This document shows, piece by piece, positions 1-64,000 of a stretch of DNA of 64,000 nucleotides; within the stretch, counting starts at the first letter, position 1, and each line of letters opens with the position of its first letter. Origin of the DNA: an uncultured Alphaproteobacteria bacterium. GTDB lineage: Bacteria; Pseudomonadota; Alphaproteobacteria; VGEJ01. Position numbers and translations under genes: made by a program. Under the pieces are notes generated by a model. It was not told where the DNA came from and searched no databases. It saw nothing but the letters and a program-made list of their open reading frames with translations. The stretch is from NCBI GenBank assembly GCA_913041535.1, contig CAJWJK010000001.1:124001-188000 (forward strand). The letters run 5' to 3'.

Positions 1-759
1 CGGCCCGGGTAGCACCAGCTTTGCACCGGATAAAGCTGCAGCGTAGGGTATCCCCCACGCATTTACGTGAAACATCGGTACAACTGGCATAATTGCGTCA
101 AGACAGGAAATTCCCATTACATCAGCCTGACATGCAGTCATGCTGTGCAACACCGTTGATCGGTGTGAGTACACAACTCCTTTTGGATTACCTGTAGTGC
201 CCGACGTATAACACATGCTAGAGGCTGCGTTCTCATCTATTGTAGGCCACGAGTAATCGGAAGATTCTTCTGAAATCAGGGCTTCGTACGACACAGTATT
301 TGGTAGGTTGTTGTCTGGCATTTCAGATTCGTCAGCCATGACAACAAACCCACGCACCGTCTCGAGATGTTGGGAGAGGCCTTCAGCAAGAGATACGAAA
401 GTGGTGTCCACAAACAGGTATTGATCTTCAGCGTGATTAATTATGTACGCTAACTGCTCCGGAAATAGTCGAGGGTTTAGGGTATGAAGCACTGCTCCCA
501 TTCCAGAAAGGGCATAGTAAAGCTCAAGATGCCGATAACCATTCCAGGCAAGTGTTCCGACTCGATCCCCCGACTTTATATCTATGCGCACAAGCGCGTT
601 TGCTAGCTGTTTAGCGCGCTTTTCAACTTCGGAATAGTTAGTGCGATGTATCTTTCCTTCAGTCGTTCTCGAGATGACTTCTCGCTCGCCGTGATTAAGT
701 GCCGCATGTTTAATGAGCGAAGAGACCAAAAGCGGCGTTTCCATCATAAGACCGTGCAT
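1..759 (-). CDS. Acyl-CoA synthetase, AMP-forming (partial, N-terminal part)
   Basis: The ORF track omits this gene because it runs off the left edge. Reading the minus strand from ATG at 759 gives 253 uninterrupted codons. The start has a GGAGG ribosome site about six bases upstream. The product is the N-terminal half of an ANL-superfamily ligase, which activates carboxylic acids to acyl-CoA through an acyl-adenylate. The P-loop-like motif [11 protein letters not shown] is present, followed by a PMFHVNAWG stretch typical of medium/long-chain and DmdB-like (methylthiopropionate) ligases. The substrate cannot be assigned because the C-terminal domain is missing. It is divergent from the aminotransferase at 870, with about 110 bp between them that must hold both promoters. 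Confidence 0.9.
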
Positions 760-869
760 GTCTAGCCTCCGTCAATCCTTACTGGCCGATGCCTCATAAT
801 TCCCGTTCTTAAAATAGACTCGGCACTCAACCAAGCCTACACTTACGTTTTGTTTGCTTGGAGAGTCCA

Positions 870-2270
870 ATGAATTTTGCGCCAAACTCATCAGCAGCAC
901 GAGATATTGCTCATGTCATGCACTCTTATACTGATCAGGTCAAACATCGACGAAAAGGCCCATTTATCGTAACTGGTGGCAAGGGCATCTATATTTTTGA
1001 CGAGAATGGAAAGGCCTATATAGAGGGTTTATCGGGTCTGTGGTGTGCTTCGCTTGGTTATGGTGAAGAGGCGCTGATTGAAGCAGCAATAAAGCAAATG
1101 CGTGTGCTTCCGACTTATCATACTTTTGCGCATAAGTCGTCCAATCCATCGATTGATCTTGCCGAGAAAATTAAGGAAGTATTACCGGTTTCAATGTCAA
1201 AGGTATTTTTTGCTAATTCGGGGTCCGAAGCTAATGATACTTTGGTCAAACTGATTCGATTTTATAATAATGCACTAGGGCGGCCAAAGAAGAAAAAGGT
1301 AATCTCGCGGCTTCAGGGATATCATGGCGTGACAATGGTGGCAGCAAGTCTGACGGGGCTACCCGTGAATCATGAGAAGTTTGATTTACCTATGGATGGC
1401 ATTCTACATGCTTCCTGCCCACATTTTTACCATGATGGGAAAAAGGGGGAGTCTGAGGAAGAATATGCAAGCCGATTGGCAGCGGACCTTGACCATATGA
1501 TTGAGGAAGAGGGTCCTGAGACGGTAGCTGCGTTTATTGCCGAACCTGTAATGGGAGCGGGTGGTGCACTTACACCGCCGGCAACTTACTTCGAGAAAAT
1601 ACAAGCAGTGCTGAAAAAGCACGATGTATTGTTCTGTGTAGACGAGGTCATATGTGGCTTTGGCCGCACGGGAAACATGTTTGCTTGCGAAACTTATGGT
1701 CTTGAGCCAGACACCGTAACGATGGCAAAGGCTTTATCATCAGCATATATGCCAATATCGGCACTTGCTATTAATGATAAAATGTACGAGGTGATCGCCA
1801 AAGAAACTGGCAAGGTAGGTACCTTTGCGCACGGTTTTACGTACTCAGGCCATCCAGTTGCGGCAGCGGTAGCGTTACGTGCGATTGAACTATATGACGA
1901 ACGGGGGTTGCTAGAACACGTTCGTGCAATAGTTCCACGTTTCCAAAAGCAGCTCCATGCTTTCGCTGATCATCCAATGATCGGCACATCAAGCGGTGTT
2001 GGTTTGATGGGTGGGCTTGAGTACATAGCGGATAAAGATAAACGGACCCATTTTCGACCGGCGGGAAGAGTGTCAGTTAAGGTAGCTGAATTTGCAGAGC
2101 TTTATGGTCTAATAGCTCGGCCAATGTTTGAGAGGACGGTGTTTGCGCCGCCATTGATAATTACTCGTGATGAAATTGACTTAATGTTTAATCGTTACTC
2201 GCAGGCTCTGGATGATACCTGGGCTTGGGTACAATCTGGGGGGCTTGATGTTGAGGAGAATAACCCGTGA
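870..2270 (+). CDS. Class III (omega) aminotransferase, PLP-dependent
   Basis: The product transfers an amino group between an amine or omega-amino acid and a keto acid. The fold-type I features are SGSEAND (about residues 117-123, phosphate binding), DEV with the PLP-pyridine Asp (about 258), the FGRTG motif, and the Schiff-base Lys in MAKALSS (about 287). The track begins at a TTG at 858. I prefer ATG at 870 because GGAGAG sits five bases before it. The length of 466 aa is normal for the family. The stop overlaps the GTG start of the downstream SMP-30-type lactonase, so the two are co-translated. The substrate is not determinable; family members use beta-alanine, taurine, putrescine or similar amines. 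Confidence 0.9.
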   Translation: MNFAPNSSAARDIAHVMHSYTDQVKHRRKGPFIVTGGKGIYIFDENGKAYIEGLSGLWCASLGYGEEALIEAAIKQMRVLPTYHTFAHKSSNPSIDLAEKIKEVLPVSMSKVFFANSGSEANDTLVKLIRFYNNALGRPKKKKVISRLQGYHGVTMVAASLTGLPVNHEKFDLPMDGILHASCPHFYHDGKKGESEEEYASRLAADLDHMIEEEGPETVAAFIAEPVMGAGGALTPPATYFEKIQAVLKKHDVLFCVDEVICGFGRTGNMFACETYGLEPDTVTMAKALSSAYMPISALAINDKMYEVIAKETGKVGTFAHGFTYSGHPVAAAVALRAIELYDERGLLEHVRAIVPRFQKQLHAFADHPMIGTSSGVGLMGGLEYIADKDKRTHFRPAGRVSVKVAEFAELYGLIARPMFERTVFAPPLIITRDEIDLMFNRYSQALDDTWAWVQSGGLDVEENNP

Positions 2271-3142
2271 TAGACGTTAAGTGTGTACTCGATAGTGGTT
2301 GTGCTCTCGGTGAAGGGCCAGTTTGGGATGTGATGGAGCAGGCTCTATACTTTACCAACATACTTGGGAAGACGCTCAATCGATTTGATCCGCTTACTGG
2401 TGAGCATATCAGCTGGGCAATGCCCGAACACATTAGTTGTTTTGGCTTGCGGGCAAAGGGAGGAGCCATTGTAGCTCTTCGAACTGGGATTCATTTGTTT
2501 GACTTTGAAAGTGGCTCCCTAGAGGCTATAGCTGATCCCGAGGCTAACGATTCGCGAACTCGTTTTAGCGATGGCAAGGTTGATCGAAAAGGCCGTTTTT
2601 GGGCGGGAACTATGCCGTATGAGCAATTTGACCCAATTTGTAGTCTTTATCGTTTTGACGTTGACGGAACTTGGGAAAAGATTCAAGGTGAGTTAATCAT
2701 AGCGAATGGTATTGGTTGGAGTCCCGACAATCAGACCATGTACCACACAGATACTCTTGCTAGTAAGATTTTTTCGTACGATTTCGATATAGAGTCGGGT
2801 TCAGTCGCGAATCGTCGAGTACTAGTAGATGTGCCTGAATCAGACGGTTTTCCGGATGGTCTGACTGTTGATGCAGAAGGATTCATATGGAGCGCAAAGT
2901 TCAATGGTGGTCAGGTAATAAGGTATGATCCAGAGGGGGCTCGCGAACGTGTTTTACGAATGCCGGTGCAGCGCCCGACGAGCTGTGTGTTTGGAGGACC
3001 AAACTTAAACATCTTGTACGTCACAACTGGCGGATGGGAAGCGAGCCCTCAAGGGAAATTTTCTGCCAGTGCGACGGACGGTGGCGTCTTCGCTGCTGAG
3101 GTTGGTGTAAAGGGAATACCTGAACCTCGCTTCGCGGGATAA
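2267..3142 (+). CDS. SMP-30/gluconolactonase/LRE family protein
   Basis: This 291-aa six-bladed beta-propeller lactonase probably hydrolyses a sugar lactone or similar ester in a divalent-metal site. Family marks are the opening LGEGPVWD, the central FSDGKVDRKGRFWAGTM stretch, and NGIGWSPDN followed by FPDGLTVDAEG, which supply the acidic and Asn metal ligands. GTG at 2267 overlaps the aminotransferase stop by 4 bp, and GAGGAGA lies about seven bases upstream, so the start is well supported. Pairing with an aminotransferase suggests catabolism of an amino-sugar- or lactone-forming substrate, but this is inference. It ends convergently with the SDR gene at 3178. Confidence 0.88.
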   Translation: MIDVKCVLDSGCALGEGPVWDVMEQALYFTNILGKTLNRFDPLTGEHISWAMPEHISCFGLRAKGGAIVALRTGIHLFDFESGSLEAIADPEANDSRTRFSDGKVDRKGRFWAGTMPYEQFDPICSLYRFDVDGTWEKIQGELIIANGIGWSPDNQTMYHTDTLASKIFSYDFDIESGSVANRRVLVDVPESDGFPDGLTVDAEGFIWSAKFNGGQVIRYDPEGARERVLRMPVQRPTSCVFGGPNLNILYVTTGGWEASPQGKFSASATDGGVFAAEVGVKGIPEPRFAG

Positions 3143-3177
3143 ATCATTTATTGGGTTCAACAACTTGGTAATAACCA

Positions 3178-3915
3178 TCACACGTGTTGTCCGCCATTAA
3201 CATGAATTTCAGCGCCGTTTACGTATGCCGATTCGTCGGTACAGAGGTAGTAAATCGTGCGTGCAACTTCCTCAGGCGTACCAAGACGGTTAAGAGGGAT
3301 TTGGTTAACCAGAGATTCATACTCAGGGCCAATCATTGAGGTGCGAATTTCGCCAGGTGCAATTGCGTTGACTCGGACGCCAAGGGGGCCAAAATCAGCA
3401 GCCATTTCTCGGGTAAGTGCTGCCAGTGCTGCTTTGGATGTTGCGTACGCAGTTCCAGCAAATGGATGAACGCGACCACCTGCAATTGAAGTAACGTTAA
3501 CGACGGAGCCAGAGCCCTGGGAAAGTTCGTTAATTAGACCTCTAGCTAACACAACTGGCGCATAAAAATTAACCCGAAATACGGATTCCCACGTTGTAAT
3601 GTCCGTTTCAAGGCTGCCAAGGCGTTGGCCGCTGCCACTCCTCGGAGAGATTGCGGCATTATTTACTAATGCATTAAGCGGTCCACCTGCCAATCGCTCA
3701 CGCAAAATTTCAATGCCCGTTCTTGTGCTATTTGAATCAGCAAGGTCAATAACAGCATGATCATCGGGGCCACCCTCCCAGGGGCAGTCCTCTGGGAAAG
3801 GCTGACGTGAACATGTAATCACGCGCCAACCGGCAGCGCTAAATCTTTTAACGGTGGCGTGGCCGATGCCGCGGCTAGCACCGGTGAGGATCAGTGTCTT
3901 TCGTTCTTCAGTCAT
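3178..3915 (-). CDS. SDR family NAD(P)-dependent oxidoreductase
   Basis: A classical short-chain dehydrogenase of 245 aa. The nucleotide motif TGASRGIG is at residues 11-18, NNAA is in the middle, and the catalytic Ser in VTSIAG precedes YATSK. The C-terminal NGAEIHVNGG stretch is typical of FabG-like members. It would reduce or oxidise a hydroxy/keto substrate, which cannot be named. It converges on the lactonase with 35 bp between them and may belong to the same catabolic neighbourhood. Upstream, 144 bp separate it from the CDF exporter, which is read in the same direction. Confidence 0.9.
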   Translation of the reverse strand: MTEERKTLILTGASRGIGHATVKRFSAAGWRVITCSRQPFPEDCPWEGGPDDHAVIDLADSNSTRTGIEILRERLAGGPLNALVNNAAISPRSGSGQRLGSLETDITTWESVFRVNFYAPVVLARGLINELSQGSGSVVNVTSIAGGRVHPFAGTAYATSKAALAALTREMAADFGPLGVRVNAIAPGEIRTSMIGPEYESLVNQIPLNRLGTPEEVARTIYYLCTDESAYVNGAEIHVNGGQHV

Positions 3916-4059
3916 TATTTAATGCAGGGGCAATTTTGCACATTGTTCCAGAGTATAGAGTTGGTTTTTCTTGTAGCGCTGACACAAATTCAATATTTAT
4001 CTCCGGGAAATGGAAACCGAGCTTGGTGTGGATTATATCATCAAGTCTACGTCGAGCTC

Positions 4060-4974
4060 TCAATGACTTTCATTAAGGCCCGCCGGATCTTGATGAATTA
4101 TAACATCTGTTTCTGGATAATGCTTGATGATTTCTGCTTCAACTTCATCTGCAATTTGATGCGCACGAAATAGCGTATGGGTTCCATCCATTTCAAGGTG
4201 CAGTTGGACAAACGATAGTATCCCCGATGAACGGGTACGGAGTTCGTGGACGGCCACAACTTCCGGGTGTTTCATGGCTAAATTAATAATTGCCGTGCGA
4301 TCATGGGGGCGGAACTCATGGTCCATTAAAAGATCAAAACTACGTTTTAGTATCTTCCAACCCGTGTATATCACGTAAGCGGTAATGGCCAGAGCGATGA
4401 TTGGATCGAGGATGTGTACGTCCATCTGGGATGCTAGCAATAGAGTGGCAATAACGCCCAGGTTTACCATCAGGTCACTGGTGTAATGCATAGAATCAGC
4501 AGATATCGCTACGGATGAAGTGCGGCGAATAACGTATCGTTGAAAAATTACTAGTACCAATGTGAGGACCATTGAAATGATAATAACTATAATGCCGAAG
4601 TCAGCATTTACGATGGGTTGTGGGTTAAAAAGGCGTTTCGCTACTTCCACACATAGATATACGGCAGATCCTCCAACAAATATAGACTGCAACAAACCAG
4701 CCAAAGCTTCAGCTTTGCCATGACCAAACCGATGTTCATAATCGGCTGGCTTTAATGCATAGAATATGGCCCACATGTTGACTAGCGATGCCGCTACGTC
4801 AATAAACGAGTCTACCAGCGCACCTAGGATTGATACAGAACCAGTGTCAAACCAAGCAAAAGCTTTTATCAAGACTAAAATAGCTGAAATTATTACTGCT
4901 AGCGCAACGGCTAGACGTTTCAACCGTTTGTCTGCGTTTGGGTCGAGATCTTTTCTTTGGGCCATTTGAGTCAC
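4060..4974 (-). CDS. Cation diffusion facilitator family metal exporter (FieF-like)
   Basis: This inner-membrane antiporter exports Zn2+, Fe2+ or related cations in exchange for protons. It is 304 aa with about six hydrophobic segments and a cytoplasmic C-terminal domain. The metal sites appear as LVDSFID in TM2 (DxxxD) and HYTSD in TM5 (HxxxD). Cytoplasmic His/Asp ligands include the C-terminal VIIHQDPAG. The GTG start shares one base with the TAG stop of pdxH upstream, so the two are translationally coupled; an ATG three codons in is an alternative start. The specific metal is not shown by sequence. Confidence 0.88.
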   Translation of the reverse strand: MTQMAQRKDLDPNADKRLKRLAVALAVIISAILVLIKAFAWFDTGSVSILGALVDSFIDVAASLVNMWAIFYALKPADYEHRFGHGKAEALAGLLQSIFVGGSAVYLCVEVAKRLFNPQPIVNADFGIIVIIISMVLTLVLVIFQRYVIRRTSSVAISADSMHYTSDLMVNLGVIATLLLASQMDVHILDPIIALAITAYVIYTGWKILKRSFDLLMDHEFRPHDRTAIINLAMKHPEVVAVHELRTRSSGILSFVQLHLEMDGTHTLFRAHQIADEVEAEIIKHYPETDVIIHQDPAGLNESH

Positions 4975-5564
4975 TAGGGAAACAACCTTTTGGTTAGCCA
5001 GCCTGATGATGTCTGATAGTACACTGTCCGCTCGTGCAGCCGAAACGGACGATCTCTCCAGAATTCTATCTCTCGGGGGATTATTCGAAATCCGGACCAG
5101 AATGAGGGGCGTGGGACCCGACGTAACCCAAATTTTGCTACATACTTGGCAATTCGCTTTTCTAGTTCAAGGCGGCTAGCTAGTGGCTTTGATTGTTTAG
5201 ATGCCCATGCGCCGATCTGACTTTCCCGATCACGACTCGCAAAGTAGGCATCGGCCTCAGCATCCTTAATGACTTCTACAGTACCCACTATTCGTACCTG
5301 GCGTTGCAGAGATTTCCAATGGAAGCATAAAGCTGCCGTTGGATTCTCAGTCATTTCATTTGCCTTTTGACTTTCAAGGTTGGTATAGAATGTGAAGCCA
5401 GATTCGTCGAAGGCTTTTAGAAGCACCATGCGTACTGAAGGCACACCATTAGAGTCGGCCGTTGCTAGTGCAACACCTGTTGGGTCATTAGGCTCACTTT
5501 TTTCGGCATCAGAGAGCCATTGTGCAAAAAGGTTGATGGGATCGGGTTCTTTGCTCGAAGTCAT
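4974..5564 (-). CDS. pdxH: Pyridoxamine 5'-phosphate oxidase
   Basis: This FMN-dependent cytosolic enzyme oxidises pyridoxine or pyridoxamine 5'-phosphate to PLP, the last step of B6 synthesis and salvage. Its 196 aa match the short bacterial form. Visible signatures are [22 protein letters not shown], the [13 protein letters not shown] segment and the C-terminal PFRLHER that closes the PLP/FMN site. It heads a two-gene unit with the CDF exporter, sharing a single base at the junction. The intergenic region 5565-5739 is shared with the divergent lipoprotein gene and must carry both promoters. Confidence 0.94.
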
Positions 5565-5739
5565 TTCAATACCTTCACGACTAGGACGCCAGTTATAGCA
5601 TACTACGAAATAATTTCTTCATTTAGCATAACGTGATAAATAGATCGTTCTCACGGCAAATAAGGTCTATCTATACGGTGCTAGACGTTATATTCTGGGC
5701 GAAATGCGTCACCTCTACTGGATGTAGGATAAAGTAAAA

Positions 5740-6207
5740 ATGAAGGTTAGCACGAAAGGCTTGGCTATTATTACGGTACTGTTGCTTACGGCGTGCACTG
5801 AGGCTGGTACTAAGCAAACATTGGGTACGCTGCTGGGTAGTGTTGGCGGCGCAATTGCCGGCTCACAATTTGGGTCAGGAAAAGGGCAACTTGCTGCTAC
5901 AGCAGCGGGTGCGTTGTTGGGAGCAATGGTTGGGGGTGAGATTGGCAAATCTCTAGACAATGCTGATCGCGTTGCAATGCAGCACGCAGAGGAGCAGGCA
6001 ACCCGCTCGCCGATCGGTGAAACAGTGCATTGGAGTAATCCTGATAGTGGCCATTCTGGTAGTGTTACAGCAACTCGTGAAGGACATCACAGTTCCACGG
6101 GAGAGTATTGCCGTGAATTCCAACAAACAATAACGGTCGGTGGCCAGACTGAGCAAGCTGTGGGGACAGCTTGTCAGAATCCGGATGGCACATGGCGCAT
6201 CATATGA
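5740..6207 (+). CDS. Glycine-zipper 2TM surface lipoprotein (17 kDa antigen type)
   Basis: A 155-aa envelope lipoprotein. It has a short basic and hydrophobic leader, and the lipobox LTAC puts the lipidated Cys near residue 19. Then come two Gly-rich hydrophobic zipper segments (LLGSVGGAIAGSQFGSGKG and AGALLGAMVGGEIG) and a polar C-terminal domain with YCREFQQTITVGG and CQNPDGTW, as in Rickettsia 17-kDa-antigen-like proteins. The predicted location is the inner face of the outer membrane. The function of this family is structural and poorly defined. The gene stands alone. Confidence 0.88.
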   Translation: MKVSTKGLAIITVLLLTACTEAGTKQTLGTLLGSVGGAIAGSQFGSGKGQLAATAAGALLGAMVGGEIGKSLDNADRVAMQHAEEQATRSPIGETVHWSNPDSGHSGSVTATREGHHSSTGEYCREFQQTITVGGQTEQAVGTACQNPDGTWRII

Positions 6208-6390
6208 ATTGGACGTGCACTGAGCGGCTACGTCATGTATTTTGGATGAACCTTTGGCCTGACTAGTTTTCAGGCTGCTATTCTGAGCTTAAAGAACCTA
6301 GTGCTTATGTGGATTCAAGGCAGTCCGGTGCTATCGCTTTAACAGTTTACTTTATTGATACAACTGAGATTCAGATGTAGATAGTCTGCT

Positions 6391-6918
6391 TCAAGAGCTT
6401 ATGAGCTTGTCGTTATGTTGCTGCCATGCTTCATCGAAAAGCACTACTGAAGCATCAATCTGTCTCTGAGGTATCGACCAGTATCTGGGTAACAGCTTTT
6501 TGCTGACATCTGGAGTTGCAATTTGAAATCCATGCTTTTGGTAGAAACTGATAGCCCATGTTGCCGAAACCCATGTGCCAACTAGCATGGGGGTACAGGT
6601 TGTGGATCGTAGCGCTGTAAGTATTGCTGTTCCCACACCGCGTCGTTGGTTGGTTGTATCGACATAGGCATGTCGTATGAGGGTAACATCTTCAATCGTT
6701 TGCAGACCCATGACCCCTAAAACGGTATTGTTAATTTCCATACAGGAAAATCTCACTCCATTATCAAATTCACTAAGGAGTTTTTCAATTGACATGTATG
6801 GGCTACGCCAACACTCGGCAGGAATTTTTCCCTGGTAAGCCATAGCAGCAATATTAATTATGGATTGTATTGAATCAGCGTCACTTTTGCTGCATTGGCG
6901 GATGACTGAAGTGCTCAT
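6391..6918 (-). CDS. GNAT family N-acetyltransferase
   Basis: A 175-aa acetyl-CoA-dependent acyltransferase. The acetyl-CoA-binding motif appears as RRGVGTAIL, preceded by a HAYVDTTNQ strand. A C-terminal FYQKHGF segment is typical of the fold. Its ATG overlaps the tag stop codon (ATGA), making it the last gene of a ygfZ-tag-GNAT operon. The substrate is unknown. Confidence 0.85.
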   Translation of the reverse strand: MSTSVIRQCSKSDADSIQSIINIAAMAYQGKIPAECWRSPYMSIEKLLSEFDNGVRFSCMEINNTVLGVMGLQTIEDVTLIRHAYVDTTNQRRGVGTAILTALRSTTCTPMLVGTWVSATWAISFYQKHGFQIATPDVSKKLLPRYWSIPQRQIDASVVLFDEAWQQHNDKLISS

Positions 6919-7490
6919 ACCTGACTATGCCTGAAGCATCCCACTAGGTGATCATTGACGATTCCGACTGCCTGCATAAAGGCATAACAGATTATGGGCC
7001 CGACGAAGCGGAAACCACGTTTCTTGAGGTCCCTACTCATTCGTTGAGAATCCTTGGTCTCGGTAGGAACAGAAATTTGCCTATCCCATTGATTTACAAT
7101 TGTTTTACCGTCAGTGAAATGCCATATGTATTGGTCAAAACTTCCAAATGAGTCACATAGTTTGAGAAAGGCTCTTGCATTTGCCGTTGCGGCTTCGATT
7201 TTTGCACGGTTTCGTATAATGCCAGTATTCCTCATGAGGAGCAGGTGTTTATCTTGACCGTAGCAAGCAATTTTCTCTGCATTGAAATTGTCAAAAGCGA
7301 GTCTAAAATTGGATCGTTTTTTAAGAATTGTAAGCCAGCTTAAGCCAGCCTGAAAACCATCCAATACGAGTGATTCAAAAAGATCATGATCATCATGAAT
7401 AGGAACGCCCCATTCAGTATCATGGTAAGTGATATAGATAGAACTCGAACTCATCCCTGGCCAATGGCAACGATTTACCTCTGTTGTCAT
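6915..7490 (-). CDS. tag: DNA-3-methyladenine glycosylase I
   Basis: The enzyme excises N3-methyladenine from alkylated DNA. Family features are all present: the zinc ligands in RCHWPG, YHDTEWG and the C-terminal NDHLVGCFRH, the LFESLVLDGFQAGLSW core, and IIRNRAKIEA. The track starts at TTG 7502. I prefer ATG at 7490 because it makes an ATGA overlap with the ygfZ-like stop and brings the Cys-containing start to the usual position. The 3' end also overlaps the GNAT gene by ATGA, so three genes are translationally coupled. Confidence 0.93.
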   Translation of the reverse strand: MTTEVNRCHWPGMSSSSIYITYHDTEWGVPIHDDHDLFESLVLDGFQAGLSWLTILKKRSNFRLAFDNFNAEKIACYGQDKHLLLMRNTGIIRNRAKIEAATANARAFLKLCDSFGSFDQYIWHFTDGKTIVNQWDRQISVPTETKDSQRMSRDLKKRGFRFVGPIICYAFMQAVGIVNDHLVGCFRHSQV

Positions 7491-8404
7491 AAATGCAACC
7501 AATTGGGGAGATCAACAGTCAGTTGAGCGTCCCCAGCGCGTAATCTGTCGTGCGACCTATTTTTATGAAGCTGATCTACTTGGAGGAGTGCCAGTGCACG
7601 GCTTTCTTTGCCAGAACAAAGGAGTCCTACTGAGTTATTAGAGTCATTCAAGATCTTTGTGCCTTGCGGTGGTAGAGGGCCCTCAATGACAACCGGCACA
7701 AGGCGCTTTCTAATTTTGGCACGATAGTGGGTACGAGCAGTTATCTCTTGCCCAATATAACAGCCCTTATCATAGTCAATTCCATGCAACTCGTGGAATC
7801 CGCATTCAAGAGGTAACGACTTCTCAATTAAAATATCTCGGCTACCGTCCGGCAAACCGTACGCGAGACGCCATCCGTCATAAGTTGATGGGCTTGTTTC
7901 ACTAAACCCTTTCGCCTCTAGTGCTTTTGATGGTAACACGTTTGGTAATACTGCACGGGCCCCCATTGTCGCAAGACGTGGGTCCACGTAGATCAGGCCC
8001 TTTCCAGAGCTTGTCCCGAATGATTTAGTGAAACCCTCCTGTGCCTTCAATGAAAGTCTTGTAAGCGCTCTTTCCCCGTAAAGAGCTGCAACAATGAAGT
8101 TGTTTGATATATCTTCAAAGTTTACCCTGGCTCGAAGGCGGTACTTTGTTAGACGTTGTAAAAGGTCTGGGAGGCGCTTAGCTTCGCAGTCCAGTAATAT
8201 GCCCTCCCCGTCAGGGTGATTCATAACAAAGAAATCGTGTAAGTACTTACCTTGTGGTGAAAGTAAAGCAGCGTAAATACTGCACTCATCTGAAAGGCGA
8301 TTCACATCGTTTGTGATAAGCCCCTGTAGAAGGGCGGGTCCATCTGTGCCATTAACCCACAACAGGCCCCTCATGGGTAAAATGCTATGGTATACATTAG
8401 TCAT
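7487..8404 (-). CDS. ygfZ: Folate-binding YgfZ/GcvT-like Fe-S cluster assembly/repair protein
   Basis: A GcvT-fold tetrahydrofolate-binding protein that supports maturation or repair of some Fe-S enzymes. The diagnostic motif KGCYIGQEITAR is present near residue 220, with its conserved Cys. The N-terminal part (LLWVNGTDGPALLQGLITND) is typical of the family. The track begins at GTG 8413, but ATG at 8404 in the same frame is the more likely start. It is the first gene of the ygfZ-tag-GNAT operon and divergent from the glycosyltransferase cluster. Confidence 0.9.
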   Translation of the reverse strand: MTNVYHSILPMRGLLWVNGTDGPALLQGLITNDVNRLSDECSIYAALLSPQGKYLHDFFVMNHPDGEGILLDCEAKRLPDLLQRLTKYRLRARVNFEDISNNFIVAALYGERALTRLSLKAQEGFTKSFGTSSGKGLIYVDPRLATMGARAVLPNVLPSKALEAKGFSETSPSTYDGWRLAYGLPDGSRDILIEKSLPLECGFHELHGIDYDKGCYIGQEITARTHYRAKIRKRLVPVVIEGPLPPQGTKILNDSNNSVGLLCSGKESRALALLQVDQLHKNRSHDRLRAGDAQLTVDLPNWLHL

Positions 8405-8520
8405 GCATATCACTTAATCTGCGAGATCTATCATGGCAAGATATTAATCGAATTTTCGTAGTAGCTATTTTGACATGCCATGCCAGTAATTGACGGGTAA
8501 TTTTCTGGGTTGCGAAGGTC

Positions 8521-9474
8521 ATGAAGGTTCTTTTTATAGGGTCCAACCGTATCGGCGATGCCGTTTTATCAACCGGTCTTGTAGACTATCTTGGCCGCAA
8601 CAACCCTAGTGCTCGCATCACTATTGTTTGCGGTCCGGATGCTGTAAATATATTTGAGGCGGCCCCTCAAGTTGAGCGTATTATCCCCATGGCCAAGCTG
8701 CGTTGGTCTGCGCATTGGTTAGGATTATGGATAGAGACAGTTGGCCATTTCTGGGATTTAGTAGTTGATCTTCGTGCATCTGCTCTAGGGTGGTGTGTGC
8801 CGACGAGGGCAAGGAGGATCATGAGTGTATCGGCAGAACCAGTGCATCGTCTTGTTAGCCTGGCGAAAGTTCTACAGTTGGATCAGCCTCTACCTCCCTG
8901 TGTCTGGACTACAACACGTCATCATGAGGTAGCAAATAATCTTATAGCTGAAGGTGGTCCTGTGTTAGCGATTGGGCCCACAGCTAATTGGGTTGGCAAG
9001 CAATGGCGACCAGAGCGCTTTGCGGAACTGATTGGTCAGCTGACATCACCGAAAGGAATATTGCCGGCTGCCAGGGTTGCTGTATTTGGGGCGGCGGATG
9101 AACGTAAATTTTCAGCAATAACTATTGATAGTATTCCAGCATCACGTCGCATCGACTTGGTCGGTCGGGTAGATCTTTTGACCGCTGCTTCGTGCATAGA
9201 ACGCTGTAGCTTATACATAGGCAATGATTCTGGCCTGATGCATCTCGCTGCCGCAACTGGCACACCAACGCTTGGTTTGTTTGGACCCAGTCGTGAATGC
9301 CATTATGCCCCATGGGGAGAGAAAACAGCTTTCGTCCGTACCGCGCTACGCTATGAGGAGTTAGTTGACGTGCCTGGCTATGACCATCGACGGCAAGAAA
9401 CTCTTATGGATAGTCTAACTGTTGAAAGTGTTGAAGAGGCAGCTATAGCTTTATGGAGGCGGATAGAATTGTGA
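8521..9474 (+). CDS. Glycosyltransferase family 9 (heptosyltransferase-like)
   Basis: A 317-aa ADP-heptose:LPS heptosyltransferase-type enzyme, acting at the cytoplasmic face of the inner membrane on lipid A-core. N-terminal FIGSNRIGDAVLSTGL is the family signature. The C-terminal YIGNDSGLMHLAAATGTP followed by LFGPS forms the nucleotide-sugar pocket. It is the first gene of a run of three glycosyltransferases and an amidohydrolase joined by overlapping or abutting ends. Whether it is HepI or HepII type cannot be told from sequence. Confidence 0.88.
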   Translation: MKVLFIGSNRIGDAVLSTGLVDYLGRNNPSARITIVCGPDAVNIFEAAPQVERIIPMAKLRWSAHWLGLWIETVGHFWDLVVDLRASALGWCVPTRARRIMSVSAEPVHRLVSLAKVLQLDQPLPPCVWTTTRHHEVANNLIAEGGPVLAIGPTANWVGKQWRPERFAELIGQLTSPKGILPAARVAVFGAADERKFSAITIDSIPASRRIDLVGRVDLLTAASCIERCSLYIGNDSGLMHLAAATGTPTLGLFGPSRECHYAPWGEKTAFVRTALRYEELVDVPGYDHRRQETLMDSLTVESVEEAAIALWRRIEL

Positions 9475-10226
9475 GTAGTGTTAGCTTGTCAGCGTTGGTG
9501 GTTGCTCGTGACGAGGCTAGTCAGCTTGCTGATTGTCTTTCGTGTTTAACTTTTGCAGATGAGATTGTAGTTATTTTAGATCGTTGTACTGATGATTCAG
9601 CAGAAATATCGAGGCGCTTTGCCGCAAAAATTGTGGAAGGTGAGTGGCCGATTGAGGGAGATCGTCGCAACATAGGCATTAAATCCTGTATGGGAGACTG
9701 GATTATAGAGGTTGATGCAGACGAACGTGTTAACGAAAAGCTAGGTGAAGAGATTCGTAACACCATTTCATCGGCCCAACCTGGGTATTTTTTGGTCCCT
9801 TTTAACAATCATATAGGAGGCCGTCTGATACGGTACGGTTGGGGTGCATCTTGGGGTGTTAATTCAGCCCCCCGATTGTTCAGCAGGGGAGCTAAATCAT
9901 GGGGGTCGCAAAGAATTCATCCCGGCTTGCAATTGTTGGGTATGCCACGAAGACTTGTAACTCCTATAGAGCACCATGTTGATCGTGACATATCTAGTAT
10001 GATACTGCGTCTTGACCGCTATTCGAGTGAGCGGGCGCGAGATCTTCGTGATAGCGGAGACTTTGGCTCTTTAGCCGGAAGCTTGCGGCGATTCGTTTGG
10101 CGGTTTTTTAAGTGCTATGTGCGACGCAAAGGCTATCGAGAGGGCAAGTGGGGATTTTTAATCGCGTTAATGGCAGGTTTATATCCTCTGTTATCATATT
10201 TAAAGGCACGTTTAGAGGTTAAGTAG
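9471..10226 (+). CDS. Glycosyltransferase family 2 (LPS core, WaaE/KdtX-like)
   Basis: A GT-A fold transferase of about 251 aa. It opens with LSALVVARDEASQLADCL, followed by VVILDRCTDDS and a DAD triad in IEVDADERV that would bind the metal and nucleotide sugar. The C-terminus has a hydrophobic patch ending LLSYLKARLE. The track starts at ATG 9453. GTG at 9471 overlaps the preceding stop by 4 bp and has GGAGG 11 bases upstream, so I prefer it. The product probably adds a hexose to the inner core or O-chain. Confidence 0.87.
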   Translation: MSSVSLSALVVARDEASQLADCLSCLTFADEIVVILDRCTDDSAEISRRFAAKIVEGEWPIEGDRRNIGIKSCMGDWIIEVDADERVNEKLGEEIRNTISSAQPGYFLVPFNNHIGGRLIRYGWGASWGVNSAPRLFSRGAKSWGSQRIHPGLQLLGMPRRLVTPIEHHVDRDISSMILRLDRYSSERARDLRDSGDFGSLAGSLRRFVWRFFKCYVRRKGYREGKWGFLIALMAGLYPLLSYLKARLEVK

Positions 10227-11246
10227 GTGCGAGTGCTCCAAGCAATGGCAGGGCGCAAAGAAGGTGGAGCAGAGCGGTTCTTTGCTCGCCTTGTGATCGC
10301 GTTGGACAATGCAGGAATAAAACAACACGTACTAATTAGAAATAGTGCAGCCTGTGCAGGTTGGTTAAGGCAAGGGGGAATGAGTGCCGTGGAGCTACCT
10401 TTTGGCGGTCGCCTGGACCTGTTGACTGCCAGGCGGTTTCGTAAAGAAATTGAACAATTCAAGCCTCAAGTAGTGTTGACATGGATGAATAAGGCTACTC
10501 GGTTTTGCCCTAAGCCGAACGGATTCATTCACGTAGGGAGGTTGGGTGGTTATTATAATCTAAAATACTATCGGTCGTGTCACCACCTTGTTGCTAACAC
10601 CTCAGACATTGTGGATTATGTGAATAAGATGGGTTGGAAGAAGTCAATTCACTACCTTCCAAATTTCGCGCACGCGATACCTGCTAAGCCGGCGAGTCGT
10701 CGCGCTCTGGATACGCCTGAGCATGCTCCGTTAGTATTGTCTCTTGGAAGGTTACATCATAACAAGGGTTTTGACGTGTTGCTTCGGGCTATGATGCATG
10801 TACCGGAGGCTTACCTATGGATTGCTGGCACCGGACCACTTGAGAATGAGTTGTTCCATAGCGTTAATGAATTAGGCTTGGTTGGTCGGGTGCGATTCTT
10901 GGGTTGGCGTGACGATGTGGCTGCATTGCATGCAGCTGCAGACGTTTATGTCTGCCCCTCTCGGCACGAGCCACTCGGGAATGTAATTATTGAGGCTTGG
11001 GCTCAGGGTAAGCCTGTAGTATCAGCTGCTTCTAAAGGACCAGCTGAACTAATTACGAATGAGGAAAGTGGATTGTTAGTACAGGTAGACGATGTTATTG
11101 GACTTTCAGATGCAATCCGCCGTGTCTTCACCGATAAAACACTGGCCGATCGCCTTGCAACTGGTGGTTTTAGGGCATATGAGAATGAGTTTACTGAATC
11201 GATCGTCGTCGGTCGATATATCTCCTTTCTCAAGAAACTCGCGTGA
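10227..11246 (+). CDS. Glycosyltransferase family 4
   Basis: A GT-B retaining glycosyltransferase of 339 aa. The start GTG follows the preceding TAG stop with no gap. It opens with VLQAMAGRKEGGAERFF. The donor-binding domain contains LVLSLGRLHHNKGFDVLL and the EX7E pair in RHEPLGNVIIEAWAQGKPVV. It belongs to the surface polysaccharide cluster and overlaps the following amidohydrolase by 4 bp. Donor and acceptor sugars are unknown. Confidence 0.9.
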   Translation: MRVLQAMAGRKEGGAERFFARLVIALDNAGIKQHVLIRNSAACAGWLRQGGMSAVELPFGGRLDLLTARRFRKEIEQFKPQVVLTWMNKATRFCPKPNGFIHVGRLGGYYNLKYYRSCHHLVANTSDIVDYVNKMGWKKSIHYLPNFAHAIPAKPASRRALDTPEHAPLVLSLGRLHHNKGFDVLLRAMMHVPEAYLWIAGTGPLENELFHSVNELGLVGRVRFLGWRDDVAALHAAADVYVCPSRHEPLGNVIIEAWAQGKPVVSAASKGPAELITNEESGLLVQVDDVIGLSDAIRRVFTDKTLADRLATGGFRAYENEFTESIVVGRYISFLKKLA

Positions 11247-12604
11247 ATAGAAAAATGGACAATAATTACGACCTCATACTTCATGGAGGAAACTGCGTAA
11301 GCCACGATGGTATAAGTCGCAGCGATATTGCGTTGAGGGACGGGCGAATCGTCGGCATTGGGGATTATGCGAGGGCCAAGGCGGCAAATTTTATGAACGT
11401 GCGGGGGTTGCACGTTCTGCCGGGTATAATCGATAGCCAAGTGCATTTTCGAGAGCCTGGAGCCGAACACAATGAAGACTTGGAGAGTGGTAGTCGAGCG
11501 GCGGTGCTAGGAGGAGTGACATCTGTCTTTGAAATGCCCAATACCCGTCCGACGACGACCAGCACTCAGGCCCTTGATGACAAGCTTGACCGCGCATCTA
11601 ATCGTATGTGGTGTGACCATGCATTCTTTGTTGGTGCGGATAAGGAGAACATCGATAGTCTGTCCACACTTGAGAGACATTTTGGTTGCTGCGGTATTAA
11701 GCTCTTTATGGGTTCATCAACCGGCGATCTACTGGTAGATGATGATGAAGATATTTTTCGTGTATTGAAAAACGGTCAGCGGCGAATTGCAGTTCATAGT
11801 GAGGACGAAAACCGACTGCGCGAAAGAAGATCTATTGCTATGGAGACAGGAGATGTTCATGCGCATGCTCAATGGCGAGATGTGGAGACTGCTGTTAGCT
11901 CTACGCGGCGTTTGCTGCGTGCAGCAAGGGCTACGGGACGTAGAGTTCATGTGCTTCACGTTACTACGGCGGAGGAGATGCGACTGCTGGCAGATGAAAA
12001 AACTTTGGCTACGGTAGAGGTGACACCACAGCACCTAACTTTGGCTTCTCCAAGTTGCTACGATATGCTTGGGACGCTAGCACAAATGAATCCTCCTATA
12101 CGCGATAAAGCTCATCAAGAGGCGCTCTGGCAAGGTGTTCGTGAAGGCATAGTTGATGTGCTCGGCTCGGATCACGCCCCTCATTCTCGGAAGGATAAGG
12201 ACAAAGATTACCCAAGCTCACCCTCCGGAATGCCAGGAGTTCAGACGTTATTGCCCTTAATGCTTGAGCATGTTGCGGCAGGGAAACTGACCATTATGCG
12301 TTTAGTCGATCTATTGTGTACTGGACCAGCGAGAGTATTTGGAATTGCGTCTAAGGGCCGTATAGCAGTTGGATACGATGGCGATGTCACAATTGTCGAC
12401 CTTAATTCCAAACGGCGAATAGAGGAAAGCTGGCTTGCTAGCAAGTGTGGCTGGAGTCCGTTTTCTGGTTTTGAAGTTCGTGGCTGGCCAGTAGCGACGA
12501 TTGTTCGTGGGCGCGTCTGTATGCGGGAGGGAGAGCTATTGGGCAATCCATCTGGTGAGCCAGTGCGGTTTCAGGAATCTTTAACACCATTATCTGTACG
12601 CTAA
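11243..12604 (+). CDS. Dihydroorotase-like (class I) amidohydrolase with atypical metal motif
   Basis: A 453-aa TIM-barrel cyclic amidohydrolase, by family a dihydroorotase (carbamoyl-aspartate/dihydroorotate, pyrimidine synthesis). The features are MPNTRPTT, GIKLFMGSSTG, HVLHVTT, TPQHL and the catalytic Asp in GSDHAPH. The first metal motif reads DSQVHFREPG where classical members have DxHxH, so the first ligand His is Gln. GTG at 11243 overlaps the GT4 stop by 4 bp. The genomic setting in a glycosyltransferase operon is unusual for a pyrimidine enzyme. No second dihydroorotase or pyrB is in this window, so I leave the symbol blank. Confidence 0.82.
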   Translation: MNRKMDNNYDLILHGGNCVSHDGISRSDIALRDGRIVGIGDYARAKAANFMNVRGLHVLPGIIDSQVHFREPGAEHNEDLESGSRAAVLGGVTSVFEMPNTRPTTTSTQALDDKLDRASNRMWCDHAFFVGADKENIDSLSTLERHFGCCGIKLFMGSSTGDLLVDDDEDIFRVLKNGQRRIAVHSEDENRLRERRSIAMETGDVHAHAQWRDVETAVSSTRRLLRAARATGRRVHVLHVTTAEEMRLLADEKTLATVEVTPQHLTLASPSCYDMLGTLAQMNPPIRDKAHQEALWQGVREGIVDVLGSDHAPHSRKDKDKDYPSSPSGMPGVQTLLPLMLEHVAAGKLTIMRLVDLLCTGPARVFGIASKGRIAVGYDGDVTIVDLNSKRRIEESWLASKCGWSPFSGFEVRGWPVATIVRGRVCMREGELLGNPSGEPVRFQESLTPLSVR

Positions 12605-12622
12605 GGATTTTCGCCATCGCGT

Positions 12623-12656
12623 GTTAGCCGCTCTATCATCCGAAGGAGCGGCTAAC
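12623..12656 (+). terminator. Perfect 11-bp stem-loop after the amidohydrolase gene
   Basis: GTTAGCCGCTC and GAGCGGCTAAC are perfectly complementary around a 12-base loop, starting 19 bases after the stop codon. No T-run follows, so it is not a textbook intrinsic terminator. It could still end or stabilise the glycosyltransferase operon transcript, or act on the convergent hsp20 transcript. Confidence 0.5.
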
Positions 12657-12745
12657 TATGATAGATATTTGAATATTCTGTTGCGCACGGAAAGGAAAGA
12701 GATCCCTTCTCCCCATTAATTGACGGCGTGCTGTGTTGTTTTCGC

Positions 12746-13207
12746 TTAGGCCGCCTTATCTCTTTCAACCAAGCGTGAGTCACGACTTCTAATTTCTATT
12801 GTGTGTGGTTTCATGGCTTCGGGAAGCTTGCGCAGCAGTTCAATTTGGAGAAGCCCATTTGCTAGTTCTGCGCTAATAGCTTCCACATGTTCTTCAAGCT
12901 GAAACCTCCGCTGAAATGCGCGTTCAGCTATACCTCGATGGAGATAGGTTGTTTCGGTGTTACTATCAGAGCTCTTGCCGGTAACCGTGAGTTCGCCCTC
13001 TTGAAGTTTAATATCAAGGTCTTGCTCACAGAATCCTGCAACTGCCAGGGTAATTCGGTATGTATCCTCTCCGGTTTTTTCAATGTTGTATGGGGGATAG
13101 TTTGCACTGTTTTTTTCATTCCAACTGGCTGCGGAATCCAACATTCGGGTCATTTGATCAAAGCCCACTGTGGAGCGAAAAAGGGGCGAAAAATCAATAC
13201 GTGTCAT
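12746..13207 (-). CDS. Small heat shock protein, Hsp20/IbpA family
   Basis: An ATP-independent holdase of 153 aa. The alpha-crystallin core begins near NIEKTGEDTYRITLAVAGF, with ELTVTGK and YLHRGIAERAFQRRFQL, then the LANGLLQIELLRKLPE strand typical of IbpA-like proteins. An AGGAGG ribosome site lies seven bases before the ATG. The 297-bp region upstream is long enough for a heat-shock promoter or an RNA thermometer. It is convergent with the amidohydrolase gene. Confidence 0.92.
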   Translation of the reverse strand: MTRIDFSPLFRSTVGFDQMTRMLDSAASWNEKNSANYPPYNIEKTGEDTYRITLAVAGFCEQDLDIKLQEGELTVTGKSSDSNTETTYLHRGIAERAFQRRFQLEEHVEAISAELANGLLQIELLRKLPEAMKPHTIEIRSRDSRLVERDKAA

Positions 13208-13504
13208 AAATACATCCTCCTATAGAAGCAATGTTCTGTTATGGCCAGACGTTTGCGTTGACCTGTCGGGTCCACAACGGCACCCTTAGTAGCTGATATA
13301 GGGATCAGTTTGGTGATTGCAAGGGTTACATGGGTCGTCAAATAGTTCCTGGCAACAATATGCTAATGCTATCCGACGTCTTTACATCATTTAGGGATAC
13401 TGGTTTTGGGGCAAGACTGAGAATAACCATAAGCGTAAATACTCAATTGGTAAGGCAATCTTGGACTAGTTTTGGAGCTGGTTTCTATTAGCTCTTAATC
13501 ACTG

Positions 13505-14011
13505 TCAATCGAGTGTTTCCGACTCCCAATAAGGGCGCTTGTCTCGTTTGTAAGTGACGTGAAAGCGGCCACGCTCTGGTTCAGGCATGGCACTTATTTT
13601 TTCACTGTCTGGATACTCACAGACCTCTGGAAAAACTAACGTACTGAAAACTAAGTATCTCAGCTCAGAGTCTGAGGTGTTTCGAATTTGATGTGCTGAC
13701 CCTATGGGAAAAAGGATGATGTCACCCTCATTAATTGCGAATTCTTCATCTTCGTAGCGGACAGTCCCTTTCCCCGAGACGACGTGAACCATCTCTTCAT
13801 TGGCGTGATGAATATGATAGGGAAACATAACCTTACCTGGTGGCACCACTGTCAGCGAGCAACCCAGCTTACGTGACCCGAGAGATTGACCAATCTTTCC
13901 CCACCGACCGCCTCGGGCTTTATCCGGCGTAGGGCCTGAAAATTCGTTGTGGCCGGGAAAATGATCGATGAGATCGATATCTTTAATATTTATCATCGGT
14001 AGTTCAGACAT
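13505..14011 (-). CDS. Cupin-domain protein
   Basis: A single-domain cupin of 168 aa. The metal-binding motif 1 reads PYHIHHANEEMVHVVSG (His, His, Glu). Motif 2 follows in FPIGSAHQIRNTSD. The C-terminal tail ends KRDKRPYWESETLD. The track starts at GTG 14026; ATG at 14011 is preceded by AAAGG and is preferred. Proteins of this type often bind Fe or Mn and may be sugar- or amino-acid-processing enzymes, but the substrate is unknown. Confidence 0.85.
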   Translation of the reverse strand: MSELPMINIKDIDLIDHFPGHNEFSGPTPDKARGGRWGKIGQSLGSRKLGCSLTVVPPGKVMFPYHIHHANEEMVHVVSGKGTVRYEDEEFAINEGDIILFPIGSAHQIRNTSDSELRYLVFSTLVFPEVCEYPDSEKISAMPEPERGRFHVTYKRDKRPYWESETLD

Positions 14012-14192
14012 GGTCGTGCCTTTCACAACAACGCGTCTAGTTGAAAATCATACAAAAACTGTCACGTGAAAAGATAAGCAGTTCCTAAAATAGGGGATAG
14101 TAGCGGGAAAATATATAAGCCTTTAACAGCGTAAACTGCAGCTTGACAAGAACTTAGATTGTCCAGGAGTTAACTGAGGTTTTCTTAAAGTT

Positions 14193-14279
14193 TGGTGCCC
14201 GCCCCGGGATTCGAACCCGGACCTGCCTACGCAGAGCGGATTTTAAGTCCGATATGTCTACCAATTCCATCAGGCGGGC
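14193..14279 (-). tRNA. tRNA-Leu (anticodon UAA)
   Basis: The minus strand folds as an 87-base class II tRNA. The 7-bp acceptor is GCCCGCC/GGCGGGC, discriminator A, with encoded CCA. The anticodon loop CTTAAAA gives UAA, the variable arm is long, and the T-arm is GGTTCGAATCC. The top pair of the anticodon stem looks mismatched (U-C), leaving four clear pairs. Confidence 0.96.
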
Positions 14280-14350
14280 AACTTAATCTAAAAACAATAT
14301 AAACTATGGTCTTATTTAGTTTCTACTATGGTTATGTGCTAGCTTTTTCC

Positions 14351-14905
14351 TCATTTGTTCGCCAAGTGAGTTCGAATGTCGGTCCAGCGATAGCATTGTT
14401 CAACCATTTTTGTTCCTCCGATGCTGGTGATACGTTGTTCAGCAGGTGTGCCGCCTAGCGCTGCATAGAAGTCTCGGGCTGGGTTGTCGATTAGAGTCCA
14501 TATCGCTAGAGCGGTGAAACCTTCTTTTGCGAGCTGTTGCGCACATTTTTGCACTAATCGTCGACCAATACCCAGATTGCGCCAGCGAGGAAGCAAATAT
14601 AATGCCATTACCTCACCAAAACGCGGCGGTCCTGCTCTTTCAGGTCCGCTATCAGCGAATCCTATGATTTTGCCCCGTATGTTCTGTGCTACATAGACTC
14701 CAATGCCTCTATCGACATCACTAAGAATACTTTCCCAGTAAGCGGCTAGTGTCGTTTCAGACATCGAGTCTAGGTAGTCATCCGTTAAGATACCACGATA
14801 AGTCGCACGCCATGCCGCGACATGAACCGATCCAAGTTCTGCCGAGTCGGATCGAGTAGCAGCGCGGATAGAGGTGTGTGTTTCAACTTTATGTAGTGCT
14901 GTCAT
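14351..14905 (-). CDS. GNAT family N-acetyltransferase
   Basis: A 184-aa acetyltransferase. A strand MALYLLPRWRNLGIGRRLV contains the acetyl-CoA pyrophosphate loop (RNLGIGRRL). FYAALGGTPAEQR near the C-terminus is the usual last helix/strand. The track uses TTG at 14908, with ATG immediately following at 14905 being more likely. It lies 20 bp downstream of the CinA-like gene on the same strand. The acceptor substrate is unknown. Confidence 0.85.
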   Translation of the reverse strand: MTALHKVETHTSIRAATRSDSAELGSVHVAAWRATYRGILTDDYLDSMSETTLAAYWESILSDVDRGIGVYVAQNIRGKIIGFADSGPERAGPPRFGEVMALYLLPRWRNLGIGRRLVQKCAQQLAKEGFTALAIWTLIDNPARDFYAALGGTPAEQRITSIGGTKMVEQCYRWTDIRTHLANK

Positions 14906-14924
14906 CAATACCAGCGGATATGGC

Positions 14925-15686
14925 CTAGAAACGATCTTCTTCGAATGGTTCGTGCCCTAAGTCCCTTACCAGACGTTTTAAGGATTCTAATACAGATAGT
15001 AGGCGGTCTACATCGGTGCATCGAAGTACAAACGTTGCACCAGACTCACCGTCACGGAAAAAGGGATAGCTGCCAATTTCAACGTCTCGGTTGCGATTTT
15101 GAAGGTTGGCAAGAGGTGTTGCGATTAATCCTTCAGGAATATTTGCTGTAATGCTTCGGGACACCGTGACTGGGCCACTTCGGAGATGGTTGCGAATGCC
15201 ATTAAACATAGCCTGCAATATGCTAGGCACTCCTGCCATTACATATACGTTTTCAACGCGAAATCCTGGTGCGGCGCTAATTGGATTATCGATAAGGGTT
15301 GCTCCTTCAGGAACATGTGCCATCTTTAGTCGAGCTTCATTCATTTCTTCATTTGTGTAGTTAGAAGTTAAGCGGCGTTTCGCTTCAGCATTAAGTACTA
15401 GCGGTTTATTAAATGCTTTTGCAACGCATGACGTGGTGACATCGTCGTGCGTCGGTCCTATCCCACCAGATGTAAAAACATACTCATAGTTTGCACGATA
15501 TTCGTTAATGGTGTTGATGATGCTCTGTTCGTCATCAGCAATAGTTCGAGCCTCCTGCAATGTTATTCCAATCTCGCATAAAGCTTTCGCGAGAAAGGGA
15601 AGATTTTGGTCAACTGTTCTGCCGGAGAGTATCTCGTTTCCGATAATTATGATGGCGGCATTGGGATTATTAGTGTGATCAATCAT
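14925..15686 (-). CDS. CinA-like molybdopterin-binding domain protein
   Basis: A 253-aa protein of the competence/damage-inducible CinA N-terminal (MoCF_biosynth) family. It opens with AAIIIIGNEILSGRTVDQN, and has TSGGIGPTHDDVT and the YVMAGVPSILQAMF stretch. The C-terminal nicotinamide-nucleotide amidase domain of full-length CinA is absent. Short versions of this kind are common in alphaproteobacteria, where the role is uncertain. It is divergent from sfsA, with which it commonly neighbours. Confidence 0.88.
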   Translation of the reverse strand: MIDHTNNPNAAIIIIGNEILSGRTVDQNLPFLAKALCEIGITLQEARTIADDEQSIINTINEYRANYEYVFTSGGIGPTHDDVTTSCVAKAFNKPLVLNAEAKRRLTSNYTNEEMNEARLKMAHVPEGATLIDNPISAAPGFRVENVYVMAGVPSILQAMFNGIRNHLRSGPVTVSRSITANIPEGLIATPLANLQNRNRDVEIGSYPFFRDGESGATFVLRCTDVDRLLSVLESLKRLVRDLGHEPFEEDRF

Positions 15687-15789
15687 TTATTTTCCTAGGA
15701 TAAGGTTTATCTCTATAGCATCGGCTTATGGCATAGGGCTAGGAAAGATCCTCCGTAAGGGACATAAATCGGAATTGGAGTGACATGCT

Positions 15790-16491
15790 ATGAAATTCTC
15801 GGAATCACTTGTATCTGGTCGATTGGTTCGTCGCTATAAACGATTTCTTTGCGACGTCCAATTAGATACTGGGGAATTGACAACAGCTCATTGTCCTAAT
15901 CCTGGCTCAATGCTAGGGCTTAAGGAACCTGGTTCTCAAGTATGGCTAATGCCGGTCAAGGATAAGAATCGAAAACTGCCGTACAGCTGGGAGCTAATCC
16001 ATGTAAATGAAGTTCTTGTGGGCATTAATGCTGGGCGGGCTAATCGGATAGTTGAAGAAGCGCTACTAACAGGCGCTATTAATGAGCTGGTGGGGTACGG
16101 TTCGATTCGTCGAGAGGTGGCATATGGCACCAGATCACGAATTGATTTTTTACTTGAATCGGGGTGCGATGCTAAATGCTTTGTTGAGGTTAAGAATGTT
16201 CATCTTAGCAGAGTGACAGGGCTTGCAGAATTTCCAGATTCAGTTACTGCGCGTGGCCTTAAACATCTTGAAGAGTTATCAAAGATCGTCTCAGAGGGTG
16301 GCCGTGGGGTAATGCTATATCTAGTTCAGAGAGGTGATTGCAATGGTTTCTCAGTTGCTGCTGATATAGATTCTGCTTATGCGGATGCCTTTCGTCGGGC
16401 AAGGGATTCCGGTGTTCAAATGCTTTGCTATCGGTGCGACGTTAACACTGAATCTGTTGTGCTCAACGAGCGTATAGAATTGGTATGTTAA
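15790..16491 (+). CDS. sfsA: DNA/RNA nuclease SfsA-family protein
   Basis: The 233-aa length is typical. Motifs include TAHCPNPGSMLGL, LPYSWELIHV, the SRIDFLLES segment with FVEVKNVHL (PD-(D/E)XK-like core), and FPDSVTARGLKHL. E. coli SfsA was named for sugar-fermentation stimulation and later shown to bind and cleave nucleic acid; the physiological role is unclear. It lies 27 bp upstream of map in the same direction. Confidence 0.93.
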   Translation: MKFSESLVSGRLVRRYKRFLCDVQLDTGELTTAHCPNPGSMLGLKEPGSQVWLMPVKDKNRKLPYSWELIHVNEVLVGINAGRANRIVEEALLTGAINELVGYGSIRREVAYGTRSRIDFLLESGCDAKCFVEVKNVHLSRVTGLAEFPDSVTARGLKHLEELSKIVSEGGRGVMLYLVQRGDCNGFSVAADIDSAYADAFRRARDSGVQMLCYRCDVNTESVVLNERIELVC

Positions 16492-16518
16492 CATCTCGGT
16501 AAATTATATGGGTAAGAG

Positions 16519-17346
16519 ATGACATTTAAGGACATTCAGAAGCAAGACAAACCGCTTCGTAATACAGGACAGATTAGAATACATGATAAATCGGGGTTTC
16601 AAGGAATGTCGAAGGCAGGACGTTTAGCGGCTGAGACCCTTGATTACATAGAGCCATATGTTAAGCCCGGTGTTACCACCGCATATCTCGATAGATTATG
16701 CCATCAGTTTATACTTGACCGTGATGGAATCCCAGCGCCGCTGAATTATCGGGGTTTTCCGGGGTCTACTTGCACGTCAGTTAACCACGTTGTTTGCCAC
16801 GGCATACCGAGCGGCAAGGTGTTGAAAAATGGAGACATTTTGAATATTGATGTGACAACCATTGTTGAGGGATGGCACGGTGATACCAACCGCATGTTCT
16901 TCGTCGGGGACGTAAGTGTAAAAGCCCGCCGTTTAGTTCGAGTTACATTTGAAGCAATGATGAAGGGCGTTGAAGTGGTACGTCCAGGAATCACGCTCGG
17001 TGATCTAGGCAATGCGATACAATCTCATGCGGAGAAGAACCGCTATTCGGTGGTACGGGATTTCTGTGGGCATGGGGTGGGAAAACTATTCCACGATGCT
17101 CCAAACGTTCTACACTACGGAAGACCTGGTAGTGGCACCAAATTGTGTGAAGGGATGTTTTTTACGATTGAACCAATGATTAATTTAGGTGGTTGGGAGG
17201 TTAAGTTGCTTAAGGATGGCTGGACCGCCGTGACAAAGGATCGTTCATTGTCAGCGCAATTTGAGCATTCGATCGGTGTCACCTCGACGGGTTACGAGAT
17301 ATTCACACGTTCGCCAGCAGGGAGGGATCATCCGTCTTTTGATTGA
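16519..17346 (+). CDS. map: Methionine aminopeptidase type I
   Basis: The enzyme removes the initiator methionine from nascent proteins using a dinuclear metal site. The 275 aa are the type I length. Ligand regions are visible: NHVVCHGIPS, DILNIDVTTIVEGWHGDTNRMF with both Asp ligands, GHGVGKLFHDAP with the His ligand, and FTIEPMINLG plus FEHSI with the Glu ligands. It is probably co-transcribed with sfsA. Confidence 0.95.
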   Translation: MTFKDIQKQDKPLRNTGQIRIHDKSGFQGMSKAGRLAAETLDYIEPYVKPGVTTAYLDRLCHQFILDRDGIPAPLNYRGFPGSTCTSVNHVVCHGIPSGKVLKNGDILNIDVTTIVEGWHGDTNRMFFVGDVSVKARRLVRVTFEAMMKGVEVVRPGITLGDLGNAIQSHAEKNRYSVVRDFCGHGVGKLFHDAPNVLHYGRPGSGTKLCEGMFFTIEPMINLGGWEVKLLKDGWTAVTKDRSLSAQFEHSIGVTSTGYEIFTRSPAGRDHPSFD

Positions 17347-17430
17347 GGTCGCTAAAGTTAAAGAATCCACACGGGCAGCTGGCTAAGAAAATGCTGAGAT
17401 TTACGTACTGTAAAATTGGATGTATCAACA

Positions 17431-17637
17431 TTATTCGAGGTCTATATCGCCTGTAACCCGAATACTGAGATTAATTCTTGGAGAAGTTACGTGCGCGGTT
17501 ACACTTATGGGTGTATTAGCACCCAACATTCCACTTTCCAGAGCATCTCGGACTGCCTGTTCTATTTCTCTCTGGGCAGTCACCCCCAGTCGCTTTAGAA
17601 ATTTCCGCACTTCCATATTGAAGATATCTTCATTCAT
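17431..17637 (-). CDS. DUF6494 family small protein
   Basis: A 68-aa protein that I recognise as the DUF6494 type, conserved in alphaproteobacteria. Features are MNEDIFNMEVRKFLKRLGVTAQREIEQAVRDAL, then a short beta-rich tail ending VTGDIDLE. The pattern of N-terminal helices and C-terminal strands suggests a small soluble domain. No function is established. It is convergent with map, about 85 bp away. The minus-strand reading is chosen over two overlapping plus-strand ORFs because only it resembles a known family. Confidence 0.8.
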   Translation of the reverse strand: MNEDIFNMEVRKFLKRLGVTAQREIEQAVRDALESGMLGANTPISVTAHVTSPRINLSIRVTGDIDLE

Positions 17638-17893
17638 ATTTGTTCTCCATAACTGTACTTATTTCCGAAAAACCCAATGTTGACGATTATGATTCCAGTG
17701 AAGGCGCTAGATATTTAGCATTTTTCTTCCGATAACTAGAGAAGTGAGAGGCATCATTATGACACAATCCTGTCAAATCCCGTGAGTTGTTGCCTCGGTG
17801 CATGCAAATGGCTCGTGAAAAGTGTGCGGTACTAGTGAGGGCATGTGCATCCATAGTTGTGCAAAGTCGTGATTTCTTAGCCGTGCTGAATAC
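17638..17893. other. 256-bp intergenic region without a recognised gene
   Basis: It lies between the DUF6494 gene and the downstream end of the SDR gene, both on the minus strand. No ORF of interest, tRNA or clear stem-loop was seen. It may contain the DUF6494 promoter. Confidence 0.4.
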
Positions 17894-18694
17894 TTACGCT
17901 GAGCGAGCCGTGAAGCCTCCATCGACGAGAAGTTCCACTCCATTTATGTAAGCCGCGTCATCTGATGCAAGAAAAAGGGAAGCGTGTGCAACGTCCCACG
18001 CTGTACCCATCTTCCCGGTGGGACTTTGACCATCTCGAATCCGCATCATCTCATCTACATCTCCGTCAGCATAAGCCGATGTAAGAGAGTTACGCACAAG
18101 TGGGGTATTAATCAGTCCGGGCAACACAGAATTACAGCGAATACCTTTATCAGCGTACTGTAAGGCGACAGTACGAGTAATTCCACCAACAGCGGCTTTG
18201 CTTGCAGAGTATGCAATGTATGAGACTCCGTACCAACGTACCGCTGCGGTGGAAGAAATATTGATAATTGAACCCCTGCCTTGCGATTCCATAACAGGAA
18301 GTACGTATTTGCATGACAAAAACATACTCTTAATATTTACCGAAAATTCATGATCCCAAGCTTCTTCGGTGAGTTCGACAGCACCCCCAACGGACAGTAT
18401 GCCTACATTATTGTGGAGGATGTCGATACAACCAAAATGTTCCTGAGTTCTCTTGATAATGGATTCAACATCCTCTGCTCTTGATACATCGGCTTGCCCC
18501 ACTATGCACTCTCCGCCTTCAGAGTCGATTATTGCCTTTGTCTCCTCTGCAGCAGATATGTTTACATCAACGGCCATGACTTTGGCTCCTTCTCGGGCAT
18601 ATAGAACTGCCGCTGCCTTCCCATTACCCCAGCCGGGGCCGACTGAGCCCGCACCTATAACAATTGCTACCTTATCCTTTACTCGTTCTCCCAC
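17894..18694 (-). CDS. SDR family oxidoreductase
   Basis: A 266-aa classical SDR. The cofactor loop is GAGSVGPGWGNGKA, slightly extended relative to TGxxxGxG. The catalytic residues are the Ser in ISSTAAV and YSASK, and the C-terminus is VDGGF. Asp in VMAVDVN suggests NAD over NADP. It is 40 bp downstream of an acyl-CoA ligase gene on the same strand, so it may act on a hydroxyacyl or alcohol substrate of the same pathway (inference). Confidence 0.9.
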   Translation of the reverse strand: MGERVKDKVAIVIGAGSVGPGWGNGKAAAVLYAREGAKVMAVDVNISAAEETKAIIDSEGGECIVGQADVSRAEDVESIIKRTQEHFGCIDILHNNVGILSVGGAVELTEEAWDHEFSVNIKSMFLSCKYVLPVMESQGRGSIINISSTAAVRWYGVSYIAYSASKAAVGGITRTVALQYADKGIRCNSVLPGLINTPLVRNSLTSAYADGDVDEMMRIRDGQSPTGKMGTAWDVAHASLFLASDDAAYINGVELLVDGGFTARSA

Positions 18695-18734
18695 TTTGGG
18701 ATCCTTTCCTTCAGACTGAAACAGTTTAGACTGC

Positions 18735-20258
18735 TTAATTTAGCTGATCACGCAGGGCAGTCTTGAGAATCTTACCGTAATTGCTCTTTGGCAAACGGTC
18801 TATAAAGAAGTAGGCGCGAGGTCTTTTAAAGCGCGCTACATTATCTAGGCATAACTGGTCAAGTTCAGATTCAACAACATCAATGCCGGGGCGTAATACG
18901 ACGAAAGCAACCACTTCTTCTCCCCATTCTGAATGCGGGCGACCGATTATCGAACACTCAAGAACTCCATGGTGGCGCATAAGCACCTCCTCAATTTCTC
19001 GGGGATAAACGTTGCTGCCTCCACTAATAATCAGATCTTTCGATCTATCGCTAATAGTGAGAAACCCATCTTCATCCAGCGATCCCAAATCGCCAGTATA
19101 AAGCCAGCCTTTACGAAGGGAATTATTAGTTGCGTCTGGGTTGTTCCAATAGCCCTTCATAACCACATCACCCCTAACAGTGATTTCGCCAACTTTGCCA
19201 AGCGGCTGGACATCACCATTTTCATCAACAATTTGCACCTCGGTGTCGGTTCGGCATATTCCGGCTGATCTCAAGCGATCAAGGTAACGAGGGTGTTTGT
19301 CATCAGCATGATGTAGTTTCGATAAGAAAGTTGCAGTCATTGGGGTTTCTCCTTGTCCATAAATTTGGACAAACTTAGGGCCAAAAACTGACAATGCTTT
19401 CTGTAGATCAGAAACATACATTGGTGCTCCGCCGTACACGATGGTACTGAGGTTGCTAGTATCCCAACTATCGGCTTTTGTGCAATTAGTGAGGCGTGTG
19501 ATCATCGTTGGAACAGCAAAAAAGCTAGCCCGTGGCCAAGCCGCAATGAGTTCATACATTTCGTCGGGGTCAAACTTTCGACTTTCAGGGAAGACGCTAA
19601 CACCCGCTTTACCAACAAAGGGTAGTCCGTACAGTCCTGATCCGTGTGAAAGAGGTGCGGCATGGATAACTGCTGCGCCTGGTTCTAAGTGCTCTATATC
19701 CGCATAGTAGCTGAGAGTCATGGTGAGAAGACCGCGGTGAGTCAGGGTAGCTCCTTTTGGTCGTCCAGTGGTGCCGCTTGTATAGAAGAGCCACGCGGCA
19801 TCATCGTGAGCCACCTCAGTAACCTTTTGATATTGGCCTTCTGTGAGGTCAGAATATTCCTTTGTCTCTGTACAGATTACAGCATTCAAAGTGTCTGTAT
19901 CGCTTACGAGTGACGTGACCGTTGGTGAGTGTTCAGAATCGGCAATGCAAAGACGCGCGCCTGAATGTGATAGTATGTACTGAAATTCCCGCGCATGAAG
20001 TCCGGCATTGATGGGGACTGCGACCAACCCCGCGTGCCAGATAGCATATTTTATTTCAAGATACTCAGACCTATTAGCCATGACTACAGCAACCCTATCA
20101 CCTGTCACGAGGTCGTATCTCTCGCGTAAATTTCTGGCGATTGTTCCTACTCGGCGCTCGAGTTCCGAGTAGTTACACGATGCAGTGGTTCCAGTGGCCA
20201 AGGCAGTCAGTCTGCCATGGCTAACAGCTGCTTTTGTTAAAAGTGTGCTGATATTCAT
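18735..20258 (-). CDS. AMP-dependent acyl-CoA synthetase/ligase
   Basis: A 507-aa ANL-family ligase. The features are FYTSGTTGRPKGATLTH, the IYGQGETPMT motif, the YTGDLGSLDEDGFL hinge region, and the C-terminal catalytic Lys in KSNYGKILK. It would activate a fatty or aromatic acid to its CoA ester. The track begins at TTG 20276. ATG at 20258, with AGGTAG nine bases upstream, fits better. It is followed by the SDR gene and lies near the beta-oxidation cluster on the opposite strand, which suggests fatty-acid or related acid degradation. Confidence 0.9.
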   Translation of the reverse strand: MNISTLLTKAAVSHGRLTALATGTTASCNYSELERRVGTIARNLRERYDLVTGDRVAVVMANRSEYLEIKYAIWHAGLVAVPINAGLHAREFQYILSHSGARLCIADSEHSPTVTSLVSDTDTLNAVICTETKEYSDLTEGQYQKVTEVAHDDAAWLFYTSGTTGRPKGATLTHRGLLTMTLSYYADIEHLEPGAAVIHAAPLSHGSGLYGLPFVGKAGVSVFPESRKFDPDEMYELIAAWPRASFFAVPTMITRLTNCTKADSWDTSNLSTIVYGGAPMYVSDLQKALSVFGPKFVQIYGQGETPMTATFLSKLHHADDKHPRYLDRLRSAGICRTDTEVQIVDENGDVQPLGKVGEITVRGDVVMKGYWNNPDATNNSLRKGWLYTGDLGSLDEDGFLTISDRSKDLIISGGSNVYPREIEEVLMRHHGVLECSIIGRPHSEWGEEVVAFVVLRPGIDVVESELDQLCLDNVARFKRPRAYFFIDRLPKSNYGKILKTALRDQLN

Positions 20259-20345
20259 TTCGATTCTACCTAACAAGATTTAGAGTTGGATGTGGATCAT
20301 GTTAATCTTTGATGCCTTTGTATACCTATCTATAAAAAAATGCTC

Positions 20346-21086
20346 TCAGCCGATGGATGCAAGGATAGGAAAGGCATTGAGAAGGTAAAAGCTCAAATCC
20401 GCCAGACGGTTTGTAAAGATTAGTACACCCGTTATCGTTAGCAGGATTCCGGCGCCAATCTCGACTTTGTGCAGGTGTCGTTGGAAACGCTTTAGGAACG
20501 CAAAGAATGGCTTTATGGCAATAGCTGCAAGAATAAAGGGTATTCCTAGCCCTAAAGCATAGCCGGCAAGAAGCAGCACTCCAAAGGCAGCCGATCCTTC
20601 GCCCGCTGCTATGGTAAGGATGGTGGCTAGAATTGGCCCAATACAGGGTGTCCAGCCGAATGCAAATGCGATACCAACGAGAAATGCACCAAAAAATCCT
20701 CCAGGTAATCTTTGAATATGGAAGCGAGCTTCTCTATCAAGAATAGCTATACGAAATAGGCCCATGTAATGAAGCCCTAGCACTACAATGATGAGTCCAG
20801 CGATTTGACTTATACTGGTAAGGTGCACCGATAGATTTGAGTTTATAACAGATGCTCCTGCGCCGAGAGTGACAAAGACCAATGAAAAACCAAGAACAAA
20901 TGTTGCTGTAAGTGCTACAACTTTTGGGGTTCGATGCTCTGGGGTCTCGTTGTGGACGAGCTCGTCGAGACTGACACCCGCAAGGAAACAGAGAAATCCT
21001 GGCACTAATGGCAATACACAAGGTGATAGGAAACTGATAGCTCCGGCTGCTACGGCAGCAGGAAGACTTATTTCAACGATGTCCAT
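20346..21086 (-). CDS. ccdA: CcdA/DsbD-type thiol-disulfide transporter (cytochrome c biogenesis)
   Basis: An inner-membrane protein of 246 aa with about six transmembrane segments that passes reducing equivalents from cytoplasmic thioredoxin to periplasmic partners. Both redox Cys motifs are present: SPCVLPLVPGFLCFLAG in TM1 and GWTPCIGPILATI in TM4. It faces a TusA-like gene divergently, about 120 bp apart, a sulfur/thiol-themed pairing. The periplasmic partner is not in the window. Confidence 0.92.
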   Translation of the reverse strand: MDIVEISLPAAVAAGAISFLSPCVLPLVPGFLCFLAGVSLDELVHNETPEHRTPKVVALTATFVLGFSLVFVTLGAGASVINSNLSVHLTSISQIAGLIIVVLGLHYMGLFRIAILDREARFHIQRLPGGFFGAFLVGIAFAFGWTPCIGPILATILTIAAGEGSAAFGVLLLAGYALGLGIPFILAAIAIKPFFAFLKRFQRHLHKVEIGAGILLTITGVLIFTNRLADLSFYLLNAFPILASIG

Positions 21087-21207
21087 CTGTGCGCAAAAGC
21101 CCTTTGCCTGAGTAATTGTAGAGTTGAACTGATATGGGTGGCGTATTATACCGTATGCCTTGTCCTAAACCCACAAAGTTGGTTTGGGAAATTGTAGAGG
21201 GTTTTTT

Positions 21208-21432
21208 GTGACTAGTAGTCTAGATGCTTCCGGTTTGAAGTGCCCCTTGCCTGTGCTGAAGGCTCGGAAAAAACTAAAGACTCTGGCTGTTAATTCCACA
21301 CTTGAGGTAATTGCCACGGATCCTGGAGCGGTAGAGGATTTTATGGCTTATTGCAAAAGTAGCGGACATACTCTCGTAAAGTGGCATGTAAATTCAGGGA
21401 TATATAAATTTCTTCTTCGCAAGGAGGCGTAG
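21208..21432 (+). CDS. TusA-family sulfurtransferase
   Basis: A 74-aa protein if read from GTG 21208, which has AGAGGG six bases upstream; the track start at TTG 21184 is less likely. The signature LDASGLKCPLPVLKARKKL carries the persulfide-forming Cys. It may relay sulfur for tRNA 2-thiolation or another sulfur-transfer pathway; other TusA-pathway genes are not seen here. It precedes the thiolase by 130 bp. Confidence 0.88.
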   Translation: MTSSLDASGLKCPLPVLKARKKLKTLAVNSTLEVIATDPGAVEDFMAYCKSSGHTLVKWHVNSGIYKFLLRKEA

Positions 21433-21562
21433 AAGAATGGGACAAAGTGATTCGTTAAGGTCCCACAAGCCGCTAGTTGGTCTTGTGTATTGATAAAATT
21501 CGTGTTTTTTCGTGACTACCTTGCTGCGGGCGGCAATCAGTAGGTTGAGGGAGTTAAACGTT

Positions 21563-22699
21563 ATGAAGAACATTGTTATAGCAGGATATGCGCGTTCGCC
21601 TTTCGATTTCGCGCGTAAGGGTTTGTTAGCTAAAGTGCGCCCCGATGATATGGCGGCGCAAGTTATTGATGTGCTGATCGGGAGAAGCAATATAAATCCG
21701 GATGACATTGAAGATGTGATCGTGGGGTGCGCGTTCCCGGAGGGAGAGCAGGGTTTTAATGTTGCCCGCATTATTGAGTTTATTGCAGGAATACCGATAA
21801 GTGCTGGTGCAACCACCGTTAATCGTTTTTGCGGCTCTTCCATGCAAGCTATTCATATGGCGGCAGGTAGCATTTCATTGGGTGCGGGAGAACTGTTTGT
21901 GTGTGCTGGCGTGGAGTCAATGTCGAGGGTGCCGATGGGTGGATACAATCCAGCACCCAACCCACAACTTCATGCTCGTTTCCCAGAGGTTTACATTGAC
22001 ATGGGGACCACTGCTGAGAATTTAGCCTCCGAGTATGGTATTTCACGTAGCGAACAGCAGGATTTAGCTATAGAAAGCCATGCTAAGGCCGATGCTGCGC
22101 GCGACGAAGGAAAGCTGCAAGACGAGTTGGTTCCTATCATTCAAGAAGACGAAACATTTACGTGTGATGGGTGTATCAGGCCTGATACCAGTAAAGAGGC
22201 GCTTGATAACCTCATGCCAGCATTTGACGCCGCAGGCACGGTGACAGCTGGCACCTCATCTCCACTTACTGACGGGGCCGCTGCGGTTCTCGTGTGCAGT
22301 GAGAGCTACGCAGATGATCATGGTGTGGAAAAACTTGCGCGTGTCAAAAGTACGGCCATTGCTGGGTGCCGTCCTGAAGTAATGGGAATTGGACCAGTAG
22401 ATGCGAGTCAAAAAGCTTTGCAACGGGCTGGTCTGGAAATGGATGATATTGATGTCATCGAGCTAAATGAGGCATTTGCCGCACAAGCGCTGGCAGTCGC
22501 CAGACAATCAGGTATGAAGCAGAAGAAAATCAACCTCGATGGTGGTGCGATTGCTCTGGGGCATCCACTTGGTGCTACTGGTGCTCGTATTACCGGAAAG
22601 GCGGCATCTTTACTTAGACGTGAAAGCAAACAATATGCTTTGGCGACACAGTGTATTGGTGGTGGCCAGGGTATAGCCACGGTTCTTGAGGCCATATGA
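21563..22699 (+). CDS. Acetyl-CoA acyltransferase (thiolase, FadA-type)
   Basis: A 378-aa thiolase. The acylated Cys is in NRFCGSSMQAIHMA, the His is in GGAIALGHPLGATGAR, and the second Cys is in ATQCIGGGQG, completing the triad. It cleaves 3-ketoacyl-CoA in beta-oxidation. The track start at 21512 adds 17 residues; ATG at 21563 has GAGGGAG nine bases before it. The FadN-type gene starts on the next base after its stop, so the two form a functional pair, analogous to the FadN/FadA/FadE gene group of Bacillus subtilis. Confidence 0.93.
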   Translation: MKNIVIAGYARSPFDFARKGLLAKVRPDDMAAQVIDVLIGRSNINPDDIEDVIVGCAFPEGEQGFNVARIIEFIAGIPISAGATTVNRFCGSSMQAIHMAAGSISLGAGELFVCAGVESMSRVPMGGYNPAPNPQLHARFPEVYIDMGTTAENLASEYGISRSEQQDLAIESHAKADAARDEGKLQDELVPIIQEDETFTCDGCIRPDTSKEALDNLMPAFDAAGTVTAGTSSPLTDGAAAVLVCSESYADDHGVEKLARVKSTAIAGCRPEVMGIGPVDASQKALQRAGLEMDDIDVIELNEAFAAQALAVARQSGMKQKKINLDGGAIALGHPLGATGARITGKAASLLRRESKQYALATQCIGGGQGIATVLEAI

Positions 22700-25039
22700 A
22701 TGGGTGAGATTCGTAATATTGGGGTTTTAGGTTCAGGGGTCATGGGTAGCGGTATAGCTGCTCATATTGCTAATGCTGGTATACCAGTGGTTTTGTTAGA
22801 TATTGCAGCGGAGGGGCCTTCTGAACGGTCTTCGCTGGCTTCGGGTGCCATTGCTCGAATGCTTAATTCTAAACCTGCACCTTTAATGGCTGAGAAAAAC
22901 GCGAAATTGATTACCCCTGGTAACATTGAGGACGATATCAAATTATTAGCGGAGTGTGATTGGATTTGTGAGGCAGTCACCGAGAATGTGGATATTAAGA
23001 GAAATCTTTATGCCAGAGTTGATGGGGTTCGTCAGAAAGGGTCCATTGTAACTTCAAATACGTCTACTATTCCTCTTAGCTCTTTATTAGATGGAATGCC
23101 GGATTCATTGAAGCCTGATTTCGCAATTACACATTTCTTTAATCCTACCAGATATATGCGATTGCTAGAAGTTGTATTGGGCCCTGACACCCACAAGCGC
23201 GTCGCCGATACGCTGTTCAGTTTTGCCGATTATCGTCTTGGAAAGGACGTGGTCCTATGCAAGGACACCCCCGCATTTATTGCTAATCGTATTGGAATAT
23301 ACTGGAGTGTGGTGGCCATTACTGAAGCTATGGAAATGGGCCTTAGTGTTGAGGAGGCCGATGCAATCGTGGGACGGCCCATGGGTATACCCAAAACTGG
23401 CATATTCGGGTTAATGGATCTCACCGGTATAGATCTGGCTCCACACATAAACGAGTTAATGACTGCATTGCTGCCAGAAACCGACCCATTCAGGCAGGCC
23501 TACAAAGCCGATGGGGAATTTGCAACATTAATCACTCAAATGATTGGCTCTGGTTATACAGGACGTAAGGGCAAGGGAGGGTTTTATCGTTTAATTTCAC
23601 GAGATGGGGAGCGCATTAAAGAGGCTCGGAACCTCAAGACGGGTGAGTACCACCAAGCTGTAAAACCAAGATTCGATAGCATAAATGAAGCTCGAAAGAA
23701 TGGACTGCGTGCTCTGGTAGAACACTCGGATAAAGGTGGTCGGTACGCTTGGCGCGTATTGAGCCGCGTCTTAAGTTATGCAGCTACACTAGTACCCGAA
23801 GTTTCTAACGATATACTGAGCATCGATCGTGCTATGCGTTCTGGTTATGCTTGGAAACGAGGACCATTTGAATTAATTGATGAGCTTGGGTCAGACTGGT
23901 TTTCCTCCCGTCTCCACTCTGACGGCTTGCCTGTTCCAGATATTTTGGGCATAGCAAATGGACGCACATTTTACCGAGAGAGAAAGAGAGCTCTTCAGTA
24001 TTTGTCGCTGGGAGGCGACTATAACGATATTACACCTCGAGCAGGGTCTTGGAGGCTCGTAGATTTTAAGCGCGGTTCAGAGCGCATAGTAGGTAACCGT
24101 GCAGCAAGCATATGGGATTTGGGTGATGGAGTGGCATGCCTAGAACTGCATAGCAAACTAAATTCAATTAATGCAGAAACAATATCAATGATCCGTGAGG
24201 CATCAAAAATTGATAAAAGAGGTTTCAGAGCCCTGGTGATCGGAAATGATTCTGAGAATTTCTCAGTTGGAGCCAATATTGGGCTCGCACTTTTCGCGGC
24301 CAATACTGCAATGTGGCCGGTTATTGAGCAAAGTATAAGAGGTGGTCAGGAAGCTCTTTTGGCACTTAAGTATTCGTCTTTTCCTGTAGTGGGAGCGGCT
24401 TCAGGTATGGCATTGGGGGGTGGATGCGAGTTGCTTATGCATTGTGATGCCATACAAGCACATAGTGAATCCTATATTGGTTTAGTTGAATTTGGTGTTG
24501 GTTTAATTCCAGGATGGGGGGGGACCAAGGAGCTTCTGTTACGGAATCTAGAAAAACTGCCTCAACAGTCGGGCCCGATGCCGCCAGTCGCGGCAACGTT
24601 TGAGACAATAAGTTTAGCGAGAGTATCGACCTCGGCGGCGGAGGCGAAGGGGCTGTTATTTCTGCGTTCAAGTGACGGGATTACAATGAATCGTGACCGA
24701 GTATTATCAGATGCCAAGCAACGTGCGCTCGATCTATTTACAGATTACACGCCACCTGAGCCAAGGGGGGTTGCTCTTCCCGGCGCGACCGGGTGTCTTG
24801 CGCTTCGACTCGTGGTGGATGGGTTTGTGCGATCTGGCAAGGCTACGGCTTATGATGGCGTTATCGCTGGCGCTCTTGCCAAAGTTGTAACTGGGGGCGA
24901 AACCGATGTGACATTGATAGCCAAAGAGAAAGATCTCCTTGATCTTGAAACTGAAGCTTTTCTCCATCTTGTTCGAAAACCTGAAACTCTTGACAGGATG
25001 GAACATATGCTTGAGACAGGTAAACCACTGCGCAATTAA
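22700..25039 (+). CDS. FadN-type 3-hydroxyacyl-CoA dehydrogenase/enoyl-CoA hydratase fusion
   Basis: A 779-aa bifunctional beta-oxidation enzyme in which the dehydrogenase comes first and the crotonase domain last, the reverse of E. coli FadB. The Rossmann loop is VLGSGVMGSGIAAHIANAG, and the catalytic His is in THFFNPTRYM. The C-terminal hydratase carries GGGCELLMHCD and GLVEFGVGLIPGWGGTKE with both expected Glu residues. The architecture and length match FadN. A run of eight G sits in the WGGT codons (about 24516-24523). It is followed after 22 bp by the acyl-CoA dehydrogenase. Confidence 0.93.
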   Translation: MGEIRNIGVLGSGVMGSGIAAHIANAGIPVVLLDIAAEGPSERSSLASGAIARMLNSKPAPLMAEKNAKLITPGNIEDDIKLLAECDWICEAVTENVDIKRNLYARVDGVRQKGSIVTSNTSTIPLSSLLDGMPDSLKPDFAITHFFNPTRYMRLLEVVLGPDTHKRVADTLFSFADYRLGKDVVLCKDTPAFIANRIGIYWSVVAITEAMEMGLSVEEADAIVGRPMGIPKTGIFGLMDLTGIDLAPHINELMTALLPETDPFRQAYKADGEFATLITQMIGSGYTGRKGKGGFYRLISRDGERIKEARNLKTGEYHQAVKPRFDSINEARKNGLRALVEHSDKGGRYAWRVLSRVLSYAATLVPEVSNDILSIDRAMRSGYAWKRGPFELIDELGSDWFSSRLHSDGLPVPDILGIANGRTFYRERKRALQYLSLGGDYNDITPRAGSWRLVDFKRGSERIVGNRAASIWDLGDGVACLELHSKLNSINAETISMIREASKIDKRGFRALVIGNDSENFSVGANIGLALFAANTAMWPVIEQSIRGGQEALLALKYSSFPVVGAASGMALGGGCELLMHCDAIQAHSESYIGLVEFGVGLIPGWGGTKELLLRNLEKLPQQSGPMPPVAATFETISLARVSTSAAEAKGLLFLRSSDGITMNRDRVLSDAKQRALDLFTDYTPPEPRGVALPGATGCLALRLVVDGFVRSGKATAYDGVIAGALAKVVTGGETDVTLIAKEKDLLDLETEAFLHLVRKPETLDRMEHMLETGKPLRN

Positions 25040-25061
25040 GCTATATCGGTAGACTTATATT

Positions 25062-26861
25062 ATGTCTCATTACCAAGCACCTGTTCGTGACTTTCTGTTT
25101 GTCCTAGATGAAGTTCTAGGTGTGTCAGCTTACGGTAATGTTGAGGGCTTCGGGGACGTGGGTACTGATTTAGCGACGACAATTATTGGTGAAGCCGCAA
25201 AGCTGGCTGAGGATGTCATCGCGCCAATAAATCAAATGGGAGATCAGCAGGGTTGTCACTTTGAAAACGGAGTCGTGACCACCCCCAGCGGCTATAGGGA
25301 GGCGTTTAGAGCTTATGCCGAGGGAGGGTGGATTGGTGTATCGGCCGACCCGGATCACGGAGGGCAAGGGCTACCGCATGTTTATGCGTCCGTGATCGGC
25401 GAGATGATGGCGAGTGCGAGCTTAGCATTCGAGACGTATCCTGGCCTAATCTCGGGTGCAATAGAAGCAATCGAGAGACATGGGACTCCAGAGCAAAAAG
25501 AGACTTATCTGCCTCAGCTTATTGCTGGTAAGTGGGGAGGAACGATGAATCTCACTGAACCTCATTGTGGTACTGATCTTGGTCTTATCAAGACTCGTGC
25601 AGAAGTAAAGGATGACGGTTCCTATTCACTGACGGGCACTAAGATATTCATCACTGCTGGCGAACATGATCTGACCGAAAACATTATTCACCTAGTATTA
25701 GCTAGAATACCTGGCAGCCCAGAAGGAGTTAGAGGTATTAGCTTATTCATTGTGCCAAAATTCCTGGCATCTGGAGACTCTGAAGGTTCAATGGAGGTAA
25801 CGCGAAACAACGTCGTATGTAGTTCGGTCGAAAGGAAGATGGGATTAAAAGCATCATCCACCTGCGTTATGAGTTTTGATTCCGCAACGGGTTACCTCCT
25901 CGGTGAATCAAACAAGGGTATGCGGGCAATGTTTACAATGATGAATGCAGCCAGACTAGGAGTTGCCATTCAGGGTATAGGTGTATCTGAATCTGCATAC
26001 CAGATGGCTTCCACTTATGCCCGCGAGCGATGTCAAGGGAGAGCACTAAATGGCCCAGCCAAGCCTAATCAGGTGGCTGACCCCATCATAGTACACCCGG
26101 ATGTCCGTCGAATGCTTCTTACCATGCGCGCATACAATGAGGGAGCTAGAGCTCTTGCTCTCTGGACTGGGTTGCAAATTGATCTGTCACGCAAGCATCC
26201 GGACCAGGGGACTCGTCGAAACGCCTCTGATTTTGTTGCTCTTATGACACCAGTAATAAAGGCATGCTTTACAGATATGGGTTTTGAGTCTGCTAACCTG
26301 GGACTCCAATGCTTTGGTGGTCATGGCTATGTTTCAGATACTGGAATTGAACAGTTAGTTCGCGATGCTAGAATTACACAGATATATGAAGGTACTAGCG
26401 GCATCCAAGCTCTGGACCTAGTTGGTCGGAAGCTGCCAGCACATGCAGGACGCTATCTTCGAAGCTTGTTTCATCCAATCGACAGTTTTATTCAGGAAAA
26501 TGGTGAGGATCCTGAACTTAAGGACTTCGTGTTGCCATTGGCTAAGAGTTTTGCTCGAGTCCAGCAGGCGACATCATGGATTGTGGAACATGGTATGCAA
26601 AACCCAGAGCACGGCGCCGCAGGGGCTTCTGATTATTTGCGCATGTTGGGTTTGGTGGCGCTTGCTTACATGTGGGCACGGATGGCAAAGATTTCCCTTT
26701 CTCAGATTCAAAAAGGGTCTGAGGACCGTCAGTTTTACGAAGGTAAGCTTGATGTTGGCCGCTTCTTTATGGCCCGAATTCTCCCCGATACGTCATCGTT
26801 GCTCTCTAAGATATCTTCTGGTGCGGATCCTGTTATGCGAATGCCATCGGAAGCCTTCTAA
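25062..26861 (+). CDS. Acyl-CoA dehydrogenase, long FadE/DmdC-type
   Basis: A 599-aa FAD-dependent dehydrogenase, longer than the usual 380 aa because of an extra C-terminal helical domain. Features are MNLTEPHCGTDLGLIKTRA (FAD/substrate-binding), QCFGGHGYVSDTGIEQLVRDARI, and the catalytic Glu in QIYEGTSGIQALDL. This subclass includes Bacillus FadE and DmdC (methylthiopropionyl-CoA dehydrogenase). Following FadA- and FadN-type genes, it supplies the first oxidative step of beta-oxidation. Chain-length specificity is not visible. Confidence 0.93.
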   Translation: MSHYQAPVRDFLFVLDEVLGVSAYGNVEGFGDVGTDLATTIIGEAAKLAEDVIAPINQMGDQQGCHFENGVVTTPSGYREAFRAYAEGGWIGVSADPDHGGQGLPHVYASVIGEMMASASLAFETYPGLISGAIEAIERHGTPEQKETYLPQLIAGKWGGTMNLTEPHCGTDLGLIKTRAEVKDDGSYSLTGTKIFITAGEHDLTENIIHLVLARIPGSPEGVRGISLFIVPKFLASGDSEGSMEVTRNNVVCSSVERKMGLKASSTCVMSFDSATGYLLGESNKGMRAMFTMMNAARLGVAIQGIGVSESAYQMASTYARERCQGRALNGPAKPNQVADPIIVHPDVRRMLLTMRAYNEGARALALWTGLQIDLSRKHPDQGTRRNASDFVALMTPVIKACFTDMGFESANLGLQCFGGHGYVSDTGIEQLVRDARITQIYEGTSGIQALDLVGRKLPAHAGRYLRSLFHPIDSFIQENGEDPELKDFVLPLAKSFARVQQATSWIVEHGMQNPEHGAAGASDYLRMLGLVALAYMWARMAKISLSQIQKGSEDRQFYEGKLDVGRFFMARILPDTSSLLSKISSGADPVMRMPSEAF

Positions 26862-26938
26862 GTTATGTAGTTGCAGGTATGATGGTGCCATAATTTTTGG
26901 TACAGTCCTGTGTTGAATTGGATAAGGATTACGTAGAA

Positions 26939-27235
26939 ATGGACCTTGACTCGTTAACTGCTAGTTTTCGTGAGCGGCTAGGTGATAACTCTGGAATAGA
27001 TGCAACTATTAAGTTTGATCTGGGTGCCGATGGAGTAATTTTTGTTGATGGTGTTTCAGTTCCTAACACAGTAACTAACACAGATTCTGAGGCCCAATGT
27101 ACGGTCCAACTCACTCTTGAAGATTTTCAAAGTATCGCGAAGGGAGACCTGGATGCCATGACAGCTTTCATGATGGGTAAATTGAAAATTTCTGGGGATA
27201 TGGGTATTGCCATGAAGTTGAGAGAGATACTTTAG
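26939..27235 (+). CDS. SCP2 sterol-binding domain protein
   Basis: A 98-aa protein from ATG 26939, with AAGGAT upstream; the track start at 26897 is a less likely TTG. The SCP2 fold is indicated by the pattern ATIKFDLGADGVIFVDG, CTVQLTLEDFQSIAKGDLDAMTAFMMGKLKISGDMGIAMKL. These domains bind acyl-CoA or other lipids in a hydrophobic tunnel. It ends the beta-oxidation run and probably acts as a lipid or acyl-CoA carrier (inference). Confidence 0.88.
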   Translation: MDLDSLTASFRERLGDNSGIDATIKFDLGADGVIFVDGVSVPNTVTNTDSEAQCTVQLTLEDFQSIAKGDLDAMTAFMMGKLKISGDMGIAMKLREIL

Positions 27236-27339
27236 TTAAGTTTCATATTTAAATGATTGATCGCAAGCTGGTATGTAATTCGCATAACTTGGCTCATTTA
27301 TTGCTATCGGCGAAAGCTTGGATGCGTGCTTTTGTGGTT

Positions 27340-29550
27340 TTATAGAAAACTGTAGGGATCAACATCAACACGGACTTTTACAGTGCTCGGTACCCTGACG
27401 TTTTCTAACCATAGACGCAGTATTGCTTGGATGTTGACGTCTCTTGGCGTCTTTATTAGTAATCGGTGTCGATGTTTACCGCGTAGTAGAGCGAGCGGTG
27501 CGGGTGCTGGCCCAAAGATCTTGATATTTTTTTCTCTTGGTGCATTGGTGGCAAATCGTTGAGCTGTTTCCGTTACCCGAACTTCGCTTGACCCCGAGAC
27601 GATTAATGCAGCTAATCGGCCAAATGGAGGCATGTTCTGTACTCGACGAGATTCGGTTTCACGTTGCATGAAGTTGTCTCGGTCGCCGGAGGCAAGTGCC
27701 TTCATGATTGGGTGTTCCGGCATATAAGTCTGCATTACTACGTGACCGGGTTTTTCAGCTCGTCCTGCACGCCCAGCTACTTGGTGCAAAAGTTGATACG
27801 TTCTCTCTGCAGCGCGAAGGTCACCACCAGATAATCCCAGATCTGCGTCTATAACTCCTATCGTGGTTAAGTAAGGAAAATGGTGACCTTTAGCTACGAT
27901 CTGAGTGCCAATCAGTAGGTCTATTTTTCGTTCTGTCATTCTCTCAACCAGTTTATGTGCAGCTTGGGGGCTATTCATTGTGTCGCTGGCCATTATGTCG
28001 ATCTTTGCCCCACCAAATAGTTTTGTTGCTTCTTCGGCCAGTCGTTCAACACCCGGCCCACAAGCTGCAAAACTGTCCTCGGCACAACACGATGAGCAAT
28101 TAGTAGGTAGATCTGAGCTATAACCACAATAATGGCAACGTAGTTGCGATTCCAACCGATGTTCGACAAGCCAAGTGGAACAGTTAGGACATTCAAGGCG
28201 ATGTCCGCACGCTCGACAGAGAGTGAGTGGAGCATAGCCTCGTCGATTAAGGAATAACAGTCCCTGTTCGGATGCCTCAAAGGTTTTGACAAGGCGATTA
28301 ACCAAATCATCGCTAATCCATTGTCCACGTTTCAGAGGGGTGGTACGCATATCTATTGCTTCAATTACTGGTAGTACTGCAGAACCATGTCTGGCAGGGA
28401 GTCGTGCGAGCCCATATCTATGTCGTTCCACATTGACTGTTGTCTCTAAAGACGGCGTTGCTGAAGATAGCACTATGGGGATATTTGCAATTGACGCGCG
28501 TACAACAGCGGTATCGCGCGCATTATATATTACGCCGTCGGTTTGTTTGAAAGAGCTGTCATGCTCTTCGTCGACGACGATGAGGCCTAGTTTGGAAAAA
28601 GGTAGAAACAGCGCTGAGCGGGCGCCAACAACAATACTAGTGCGGCCATCGATGACGTTTCGCCAAGCACGTTGTTTTATTCTCTTGCTAACCCCTGAGT
28701 GCCATTCAATGGGCCGAAAACTAAAACGGCGTTCGAAACGTTCTAACCACTGTGCGGTGAGGGCGATCTCCGGCACTAGAACCAGGACTTGCAATTTTGA
28801 CGCCAGAGTTTGTGCAATAGCTTCAAAATAAACTTCTGTTTTACCAGAGCCGGTTACTCCATCAAGTAATGTAGCGCTAAACCCTTGACCCAACGTAGCT
28901 TTAATCTGTTCCGCGGCTACGGTTTGCTGGTCTGAAAGGAAAATTTGAGAGCTTTCCTGGATGGCTGATGTGCCATCCGGTCCCTCGGGAATCTTTTGGG
29001 TTAAAATCGCACCTGCAGCAACAAGCCTCTTTATTACGGCTGTGCTTGTCTCGGCCCTCCGTGATAGTTCGGCCAGTTCAAGAAGGGGTGTCTCCCTCAG
29101 TACTTTAAGAACGCGTTGGCGGGCTGGCGTTAATGGATTCGGAAGGACGTTAGATACTTGATACCCAGTCTTTAATGGGAGTGGATTAAGTGAGATAGGA
29201 CCTCGCATGATCATTTGAAGAACGGAGCCTAAACTCGATAGAGTGTAGTCAGAAACCCATCTAACCAATTGGCGTAGTTCATTGCTGAGGGGAGGGCATT
29301 CGTACTTCTCTATAATGAATTTTAAGCTTTTCTTAGGTAAGGGTTTCGAAGACGGCGCCCAAACGACGCCATTCACGGTTCGATTGCCTAAGGGAACACG
29401 CACAATGCTCCCATATAGTATTTGGAGTCCGGGGGGGACCCCATAATCATACGTGCTGCTAATTGGTAGAGGTATTAGCACTTTAACTTGAGTAGTAAGT
29501 GCTTTCATGTTTAGTTCGAGCGCACTGGCGCTAGCACCAAAATCAGCCAT
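27340..29550 (-). CDS. priA: Primosomal protein N' (replication restart helicase)
   Basis: A 736-aa superfamily 2 DNA helicase that reloads the replisome at stalled forks. Features are the N-terminal DNA-binding domain (PLPISSTYDYGVP), Walker A in DGVTGSGKTEVY, DEEH Walker B, and the zinc-binding insertion CRACGHRLECPNC...CHYCG...CSSCC. The C-terminal helicase motif is HQVAGRAGRAEKPG. A second ATG at codon 15 (MKALTTQ) is an alternative start closer to usual PriA N-termini. It is divergent from the transaldolase gene, as is common in alphaproteobacteria. Confidence 0.95.
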   Translation of the reverse strand: MADFGASASALELNMKALTTQVKVLIPLPISSTYDYGVPPGLQILYGSIVRVPLGNRTVNGVVWAPSSKPLPKKSLKFIIEKYECPPLSNELRQLVRWVSDYTLSSLGSVLQMIMRGPISLNPLPLKTGYQVSNVLPNPLTPARQRVLKVLRETPLLELAELSRRAETSTAVIKRLVAAGAILTQKIPEGPDGTSAIQESSQIFLSDQQTVAAEQIKATLGQGFSATLLDGVTGSGKTEVYFEAIAQTLASKLQVLVLVPEIALTAQWLERFERRFSFRPIEWHSGVSKRIKQRAWRNVIDGRTSIVVGARSALFLPFSKLGLIVVDEEHDSSFKQTDGVIYNARDTAVVRASIANIPIVLSSATPSLETTVNVERHRYGLARLPARHGSAVLPVIEAIDMRTTPLKRGQWISDDLVNRLVKTFEASEQGLLFLNRRGYAPLTLCRACGHRLECPNCSTWLVEHRLESQLRCHYCGYSSDLPTNCSSCCAEDSFAACGPGVERLAEEATKLFGGAKIDIMASDTMNSPQAAHKLVERMTERKIDLLIGTQIVAKGHHFPYLTTIGVIDADLGLSGGDLRAAERTYQLLHQVAGRAGRAEKPGHVVMQTYMPEHPIMKALASGDRDNFMQRETESRRVQNMPPFGRLAALIVSGSSEVRVTETAQRFATNAPREKNIKIFGPAPAPLALLRGKHRHRLLIKTPRDVNIQAILRLWLENVRVPSTVKVRVDVDPYSFL

Positions 29551-29684
29551 CCATTACACTGTGGCTTGCTGTGAGACTTGTGACAAGGCAACTCATGTGT
29601 CGTTTTATGCTAGCGCATGTTATGTACTAGTATATCAAGTTAAGTCGAGAGTCATTCAACGACTTTTTAGGGATTCAAATCGTC

Positions 29685-30350
29685 ATGAAGTTCTATGTTG
29701 ATACAGCTGACGTCGAAGAGATTCGTGAGCTTTCTGAAACGGGCCTATTGGATGGGGTTACAACCAACCCTTCTCTCATTGCAAAGTCTAACCGCAATGT
29801 CTTCGAGGTTTTGGCTGAGATCTGCGATCTGGTTGACGGTCCCGTTAGCGGAGAGGTGACAGCAACTGATCGCGACGGGATGGTAACCGAGGGTCGTCGA
29901 CTCCATGAAGTTTCTGAAAATGTGATGGTAAAAGTTCCACTCACTTGGGAGGGACTCAAAGCATGTCGAATTCTTAACCAGGCGGGAATTCAGGTAAACG
30001 TAACATTATGTTTTTCGGCTAACCAAGCAGTACTTGCTGCAAAAGCTGGTGCAACCGTTGTGTCACCATTTGTTGGCCGTCTTGATGATATTGGGCAGGA
30101 CGGTATGGCATTGATTCATGATATTCGGTTAGTGTTTGATAACTACCAGGAACTATCTACTGAGATTTTAGTAGCTTCGATCCGTCACCCGATGCACGTA
30201 TTGGAGGCTGCCAAAATCGGTGCTGATATCTGTACTGTACCGCCACAGGTGTTGAGGGCACTTGCGACTCATCCGCTTACGGACACTGGCCTAGAGGCAT
30301 TTCTTGAAGATTGGAAGAAGACTGGGCAGAATATTTTAGGCGAGACTTAG
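29685..30350 (+). CDS. fsa: Transaldolase/fructose-6-phosphate aldolase, small type
   Basis: A 221-aa class I aldolase of the short FSA/TalC type. Markers are [25 protein letters not shown], the catalytic Lys in [14 protein letters not shown], and [11 protein letters not shown] followed by [12 protein letters not shown]. It probably interconverts fructose-6-phosphate or sedoheptulose-7-phosphate with triose phosphates; transaldolase versus pure aldolase activity is not determined by sequence. The neighbours priA, DUF484 and xerC form a familiar alphaproteobacterial order. Confidence 0.92.
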
Positions 30351-30446
30351 GCCAGGTCGGTTATCACGCATGATTAGCTATTTTGGTCGTTACTGGGCGA
30401 GAAATTTGTTCAAATCCTAACGATGGTATGAGGAGTGCTAAGGTAA

Positions 30447-31187
30447 GTGGGCAAGGCAGGCCGTGGTGTGAAAGCTAAGGATAATCGGGTTGCAAAGGTT
30501 ACGGCGTCTGATGTGGTTTCATATTTACGGGCGCATCCGAAATTTTTAGACGATCATCCTGAATTATTTTCTGATTTGACGCCTCCTTTGTATCGCAAGG
30601 GACACAAAGTTGTCGATATGCAACATTTTATGATTAAACGATTGCAGCACCAAATCGACGACGCATGTGATCGTGAACAAGCATTAATTTCATCCTGTCG
30701 TGCTAACTTGTCGAGCCAAGGTAGGGTGCATGCTGCTACATTTGCAGTTATTCAGTCTCGGAGCTGGAGCGAGTTGGTAGAAACTGTGACGACCGACTTC
30801 ACTAATCTTCTAGGCATGGATGTAAGTGCGATCTGTATTGAAGCACATGGAACAATGTCAATCAGTGATGGGAGGGCGTATCTCGGAGATACTGAGTATT
30901 TAGGAGCAACTGCGGTATCGCCAGGGTTTGTAGATTCGTTATTAGGTTCAGATCGAGATAGCTTGCTTCGGGAGAATGTTGTGGCTGACGAACGTATTTT
31001 CGGTGATGCTTCCAGTCTTGTTCATTCTGAGGCGTTGCTTCGGTTATGCATTGGTGATAATCGACCAGCTGGGCTTTTAGCTCTCGGTTCGAGTGACGCG
31101 GGCTATTTTCATTCAGGTCAAGGAACCGAGCTGTTATCATTTCTCTCGTCTGTTCTAGCTACATGTATTCAAGCACATCTAGCTTAG
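30447..31187 (+). CDS. DUF484 family protein
   Basis: A 246-aa protein that starts at GTG. The signature VVSYLRAHPKFLDDHPELFSDL followed by VVDMQHFMIKRLQHQID is typical of DUF484. A C-terminal GAF-like domain follows (DRPAGLLALGSSD-like region). The biochemical role is unknown. It overlaps xerC by 25 bp, and the adjacency is conserved in proteobacteria, suggesting a link to chromosome segregation or recombination. Confidence 0.9.
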   Translation: MGKAGRGVKAKDNRVAKVTASDVVSYLRAHPKFLDDHPELFSDLTPPLYRKGHKVVDMQHFMIKRLQHQIDDACDREQALISSCRANLSSQGRVHAATFAVIQSRSWSELVETVTTDFTNLLGMDVSAICIEAHGTMSISDGRAYLGDTEYLGATAVSPGFVDSLLGSDRDSLLRENVVADERIFGDASSLVHSEALLRLCIGDNRPAGLLALGSSDAGYFHSGQGTELLSFLSSVLATCIQAHLA

Positions 31188-32161
31188 GGAATCAGTCTCG
31201 AGGACCTGTGTCAAAAACGGATACTTGGATGGATCAAAGTGTCGTAGGGGCACTTAATAGTTGGGAAGCGTGGCTCTCTTTTGAGCGCCGAGCATCCGAT
31301 AAAACCTGCGTGGCTTATGTGAGGGACTTGCGCACGTTTTTTCAATTTCTTTCAAGCCATTTAGGTAAGAGTGTCAGTATAGATGATCTCTCTAACCTAG
31401 CTAGCTCAGATTTCCGTGCATACATGGCGTATCGGAGGTCGGGCGGTTTATCTAATGCTTCCCGCGCGCGCGCGCTTTCTGCCATTCGAGGATTTTTTTC
31501 GTATCTGAGCCGTACAGGTGTTATGGCCAACCAGGCAATATCAAATGTGCGTTCGCCGAAGTTGGGGCACGGCGTACCTAAGCCCTTATCGGAGGCTGCC
31601 GTGATTGAACTGCTGTCGGCGGCTAATACAAAGGGGCCAGCGCCGTGGGTCGCAACACGTGATCTTGCAGTGTTCGTGATTCTATACGGGTGCGGTTTGA
31701 GGATCTCGGAGGCTTTAAGTTTAAACTGTGCAGATATTCCTGTGCCGGGCCATGAGTTGCTGCGGGTCATTGGCAAGGGAGGGAAGCATCGTATTGTTCC
31801 TGTGCTCCCTATCGTCATGGTGGCGATCAATGAGTACCAATCTATTTGCCCATTTTCTAGACTTCCTAATGATCCATTATTCGTTGGGGTTCGGGGTCGG
31901 CGCTTAAATGCAAGTGTCGTTCAGGCGACGCTGCGTCGAATCAGAGTTCAATTGGATCTTCCGAATAGTGCCACACCGCATGCGCTTCGTCATAGCTTTG
32001 CCACTCACCTTTTAGGTCATGGTGGTGATCTGCGCACGATACAGGAGCTTCTGGGTCACCAATCGCTTTCGACGACTCAACGGTATACTGAAGTAGATAC
32101 CAGGCAGTTGCTGTCTGTCTATGAATTATCACATCCCCGCGCAAAACGTTGTTCAGAATAA
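31163..32161 (+). CDS. xerC: Tyrosine recombinase XerC
   Basis: A 332-aa site-specific recombinase that resolves chromosome dimers with XerD at dif. The N-terminal SAM-like domain is followed by the catalytic residues: Arg in CGLRISEAL, a Lys in GKGGKHRIVPV, His-x-x-Arg in HALRHSFATHLL, His in LGHQSLSTTQ, and Tyr in RYTEVD. The gene overlaps DUF484 and runs convergently to the hydrolase at 32223. Given its location with DUF484, it is the housekeeping Xer protein and not an island integrase. Confidence 0.93.
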   Translation: MYSSTSSLGNQSRGPVSKTDTWMDQSVVGALNSWEAWLSFERRASDKTCVAYVRDLRTFFQFLSSHLGKSVSIDDLSNLASSDFRAYMAYRRSGGLSNASRARALSAIRGFFSYLSRTGVMANQAISNVRSPKLGHGVPKPLSEAAVIELLSAANTKGPAPWVATRDLAVFVILYGCGLRISEALSLNCADIPVPGHELLRVIGKGGKHRIVPVLPIVMVAINEYQSICPFSRLPNDPLFVGVRGRRLNASVVQATLRRIRVQLDLPNSATPHALRHSFATHLLGHGGDLRTIQELLGHQSLSTTQRYTEVDTRQLLSVYELSHPRAKRCSE

Positions 32162-32222
32162 TGCATGTTAGTTTTTGAGAATATGACTGAGAAAAATATG
32201 CTGAACGTGTGTTAAGGCGCAA

Positions 32223-33014
32223 TTATTTATTTTGTAGAGTAAAACGCAACACTGCATCAGCAACTTCACGGGGTTGGTCGAGTTCAGCAAGATGTCGTGC
32301 CCCAGATATTACCGATCGAGATACAGTTCCTGTTATGCTCTCTTCAAATTTTCTAGCATAGTTTAGTGGCAAGACTGGGTCGTCTTCCCCCCAAATAAGA
32401 AGCGTCTTATTTTGGATCCGATGTAGGCGCTTAAGCAATCCGGTATTGCTGAGAGGCCACAGAATTCGGGCAGCCGCTTCATGTGCTCTTTGCTGGATGA
32501 CTTCGTTTTCCAGAGCGTCCTCCTCATCTACGCCGGAAGTTGCTATGTCGTATTTGTCGGGGCTGTTACACATTAAGTTGCGAATCTGTCCTGGCTTCTG
32601 TGCATAAATATCAGTAACAGGCTCGTTTTCATCAAAGAGACCAAGTGGAGCGATCAATGATAAAGTTTTGGCTAACTCTGGCCAAAGAGCTACAGCATCT
32701 GCAGCCAAAGATCCGCCGACGGATGCTCCAATCAAGTGACAGCCTTTAAGGCCAGACTTAGTTAGCAAGTCATGGGTTGCGATAAGCCAATCAAGGTGGT
32801 TGTCAAGGTCAGTATGCAAATTGCTTCCACCTGGAAATCCAGGAAGAGATGGCACAATAACTTGAGTCTCCTCCGCTAAGTGATCAAGAAATGGGGTCCA
32901 CGATGTGAGGCCGCCTATTCCGGCAAGAAATCCTATTTTCTCACCAGTTCCTTTCTCCCAGATGCGGCATTGATGACCATTAATCTGGACGTGCCGCGTA
33001 ATAGGATTACTCAC
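32223..33014 (-). CDS. Alpha/beta hydrolase
   Basis: A 263-aa serine hydrolase. The nucleophile elbow is GASVGGSL, followed by a late Asp in LLIWGEDDPVLP and a His in SGARHLAELDQP. ATG overlaps the stop of the luciferase-like gene (ATGA), so the two are translationally coupled. The substrate is unknown, but the pair probably works on one pathway in which an oxygenase product is cleaved (inference). Confidence 0.87.
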   Translation of the reverse strand: MSNPITRHVQINGHQCRIWEKGTGEKIGFLAGIGGLTSWTPFLDHLAEETQVIVPSLPGFPGGSNLHTDLDNHLDWLIATHDLLTKSGLKGCHLIGASVGGSLAADAVALWPELAKTLSLIAPLGLFDENEPVTDIYAQKPGQIRNLMCNSPDKYDIATSGVDEEDALENEVIQQRAHEAAARILWPLSNTGLLKRLHRIQNKTLLIWGEDDPVLPLNYARKFEESITGTVSRSVISGARHLAELDQPREVADAVLRFTLQNK

Positions 33015-34246
33015 TGTGCTGCCTGTATAGCGGGTTGTTGGTTAACAGAGTTAGTTGAGGGCCACCAGTGATTTTCCCATTCGTCGTCGAATAGGTCTTT
33101 GAGTTGAGGCATAACAGCATCAGCAAATAGTCGCGTATTATATGTAGTTAACTCTCGGCTCATATTTCCAAAGTGTAGAAGCAACATTAAATTTCCGACG
33201 TTTAGATTAATCGCAACTTCACGCAAGCGTTCAGCAACTTCATCGGGCGTTCCCGCAATTACGTACCCAGCGTCGAGAATGCTGTCAAAATCTCTTGCAG
33301 TACCCTGTGCAGCAGTTGGGCCGCTTTGTATCTGAGAACGGACTCGCGCCCGAATGGTTGCTTCGGTTTTGTAGCCTGGAGCGTTAGCAAACCTTGGGTC
33401 GAAGTGCAGACAACGGTCATAGAAGTACTCCGCCGGCTCTCGATATAGATCCATTGCTTCCTTATGAGTCTCTGCAACACCGACAAATTGAAGAAACCCT
33501 GCTCTATACGGATTTCTATCCTTTCCAAGCTCATCCATATGGCTCCAAAATCCTTTCATGGTTGCTTCGCCAGCTTTGTACCCATAGTAAGAAAGGTAAG
33601 CATAAAGGTAGTCCAATTCGGCACACCATTGCCATGTTTCGACGGAGCCTCCACCGGGAACCCAGACGGGAGGATGCGGTTGTTGCACGGGACGCGGCCA
33701 AATATTCACATACCTAAGTTGGTTAAATCTTCCATCAAATGAAAATGTATCGGGTTCTTTCCACGCCCGCATTATCAAATCATGCGCCTCTAAGTAGCGA
33801 GCTCGTAGCATACTGGGGTTTTGTCCGTAGGCGTAGCATGTATCCATTGGTGTGCCCACGGGAAATCCAGCAATTACTCTACCGCCCGACATACAATCAA
33901 TCATTGCCATTTCTTCCGCTACACGTACTGGTGGGTTATATAGGGCCAAAGAATTCCCCATGATACAGATGGCACTTTTGTCAGTTTGACGAGCCAGTGT
34001 GCTAGCAATCAGGTTGGGAGATGGCATGAGCCCGTAGCCGTTAGAGTGATGTTCGTTTACACAGACTCCGTCAAAGCCAACTTCTGCAGCGTATTCAAGT
34101 TCATCAATAAATTCATTGTACATTAGGTGCGCACGGTCAGCCGAAAAGTAGCGAGAGTGAATGTCCACCCAAATAGACGGATTCCTCTCACGGAAATCCT
34201 CAGGTAGCTCTTTGTATGGCATTAGGTGAAAGAAGAGCATTTTCAC
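33011..34246 (-). CDS. LLM class flavin-dependent oxidoreductase
   Basis: A 411-aa luciferase-like TIM-barrel enzyme. Markers are the N-terminal MKMLFFHLMPY, VCVNEHHSNGYGL near residue 60, and IDCMSGGRVIAGFPVG. It would use reduced FMN (or F420) to oxygenate or reduce a substrate. It is the first gene of a two-gene unit with the hydrolase. The 184 bp upstream separate it from kbl and likely hold its promoter. Confidence 0.88.
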   Translation of the reverse strand: MKMLFFHLMPYKELPEDFRERNPSIWVDIHSRYFSADRAHLMYNEFIDELEYAAEVGFDGVCVNEHHSNGYGLMPSPNLIASTLARQTDKSAICIMGNSLALYNPPVRVAEEMAMIDCMSGGRVIAGFPVGTPMDTCYAYGQNPSMLRARYLEAHDLIMRAWKEPDTFSFDGRFNQLRYVNIWPRPVQQPHPPVWVPGGGSVETWQWCAELDYLYAYLSYYGYKAGEATMKGFWSHMDELGKDRNPYRAGFLQFVGVAETHKEAMDLYREPAEYFYDRCLHFDPRFANAPGYKTEATIRARVRSQIQSGPTAAQGTARDFDSILDAGYVIAGTPDEVAERLREVAINLNVGNLMLLLHFGNMSRELTTYNTRLFADAVMPQLKDLFDDEWENHWWPSTNSVNQQPAIQAAQ

Positions 34247-34430
34247 GGCACTATCTCCACTGCAAAATAAGTCAAGTTCTACGGACCATATGACCTGGAA
34301 GCATGCAAAAATACTTCTAAGGACTAGTACTCTGTATTAAAATGTCAAGCGCATACGCTGACCGATATCACTGTAAAGTGCAACCCACAATCCGTGGAGG
34401 TTGGGGTCGGAATCATTTTATTAATACGGC

Positions 34431-35639
34431 TTAGTTAGAGGTGATTCCGCGCGTATCATTAGGCCAAACCTTATTGATGATATCGAGGGCGCGGTCAATA
34501 TCCGACATGCTGTGAGCGCTCGAAACCTGAATGCGGAGTCTTGCTGTGCCTTCTGGCACAACAGGAAAGCCAAACCCAACTACATAAAGGCCTTCATCTA
34601 GCAGGCGTTGTGCGAGCGAAATTGCTGTGCTGGTTTCACCTACTACCACTGGAATTATGCCAGAGTTACCTTCTATTGGAGTTATTCCCATTTCCACTAA
34701 ACGTCGTCGGAAATACTCCACTTTGCCCCGCAAATCGCTAACGATTCCAGGGTTGTCATCAAGCACTTTTAGAGCCATCGCTGCGGCGCGGCACGATGAA
34801 GCAGGAATTGCGTTAGAGAATATGTGTGGGCGTGAGAACTGTATAAGCGTATCTATAACCGTAGCTGAGCCGGCAACAAACCCACCAGATATTCCGCTTA
34901 AAGTTTTTCCAAGAGTTCCAGTATAGATATCGATCTCATTCATGATTCCGTAGTGTTCGCCAATACCTCGCCCTGTTTCTCCAAGCACCCCCAGGCCATG
35001 TGCATCGTCGATAACAAGTGTCGCATCATACTTCTTGGCTAGACTGCATAATTCATCCAATTTTGCGAGGTCTCCTTCCATTGAAAATACACCATCACTT
35101 ATAATGAACCGACACTGGGCATCTGGATGGCGTGACAGCTTCTCTTCGAGGTCCGCCATGTTACTGTGTTTATATATTTCGCGAGTTACTTCACGATGAC
35201 ACAATCGAACGCCGTCGATGATGCTTGCATGGTTTAATTCATCAGAGAATATAGCGTCTCCAGGCTGGGTGAGTGCTGGGAAAACACCGTTGTTTGTGGC
35301 AAAAGCTGATGAGTAGCAGACGGCGGATTCCACCTTAAGGAAGGCAGCTAAACTAGTTTCAAGGTCATGGTGGGCTGTTGTGGTTCCACAAATAAAACGC
35401 GCGGAGGCTGTGCCCGCTCCAAATTCCTCTATACCAGCGTGTGCTGCTTTTACAACTTCCGGATGGTTGGCAAGCCCGAGATAGTCGTTTGCACAGAAAA
35501 TCAATGTGTCGCCAAGCCCTTCGATTGGTGTTTCGGCTCCGGCTGCACCGCTGAGTAGTTTTAGCGTCTTGTAGCGACCTTCTGCCTTTAGGGTGTCTAT
35601 TGCCTTTATGCAACGATCGTTGAACTTAGTGCTGCTCAT
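34431..35639 (-). CDS. kbl: Glycine C-acetyltransferase (2-amino-3-ketobutyrate CoA ligase)
   Basis: A PLP enzyme of 402 aa that cleaves 2-amino-3-oxobutyrate with CoA to glycine and acetyl-CoA. The family pattern is visible: FCANDYLGLANHPEV, ASARFICGTTTAHHDLE, VIDDAHGLGVLGETGRG, and the PLP Lys in IYTGTLGKTLSG. It follows tdh by 11 bp, and together they convert threonine to glycine. The length is normal for Kbl (about 395-400 aa). Confidence 0.95.
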   Translation of the reverse strand: MSSTKFNDRCIKAIDTLKAEGRYKTLKLLSGAAGAETPIEGLGDTLIFCANDYLGLANHPEVVKAAHAGIEEFGAGTASARFICGTTTAHHDLETSLAAFLKVESAVCYSSAFATNNGVFPALTQPGDAIFSDELNHASIIDGVRLCHREVTREIYKHSNMADLEEKLSRHPDAQCRFIISDGVFSMEGDLAKLDELCSLAKKYDATLVIDDAHGLGVLGETGRGIGEHYGIMNEIDIYTGTLGKTLSGISGGFVAGSATVIDTLIQFSRPHIFSNAIPASSCRAAAMALKVLDDNPGIVSDLRGKVEYFRRRLVEMGITPIEGNSGIIPVVVGETSTAISLAQRLLDEGLYVVGFGFPVVPEGTARLRIQVSSAHSMSDIDRALDIINKVWPNDTRGITSN

Positions 35640-35650
35640 TTGTCTTTCCT

Positions 35651-36691
35651 TTATAGATCCGAAAAATCAAGGACAACTTTACCGCAGGCGCCTTGATCCA
35701 TCAGTTGAAAACCCCGCGAGTAGCCCTTCGCTGGCATTACGTGAGTTACCACCTTATCCATCAGCTCGGGTGATCTCATCATGAACGATTCAACTTCATA
35801 CCATGTGTCAAACATACGTCGGCCGGTTATGCCATAAAGCGTAAGGCCACGCATAATAACATCGTTACTAAGGTCCATTTCAACAGTACTTGGAGAAATG
35901 CCTAATAGTGCAACATCGGCTCCATTGCTGGCATCCTTAAGTGCTTGGCGCAATGCTGGTGGGTGACCACTCATCTCCAAGATTGCATCTGGCTTTCTCT
36001 GTGATAACTGCTTTCGCCATTCGGCCATTGTGCCAAAGTCGGTCGGATCTAGAACAAGATCTGCTCCCAGCTGATTAGCGAGCTCAGCCCTAAAGTTGTT
36101 AGGTTCTTGGACGGTAATAGATCGAGCGCCGTGGCAGCGTGCAATAGCAACGGCAAATAAACCAATCGCTCCAGCACCTACAATAAGAACATCGCGTCCG
36201 GTCACACCAATTGCTGAAACGGTATGCATGGCATTCCCAACCGGGTCAAATACTGCCGCGTGCTCATCAGGTATGCTATCATTAACCTTCCAAATGTTGG
36301 ATGCTGGAACATTAATTGATTCAGCAAAGCACCCAGCTTTATCAACGCCAATAATTTCCGTATTAGCACAGATGTGAGCTCTTCCTGTCCGGCACTGGTG
36401 GCAATGGCCGCATGTGATATGGCTCTCACAGGAAACGCGGTCACCCACGGATATATGACGGACGTCATTTCCGAGTTCAGTAACGTGGCCAACAAACTCA
36501 TGGCCTATGGTGATAGGTGGGCGGACCCTTCCCGCTGACCACGCATCCCACATATAGATGTGGTGATCGGTGCCACATATTCCGGCTTTGGTCACTGAAA
36601 CCTGCACCTCGCCATAGCCGGGTGGTGCCGGTTTTTCAATTTCCTTATCCCAAACACCGTGTTTGGGTTGTTCTTTAGTTATTGCAAACAT
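35651..36691 (-). CDS. tdh: L-threonine 3-dehydrogenase
   Basis: A zinc-dependent MDR dehydrogenase of 346 aa that oxidises threonine to 2-amino-3-oxobutyrate using NAD. Features are AGICGTDHHIYMWD (catalytic Zn Cys), IGHEFVGHV, and the structural-zinc Cys cluster CGHCHQCRTGRAHIC. The nucleotide loop is VGAGAIGLFAV. It heads the tdh-kbl operon. Divergent promoters shared with soxB would lie in 36692-37067. Confidence 0.95.
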   Translation of the reverse strand: MFAITKEQPKHGVWDKEIEKPAPPGYGEVQVSVTKAGICGTDHHIYMWDAWSAGRVRPPITIGHEFVGHVTELGNDVRHISVGDRVSCESHITCGHCHQCRTGRAHICANTEIIGVDKAGCFAESINVPASNIWKVNDSIPDEHAAVFDPVGNAMHTVSAIGVTGRDVLIVGAGAIGLFAVAIARCHGARSITVQEPNNFRAELANQLGADLVLDPTDFGTMAEWRKQLSQRKPDAILEMSGHPPALRQALKDASNGADVALLGISPSTVEMDLSNDVIMRGLTLYGITGRRMFDTWYEVESFMMRSPELMDKVVTHVMPAKGYSRGFQLMDQGACGKVVLDFSDL

Positions 36692-37067
36692 CTTATAAGC
36701 CGTCCTTACGTAGGAATGATAAACAGGCTACGCCATCCGTCAAATTTTGATCGGCTAGCTAACGTTAGAAACACCCATTCAGTCAAATGTACGGCTAGCA
36801 AGTTAAATTCTTCAAGACTGATTCATCTAGAAATTTCAGTATTTCGTTTGTTAAACGTTCTTTTTTGGTGGTGCTGTACAGCGAAATATTTAAACTTTGG
36901 CTTTATAGTATTCGTAACTGGTGGTTAATTGGTGATTTCATTAAGGAACGTTTCTTGGCCGATGCGGTGAAAAACTCTTGAAGCAGGGGTAGGTTTCAGC
37001 AACTCTCGCAAGCACAAGCGATTTTGCGGTAGATTTGGGATTAAGCGACAGCTTTGGATAGGAAGTT
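36692..37067. promoter_or_regulatory. 376-bp divergent intergenic region between tdh and soxB
   Basis: An AT-rich stretch without a credible gene. The listed 89-aa plus-strand ORF looks spurious: Cys/Trp/Phe-rich with no family resemblance. It must carry the promoters of tdh-kbl and of soxBDAG. A GGATAGGAAG ribosome site precedes soxB. I saw no recognisable glycine riboswitch, but an irregular aptamer could be missed by eye. Confidence 0.5.
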
Positions 37068-38327
37068 ATGGCGACACCAACAAAATATTCGATCTGGAGT
37101 CTACTTAGGAACGCAGGTTCCTATCATCAGAATTGGCAAAGGGTATGGCGCCAGCCTACGCCCAAAGATGAATACGAGGTAATTGTAATCGGAGGTGGGG
37201 GGCACGGTCTTGCTACTGCTTATTATTTGGCAACAGTGCACGGTATAACAAATGTGGCCGTTTTGGAGAAGGGGTGGCTTGGTGGCGGAAATACTGGACG
37301 TAACACCACGGTCGTACGCTCTAATTATCTATATGACGAAAGTTCTGGTATTTATGAACTGTCAATGAAGTTATGGGAGGGGCTTTCTCAAGAACTAAAC
37401 TATAACGTGATGTTCAGCCAAAGAGGTGTAATCGGCTTGTCGCATGATCGACATGGGAATGATGAACAGAGCCGGCGTGGTGGTGCGATTCATTTGAATG
37501 GAATTGACTCTGAGATTCTTAATGTTGCTCAGGTAAGAGCTTTAGTGCCCATAATAAATACCTCTCCTAATATCCGCTATCCATTGTTTGGTGGTATGCT
37601 GCAGCGCCGCGGTGGCAATGCACGTCACGATGCAGTTGCGTGGGGATATGCGCGTGGTGCAGATGCGCGTGGTGTTGATATTTTGCAGGAAACAGAAGTC
37701 ATCGGCTTAATGCGTGAGGGGTCGAGAGTTGTTGGAGTGGAAACTAGCCGTGGTGCGATTCGTGCAAAACGGGTTGGTATTGTAGTTGCTGGTCATTCTG
37801 GCGTTCTAGCAAATATGGCCGGTTTTCGGCTACCACTAGAAAGTTATCCGCTGCAGGCGCTAGTTTCAGAGCCGATCAAGCCGGTATTGCATACCGTCAT
37901 AATGTCAGGAAAGGTTCACGTATATTTGAGTCAATCTGATAAGGGAGAGCTGGTTATTGGTGCCAGTCGCGATGCTCACAATTCATACTCCCAGCGTGGA
38001 AGTTTTCACCTGATTGAGGAACAACTTGCTGCATTAATTGAATTGTTTCCAATTTTTGGCCGTCTACGGATGATGCGACAATGGGGCGGAATAGTTGATG
38101 TTTGTCCTGACGCAAGTCCTATTATTGGGAAGACTCCCATAGAGGGCCTTTTTATTAACTGTGGATGGGGTACGGGTGGATTCAAAGCGACGCCGGGGTC
38201 GGGGTGGGTGTTTGCTCACACTTTGGCGACGGGTGAGCCTCACTCCATTAATGCTCCATTTTCTTTGAAGCGGTTCTCTTCTGGTTACTTGATTGACGAA
38301 CATGGCGCTGCGGGCGTTGCTCACTAA
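37068..38327 (+). CDS. soxB: Sarcosine oxidase, beta subunit
   Basis: A 419-aa FAD/FMN subunit of heterotetrameric sarcosine oxidase, which demethylates sarcosine to glycine. The dinucleotide fold begins [17 protein letters not shown] (about residues 38-54). [11 protein letters not shown] follows. A candidate His for covalent flavin attachment is in [12 protein letters not shown] (near 187). [17 protein letters not shown] ends the catalytic domain. It leads the soxB-D-A-G operon and has a strong ribosome site. Confidence 0.95.
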
Positions 38328-38338
38328 CGAGGTTCATA

Positions 38339-38620
38339 ATGTTTCAAATCGACTGTCCATTCTGTGGTCCACGTTGGCAGGTTGAGTTTGTTTGCGGCGG
38401 GGAGGCACATATTGAACGTCCAATTAACCCCGATATGCTCTCTGATGATGAGTGGGCTGACTATGTTTTTATGCGAACAAACTCTAAAGGAATGCATTAC
38501 GAACGTTGGTGCCATATCCATGGTTGCCGTCAGTGGTTTAATGCTGCCCGTGACACCGTAAGCGATAAAATTCACGCAACGTATCGGATGGGTGAGAAAC
38601 CGCCCGAACTTTCAAGTTGA
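38339..38620 (+). CDS. soxD: Sarcosine oxidase, delta subunit
   Basis: A 93-aa small zinc-binding subunit. The zinc ligands are CPFC near the N-terminus and HIHGC near residue 59. FMRTNSKGMHYERWCH is the conserved core. Position between soxB and soxA is the standard operon order. It structurally stabilises the heterotetramer and has no catalytic role of its own. Confidence 0.94.
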   Translation: MFQIDCPFCGPRWQVEFVCGGEAHIERPINPDMLSDDEWADYVFMRTNSKGMHYERWCHIHGCRQWFNAARDTVSDKIHATYRMGEKPPELSS

Positions 38621-38633
38621 AACGGCTCCTCTT

Positions 38634-41600
38634 ATGAAGCAACAGCCTTATCGTTTACCGACTGGTGGTCGAATTGAGCGAAATCGACCCATAAGCTTTG
38701 TCTACGATGGCCGTCCTTACGATGGCTTTATCGGAGACACATTAGCTTCTGCACTGTTAGCAAATGGCGTTCGGCTTGTCGGCCGCAGTTTCAAATACCA
38801 TCGTCCCCGGGGTGTTATGACGGCAGGCTCGAATGAGCCAAATGCGATTGTTCAGTTGGAAACCGGCGCCTACGCAGAGCCAAATACACGTGCTACACAG
38901 GTAGAGTTGTACGATGGTTTAACAGCTGCTTCTCAGAACTGCTGGCCTAGTGTTGGTTTTGATTTTGGAGCATGGACCAGCCATTTTTCTGATCTTTTTC
39001 CTGCTGGTTTTTATTATAAAACTTTTATGTGGCCTCGGTCGGCGTGGATGCGTTATGAGTATTTTATCCGACGGATGGCGGGCCTTGGATCCTCTCCAAG
39101 GGTTCCTGATCCTGATCGTTATGAGAAAATGCACACGCATTGTGATGTCTTGGTCGTGGGAAGCGGTCCTGCTGGACTTTCTGCCGCACTGGCCGCGGGG
39201 CGCGCGGGAGCTCGGGTGATACTTGTTGACGAACAGAATGAGGTAGGGGGGAGTCTTCTGGAAGAGACAATTGCGATTGGTAATGATCCTGCAATGAGCT
39301 GGGCTAACAAGGTCCGTGAAGAACTTATTGCATTGCCTGAGACACGTGTTCTTCTGCGCTCTACTGCATATGGTTACTACGATCATAATCTTGTTATGAT
39401 TTCCCAGCGAGTGAGTGACCACTTAGGCTTGAGCGAAAGGTCGACTGATATTCCTCGTCAAATCCTATGGAAGGTTCGGGCAAAAGAGGTAGTGCTTGCG
39501 ACAGGTGCTCATGAAAGGCCGTTGATCTTTCCCGATAATGATCGTCCGGGCGTTATGCTTGCGTCGGCTGCGCGGTCTTATGTTAATCGGTATGCTGTAA
39601 AACCCGGCAGTTCGGCAATTTTCTTTACAAACAATGACAGTGCATACAAAGCAGCATTGGATATGCATGCTGCTGGAATGAGGGTCTCTGGCATCATAGA
39701 TGTGCGATCTGATATTTCAGGTTCTTGGGCGCAATCGGTGCGCGATGCAGGAATTCCAATCTTCGAAAATCAGGTAGTTGTTGCGACTCATGGAAAGAGT
39801 GGTTTGAAGGGAGTCTCTGTTATGAAATTGAACCCGTCGGGTGATGGGGTTGATGGCGTTACCCAACGAGTTCATGGTGATGTTTTATGTATGTCGGGTG
39901 GTTGGAGCCCAGTAGTTCATTTGTTTTCGCAGTCACGAGGAAAACTTAACTTTGACGTCGCCAAGAATTGTTTTGTTCCTGGCACACCGGTACAGGCATC
40001 GATAACGGTTGGCGCGTGTAACGGATCATTTCTTCTCTCTGACTGCCTGCGCGAGGGATTCTTGGCTGGTACAGAGGCCGCGAAAAACGCAGGTTTTGAG
40101 GCGATTGTGCCTGATCTCCCAGATGTCCAGGAGCCGGAACTTACGGAAGAGCGGGCTGTTTGGGAGACTCCCAATCGGTTGCCGTCGGGGAGAGGCGGAA
40201 AACGCTTTATTGATTTCCAAAACGACGTGACTTCGAGAGATGTGGAGCTTGCAGCGCGAGAGGGTTATCTCTCTGTGGAACATCTAAAGCGATACACCAC
40301 ACTCGGCATGGGGACGGATCAAGGCAAGCTTTCTAACGTGAATGGGCTTGCCGTATTTTCTCGTTGCACGGGTCACGATATTCCTGCTCTTGGTGTCACG
40401 ACTTTTAGACCTCCTTATACACCAGTAACTTTTGGTGTAATCGGCGGGCGCGATGTAGATCACCTTTTTGATCCTGTCCGCAAGACTCCCATGCACGAAT
40501 GGCATGTTTCATCTGGTGCCTTATTCGAGGATGTGGGGCAGTGGAAGCGTCCACATTACTATCCGCAAGATGGTGAAGATATGGCGGCCGCTGTTAAGCG
40601 CGAGTGTGAGGCAGTGGGTAGTACCGTTGGTATTGCTGATGCTTCTACGCTTGGAAAGCTTGATCTTAGGGGTCCTGACGTTAAGAAACTGCTGAATTGG
40701 GTTTATACAAATGCTTGGAACAAGCTTGAGACAGACCGATGTCGGTATGGACTAATGCTCGGCGAGAACGGAATGGTTTTTGATGATGGTGTGACCACCA
40801 AACTTAGCGATGAACATTACCTAATGAGCACAACTTCGGGCGGTGCTGGACACGTCCACCAATGGCTGGAGGAATGGTTGCAATGTGAATGGTTGGACAT
40901 GAAAGTTTGGGTAACCAATATTACAACTCAGTATGCAGTTGCACAGATCTCTGGTCCTCGTGCTAGGGATTTGTTAGCTGAATTGACATCTGACATCGAT
41001 GTTTCGCCTCAAGCGTTTCCATTCATGTCGATGCGTTGCGGAACGGTGGCTGGCATTAGTGCTCGTGTGTTTCGTATTAGCTTCAGCGGCGAATTATCAT
41101 ATGAGATTAATGTCCCTGCGAATAAGGGTATGGCTTTATGGCGTGCTCTCATGAGCTGTGGTCAAAAATATAATATTACACCTTATGGTACTGAATCTAT
41201 GCACGTACTTCGGGCCGAGAAGGGGTTTATCATCGTTGGTGAGGAAACAGATGGCACAGTTACACCAATGGATCTTGGTATGGATTGGATAGTGAGTAAG
41301 GCTAAGAAAAATTTTCTTGGAAAGCGATCACTCTCACGTTCAGACATAATCAAGAGCGATCGGAAACAACTTGTTGGTTTGCTGACGGATAACCCAGATT
41401 ATGTCTTGGGTGTTGGCGCTCAAATTGTTTCACAGATTAACGAATCACCGCCCATGCCGATGGAAGGTCATGTTACATCATCATATTATGGGCCCCGTGT
41501 CGGGCGATCGATAGCAATGGCGTTATTATCAGGTGGTCTAAAGAGACAGGGAGAAACGGTAACAGTCTGGGATCGGGGCAATATTGTCCGTGCTAAGGTA

Positions 41601-41648
41601 AGTTCGCCCGTATTCTATGATCGGGATGGAGATCGGATGAATGCCTAA
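38634..41648 (+). CDS. soxA: Sarcosine oxidase, alpha subunit
   Basis: A subunit of about 1,004 aa. The N-terminal part is 2Fe-2S-ferredoxin-like (ISFVYDGRPYDGFIGDTLASALLANG) though without the cluster Cys set, then a NAD-binding domain (VVGSGPAGLSAALAAGRAG). The C-terminus is a GcvT-like folate-binding domain (AQISGPRARDLL and TPYGTESMHVLRAEKGF). It supplies the NAD and tetrahydrofolate sites so that methylene-THF can form. The track start GTG 38592 overlaps soxD; ATG at 38634 fits better. Confidence 0.94.
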   Translation: MKQQPYRLPTGGRIERNRPISFVYDGRPYDGFIGDTLASALLANGVRLVGRSFKYHRPRGVMTAGSNEPNAIVQLETGAYAEPNTRATQVELYDGLTAASQNCWPSVGFDFGAWTSHFSDLFPAGFYYKTFMWPRSAWMRYEYFIRRMAGLGSSPRVPDPDRYEKMHTHCDVLVVGSGPAGLSAALAAGRAGARVILVDEQNEVGGSLLEETIAIGNDPAMSWANKVREELIALPETRVLLRSTAYGYYDHNLVMISQRVSDHLGLSERSTDIPRQILWKVRAKEVVLATGAHERPLIFPDNDRPGVMLASAARSYVNRYAVKPGSSAIFFTNNDSAYKAALDMHAAGMRVSGIIDVRSDISGSWAQSVRDAGIPIFENQVVVATHGKSGLKGVSVMKLNPSGDGVDGVTQRVHGDVLCMSGGWSPVVHLFSQSRGKLNFDVAKNCFVPGTPVQASITVGACNGSFLLSDCLREGFLAGTEAAKNAGFEAIVPDLPDVQEPELTEERAVWETPNRLPSGRGGKRFIDFQNDVTSRDVELAAREGYLSVEHLKRYTTLGMGTDQGKLSNVNGLAVFSRCTGHDIPALGVTTFRPPYTPVTFGVIGGRDVDHLFDPVRKTPMHEWHVSSGALFEDVGQWKRPHYYPQDGEDMAAAVKRECEAVGSTVGIADASTLGKLDLRGPDVKKLLNWVYTNAWNKLETDRCRYGLMLGENGMVFDDGVTTKLSDEHYLMSTTSGGAGHVHQWLEEWLQCEWLDMKVWVTNITTQYAVAQISGPRARDLLAELTSDIDVSPQAFPFMSMRCGTVAGISARVFRISFSGELSYEINVPANKGMALWRALMSCGQKYNITPYGTESMHVLRAEKGFIIVGEETDGTVTPMDLGMDWIVSKAKKNFLGKRSLSRSDIIKSDRKQLVGLLTDNPDYVLGVGAQIVSQINESPPMPMEGHVTSSYYGPRVGRSIAMALLSGGLKRQGETVTVWDRGNIVRAKVSSPVFYDRDGDRMNA

Positions 41649-42255
41649 TAAATCTGTGGGCGAGTCGAAAAAACAGGGAGCGCTTGATCATTGTGAGCAT
41701 ACGGGTCGGCCGGCGTATATTGAAGTCGGCGTTACGCTGACGCAAATGCGTCCAACGGGTCTCGTCAACGTGCGTGTAAGGCCAGATAACCTAGCGGTTG
41801 AATCCATTCGGAATAAACTTGGCTGTGATTTACCAACGGTACCGGGCACTGTGGAGAGTTCTAGTGATTGTCACATATTGTGGATAGGCCCAACGGAATG
41901 GCTTGTCACCATGTCATCCTGTGAGGGGTCTGTAGCTTCGGAGGTGCTTTCAGCGGCGTTAGCCGAGTTTCACGCGGCCGTTAATGACGTTAGTGACAGT
42001 CTTCACATTATTCGAGTTAGTGGTGAAGATGCTCGTTTGGTTCTTGAAAAAGGATGCTCACTAGACCTACATCAAAGGGAATTCAGGCCCGGACGTTGTG
42101 CTCGATCCGTTATTGCAAAGGCAACTGTTCTTCTCCACCAAACTGATGATGCTCCCAGCTTTGAACTCTATGTCGATCGATCTTATGCTGAGTATCTGTG
42201 GCGTTGGCTTGAGGATGCCGCATCTACTCTCGTGGGGGTCAAGCGCCAGGAATAG
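41641..42255 (+). CDS. soxG: Sarcosine oxidase, gamma subunit
   Basis: A 204-aa GcvT-related subunit overlapping the end of soxA by 8 bp. The family pattern includes VNVRVRPDNLAV, ILWIGPTEWLVT, and VNDVSDSLHIIRVSGEDARLVLEKGCSLDL. It is the last gene of the soxBDAG operon. Sequence conservation in gamma subunits is low, so the identification rests on motif plus context. Confidence 0.92.
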   Translation: MPNKSVGESKKQGALDHCEHTGRPAYIEVGVTLTQMRPTGLVNVRVRPDNLAVESIRNKLGCDLPTVPGTVESSSDCHILWIGPTEWLVTMSSCEGSVASEVLSAALAEFHAAVNDVSDSLHIIRVSGEDARLVLEKGCSLDLHQREFRPGRCARSVIAKATVLLHQTDDAPSFELYVDRSYAEYLWRWLEDAASTLVGVKRQE

Positions 42256-42550
42256 CCCGTTTTCCAGTGGTGTTTTGGCGACTAATCGATATTTTGATTG
42301 GTATTCAGCCGCTGTGCGAATACTTCAGAAAAATTAACTCGATGCAACATCGGTCTGGCTAATTGTGAGAGTAGTCATAAGACCATATCTAAAAGAAGCC
42401 ATAACACCCGTCGCTATATCTCTGAGTTATTTCAAGCACAGAAACAAATCCAGCCTTGTTGATTAATAAACTTTCGAGTTATTTCGACTAGTAGCCGATA
42501 ATAATCTAGGGTGTTGTGCTTATTGTGAGTTGGCATCTATAGTTGGGCGT

Positions 42551-42640
42551 TACACTCGGGGGAGCCAAGTCGGCTGAGAGGTTCCGTTATAGGACGACCC
42601 CTCGAACCTGATCCGGATGGAACCGGCGGAGGGAGAGTGC
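42551..42640 (+). ncRNA. TPP (THI-box) riboswitch
   Basis: The sequence carries the conserved TPP aptamer elements in order: CTCGGGGGAGCC, GGCTGAGAG, ACCCCTCGAACCTGATCCGG, and ACCGGCGGAGGGAG. The P1 stem is CACTC (42553-42557) with GAGTG (42635-42639). It lies directly ahead of the ThiZXY-type transporter genes, the expected target of thiamine repression. The 3' P1 strand contains the GTG at 42637 and abuts GGAGGG, so ligand binding could block translation start. Confidence 0.95.
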
Positions 42641-42642
42641 TT

Positions 42643-43431
42643 TTGCAGAGCACCACTAAAGTCAGTGAGAGCGTAGAGAGCTCAGAGAGCTTAACGGGTC
42701 GTCATGCAATCGTGCTAAAAAATCTTGGTTTCCGACGTAATGGATTGCTTCTCTTTGATGGCCTCAGTGAACAATTTTCGGCTGGTGAAACGACATGCAT
42801 TTTAGGTGTTAGTGGTGTTGGGAAGTCCTCTTTATTGAGAGTAATTGCGGGACTGCTGCCTGATCCAGAATTTGGGTCGGCGTGCGATGAAGACGGGAGG
42901 TCACTTCGTGGTCGGATTGCATACATGGCTCAGGACGACCTTCTTCTACCATGGGCTAATGTTTTTCGAAACGTGACTTTGGGCTGTCGTCTCCGTGGTG
43001 ACGATATTGATGATGATAACGCGCGTGAGCTAATTCAGTTGGTTGGGCTAGCCGAACATGTAGAGGCACTTCCTCACACATTATCGGGTGGGATGCGGCA
43101 ACGTGTTGCTTTGGCGAGAACTCTCATGGAGAAGCGCCCCATCGCTCTGCTGGACGAGCCGTTTTCCGCCTTAGACGCCCTAACACGTTATCAGCTTCAA
43201 AGCCTTGTCGCTGAACTATTTCGGGGTAGAACGGTGGTCATAGTCACTCATGATCCGGTGGAAGCACTGCGGTTAGGGCATTCAATAAGGGTCATGTATG
43301 GTCGACCCGCCCTGTTGAGCGAACCAATGCGGTTAGGCGGCCAGCCTCCCCGCGACCCTACTGCACCCAAGGTGGCTAGTTTACAGCGGGAATTACTGAA
43401 TCGGCTTGGAATCTCTCCGGCAGAGGTGTGA
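42643..43431 (+). CDS. thiZ: ABC transporter ATP-binding protein, thiamine-precursor (ThiZ-like)
   Basis: An ATPase of about 262 aa. Walker A is LGVSGVGKSS, the Q-loop is AYMAQDDLLLPW, the signature is LSGGMRQRVALARTL, and Walker B is PIALLDEPFSALD, with TVVIVTHDPVEAL following. The start may be GTG 42637 (inside the riboswitch P1 stem) or TTG 42643; with GGAGGGAG at about 42627-42634, TTG 42643 has the more regular spacing. Placement behind a TPP riboswitch and before ThiX and ThiY homologues points to uptake of a thiamine pyrimidine precursor. Confidence 0.9.
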   Translation: MQSTTKVSESVESSESLTGRHAIVLKNLGFRRNGLLLFDGLSEQFSAGETTCILGVSGVGKSSLLRVIAGLLPDPEFGSACDEDGRSLRGRIAYMAQDDLLLPWANVFRNVTLGCRLRGDDIDDDNARELIQLVGLAEHVEALPHTLSGGMRQRVALARTLMEKRPIALLDEPFSALDALTRYQLQSLVAELFRGRTVVIVTHDPVEALRLGHSIRVMYGRPALLSEPMRLGGQPPRDPTAPKVASLQRELLNRLGISPAEV

Positions 43432-43435
43432 TTAC

Positions 43436-44227
43436 GTGCAACCTTTTCGTTTGCGAAAGATAACCATAAAAACAATTGCTCGTGGTTTAGTAACGATTAC
43501 AGTTTTCATTGTACTCTGGGAACTTATTATCTGGGGCACGTCCATTCCTCATTATTTGCTTCCAGGTCCCATGGAAGTACTTAGGGCATGGGGAAAGTGG
43601 TCAGAAGTCATCCTGCAGCACGCATCTGTAACGTTGTTAGAAATTGTTCTTGGTCTCATCATCGGAACGATGGTGGGCATCGTTAGCGCAACCATCATAG
43701 CTCAAGTGCGTGCTGCCCGACGTTGGCTGCTCCCTGTGTTGGTTGTCTCACAGGCGATACCGGTATTTGCTATAGCCCCCCTCTTAGTTATGTGGCTTGG
43801 TTATGGCATTGCATCCAAAATTGCGATGGCTGCTCTGATTATATACTTTCCAGTTACTGCTAGTTTTCTTGATGGATTGCGGCGTACAGATCCAGGTTGG
43901 CTGGATTTGGTGCAAATAATGACCTCTAAAACTTCCGGCAACAGCTGGGCCGCATTGCGCTTGGTGCGTGTGCCAGCAGCAATGCCGTCCTTAGCATCCG
44001 GTATTCGAGTTGCTGCGGCAGTAGCCCCCATTGGTGCAGTCGTTGGGGAATGGGTGGGGTCCGGTGCAGGTCTGGGATATCTAATGCTGCATTCAAATGC
44101 GCGAACACAGATTGATGTAATGTTTGCGGCACTTGTTACGCTAGCCGTTATTGCTGTAGCCCTATATTTTACAGTCGATTGGCTAATGCGCCACCTTGTC
44201 GCTTGGCAATCAGATACATTTTCGTAA
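43436..44227 (+). CDS. thiX: ABC transporter permease, thiamine-precursor (ThiX-like)
   Basis: An inner-membrane permease of about 263 aa with six hydrophobic segments. The EAA-type loop is visible as RLVRVPAAMPSLASGIRVAAAVAPIGAVVGEWVG. The track starts at TTG 43406 inside thiZ. GTG at 43436 follows the thiZ stop by four bases with GAGGTG seven bases before it. It works with ThiZ and ThiY to import a formylaminopyrimidine/HMP-type precursor. Confidence 0.9.
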   Translation: MQPFRLRKITIKTIARGLVTITVFIVLWELIIWGTSIPHYLLPGPMEVLRAWGKWSEVILQHASVTLLEIVLGLIIGTMVGIVSATIIAQVRAARRWLLPVLVVSQAIPVFAIAPLLVMWLGYGIASKIAMAALIIYFPVTASFLDGLRRTDPGWLDLVQIMTSKTSGNSWAALRLVRVPAAMPSLASGIRVAAAVAPIGAVVGEWVGSGAGLGYLMLHSNARTQIDVMFAALVTLAVIAVALYFTVDWLMRHLVAWQSDTFS

Positions 44228-44268
44228 AAGGTGGATTTGGAACAAATGCAAAGTTTGGAAGTGAGAGT

Positions 44269-45255
44269 ATGAAGGTGAAATGCAGTAAACTGGTTGTAGC
44301 AATTGTATGCATTCAACTGCTGATATGGCCTGTTACCAGTAAATGTTGGGCCAAGGATAATTTAACGTTGTTGCTTGATTGGTTTGTAAACCCTGACCAT
44401 GCTCCAATTATCATCGCCCTCGAGAAAGGCTACTTCTCGGATTCCAGCCTTGATGTAGAAATCATAGCTCCTGCTGATCCCAACGATCCACCAAAGTTGG
44501 TTGCTGCTGGTCAAGCTGACCTTGCCGTATCCTACCAACCACAACTTCACTTGCAAGTGGAACAAGGTTTGCCCTTGCGGCGTATTGCAACACTTGTAGC
44601 GACACCACTGAATAGTCTGGTAGTCCTTGAGGATGGTCCAGTAAAGTCAATTGCGGACTTAAAAGGTCGGAAAATAGGATTTTCGGTTGGAGGCTTTGAG
44701 GATGCGCTGCTGAATTCTGTGCTAGTGCAACACGGGTTGAGTATAAAGGATGTTACTCTCATAAACGTGAACTTTGCTCTTTCACCCGCGCTTTTGAGTG
44801 GTCAGGTTGACGCTGTGATAGGTGCGTATAGAAACTTTGAGCTTAACCAGCTCGATCTTTTAGGTAGGCCCGGAAAAGCATTTTATCTTGAGGAAGAGGG
44901 AGTGCCAGCTTACGACGAACTAATCATTGTTGCTCGCGCAACGGATTTGGAAGATTCCCGATATCCGCGTTTTATTGATGCGCTAGAGCGTGGAGTGCAG
45001 TTTCTCATCAATCATCCTGAAGAGAGTTGGCAGCTTTTCGTGACCAAATACCCGGAGCTAGACGATCAGTTGAATTTACGTGCTTGGTACGACACGATTC
45101 CTCGTTTTGCGTTGCGACCGGGTGCCCTAGATATCCGTCGTTACCATCGTTTTGCAGCATTTCTTGAAAGTCAGGCATTGATTCCAAGAGTTCGTCCAGT
45201 CGATCATTATGCTGTGCAACTGCAAGAGACAAGCCACGAGGTTGTCGAGTATTGA
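44269..45255 (+). CDS. thiY: Periplasmic substrate-binding protein, NMT1/THI5-like (ThiY-like)
   Basis: A 328-aa secreted solute-binding protein. The start at ATG 44269 gives a clear signal peptide (MKVKCSKLVVAIVCIQLLIW, likely cleaved after CWA) that the track start at 44179 would hide. The mature protein opens LTLLLDWFVNPDHAPIIIALEKGYF, typical of NMT1/THI5 pyrimidine-precursor binders. KIGFSVGGFED and VDAVIGAYRNFE complete the fold. Ligand identity (formyl-aminomethyl-pyrimidine or HMP) is inferred from family and riboswitch. Confidence 0.92.
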   Translation: MKVKCSKLVVAIVCIQLLIWPVTSKCWAKDNLTLLLDWFVNPDHAPIIIALEKGYFSDSSLDVEIIAPADPNDPPKLVAAGQADLAVSYQPQLHLQVEQGLPLRRIATLVATPLNSLVVLEDGPVKSIADLKGRKIGFSVGGFEDALLNSVLVQHGLSIKDVTLINVNFALSPALLSGQVDAVIGAYRNFELNQLDLLGRPGKAFYLEEEGVPAYDELIIVARATDLEDSRYPRFIDALERGVQFLINHPEESWQLFVTKYPELDDQLNLRAWYDTIPRFALRPGALDIRRYHRFAAFLESQALIPRVRPVDHYAVQLQETSHEVVEY

Positions 45256-45342
45256 ATAGAGAAGTTTATTTGACAAAAATTGACGTTACCATTTGGTGCC
45301 AATACTTTCCCTTTTGGTCTCAACGAGAGGGAGCTGGTTTTC

Positions 45343-46344
45343 ATGACTTTAAATAATTGTATACCCCTCTCTGTTTTAGATCTTTCGCCTATAAATGAGG
45401 AAGGGAACGCGTCGGTTGCACTCGGCAATACCTTGGATCTCGCACAGCATGCCGAGAAGTGGGGGTTTAATCGTTATTGGCTTGCTGAGCACCATAACAT
45501 GACTGGCATTGCTAGCGCCGCGACGGCTGTAGTAATAGCCCATGTTGCGGGTGGAACTTCGACGATTCGTGTAGGTGCGGGCGGTGTAATGCTTCCCAAT
45601 CATGCACCTCTGGTGATTGCGGAGCAGTTTGGAACCCTAGAGGCACTATACCCTGGGCGCATTGACCTCGGATTAGGTAGGGCGCCCGGTACTGATCCTA
45701 TAACGTCGCAGGCGCTAAGGCGGACACTTCAAACTGATCCTAACGATTTTCCACGCGATGTTGTTGAATTACAAAGATATTTCCGTCCTTCAGAACCTAA
45801 GCAAAAAGTTCAAGCGGTGCCTGGCGCTGGGTATAAGGTACCACTGTGGCTACTGGGATCGAGCCTTTTTGGCGCTCGGCTTGCGGCTATCCTTGGTTTG
45901 CCATACGCCTTTGCTTCTCATTTTGCACCCGATGCACTCATGCAAGCTATGGAGCTTTACCGCTCAGAATTTGAGCCCTCAGAGCAGTTGTTAGAGCCAT
46001 ACGTGATGGTGGGGCTTAACGTTTTTGCTGCTGACGAGACTGAAGAAGCAATATTCTTACGTAGCTCCTCACAGCAGAGCTTTCTAAATTTGCGGCAAGG
46101 AAATCCTGGCCCTCTTCCTCGGCCAGTTCAACAATACGAAGCGATGTTGGCGCCAGCCCATAAACAGCTACTTGACAGCAGTTTATCGTGTTCTGTCGTA
46201 GGATCACCAAAAATAGTAAGAGATGGCATGAAAGAATTCCTGTCATTAACGAAAGCGGATGAGCTTCTTATTAACTCAAATATTTATGACCATGACGCGC
46301 GCTTGCGTTCATTTGAAATTGTTGCTGACGTTGCTATTAGCTAA
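45343..46344 (+). CDS. Luciferase-like monooxygenase (LLM, MsnO8/YhbW-type)
   Basis: A 333-aa flavin-dependent oxidoreductase of the group I luciferase-like family. Markers are [10 protein letters not shown] at the N-terminus, [20 protein letters not shown], and [43 protein letters not shown] 45343 with GAGAGGGAG upstream is preferred over the TTG-type track start at 45280. It follows thiY by about 90 bp and could be cotranscribed, though no functional link to thiamine is established. Confidence 0.9.
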
Positions 46345-46381
46345 TCATATCGTGAGCCTAATAAAGCGAGGCTTACTGAGG

Positions 46382-46456
46382 TGGTGGGCCGAGCTGGGTT
46401 TGAACCAGCGACCTCCCGCATGTGAAACGGGCGCTCTACCGCTGAGCTACCGGCCC
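46382..46456 (-). tRNA. tRNA-Val (anticodon CAC)
   Basis: The minus strand yields a 75-base tRNA with acceptor GGGCCGG/TCGGCCC (one G-U), discriminator A, and encoded CCA. The D-arm includes GCTCAGCGGTAGAGC, and the anticodon loop TTCACAT gives CAC. The T-arm is CTGGTTCAAACCCAG. Confidence 0.96.
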
Positions 46457-46699
46457 ATTAGCCGTTTTATTCATTTAGAGGTGGGTTACCATCGGTGTCA
46501 AGAAAGTAGGACAACTCATTAAACATTGTGAGGCGGGTTTTTTAAATTATTTTCCGTGGTGGTAATCCTTTTCCCATAAAGGAGCAATTAGGAGGGCCAG
46601 AATCTTAGGAATAGGGCGAACCGACCGAGTGGTCACCACCAAACATGGGTGTAGGACGTAATTGATCTGCCGAATTTAGAGTTTGAGTAACGAACTATA

Positions 46700-47362
46700 T
46701 TAGTGGCTAAGTATGTTGAGCGCATTGGGTAATTCAGAAAATGAGTCAATCACTATGTCTGCGTCAAGCATTTCGGCGGGGCGATCTCTATAACCATAAC
46801 TCACTGCAACTATCGGTACTCCAGCATCTCGTGCAGTTTCAACATCGTTTGTGCTGTCTCCAATCATCACTGTTTCTGCAGGTGTGGCATTAATCGCTTC
46901 TATCGTCGCCCAAAGATGGTGAGGGTCTGGTTTTCGCACTGATAGACTATCGCCGCCCACTATAGCGCTAAAGAACTTGGAGAGATTAAGGGCATTGAGT
47001 AACTCGATGCTCAATTTCTCGGGCTTGTTCGTACAGACACCAAGGGTGTTTACTGTTGCCAGTGTTTCTAAGGTTTCTGGGACCCCTGGAAATGGTTTGC
47101 TGTTAGCAGCAATGTTTGTGCCGTAGTGGTCTAGGAACATAGAGCGAGCGAGTTCGAGCTTTGTTTCATCAAGGGGGGCTCCAGTAATTTTAAAGCCCTC
47201 CCTGATAAGAGCTACCGCCCCTTGTGTCATCAGTGGCCTTACGTCACTGATTTCGAGTGTTTTCCGTTCCGCTGCAGCTAATACTGCGTTTAGTGCTCCA
47301 GCGAGGTCAGGCGCAGTATCGACAAGAGTTCCGTCGAGGTCAAAAACTAGAGCATTTGGCAT
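46700..47362 (-). CDS. gph: Phosphoglycolate phosphatase, HAD superfamily
   Basis: A 220-aa HAD hydrolase. Motif I is FDLDGTLVDTAPDL, motif II is CTNKPEKL, and motif III/IV is GDSTNDVETARDAG. It would dephosphorylate 2-phosphoglycolate arising from DNA repair or photorespiratory side reactions. It is divergent from glmU with 150 bp between. The specific substrate is inferred from family resemblance. Confidence 0.9.
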   Translation of the reverse strand: MPNALVFDLDGTLVDTAPDLAGALNAVLAAAERKTLEISDVRPLMTQGAVALIREGFKITGAPLDETKLELARSMFLDHYGTNIAANSKPFPGVPETLETLATVNTLGVCTNKPEKLSIELLNALNLSKFFSAIVGGDSLSVRKPDPHHLWATIEAINATPAETVMIGDSTNDVETARDAGVPIVAVSYGYRDRPAEMLDADIVIDSFSELPNALNILSH

Positions 47363-47512
47363 GATATATGATAACCCTACCGATTTTTAGTTTCTTTGTT
47401 TAAGTGTGTTTGCGATACAAAGTTTACAGCAGATACTTGGCGGCTCCGAGTCCATGTGGCAAGTTGGGGTGAAGAATTCTTGAAAGTTCTTTACGCTTCA
47501 TAACAGCAAGCT

Positions 47513-48862
47513 ATGGAAACCTCTAAACTTTCTGTCCTGATTCTAGCTGCCGGTGTCGGTGCCCGGATGAATTCCCGGCGCCCTAAAGTAATGCACGAGT
47601 TAGCTGGACTACCGATGATTCGCTATGTCCTTGATACGGCAGAGAAACTATCGCCAGAACAGATAGTTGTAGTCATTGGCCCAGATATGCCGGAAGTAGC
47701 TTCTGTGGTAGCACCTCACATGACGGTCATTCAAGAAGAACGCCTTGGTACCGGCCATGCTGTTATGGCTGCGTGCAACGACATATCTGGCGCAGAAGGG
47801 GATGTAATTATTCTTTTTGGCGATACCCCTCGAATTCAGCTGAATACTTTGCAGACAATGCTGATGAAAAGAAGAAACGGTTCGACACCCGCGGTGGTGG
47901 TTCTAGGTATGAATCCAGACGATCCAGGTCAGTACGGTCGGCTGATTACCGATCACGGAGGTGGCTTGCGAGCAATCATTGAATATCAAGATGCTGATCC
48001 CGATGAGAGAGAAATCGGCCTTGTGAATTCAGGGGTGATTGCCGTAGATAGGCTTTTGTTGAAAGAATTTCTTTCCGATCTTACCAACGAAAATAGCAAA
48101 GGAGAGTACTATTTAACGGGAATTATTGCTGCCGCAAGGGCGAGGGGCCATGGTGCTAGTTACGTGGAAGGGTCACCAGATGAACTCGTTGGGGTTAATT
48201 CACGATCTGAGCTTGCAAGAGTGGAAAACCAAGTTCAGATGGAGCTACGAGAGCGCTCAATGGCCAATGGAGTAACTTTGACAGTTCCAGAGACCGTACA
48301 TTTCTCAGCAGACACTATTCTTGGAAGTGATGTCATTATTGAGCCATATGTAGTATTCGGACCAGGTGTAAGGGTTGAGAATAATGTTACAATTCGGTCT
48401 TTTTCGCATTTGGAAGGGTCGCATATTCTAGATGGCGCAATTGTGGGCCCGTTTGCACGCCTGCGGGCTGGGAGCAATATTGGCGAAGGTGCACGGATAG
48501 GAAATTTTGTTGAAATAAAGAACGCGACTCTTGGAGAAGGAGTCAAGGCCAATCACCTTACATACCTCGGAGATGCTCATGTCGGGGCTCATTCAAACAT
48601 TGGTGCGGGAACAATTACGTGCAACTATGACGGGTTTGAAAAATGGCCTACGGAGGTAGGAGCGGGCGCGTTTATTGGCTCAAACACGTCACTAGTAGCG
48701 CCAGTTAAGATAGGAAAAGATGCTGTAACTGGTGCAGGTAGTGTAATTTCATCGGATGTACCAGAGGATGCGCTTGGGGTGACACGGTCAGAGCAGAAGA
48801 CCATTCATCACTGGGCCGCCCGAAAACGAAACCGAAAGAGTAACTCTGATCTAAAGGAATAG
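47513..48862 (+). CDS. glmU: Bifunctional GlcNAc-1-P uridyltransferase/GlcN-1-P acetyltransferase
   Basis: A 449-aa enzyme that makes UDP-GlcNAc for peptidoglycan and LPS. The N-terminal pyrophosphorylase has LILAAGVGARMNSRRPKVMHELAG and GTGHAVMAA. A left-handed beta-helix of hexapeptide repeats forms the acetyltransferase (IGEGARIGNFVEIKNATLGEG, IGAGTITCNYDGF). The gene is followed 18 bp later by glmS, giving the full glucosamine branch. Length and motifs are standard. Confidence 0.96.
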   Translation: METSKLSVLILAAGVGARMNSRRPKVMHELAGLPMIRYVLDTAEKLSPEQIVVVIGPDMPEVASVVAPHMTVIQEERLGTGHAVMAACNDISGAEGDVIILFGDTPRIQLNTLQTMLMKRRNGSTPAVVVLGMNPDDPGQYGRLITDHGGGLRAIIEYQDADPDEREIGLVNSGVIAVDRLLLKEFLSDLTNENSKGEYYLTGIIAAARARGHGASYVEGSPDELVGVNSRSELARVENQVQMELRERSMANGVTLTVPETVHFSADTILGSDVIIEPYVVFGPGVRVENNVTIRSFSHLEGSHILDGAIVGPFARLRAGSNIGEGARIGNFVEIKNATLGEGVKANHLTYLGDAHVGAHSNIGAGTITCNYDGFEKWPTEVGAGAFIGSNTSLVAPVKIGKDAVTGAGSVISSDVPEDALGVTRSEQKTIHHWAARKRNRKSNSDLKE

Positions 48863-48880
48863 TGGGGCGGAGGTTTAACC

Positions 48881-50704
48881 ATGTGCGGTATCATCGGCAC
48901 GCTTGGGCATGCAGATGTTGCTCAGGACTTACTTGAAGGACTGAAGCGCCTAGAATATCGCGGGTATGATTCGGCGGGTATCGCGACGCTCTACAATGGC
49001 TCTATAGAACGTAGGCGTGCTGAAGGTAAACTAATCAACCTTGGTAAGGTGATTGAAAAGGAACCTCTTCAGGGTGATATAGGTATCGGGCACACTCGGT
49101 GGGCGACCCATGGTGTGCCCAGTGAGCGTAATGCGCATCCCCATGCCACTGATCGCGTTGCCGTGGTGCACAATGGCATAATCGAAAATTTTCGCGAACT
49201 GCGACGGGAGCTTGAAAGTTCTGGCCGCATTTTCGGGACCGATACCGATACTGAGGTTATTGTGCAACTTATTCACCATAACCTCAGCCAGGGTCTTAAA
49301 CCGGTAGATGCTACTAGTGCTGCACTTGAAAGACTTGAAGGTGCGTTTGCACTTGCGATTCTTTTTGCCGAAGAACAGGAATTAATGATAGGAGCCCGCC
49401 GCGGCAGTCCGCTCTGCATCGGTTGGGGTCAGAAGGAGATGAGCCTTGGTTCTGATGCGCTTGCGCTCGCTGGTTTAAGCAATCGTATTTCGTATCTTGA
49501 AGATGGTGATTGGGCAGTTATCACGCGTGACGGTGCAACGGTAAGAAATACACATGGCGAATTGGTTGAGCGCGCAATACGTACTACCGCATTGTCAGAA
49601 AAGCAGATGAGTAAGGGTAATTATCCCCATTTCATGGCAAAAGAGATTCATGAGCAGCCCACTGTTATTGGCCAAACTTTAAACACGTTTTTTAATCCTC
49701 TAGACCGGTCAATTAGTTTACCCGAACTGCCTTTCAACCTGTTAGAAATTGAGCGCATCACCCTGATTGCCTGTGGCACGTCATTCTATGCGGCTATGAT
49801 TGCCAAATATTGGTTTGAGCAAATTGCTAGAATATCGGTGGACATCGATATTGCATCAGAATTTCGGTATCGCGGAACGCCGATGGCCAAAGGAGGGTTA
49901 GCCTTATTTATATCTCAGTCTGGTGAAACTGCGGACACCCTTGCGGCACTGCGTTTCTGTCGAAAGCAAGGACAGCATATAGCAGGCATAGTTAATGTGT
50001 CCGAGAGCACCATTGATAGAGAGGCGGATATTGTATTTAACACACATGCCGGACCTGAGATCGGTGTTGCGTCGACTAAGGCCTTCACGTGTCAGTTGGT
50101 AACACTGGCTTGTATTGTAATTGCTACTGCACGTGTACGGGGTGCAATTTCAAGAGAGCAAGAACAAGAGCTTTCATCCGCGATAACAGAGGTTCCCGCA
50201 CGAGCGGCAGAGATCTTGAATCACGACGATTCTTTGAGGCAGCTCTCAAACGTACTGGCTGGGGCCCGCGATGTTCTATTCATTGGGCGCGGAGCTAGTT
50301 ATCCTATTGCCCTTGAGGGCGCTCTAAAGTTAAAGGAAATTTCGTACATTCATGCGGAGGGTTTCGCCGCAGGTGAGCTTAAACACGGACCCATAGCATT
50401 GATCGACCAATCAGTGCCGGTCATTGTTATTGCTCCGTCTGATGCCCTTTTTGAAAAAACTGCATCTAATGTGTCCGAGGTGGTGGCGCGTGGTGCTCAA
50501 GTAATTTTTCTATCAGACTCGAAGGGAATAGCTGCGCTAGGCGATCAGGCAAAAGAATCGATAGAACTTCCCACAGTGCACTCCTTTGTTGCCCCAATAC
50601 TTTATGCTTTGCCAGTACAGATTCTGGCTTACCACACCGCCGTATTGAAGGGTACGGACATAGATCAGCCGCGCAACCTAGCTAAATCCGTGACCGTGGA
50701 GTAG
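48881..50704 (+). CDS. glmS: Glutamine-fructose-6-phosphate aminotransferase (isomerizing)
   Basis: A 607-aa enzyme that converts fructose-6-phosphate plus glutamine to glucosamine-6-phosphate. The N-terminal Ntn glutaminase starts MCGIIGTLG (Cys2 nucleophile). Two SIS domains follow (CGTSFYAA, SQSGETADT, GRGASYPIALEGALKLKEISY). The C-terminus ends in the universal PRNLAKSVTVE. GGAGG precedes the ATG. Its 3' end is the integration boundary of the element described below; the coding sequence itself is intact. Confidence 0.97.
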   Translation: MCGIIGTLGHADVAQDLLEGLKRLEYRGYDSAGIATLYNGSIERRRAEGKLINLGKVIEKEPLQGDIGIGHTRWATHGVPSERNAHPHATDRVAVVHNGIIENFRELRRELESSGRIFGTDTDTEVIVQLIHHNLSQGLKPVDATSAALERLEGAFALAILFAEEQELMIGARRGSPLCIGWGQKEMSLGSDALALAGLSNRISYLEDGDWAVITRDGATVRNTHGELVERAIRTTALSEKQMSKGNYPHFMAKEIHEQPTVIGQTLNTFFNPLDRSISLPELPFNLLEIERITLIACGTSFYAAMIAKYWFEQIARISVDIDIASEFRYRGTPMAKGGLALFISQSGETADTLAALRFCRKQGQHIAGIVNVSESTIDREADIVFNTHAGPEIGVASTKAFTCQLVTLACIVIATARVRGAISREQEQELSSAITEVPARAAEILNHDDSLRQLSNVLAGARDVLFIGRGASYPIALEGALKLKEISYIHAEGFAAGELKHGPIALIDQSVPVIVIAPSDALFEKTASNVSEVVARGAQVIFLSDSKGIAALGDQAKESIELPTVHSFVAPILYALPVQILAYHTAVLKGTDIDQPRNLAKSVTVE

Positions 50705-50705
50705 T
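50688..50705 (+). repeat. Left copy of glmS-tail direct repeat
   Basis: CCGTGACCGTGGAGTAGT encodes the last residues of GlmS (VTVE-stop) and the next base. It is the functional end of glmS. The right copy at 51988 differs at two positions. Confidence 0.85.
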
Positions 50706-50707
50706 TC

Positions 50708-50721
50708 TGTAAGGGGGTACT
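50708..50721 (+). repeat. Left 14-bp terminal inverted repeat
   Basis: TGTAAGGGGGTACT, beginning three bases after the glmS stop. It is perfectly inverted at 51966-51979. The AAGGGGG inside it also serves as the ribosome site of the nuclease gene (ATG eight bases downstream), so part of the match could reflect translation signals. Confidence 0.7.
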
Positions 50722-50725
50722 TGAA

Positions 50726-51643
50726 ATGGTTGAAACTAAATTCTTAGATGATTTCATCCTTCAGTCCTCCACTGGGAACCTAAAAACAAAACACCTTTAT
50801 CCCCAAGAAGTACAAGATTTACAGATAAAAGTATCTTTCGGTATGGGCACCCCTACCCATGTTCCTTGGATCTCCTTTTTGGGTCCTGGAATGTCTACAA
50901 GTAATGGTTACTACCCCGTTTATCTATTTTATAAAAAAGAAAATATTCTCGTTCTTGCGTATGGGATAAGTGAAACATTTATTCCAGAAGATACATGGAC
51001 ATATGAAATTCATAATTCATCCCAAAAGATTTCGGATTTTATAGATAACCCTTTTAGGTATGGAGACTCGTATGTTTATAAATATTACGTGCCAAAGATT
51101 GAAAATGACTCGGTACGTTATTTTGTTGATGAACAGGAAGTCGATGCAAAAATAATCTCCAATGATTTAGAATCTCTATTAAACAATTATAAGACTTTCT
51201 TGGATATCGCTGTAAAGGATGAGAGTTCCGACCTGAGCAAAGGTCTTTTTTATATGGAGCAGCAACTCGAAGATTTTATAATTGAAAATTGGGATAACAC
51301 GGAGTTTGGAAAAAAATATGACCTTATCTTCGAAGATGGTGAACTCAAAAGTCAACAGTACAGAACCAGTATAGGAAATATAGATATCCTGGCAGTAGAT
51401 AAGGTCTCAAAAGATTACGCAGTGATTGAGTTAAAAAGGAACCAGACCAGTGACGATACAATAGGTCAGGTTACCAGATACATGGGATGGGTCTTAGAAC
51501 ATCTTCAGAACGAAAATGTAAGGGGCGTAATTGTTGCTGGAAAGTTTGATAACAAATTATTTTACGCACAAAAAGTGATCAAAAACGTAGAAGTTTTCCT
51601 TTACGAAGTGGGTTTTCGACTTAACGAATATAAAAAGAACTAG
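50726..51643 (+). CDS. McrB N-terminal-like domain fused to NucS-like PD-(D/E)XK nuclease (putative type IV restriction protein)
   Basis: A 305-aa two-domain protein. Residues 1-165 resemble the MrcB_N (DUF3578) domain: LQIKVSFGMGTPTHVPWISFLGPGMSTSNGYYPVYLFYK then ILVLAYGISET. In McrBC-type systems this domain reads modified cytosine. Residues 175-300 resemble the NucS/DUF91 nuclease: TSIGNIDILAVD (Asp220), VIELKR (Glu235, Lys237), and GQVTRYMGW. No AAA+ GTPase motor is present, unlike McrB. It likely cleaves modified foreign DNA (inference). The gene is AT-rich, sits directly behind glmS within inverted repeats, and shares CTAG stop codons with the convergent ORF. Confidence 0.85.
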   Translation: MVETKFLDDFILQSSTGNLKTKHLYPQEVQDLQIKVSFGMGTPTHVPWISFLGPGMSTSNGYYPVYLFYKKENILVLAYGISETFIPEDTWTYEIHNSSQKISDFIDNPFRYGDSYVYKYYVPKIENDSVRYFVDEQEVDAKIISNDLESLLNNYKTFLDIAVKDESSDLSKGLFYMEQQLEDFIIENWDNTEFGKKYDLIFEDGELKSQQYRTSIGNIDILAVDKVSKDYAVIELKRNQTSDDTIGQVTRYMGWVLEHLQNENVRGVIVAGKFDNKLFYAQKVIKNVEVFLYEVGFRLNEYKKN

Positions 51644-52041
51644 ACCTGATTAATGAGAGTCATATCCAAAAACCAGAGATCAAAATTAGATATCGTCATT
51701 TGACACCCTTTGGATATCCGTTGGTCACGAAGACGTCTCTTTTTGATAATTGAGTGTATATGGGAAGAACCAAATGTCTTCCCTCTCGCTGACTTGTATC
51801 CATTATCGTTCAACCATCTTGCGATCTTTTCTAACGTCCAACCTTTGTCTCTAAGGTCTGAGACCGTATCGTAAAGAAATTGTTGATGATTGGAGTAGGG
51901 TGCAACCCACAGATTTGAGGTGCGCAGATCTACGTCGAAGGTAAAATAGGTGATGATGTCGCTTGAGTACCCCCTTACACCGGTATTCTGTGACCGTGGA
52001 ATAGTGGGGTTCGGTGGTAAGTCATCCACGGAATCCAACAC
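51640..52041 (-). CDS. Small recombinase-HTH-like protein (possibly 5'-truncated)
   Basis: An ORF of up to 133 aa. The recognisable portion, YSNHQQFLYDTVSDLRDKGWTLEKIARWLNDNGYKSARGK then HIHSIIKKRR, resembles the DNA-binding Recombinase domain of large serine recombinases, without the catalytic Ser domain. No ATG/GTG/TTG lies downstream of the inverted repeat. The only starts are upstream (GTG 52041 and nearby), across the glmS-tail repeat, so the N-terminal 30 residues may be artefactual and the gene may be truncated. It is paralogous to the ORF at 52004-52303. Confidence 0.55.
   Translation of the reverse strand: MLDSVDDLPPNPTIPRSQNTGVRGYSSDIITYFTFDVDLRTSNLWVAPYSNHQQFLYDTVSDLRDKGWTLEKIARWLNDNGYKSARGKTFGSSHIHSIIKKRRLRDQRISKGCQMTISNFDLWFLDMTLINQV
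51966..51979 (-). repeat. Right 14-bp terminal inverted repeat
   Basis: The minus strand reads TGTAAGGGGGTACT, identical to the left copy at 50708. It lies within the 5' part of the minus-strand small ORF and eight bases before the right glmS-tail repeat. Confidence 0.7.
51988..52005 (+). repeat. Right copy of glmS-tail direct repeat
   Basis: CTGTGACCGTGGAATAGT. In frame it still reads S-V-T-V-E-stop, with a synonymous GAG-to-GAA change, so it derives from a glmS 3' end from another copy or source. Sequence before it is unrelated to glmS. Confidence 0.85.
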
Positions 52042-52303
52042 AGAAGTTTACCTAACATTCCATTTGAAAATCCGTGCCTCACATCTGAATGCTCAGACTT
52101 ACTCTCAATATCAGCAATTTCTATACCAAGAGATCACCGATTTTAGAAAGATGGGTTGGACGTTCACAATAATTTCAGAACGACTCAAAAGTGAAAATAT
52201 AGAACGAATTGGTATACCCGAAGACATAAGAATTAATGTTACTAAGGGAATGATAAAGTATCTTGAGAGGCATAGAAGGTCTCTAGAGAAATTGACCAAC
52301 TAG
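52004..52303 (+). CDS. Small recombinase-HTH-like protein, paralogue of the minus-strand ORF
   Basis: The track ORF spans 51950-52303, but its first part overlaps the inverted and direct repeats. A plausible start is GTG at 52004, giving about 99 aa. EVYLTFHLKIRASHLN then YSQYQQFLYQEITDFRKMGWTFTIISERLKSENIERIG aligns with the 51640-52041 product (FTFDVDLRTSNLW, YSNHQQFLYDTVSDLRDKGWTLEKIARWLNDNG). The C-terminal half is more diverged, with IKYLERHRRS in the place of IIKKRRLRD. The ribosome site is weak, so it may be a decaying copy. Function unknown. Confidence 0.5.
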   Translation: MGFGGKSSTESNTEVYLTFHLKIRASHLNAQTYSQYQQFLYQEITDFRKMGWTFTIISERLKSENIERIGIPEDIRINVTKGMIKYLERHRRSLEKLTN

Positions 52304-52383
52304 CCAAGTTTATGGAAGATGCTAGATAACAGGTTAAAGAAAACATACCGAGAGTGAACTCGACTTTAAATAGGGAGAAACCG

Positions 52384-52830
52384 ATGGCGCACACAGGTTC
52401 ATGTCACTGCAAGAAAGTTAAATTTGAAAGCAATTTGGCACCAATGTTGGTGTTTCAGTGTAATTGTAGTAGTTGTCGACGATTTACAGGCTCAATAGGA
52501 GTTCGGGCCATGTATGCTTCAGATGAAGTCGAGTGGACAGGCGAGGTCAGTGAGTATGCGTACCAGGGTGGAAGCGGGGGGAATATTTACACCCAGAATT
52601 GTCCTAACTGTCATACCTGTACGTACGCTACATTGGACCTTATGGATGGTATTACAATTATTCCTATTGGAATGTTTGATGAATCACACACACTGATTCC
52701 TAAATTGGAAATATGGACCAGTGCGAAACTCGGTTGGCTGAAAGACGACGGTTGTATTGAAAATCGCGTACCGGATATGGGAGTCCAAGAACGTCTTCTG
52801 CAACTTCTAGAGGCCCTAGAAAATAGATAG
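52384..52830 (+). CDS. GFA/CENP-V family glutathione-dependent (formaldehyde-activating) protein
   Basis: A 148-aa zinc-binding protein. GSCHCKKVKFE with QCNCSSCRRFTGSIGVR and the CPNCHTCTY segment supply the Cys ligands of the Mss4-like fold. The start ATG 52384 is preceded by GGGAG. The family is named from S-(hydroxymethyl)glutathione synthase, but most members have unknown thiol-related substrates. It is isolated from other thiol genes except gor at 60.5 kb. Confidence 0.88.
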   Translation: MAHTGSCHCKKVKFESNLAPMLVFQCNCSSCRRFTGSIGVRAMYASDEVEWTGEVSEYAYQGGSGGNIYTQNCPNCHTCTYATLDLMDGITIIPIGMFDESHTLIPKLEIWTSAKLGWLKDDGCIENRVPDMGVQERLLQLLEALENR

Positions 52831-53028
52831 GAACTAGTTAAAAAAACCTTGAAGGCTACAGGCCGCCATCGGGGATCTCGATCAGCCTATGCCAATGGGG
52901 GGACATGCAAGCGACGTCAGAACCGACTGGTAGTGGCAAGGCTTATTAAAACAACACTAGCGGTATTGGGGTAGGCGGTATTCAGATCCATTCGTTGGAG
53001 TTTAATCGGTCATGGATAAGTAAATACA

Positions 53029-53238
53029 ATGAAATTTATGTTAGTAGTTGTCATTACGATGGGCGGTCCAGTAATCGGAAAAGATGAGTTGACTCTTGAA
53101 TTGAGGATTCCCCAGGCAAGCGAAGTGGAATGTTTAAAAAGCGCAGATACCTTCAAGTTCGCTTTACCAGTGATTTCTATGGATACGAGATGCGAACCTA
53201 GAAAGGTAGGCGAGGAACCATCAATTGAAACTGTATAA
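53029..53238 (+). CDS. Small hypothetical, possibly exported protein
   Basis: A 69-aa ORF not assigned to a named family. It opens MKFMLVVVITMGGPVIGKDEL, a short hydrophobic leader that could be a signal sequence. Two Cys (VECLKSAD and DTRCEPRK) could form a disulfide after export. No strong ribosome site is visible. It could be a real conserved exported peptide or a chance ORF. Confidence 0.45.
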   Translation: MKFMLVVVITMGGPVIGKDELTLELRIPQASEVECLKSADTFKFALPVISMDTRCEPRKVGEEPSIETV

Positions 53239-53412
53239 CGAAGAGGCCTGCATGCGATTTAGGTTGGTGGTTTTATTCTGGTACAACTTACCAGATATCT
53301 TGGAAAGCAAGGTGTTGGGAAGGCTTTCCATGAGAAACAAGCCCCTCATGGTTGAGTAGGACAGTAACATACAAATTGCATCTCTCATGTTGGAGGGTGA
53401 TACAGGAGGTCA

Positions 53413-54258
53413 ATGGCGTTAAATATGGAATATGTAAGTGCAGAAATAGCATTTATCGCTGAGAATGGTGACTCGGCGGCTTCTTATATCTATCCTAAGT
53501 CCAGTGGCAGGGAGATCAAGCGGCCTATTAATGAAAAAAAGGTTGTTCGGGTTCATGACACGCGCCGATTAGAAGTACCGTCAACCCTGGAAGTCAATGG
53601 GTTTCAACTTCTTAATTTTCCAACACGGATAACTGATTTTTACGACGAAAGGGATATTGCAGAGAATTACTATAAGGAAGCAATTGATCTTCTTAAAGAG
53701 GTTACAGGAGCTGCTGAGGTATTTGTTTTTGATCATACTTATCGCAGTGAAGTGCGGGCTAATGCGGGTCAGCCGGGTGTTCGGTTGCCTGCCGAATTTG
53801 CACATGTGGATTATACGCCGAGCTCAGGCCCGCGCCGTTCCCTAGAGATTTTGCGCGAGATGAATCAACGCGAATATATACAGCATCGGATGGCTCTAGT
53901 TAATGTTTGGCGTCCCATAATTGGTCCCGTGTATGATTGTCCGCTTGCCATATGTGATCCAAGAACATCTTCGGAAGAGGATTTTGTTCAAACAGACATT
54001 TATCATTTCAATGAAGATGATCTGGAAACACCGGCGATTAGCGGACAGATATATTCGTTACGACACAATGCCTCTCAACGCTGGTATTACTGTTCTGAAA
54101 TGAGAACCGAGGAAGTGTTTTTGCTCCGAAACTGGGACTCGGGTGTATCTGATCATAGCTGTTATGCTGCACATACAAGCTTTAAAAATCCGATAGTCCC
54201 GCCCCAAAGCAAGCCCAGAGAGAGCATCGAATTGCGCACTCTCCTCATTTTTCCATAG
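53413..54258 (+). CDS. CmcJ/NvfI family Fe(II)/2-oxoglutarate-type oxidoreductase
   Basis: A 281-aa protein similar to CmcJ (cephamycin) and NvfI/AsaB fungal oxygenases. The iron ligands are His131 and Asp133 in AHVDYT and a distal His254 in CYAAHTSFKNP. The conserved LVNVWRPI and PLAICDPR stretches are typical. GGAGGT precedes the ATG. The product probably hydroxylates a small molecule; substrate unknown. It is convergent with the NTF2-like gene. It is one of four iron-dependent oxygenase genes in this 8-kb stretch. Confidence 0.87.
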   Translation: MALNMEYVSAEIAFIAENGDSAASYIYPKSSGREIKRPINEKKVVRVHDTRRLEVPSTLEVNGFQLLNFPTRITDFYDERDIAENYYKEAIDLLKEVTGAAEVFVFDHTYRSEVRANAGQPGVRLPAEFAHVDYTPSSGPRRSLEILREMNQREYIQHRMALVNVWRPIIGPVYDCPLAICDPRTSSEEDFVQTDIYHFNEDDLETPAISGQIYSLRHNASQRWYYCSEMRTEEVFLLRNWDSGVSDHSCYAAHTSFKNPIVPPQSKPRESIELRTLLIFP

Positions 54259-54317
54259 AAGATCATCTTGTTTTTGGATCAGTTCCCAATAGGGATGAGC
54301 CAGATAATCATTCTCAT

Positions 54318-54689
54318 TCAATCTCCATGAGCTGCTGCCAATTTCTGGGAGTCGTCAAAAACAATGAATTCTTTCTGCAGTCCATCTTCCACGAGAAACA
54401 TATGGACACCATGGGCATTTAAATTATCGGCCGTGTAATGTACATAAACGTGTACACGGCTTTCCTCCGCAACGACATGTAAGACTTCTAGTTTAAAGTT
54501 TGGAAAATCACTTTCTAAATGCGCTAGAAAGTGATCTCTAAACTCGTCAAATCCTTTGTACTCACCTGACCGTTTGTGGTTTCCGTTAACCTTAAACAAT
54601 GCGTTTTTGTGGTTTATCTCTTTTAGACCGACTAAATTCCCTTCAGCAAACATCCGATATCCACTTAGAACAATTTCTTTTGGGGTCAT
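54318..54689 (-). CDS. SnoaL/NTF2-like protein
   Basis: A 123-aa protein with the alpha+beta cone pattern: TPKEIVLSGYRMFAEGNLVGLKEI, then a DEFRDHFLAHLESDFPNFKLEVLHVVAEESRVHVYVHYTAD strand series. Such domains are found in polyketide cyclases, dehydratases and steroid isomerases and as stand-alone small-molecule binders. Substrate and partners are unknown. Confidence 0.82.
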   Translation of the reverse strand: MTPKEIVLSGYRMFAEGNLVGLKEINHKNALFKVNGNHKRSGEYKGFDEFRDHFLAHLESDFPNFKLEVLHVVAEESRVHVYVHYTADNLNAHGVHMFLVEDGLQKEFIVFDDSQKLAAAHGD

Positions 54690-54838
54690 GGCTGGGTTCT
54701 TCCCTTTTCTGAGGTCATGGTTGGAACTCCACGGGTGTTCTTTTAACCAATCTGGTAACCATTTGTGTGCGAGAGATGGAAGTTATATAGCGAGTCAAAT
54801 GAATGGTGAGTCTTTTTCTGTCAAAATTTAGTTATCTT

Positions 54839-55159
54839 CTATGCGTTTACCCAATCCCTTATGTCCCATGGCTCATAAAGTGTCCATATATAATCAGTGG
54901 TCGAATTTTCCCTTAATGAGTGAATATCTTGGCGCTCAGCTTCCTCTATGAAGGATTGAAATACGGTTTCGCTGGGAAATTCAACTACAATCATATAGTC
55001 ACGCATTACTTCCCCATGTAAATTGCGAACGGGGTTCCATCCGGAGGATACGACCCTTCCTCCCAAGCCATATATGATCTTTCCCGCTTTTATAGAATAT
55101 TGCCGATAATTCGCCTCCTTGCCTTCAATGATATTAAAAACGTTTAGAGCATAAATCAC
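54839..55159 (-). CDS. DUF1330-like small protein
   Basis: A 106-aa alpha/beta-barrel (ferredoxin-like) protein resembling DUF1330: MIYALNVFNIIEGKEANYRQYS, DYMIVVEFPSETVFQSFIEEAE. Members are often found beside oxidoreductases, perhaps as dimeric monooxygenase-like enzymes or stress proteins. Function unknown. It lies downstream of the TauD-like gene on the same strand, with a 125-bp gap. Confidence 0.75.
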   Translation of the reverse strand: MIYALNVFNIIEGKEANYRQYSIKAGKIIYGLGGRVVSSGWNPVRNLHGEVMRDYMIVVEFPSETVFQSFIEEAERQDIHSLRENSTTDYIWTLYEPWDIRDWVNA

Positions 55160-55284
55160 GTGACATCTCCATTTCTAGCGTTGTGATCCCTAAACTCGAA
55201 AAAACGAGCGGAGAGCTAATTTAGCATGTGAAATGATACTATGGAGCTGAAAATGCGAATGCATCCTAGCAGGTAAGGCGAATG

Positions 55285-56394
55285 TCAATCCCTGCTGTGG
55301 GAGGAGCCTAAAAAACTACTATTATTTGAGATAGCTCCATCGTCACGCCGAAGGCGTGAACTCTTATGGCGGCCGGATGATAGATCTTCTGCGGTCCAGC
55401 CGAGTTTACCATGATACCCGATACCATAACGAACGATAGCCTCATCGGAAAAGGTACGAAATTCTGGCACATTAAGCCAAACTCGTATAAGAAGTCGTTT
55501 ATGTTTTTCTACTGTTTCTGGGTTGTGTGCGTCACGTCCATGCAAAACTGTGTAGTTATTGCAGAATTGTATATCCCCTTTAACATAAGAAAGTGACAGG
55601 CGAATCCTTTCGGCAATCGTGTCTATTAGCTGGAAAGCTTCTTCATCTCCCGCCGAGAGAGGAGCTTTTTTTGCTACATTGGGTGCGGACATCCATACGC
55701 GATTATAGCGGCACGACAAATTACCGTTGGCGAGGCTGAAAACCGGTACCCGATAACCAGATGTCGCTGTTTCCCCCGCTTTATGTTCGTCCATACGATC
55801 CCATTCATATCCTTTAAACAGCCGGGGCAATAAATCGGGACGGCATTTTAATATCTCGTTGTAGATGGATGCAGAGCTGGCGAGATAACTTCGTGGTTTG
55901 TCAGAGGCCTGTCGAACACAAAGAAGAGTTACAATATCCATCAAATCCACGTGCAGGTGTGACGTGCGGGGCAACCCCACCCCGCGGTTACCCTGATTGG
56001 GTTTAAGAGCTCCGTCAGTAACATAGTGAATCAGTCCACCATCACTATTTTGGGTTATTCCCATGCCGATATGGCAGCACAGCCCGTAATACATTATTGC
56101 GAGTTCTTTAATATCGTGGCTTTCTACGGGGAAACCCCGAAGCAAAGAAAACCCTCGCCCATTTCGCAAATCATCCCCAATCGATTTCAAGGTTGCCGTC
56201 AATGTGGGCAAAGGGAAAGTGTCTGGTCGTAACTCTGTTATATCCAGACCGGTTCGTTTTACTCCGTATAACGCCTGTGTCAAATTCGCGATTTGGTTTG
56301 GTTCCAGTTGATATTCCCAAGATCTATCGGTGTCAAAGTCTGTACCGTACCAGCTACTAGGATCGTCAATAGGTTCAAATATATGTTGGATCAC
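55285..56394 (-). CDS. TauD/TfdA-family Fe(II)/2-oxoglutarate dioxygenase
   Basis: A 369-aa dioxygenase. The metal triad is His148-x-Asp150 in SHLHVDLMD with distal His285 in YTVLHGRDAHN, and Arg304 in LLIRVWLN likely binds 2-oxoglutarate. It is longer at the N-terminus than classical TauD (about 280 aa). The family hydroxylates small molecules such as taurine, trimethyllysine or gamma-butyrobetaine; substrate unknown here. A 17-bp palindrome and a G8 run lie in the promoter region. Confidence 0.88.
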   Translation of the reverse strand: MIQHIFEPIDDPSSWYGTDFDTDRSWEYQLEPNQIANLTQALYGVKRTGLDITELRPDTFPLPTLTATLKSIGDDLRNGRGFSLLRGFPVESHDIKELAIMYYGLCCHIGMGITQNSDGGLIHYVTDGALKPNQGNRGVGLPRTSHLHVDLMDIVTLLCVRQASDKPRSYLASSASIYNEILKCRPDLLPRLFKGYEWDRMDEHKAGETATSGYRVPVFSLANGNLSCRYNRVWMSAPNVAKKAPLSAGDEEAFQLIDTIAERIRLSLSYVKGDIQFCNNYTVLHGRDAHNPETVEKHKRLLIRVWLNVPEFRTFSDEAIVRYGIGYHGKLGWTAEDLSSGRHKSSRLRRDDGAISNNSSFLGSSHSRD

Positions 56395-56476
56395 AGCTTT
56401 GCCTAAAATATCCGTGCACGATTCAACAGAATTCGTTGGGAAATGCGCCTTAGCACAATGGAAGTAGCAGCTTGTA

Positions 56477-56493
56477 CCAAGTTACAAACTTGG
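56477..56493. promoter_or_regulatory. Perfect palindrome CCAAGTT-ACA-AACTTGG upstream of the TauD-like gene
   Basis: Two 7-bp arms separated by three bases, about 83 bp upstream of the minus-strand start at 56394 and directly followed by eight G. The size fits an operator for a dimeric regulator. No regulator gene is adjacent. Confidence 0.45.
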
Positions 56494-56590
56494 GGGGGGT
56501 GTTAGATAAACCAGATTTAGAATCCTATTTATTTATGTGATTACGTTTTAACACACACTAATACGTTTTTGAATGTGCGTCGAAACAGCG

Positions 56591-57496
56591 TTAACTGGCG
56601 TTCTCCTCGATTGATTCAACGAAACCTTCAATTAGCCCATCTGGTGCGGTGACAACATGCTCCGGACCAGGAAATTTCCCCTGTACAACATCATCAATAA
56701 AGGCACGAAATCCACCAATTCTTTGCACCTGCATTTCCTCTTTCATCTTGTACAGAGAACAGTACTGTTTGGAGTGTCGTGGATAGGGCGGTGGATTGTT
56801 GCCCAGAATATCTTCAGCAAAAAGGAACTGTATGTCTCCTCCACTACCAGCACCTATTGATGAGGTTAATAGGGTGGTCCGCTTACTGATTACAGCAAGA
56901 AGTTCCTCAGGAATGACTTCCACTTCAACAGCGTAGGCACCTGCGTTTTCAATGGCTTTAATTTCTCTATAAATCCATTTTGCCTCATCAAGAGTTTTGC
57001 CGACGGCGCGCAAGCCACCGGTCCAAGTGCTCTTTCTTGGAACTAAACCTGCATGGCCCTGCACCGGCACACCGGCTTCGGTCGCCGCATGGATGAAGCG
57101 CGGACTCCATTGACACATAATAGCGTCAGCGCCAATAGCCATTGCTTTATATGCTATACGGATAGCTTCTGTTTCACTTGCAGCAGCTACAAGGGGAACC
57201 GAAAACGCCATGAAAGTTTTGGGTGCAGCACCTCTGATTGCAACCGCTGGTTCCGGGTGTTCGGGATCAAAACGCACTTTCATTGTATCTATTCCAGCCT
57301 CTTCGGCCGCTGCAGCTTCTTCTGGGGAAAAAGGTACAGTCTCCGTGAGGACTCTAATACCTTTGTTGTCACGGAGGTCCTTCACCGTGAAATTTCGTGT
57401 ACCGTACGAACCCCCAAGGGTCATAATTCTTTTGAGTCCTGAATTTACTGCGTTTCTCGGTGGAATTGATCCATCGCCCGTCGCATGGCTTGCCAT
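56591..57496 (-). CDS. PanB-like ketopantoate hydroxymethyltransferase family protein
   Basis: A 301-aa TIM-barrel protein. The central motif VQGHAGLVPRKSTWTGGLRAVGKTLDEA and SIGAGSGGDIQFLFAEDILG resemble PanB. True PanB (about 260-270 aa) makes ketopantoate from 2-oxoisovalerate and methylene-THF, using a VPVCGHLGLTPQ-type motif and metal-binding Asp residues. Here Asp is replaced in places, and the N-terminus is extended. With no panC nearby, it is more likely a PanB-like aldolase acting on another keto acid (inference). It stands between the TauD-like and PhyH genes. Confidence 0.78.
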   Translation of the reverse strand: MASHATGDGSIPPRNAVNSGLKRIMTLGGSYGTRNFTVKDLRDNKGIRVLTETVPFSPEEAAAAEEAGIDTMKVRFDPEHPEPAVAIRGAAPKTFMAFSVPLVAAASETEAIRIAYKAMAIGADAIMCQWSPRFIHAATEAGVPVQGHAGLVPRKSTWTGGLRAVGKTLDEAKWIYREIKAIENAGAYAVEVEVIPEELLAVISKRTTLLTSSIGAGSGGDIQFLFAEDILGNNPPPYPRHSKQYCSLYKMKEEMQVQRIGGFRAFIDDVVQGKFPGPEHVVTAPDGLIEGFVESIEENAS

Positions 57497-57601
57497 AAAA
57501 CCCCCATTCTTCCTATTTTAATTTCTAATGAAACTGATCAGCTATCCCAAGTGTTATGCACAGAAGGATTTAATGGTTCACTGAAAATAATCTACCGTAA
57601 T

Positions 57602-58360
57602 TCAACTACGAATTATGAAATCATTTGTGCCGGACTCATCAACGCCACTCATCAGGAACAATGTACGGTCCTCATGGTCGAGCTTAAATTTCTTTTTCTG
57701 TCTAGCTGCAAGTTTGCGGTCAAATGTTGAAGAAGTTGGCATAAATCTCATGGTCATACCCCGTCTGGGATGCGGAGAGGTGTTAGGTTCAGAGCCATGA
57801 ATTATGTATACATCATGCAAGGCCATTTCTCCTGCTTTAAGACAAAGGGAGAATGCTTTTGTCTCATCAAACTCGGACGAAGATAACTCCTGATTCAAAG
57901 TATAGTGTTTGGTATTATTAGTATAGTGACTTTTGGTGCGCCTACTTTTATGTGAACCAGGGATATACTTTAGACATCCATTTTCTTCATTTGTGTCATC
58001 AATAGCTATCCACGCTGTACATGTAGCTAGAGGTCTTATCGGCCAGTATTGACCATCCTGATGCCATGGTGTGGCTTTGCCGTTTATCTCTGGTTTTGCA
58101 AAAAAACTTTGATTCCATATTGCCACGTTGGGCCCAATTAATTGCTTTACACAACCTAATATATCGGGGTTTTTGGCGTACTTTAAAAAATTTAATTCGT
58201 ATTTTAAAAGAGTAGGACAGTAGTCTCGGAACTCTGGGTGAGACAGTAATAGGGCATTGTAATAATGCTTGATTTCATTGAGGGTTTTTTCTGGTAATTT
58301 ATAGTCAATAACTACAAACCCATTTTCATAATAATCATTAACCTGGGACGTTGAAAGCAT
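57602..58360 (-). CDS. Phytanoyl-CoA dioxygenase (PhyH) family protein
   Basis: A 252-aa Fe(II)/2-oxoglutarate oxygenase. The HxD motif is His100-Gln-Asp102 in TPWHQDGQYW, the distal His is His188 in YIIHGSEPN, and Arg200 in HPRRGMTMRF binds the cosubstrate. IPGSHKSR is a family mark. Members hydroxylate acyl-CoAs, ectoine, mitomycin-type and other substrates; the one here is unknown. The long upstream region 58361-58857 is divergent with the zinc-ribbon gene. Confidence 0.9.
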   Translation of the reverse strand: MLSTSQVNDYYENGFVVIDYKLPEKTLNEIKHYYNALLLSHPEFRDYCPTLLKYELNFLKYAKNPDILGCVKQLIGPNVAIWNQSFFAKPEINGKATPWHQDGQYWPIRPLATCTAWIAIDDTNEENGCLKYIPGSHKSRRTKSHYTNNTKHYTLNQELSSSEFDETKAFSLCLKAGEMALHDVYIIHGSEPNTSPHPRRGMTMRFMPTSSTFDRKLAARQKKKFKLDHEDRTLFLMSGVDESGTNDFIIRS

Positions 58361-58857
58361 GACTCTCGTCCAAATTAGTAGTTGTCAGTGTGCAATAATA
58401 ATTTTAGGAACTAACGTGTAATTTATCGATGATGAACCTGCCAACGGGTTGTATTTACAGAATCACTAAATAAAAAATACCAAGAAATAGTGTGGAAGAT
58501 ATATAGAATCTATCTGTATCAGTAGGGGTTACGGAACTATTATACCCCAATCACGACGATACATTAGCAGTATATCCTAAACGGATATAAACGTTAACTG
58601 TGTTTACCATGCAAATGGTAGACTGCATAAATATGGAGGATTTCGGGGTGCTGTATTAGTAGAGGTTGATTCGAAATTTAATTCTATCGTTAAACGTTCA
58701 GCGCAATATTGTAAACAGATAAAGACTATTGTTGTTTCTCACTGGCGTATTTCGGACAAGCCCTAAGCCCATAGATGGTGCTAGTTGATTGTGTGCATGA
58801 TAATACATTACGATTATAAGCTGGGATGCGTGAATAGTGGTATTTTGGGAGGGTTAA
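58361..58857. promoter_or_regulatory. 497-bp AT-rich divergent intergenic region
   Basis: The longest stretch without a gene. It is AT-rich and contains an inverted repeat TATATCC-taaac-GGATATA (58571-58589) and shorter palindromes such as CAACGGGTTG. It must contain the promoters for PhyH (minus) and the zinc-ribbon gene (plus). I saw no tRNA or riboswitch pattern. Confidence 0.5.
58571..58589. promoter_or_regulatory. 7-bp inverted repeat, candidate operator
   Basis: TATATCC and GGATATA flank five bases (TAAAC). It lies between divergent genes and so could be a regulator-binding site. Chance occurrence in AT-rich DNA is possible. Confidence 0.35.
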
Positions 58858-59049
58858 ATGGCAACATACGAGTGTTCTGAGTGTGGTATGGGTGTAAATG
58901 CTACGTGTGCCAAGTGTGATGCGCCCTTATTGGACGATATTCTGAAACTTGGTGATGGATCAGAGGTGAAAATTTCTAGGTGCCCCAACGATCACGGTAA
59001 GATCAAGTCACCAATGTGTTGCGGATCCGATATGACGTGCTCGGTGTGA
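58858..59049 (+). CDS. Small zinc-ribbon protein
   Basis: A 63-aa protein. Paired Cys motifs YECSECGMGVN, CAKCDAP, then RCPNDHG and MCCGSDM could bind zinc in one or two ribbons. A good ribosome site (GGGAGGG) precedes the ATG. No named family is recognised. It is 22 bp upstream of a deazaflavin-type nitroreductase gene, so it may be its partner. Confidence 0.72.
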   Translation: MATYECSECGMGVNATCAKCDAPLLDDILKLGDGSEVKISRCPNDHGKIKSPMCCGSDMTCSV

Positions 59050-59071
59050 GCGCGGTAAACATGGTGATGGG

Positions 59072-59506
59072 ATGAGGACTTTTATTCCTCCAGCGATTGA
59101 CTGGGTTCGTGCGCAAGTAGAGCTTTACGAAAGCAGTGGAGGGTTACAGGGTGTTACCCTTAAAGATACTGGATTGCCGTGTATCATTGTCACTCATGTA
59201 GGAAATAAAACGGACGCAATCCGGAAGATTCCGGTGATGAGGGTCAAAGTAGACAGTGGCTACGTTTTGGTTGGCTCTTATGGGGGCAGGCCCCGCAACC
59301 CTGTATGGGTATATAACCTGAGGGCTAACTCGGAGGTGGAGATTCGCGATAGGGAAGACGTGAGTAAGATGCGTGTGCGTGAAGTGGTGGAAGACCCAGA
59401 GCGAGAGATTTTGTGGTTGGAGGCTGTTAAGGCATATCCTCCTTACCAGGAGTATCAGAATAAAACAGACCGAAAAATTCCGGTTTTTATTGCGGAGCCT
59501 TGTTAA
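59072..59506 (+). CDS. Nitroreductase family deazaflavin-dependent oxidoreductase
   Basis: A 144-aa split-barrel protein resembling the mycobacterial Ddn/DUF385 family. Features are LPCIIVTHVGNKTDAIRKIPVM, VLVGSYGGRPRNPVWVYNLRAN and the C-terminal YPPYQEYQNKTDRKIPVF. Members use F420 in actinobacteria. No F420 biosynthesis gene lies in the window, so the cofactor here is uncertain. It follows the zinc-ribbon gene in the same direction. Confidence 0.87.
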   Translation: MRTFIPPAIDWVRAQVELYESSGGLQGVTLKDTGLPCIIVTHVGNKTDAIRKIPVMRVKVDSGYVLVGSYGGRPRNPVWVYNLRANSEVEIRDREDVSKMRVREVVEDPEREILWLEAVKAYPPYQEYQNKTDRKIPVFIAEPC

Positions 59507-59627
59507 CGCTGTTACCTAAATTAAACATTGGGTCATTAGGCAAGTTTAGAGACTACAGCTGTTGCTGGGGATTTCCAAAGCACCTTGCAACTGAGTGGCA
59601 TGAGATCAGATGGTGAATACGTGGCAG

Positions 59628-60464
59628 TCAGTCTTCGGACGGCACTTCGCCTTGGCACATTAGTCTATGCAATATGCGTGTTTGTGCTTCATGGTCGGCG
59701 ACCGCCGCGTGCAAAGAACATCTGTTGTCCCACATCAACAAGTCGCCCGGAGACCAGCGGTGACGATACATGGTATGTAGCTTTTGGGAATGTTCATATA
59801 AAAAGCTAATTAATGCATTTCCCTCTTCCCTGCTCATTCCCGACGCTTCTACGCAGCGCATGGGCATTGTAATGTACAGTGATTTTCGGCGAGTTACGGG
59901 GTTAGTCCGTACGGCAGGGTGCCAAACAGGATCTGGGACTTCTTCTGGTCGGTCAATGCCATAAACAACGTGCTTAAACTTCAGGCCTTTAAGCCAGCCT
60001 TTCATGACATCTGATAGGCTTTCATACGCAAGATACTGATTTAGAAAGACAGTATCGCCGCCATGTTTTGGGACCTTTGCTGCGTTAAGCGATGAATATG
60101 AGGGTGGCTTGGCGACAAAACACGTATCCGTATGAAATGGACCAGATAAAATCTCTCCACGACCACCTCGCTTTTTTGCTAATTGAATTTCGGGCCATTC
60201 CGGGTGGCAATCAAATCCCGGAGTGGTCATAAGAGGTCCAAAACGTTTGAAAAATGCGATGTGCTCCTCTGGCTTTAAGTGTTGATTGGGTAAAACAGCA
60301 ACACAGAATTCTGAAACCAGCTTACCGACGATTTTAATGTGCTTCTCTGTCATATCACAGATTGGAATACCTGTTATCGATACCCCGGTACGTCCAGTCA
60401 TGATCTCAACGTGCAATTGCAAACGCTTGGCCGACTCAATTAGAGGATTATCCATAATGATCAT
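59628..60464 (-). CDS. TauD/TfdA-family taurine dioxygenase-like protein
   Basis: A 278-aa Fe(II)/2-oxoglutarate dioxygenase of classical TauD length. The iron ligands are His111 and Asp113 in GPFHTDTCF and His252 in DNRCSLHAAV, and the 2-oxoglutarate Arg is in QTRILHRL. A typical start segment is FGPLMTTPGF. Unlike the 55.3-kb gene it matches the short TauD/TfdA class. An alternative start ATG lies at 60455. Substrate unknown. Confidence 0.9.
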   Translation of the reverse strand: MIIMDNPLIESAKRLQLHVEIMTGRTGVSITGIPICDMTEKHIKIVGKLVSEFCVAVLPNQHLKPEEHIAFFKRFGPLMTTPGFDCHPEWPEIQLAKKRGGRGEILSGPFHTDTCFVAKPPSYSSLNAAKVPKHGGDTVFLNQYLAYESLSDVMKGWLKGLKFKHVVYGIDRPEEVPDPVWHPAVRTNPVTRRKSLYITMPMRCVEASGMSREEGNALISFLYEHSQKLHTMYRHRWSPGDLLMWDNRCSLHAAVADHEAQTRILHRLMCQGEVPSED

Positions 60465-60508
60465 CCATGGAGTGATGTCGCAGCAGTATTTGCACCTGAA
60501 TCATTAGC

Positions 60509-61867
60509 TCAATCAGAACACTTTTTGCGCATTGTAACAAATTCTTCTGCTGCTGTTGGATGAATGCCGATTGTGGCGTCAAATTCAGCTTTTGTTGCAC
60601 CCATTTTCACAGCGATTGCGATTCCCTGGATTATCTCTGCCGCATCGGCCCCAGCCATATGCACACCAACGACACGCTGACTCTGGCGGGCAACTACTAT
60701 TTTCATCATAGTTTTTTCGTCACGGCCAGTCATGGTGTGTTTCAGTGGGCGAAATGTGGATAGATAAACGTCAATATTGCCAAACTCTTTCCTCGCCCAA
60801 TCCTCGGTCATTCCAACGCTTCCAACGGTCGGGTCCGAAAATACTGCTGAAGCAACATTTATGTGATCCATTCGGCGCGGACAGTTTCCATAGGTTGTTT
60901 CGGCAAAACATAAACCTTCGTTTAGAGCTACTGGGGTCAGGTTAATGCGATCGGTCACGTCACCAACAGCATAAACACTTTGGACAGAACTGCGGGACCA
61001 CTCATCTACAATGACCGCTCCTCTGTCATTTAGGTGAATTCCGGCTAGTTCAAGACCAAGATTAGCTGTGTTAGGTTTGCGCCCCGTAGCATACAACACG
61101 ACGTCAGTAGTTATAGTATTATCGTTAGTGAGTGCGACGTTTAGGTGGTCGTTACTATTTTGTATCTTGGACACCTCGCAGTTCAGGCGGATTTCAACAC
61201 CTTTCTTTATCATCTCCTGGTAGACAAATTTCTGGATATCTTTATCGAATCCTCGCAGTATCATTGACCCACGGTAGAGCTGCACCACGTTGGCTCCTAA
61301 TCCATTAAAAATACTAGCAAATTCGCAAGCAATATACCCGCCACCAACGATCACTATCTGTTTAGGAAGAGAGCGTAAATGGAAAACTTCGTTAGAAGTA
61401 ACCGCATTTTCGATACCTGGGATCTTTGGAAGGCTTGGCACACCACCAGTAGCAATGAGGATGTTCTGCGTGCGCACCTGCGTACCGTCATTCATCTGCA
61501 CTGTATGTGCGTCTCGGATGGAACCATGGGATGAAAATAGATCTACACCGGCATCATGCAGTAAACCGATATAGAGTTGGTTGAGGCGGTCAATTTCTTT
61601 GTCTCGGTTGGAGATTAAAGTGCTCCAATCGAACGTAACCGATTCAACGTTCCATCCATAGGCGGATGCATTCTCAAACTCATCTTTGAAATGTGCACCG
61701 TAGACCATCAATTTCTTAGGTATGCAGCCGCGAATAACACAGGTGCCACCGACTCTGCTCTCTTCGCATATGCCAACTTTAGCGCCATGGGATGCAGCTA
61801 CTCTACTTGCACGGACCCCGCCTGATCCGGCGCCGAGAACAAAGAGGTCATAATCATAAGCGCTCAT
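60509..61867 (-). CDS. gor: Glutathione-disulfide reductase
   Basis: A flavoprotein of about 452 aa that reduces GSSG with NADPH. Marks are LFVLGAGSGGVRAS (FAD), the redox disulfide CVIRGC in GGTCVIRGCIPKKLMVYG, IVVGGGYIACEFASIF (NADPH), and the dimer-interface IGIHPTAAEEFVTMR. ATG 61867 with AAGG upstream is preferred over the TTG start in the track. It fits the thiol theme of the GFA gene. Confidence 0.94.
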   Translation of the reverse strand: MSAYDYDLFVLGAGSGGVRASRVAASHGAKVGICEESRVGGTCVIRGCIPKKLMVYGAHFKDEFENASAYGWNVESVTFDWSTLISNRDKEIDRLNQLYIGLLHDAGVDLFSSHGSIRDAHTVQMNDGTQVRTQNILIATGGVPSLPKIPGIENAVTSNEVFHLRSLPKQIVIVGGGYIACEFASIFNGLGANVVQLYRGSMILRGFDKDIQKFVYQEMIKKGVEIRLNCEVSKIQNSNDHLNVALTNDNTITTDVVLYATGRKPNTANLGLELAGIHLNDRGAVIVDEWSRSSVQSVYAVGDVTDRINLTPVALNEGLCFAETTYGNCPRRMDHINVASAVFSDPTVGSVGMTEDWARKEFGNIDVYLSTFRPLKHTMTGRDEKTMMKIVVARQSQRVVGVHMAGADAAEIIQGIAIAVKMGATKAEFDATIGIHPTAAEEFVTMRKKCSD

Positions 61868-61933
61868 AATTAGGCCCTTACTCAATTAAACATGTTGGTT
61901 AGAATTCAAATAGCATGGAGTAGTTATGTTAAC

Positions 61934-63154
61934 TTAAGCAGTTTTACTACTCCTTTCCGTTAGTGGGCGCTGGATTGCACGCTCGTTAATTGGCCAGTGT
62001 AGCAGTGCTGCCGTGATTCCAAGCATAATGGCAATCCACCAAGCCATATCGTATGTTCCTGTAGTGTCGTAGAGATAACCGCCTAACCAAACGCCTGTAA
62101 ACGATCCTAGCTGGTGGCTTAGGAATACGATGCCAAAAAGTATGCCCAAGTGGCGCATTCCAAATATTTGAGCAACTAAACCACTTGTTAGAGGCACTGT
62201 TCCTAACCATAGAATACCCATCACTGAAGCAAAAACCAAAGCGGAAGTAGTGCTAAGCGGCACAATCAAAAATACCGCAATTACGATTGCCCTCGCCAGA
62301 TAGATAAGGGCAAGCGTATTCTTCTTGCTGTATCGGCCACCGAGGTACCCACACAACAAGGATCCAATCACATTAAATAAACCAACTAGTGATAAAGCCC
62401 AAGCTCCAATGGAGGAATCGATGCCTGCGTCAACAAGAAATGCTGGGAGGTGGGCGCCGATAAACATTACTTGAAAGCCACATACATAAAAGCCAATAGT
62501 TAGGTAACGATAGCCTGAATGTTGAATGGCTTCGCGAAGCGCGTGACGGATATCAAGGTTTTCGAGTTGCGGATTTACTGTCTGTTTCTGATGGTTAGAA
62601 AGAGCAGCAGCCAGTGGCATCATCAGTAAAGAACAGGCACCAAGTATCAGAAGAGCTACGGACCATCCATATGTCTCAAAGAACAGTTGACCCGTCGGTA
62701 CCATTGCAAATTGGCCCAACGAACCAAGTGCTGTCGTGACACCAAAGGCTAGGCTTCGATGTTTCGATTGAACCAACTTTCCAACGGCTGCCAATACCAC
62801 TGTAAAGCTTGTTGCTGACAAGCCAATGCCAACGAGAAAACCTGCTCCAATGTGCATCTGTAAGGAGCTTGAACTCTCTGCCATCAAATACACGCCAAGT
62901 GCGTATATCAGGCTTCCGATTATAACAACGCGTGTCGAGCCATAACGGTCAGCAAAGGCTCCGGCGATGGGTTGGCAAAGACCCCACATGAGGTTTTGTA
63001 AAGCAAGCGCAAAGGCAAATACTTCTCGGCCCCATTCCAGTTCGAGGGAGATAGGTTGCAGAAATATCCCAAATGTTTGCCGAATTCCGACAGATAGCCA
63101 GGCTATAAGGCCAGCGCAAATTACGGCTATGAGGATTCGAGAAGAGGATGACAC
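61934..63154 (-). CDS. MFS transporter
   Basis: An inner-membrane protein of about 406 aa with twelve predicted transmembrane segments. The N-terminal SVGIRQTFGIFLQPISLE and GLCQPIAGAFADRYGSTRVVIIG are typical of the monocarboxylate/oxalate-formate antiporter branch. GTG at 63154 is a better-spaced start after GGAGT than the TTG at 63157. Substrate unknown. Confidence 0.86.
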   Translation of the reverse strand: MSSSSRILIAVICAGLIAWLSVGIRQTFGIFLQPISLELEWGREVFAFALALQNLMWGLCQPIAGAFADRYGSTRVVIIGSLIYALGVYLMAESSSSLQMHIGAGFLVGIGLSATSFTVVLAAVGKLVQSKHRSLAFGVTTALGSLGQFAMVPTGQLFFETYGWSVALLILGACSLLMMPLAAALSNHQKQTVNPQLENLDIRHALREAIQHSGYRYLTIGFYVCGFQVMFIGAHLPAFLVDAGIDSSIGAWALSLVGLFNVIGSLLCGYLGGRYSKKNTLALIYLARAIVIAVFLIVPLSTTSALVFASVMGILWLGTVPLTSGLVAQIFGMRHLGILFGIVFLSHQLGSFTGVWLGGYLYDTTGTYDMAWWIAIMLGITAALLHWPINERAIQRPLTERSSKTA

Positions 63155-63281
63155 CAACTTACTCCAAAACGATATAATTCTGTCGAGAAATTCTGTTCAA
63201 CATTGACTGCCACCACAGAGCCGTCAAGTCACCATGCTTCTTTATTGGAGCCTTCACCCAGAGTCGTGTCATACTACGGTT

Positions 63282-64000
63282 ATGTCAACTGTCAACCCAG
63301 AGTCGGTCAAAGTAGATCCGCATCAGCGGCTCTTTTTGGTTGATGGATCTGGCTATATTTTTCGGGCCTACCATGCATTGCCACCGCTGACCCGCACAGA
63401 TGGAGCACCAATTGGCGCGGTTCTAGGTTTTTGCAATATGCTTAGTAGGCTTCTAGACGATATTGAGTCGTCGGGAACAGGCAACCATGTTGCCGTAATT
63501 TTTGATAAAGGGCATCGGACATTTCGAAACGATATTTACAGTGAGTACAAGGCGAACCGAGAAGCTCCCCCCGAGGATTTAGTTCCTCAATTCTCTTTTA
63601 TTCGTGATGCTACCAGAGCCTTTAGCGTAGCCTGTATTGAGCAGGAAGGGTTTGAGGCTGATGATATAATTGCCACTTATGCCCGCGTCGCGAGCTCAAA
63701 GGGGTATGAGGTTATCATTGTTTCGTCGGACAAAGACCTAATGCAACTTGTCCGAGATGGCGTCAGCATGTTCGATCCTATCAAGTCAGTAACGATTGGG
63801 ACTGAAGAGGTTCGGGCACGCTTTGGTGTTGGTCCCGAGCGTGTGGTTGATGTGCAGGCACTGGCTGGCGATTCCACGGACAATGTTCCTGGTATTCGTG
63901 GAATTGGCGTTAAAACAGCGGCTGCCCTAATCAACGAATATGGAGACTTGGACACGCTTTTGGATCGTGCAGAGGAGATTAAACAACCTAAGCGTAGACA
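63282..64000 (+). CDS. polA: DNA polymerase I (partial, 5' part)
   Basis: Missing from the ORF track because it runs off the right edge. From ATG 63282, 239 codons are open. The N-terminal 5' nuclease domain of Pol I is clear: RLFLVDGSGYIFRAYHALPPLTR, KANREAPPEDL, EADDIIATYAR, the SSDKDLMQLV catalytic stretch and GDSTDNVPGIRGIGVKTAA. The polymerase domain lies beyond the window. Confidence 0.95.
   Translation, partial: MSTVNPESVKVDPHQRLFLVDGSGYIFRAYHALPPLTRTDGAPIGAVLGFCNMLSRLLDDIESSGTGNHVAVIFDKGHRTFRNDIYSEYKANREAPPEDLVPQFSFIRDATRAFSVACIEQEGFEADDIIATYARVASSKGYEVIIVSSDKDLMQLVRDGVSMFDPIKSVTIGTEEVRARFGVGPERVVDVQALAGDSTDNVPGIRGIGVKTAAALINEYGDLDTLLDRAEEIKQPKRR

Follow-up and report, generated by a model that had tools for sequence, protein, structure and literature searches.

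Two related orphan recombinase-type proteins as likely end genes of successive elements in the glmS 3′ end of an uncultured alphaproteobacterium

The gene glmS is a known landing site of Tn7. Tn7 and Tn7-like elements use the glmS 3′ end, as do the elements described here, but with a DDE transposase, by insertion downstream of the gene and without duplication of the glmS tail. The closest functional analogues appear to be SCCmec and ECC (target rlmH, Ccr large serine recombinases), which are serine-recombinase cassettes in the 3′ end of a conserved gene whose coding end is kept, with tandem units, recombinase-less units and variable cargo (described in part in PMC6222049). The present elements seem to work like SCC without being members, having neither an rlmH insertion nor ccr genes; their target is glmS, relatives pair one large serine recombinase (LSR) with one small serine recombinase, and at one end stands an HTH protein that is conserved and is here called the orphan.

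Recombination directionality factors such as phiC31 gp3 and PLE/ICP1 PexA are likewise small accessory proteins of LSR elements, a role that the orphan may share, but we know of no sequence relation between them and the orphan. In the case of PexA, the control of direction can come in trans from a different element (PMC6002521). Phage LSRs (LI/A118, Bxb1, phiC31) use a palindromic attP of ~50–56 bp with zinc-domain arms and a 2-bp core (PMC3783163). The LSR of the related elements has the same Resolvase, Recombinase and Zn-ribbon domains, whereas P0001, the intact orphan of this study, is only an HTH related to such enzymes, and the att core here carries glmS coding sequence. The literature that we searched, which left most subscription journals and preprints outside, gave no description of glmS-targeting LSR elements.

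The stretch analysed (the window) is 64,000 nucleotides long and contains glmS with two small divergent ORFs further right (Table 1). The final glmS codons are present twice at the downstream end, at 50687–50704 and at 51987–52004 (TCTGTGACCGTGGAATAG), so that the right-hand glmS tail reported in the first-pass annotation is real. Between these copies lies a unit of 1.3 kb (50,690–51,994) that has no LSR and carries P0001 and a McrB_N/NucS nuclease, the nuclease being proximal to glmS and P0001 at the far end. It is flanked by a perfect 14-bp inverted pair, and its orientation is that of the related element L173, with the nuclease in place of the recombinase genes. The attR core of this unit doubles as the left end of an older element.

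Table 1. Features of the glmS locus in the window
Feature	Position	Strand	Evidence or remarks
glmS, target gene with attachment site in 3′ end	48881–50704	+	607 aa; NCBIfam glmS equivalog, 791 bits
attL core GTGAC-CGTGGAGTAG	50690–50704	+	Copy of tail; putative crossover AC 50693–50694, placed from host/element mosaics and arm symmetry
P′ arm TGTAAGGGGGTACT	50708–50721	+	Positions 15–28 from crossover; 14/14 match to other arm
Cargo nuclease, McrB_N / NucS_C (PDDEXK-type)	50726–51643	+	305 aa; Pfam and PADLOC candidate PDC-S02
P0001, intact orphan, strand-HTH-strand, recombinase-type HTH	51640–51993	−	PF07508, family profile, model, dN/dS
P arm AGTACCCCCTTACA, inverted copy of P′ arm	51966–51979	−	Repeat search and arm comparison
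attR core with mini glmS tail TCTGTGACCGTGGAATAG	51987–52004	+	Tail copy and arm comparison; putative crossover AC 51993–51994
P0002 N-terminal half, truncated orphan domain	52004–52168	+	BLASTP with P0001; profile match
P0002 C-terminal part, HNH_2 endonuclease end	52169–52303	+	51% over 39 aa against G386 HNH_2 enzyme, E = 6e-13

The two listed ORFs (P0001, minus strand 51640–52041; P0002, plus strand 51950–52303) diverge from the repeat junction at ~51,980–52,004, as had been noted before. Their proposed kinship holds: BLASTP aligns them at 33% identity over 75 aa (E = 2e-13), and a profile of relatives whose rows include P0001 and exclude P0002 retrieves both genome-wide (E = 7e-45 and 3e-13, respectively). 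The serine-recombinase-type DNA-binding domain ascribed to them is common to both, although P0001 alone passes the cut-off of Pfam Recombinase PF07508 (29.5 bits, cut-off 21.1; residues 59–103, profile positions 9–53 of 102). P0001 also matches phage integrase family phrog_95, and family searches with P0002 alone gave no match. Pfam finds no Resolvase catalytic domain (PF00239) in either protein, in agreement with the earlier description, nor the zinc ribbon with coiled coil that the LSR of relatives has.

P0002 is related to P0001 only across its N-terminal half. From about residue 74 its last ~39 residues are the C-terminus of an HNH_2 endonuclease, a fusion that the first-pass annotation missed. 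The matching enzyme (HNH_2/DUF3427, Pfam) is encoded directly after the orphan in SAR11-like relatives (family f9), which points to an in-frame deletion; P0002 is most likely a chimeric scar in which that deletion joined half an orphan domain to the HNH tail. Since the window shows no attR for the older element to which P0002 would belong, this element appears to be a truncated relic. The first-pass annotation had left open whether the pair were adaptor proteins or remnants of successive insertions, and the answer differs between the two: P0001 is intact, under selection and linked to att, and P0002 is the deletion-damaged remnant of a separate insertion.

When glmS ends are aligned, the bases up to GTN track the host and those after AC, including the stop codon, track the element type. 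In genus g285, for example, one genome (G408) reads ...GGTTAC/CGTGGAATGATTTCG and another (G409) ...GGTTAC/GGTTGAGTAGATTTG, the slash marking the change. From this pattern we infer that the crossover is the AC of the glmS codons GTN-ACN. The far crossover was predicted by mirroring the left arm about AC and taking the top-scoring inverted arm, and the predicted centre fell exactly on a second glmS-like tail in six genomes (G000, G126, G009, G398, G399, G411). Arm positions 15–28 match at 14/14 in the window, G126, L173 and L184, at 13/14 in G009, 12/14 in G398 and 11/14 in G411; in the nested arrays of G408 and G393, where the two ends come from different elements, they match at 4/14.

Rejoining the ends gives a palindromic attP with 14-bp arms at positions 15–28 on either side of AC, so that the elements have attL and attR with a common 2-bp core together with a palindromic attP. 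Judged by its sequence, a site of this size and kind is the signature of a large serine recombinase. The solved LI integrase complex places the zinc-domain motif at positions 16–24 of a 25-bp attP half-site (PMC3783163). The empty glmS site of the window species would have read GTGAC/CGTGGAATAG. A tyrosine recombinase with a 6–8-bp overlap is disfavoured, as bases on both sides of AC vary freely. The tail copies are mosaics that change from host to element at AC, and on this ground we rejected transposition that leaves a long target duplication, casposon-like or other. A tail-like site at +2500 in L134 was also rejected as an end of that element, its arms matching at 1/14. Separately, minimal mobile units lie beside glmS in G009 (L099, 298–800): elements of ~240 bp in which the att arms are complete (GTTTTGGGGGTTTAC) and no gene was recognised.

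Searches with P0001, and then with a 12-sequence profile (A1), against 385 alphaproteobacterial genomes gave strong matches (E below 1e-8) in 12. The orphan is at the glmS end in 11 of them; in the twelfth (G302; L044, G302:C21) it follows a peroxiredoxin gene and a mini glmS tail of its own, in an element remnant that is either an off-target insertion or a transported att. The recurrence beside glmS in marine alphaproteobacteria that had been suggested as a check is borne out. The refuting outcome named with it, a family unconnected with integration sites, does not hold, since 12/12 strong-match genomes have the orphan adjoining a glmS tail, full or mini. Nor is the pair confined to this site; it belongs to a widespread family of serine-recombinase elements. 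Weak matches (E above 1e-6) are mostly frames of 219–717 aa, the size of ordinary serine recombinases. Family f9 has the orphan in 19 of 32 genomes, and G600, from a phylum sample outside the class sample, has one directly after glmS.

A DNA scan of 84,980 species for AGGGGGTA at 7 nt downstream of a glmS end gave 61 contigs, as well as one viral contig. By a hand estimate chance would yield ~3, made up of 1.9 for the pattern across both strands of 257 Gb and 1.3 for glmS genes by themselves. True glmS 3′ ends account for nearly all the contigs, which come from alpha-, beta- and gammaproteobacteria, Marinimicrobia and Bacteroidia; mis-binning may lie behind a few record titles among them ('archaeon', a 'Streptomycetaceae' MAG). 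Of the 62 att-pattern loci, 32 show the orphan, and many of the others are cut by contig or locus ends. Against viral contigs, plasmids and phages the P0001 sequence alone found no useful relatives, and the DNA att pattern performed far better. The cargo examined, a chosen sample and not a census, is mostly restriction or nuclease genes (N6_N4 and D12 methylases, PLD and NgoFVII nucleases, GIY-YIG, NucS, HNH_2).

One orphan (G402:C2) adjoins tRNA-Ser genes with no glmS tail seen; within that locus (L124, G402:C2:101000-107500) the minus-strand orphan, near locus position 3684, lies by a duplicated tRNA-Ser(tga) and an arm-like AAAAAGGGGGGTAGG, which may mean that the family has a second type of target site. 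L152 (4750–6000), where no glmS is visible, contains att units in tandem that bear mini glmS tails, together with the relative closest to P0001 (73% identity). In L043 (856–1371, G110:C32) a replication-initiator-like protein directly follows a glmS-linked orphan.

LSR genes were found within the islands of G318, L125, L134, L173 and L184, with fragments in others. The G318 island ends in an LSR of 544 aa (Resolvase, Recombinase, Zn ribbon), and in G126 only an LSR C-terminus remains, at the attR end. The smallest complete element is L173 (3.1 kb, Comamonadaceae), whose recognisable genes are, in reading order, an orphan of 122 aa, a small serine recombinase of 222 aa and an LSR of 568 aa; L184 (Rhodocyclaceae) shares this order and adds cargo. 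Orphan and LSR stand at opposite ends of the related elements and read in the same direction. Both orientations relative to glmS occur, and in L131, L173, L174 and f9 type D elements the orphan is at the attR end and points inward, as in the window unit.

The window unit encodes no LSR of its own, and PF00239 is wholly absent from its genome, so that the enzyme must come from elsewhere or have been lost. PF00239 is also missing from eight searched f9 genomes whose att elements come with or without orphans (G009, G142, G240, G321, G390, G398, G402, G409) and from G392. Several PF00239-free genomes keep intact orphans and tandem units, though some of these assemblies are incomplete. A split serine recombinase with a resident catalytic subunit was rejected because PF00239 is absent in G000, G050, G110, G142, G240, G257, G321 and others. 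The short G009 elements have att arms without an orphan, which argues that the orphan is not needed for residence. Away from glmS, L187 (4489–6892, G600:C13) holds a small serine recombinase and LSR pair, the LSR frame of which ends ...THSATVE, resembling the GlmS C-terminus as if its last codons came from a glmS-like att core.

With 24 family members AlphaFold2 gave a confident strand-HTH-strand model of P0001 (mean pLDDT 86), of which the first nine residues, beside the arm-encoded part, are of low confidence. Against solved structures the model has no match below E = 0.001; the best viral matches are mostly recombinases and resolvases, at E ~5e-3 and weaker over ~60–90 residues. In profile comparisons the orphan HTH matches the C-terminal HTH of the small serine recombinase (E = 6e-5) and has a weak match (E = 0.022) to the LSR recombinase domain. 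The orphans evolve under purifying selection: among 75 pairs, almost all of them f9 sequences, the median dN/dS is 0.24. Between P0001 and its L152 relative the core has a dN/dS of 0.11 and the part from arm to anchor one of 0.26. Among the orphans, the stretch between the arm and the first strand has values of 0.09–0.35, below 1.

Start codons are less regular. Among 52 orphans ATG, GTG or TTG occurs in the expected region in 25, only later in 16 and not at all in 11. The absence of a good start, noted earlier for both ORFs, stands for P0001, which has none of the three codons between arm and domain, but not quite for P0002, where a GTG (52004–52006) overlaps the mini-tail stop (TAGTG). In the rejoined attP no convincing upstream start was found for the G126 and G318 orphans or for P0001. 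Orphans adjacent to glmS are in the −1 frame relative to it in 35 of 39 cases (counting neither one duplicate genome nor copies that follow mini tails; the sequences lack phylogenetic independence). This is the frame of ATGA or TAGTG stop-start overlaps, which are present in several f9 orphans, G318 and P0002, and it suggests that orphan translation is coupled to glmS. P0001, at the far end and directed toward glmS, is not accounted for by such coupling.

We consider it likely, short of firm, that the two ORFs are end genes of successive elements in the glmS 3′ end, placed by LSR integration at AC, with the orphan as an accessory factor. The LSR would exchange strands at the AC dinucleotide, restoring the GlmS C-terminus with codons supplied by the element, and LSR-less units such as that of the window would have moved in trans. 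The orphan would bind the att arms through its recombinase-type HTH and serve in directionality or site recognition; a role of this kind would explain why satellites keep it under selection. P0001 is best read as an accessory protein of recombination, linked to att, in a glmS 'cassette' family that seems not to have been described before, and P0002 as the half-deleted orphan of an older element with an HNH nuclease tail.

More tentatively, the orphan may be an obligate third component, a catalysis-free att-binding protein that sets the direction or site choice of an LSR coming from another element. If so, LSR-less cassettes of att arms, orphan and restriction genes would hitch-hike through glmS across phyla, and translation from the glmS stop codon may couple production of the orphan to integration. 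Whatever the orphan does, a family separate from Tn7, apparently of serine-recombinase type, uses the last codons of glmS in proteobacteria, Marinimicrobia and some Bacteroidia, and carries restriction and nuclease genes in some of the smallest oceanic genomes. This suggests a route by which defence cassettes may reach small genomes that lack every serine recombinase. For a gene end that is nearly universal, the family offers LSR, attP and attB in natural matched sets, and its conserved catalysis-free partner protein makes a concrete test of LSR directionality control possible.

As the main rival for the orphan, the same anatomy might instead carry a transcriptional regulator of the element edge that binds the arm at its own 5′ end and takes no direct part in recombination, its candidate targets being the orphan itself, the recombinase genes or read-through from glmS. 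An HTH protein encoded immediately by a palindromic arm, lacking catalytic and zinc domains and conserved in units without an LSR, would suit such a role; its HTH is nevertheless like those of serine recombinases and not of typical repressors, and the smallest complete element retains only the orphan and two recombinases, so we regard a pure regulator as rather improbable. That both ORFs are dead, functionless remnants of a former recombinase gene is very unlikely. It fits P0002, which is clearly truncated and fused, and is disfavoured for P0001; the latter has no canonical start and sits in a genome without an LSR, but its core dN/dS against L152 and the recurrence of intact orphans across several classes of Proteobacteria speak against decay.

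An invertible switch, in which the segment between the arms flips to put either the nuclease or P0001 after glmS, is suggested by the perfect inverted repeats around two convergent genes, yet the arms are att half-sites centred on the crossover and identical layouts in L131, L173, L174 and f9 type D elements need no inversion; we dropped this highly improbable scheme. Tn7-like transposition with a TnsD-type protein choosing the site shares the target gene, and the window unit begins TGT and finishes ACA, but it is in essence refuted, and hardly credible, given a duplicated glmS tail with a host/element mosaic switching at AC, window element proteins that match no Tns family (tnsABC(D) included) and an LSR inside related elements.

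Two further features of the window lie outside the unit. A TPP riboswitch is at 42548–42651 (+, 66 bits), and a CmcJ/NvfI-family oxidoreductase is encoded just right of the element remnants at 53413–54258 (+, 255.8 bits).
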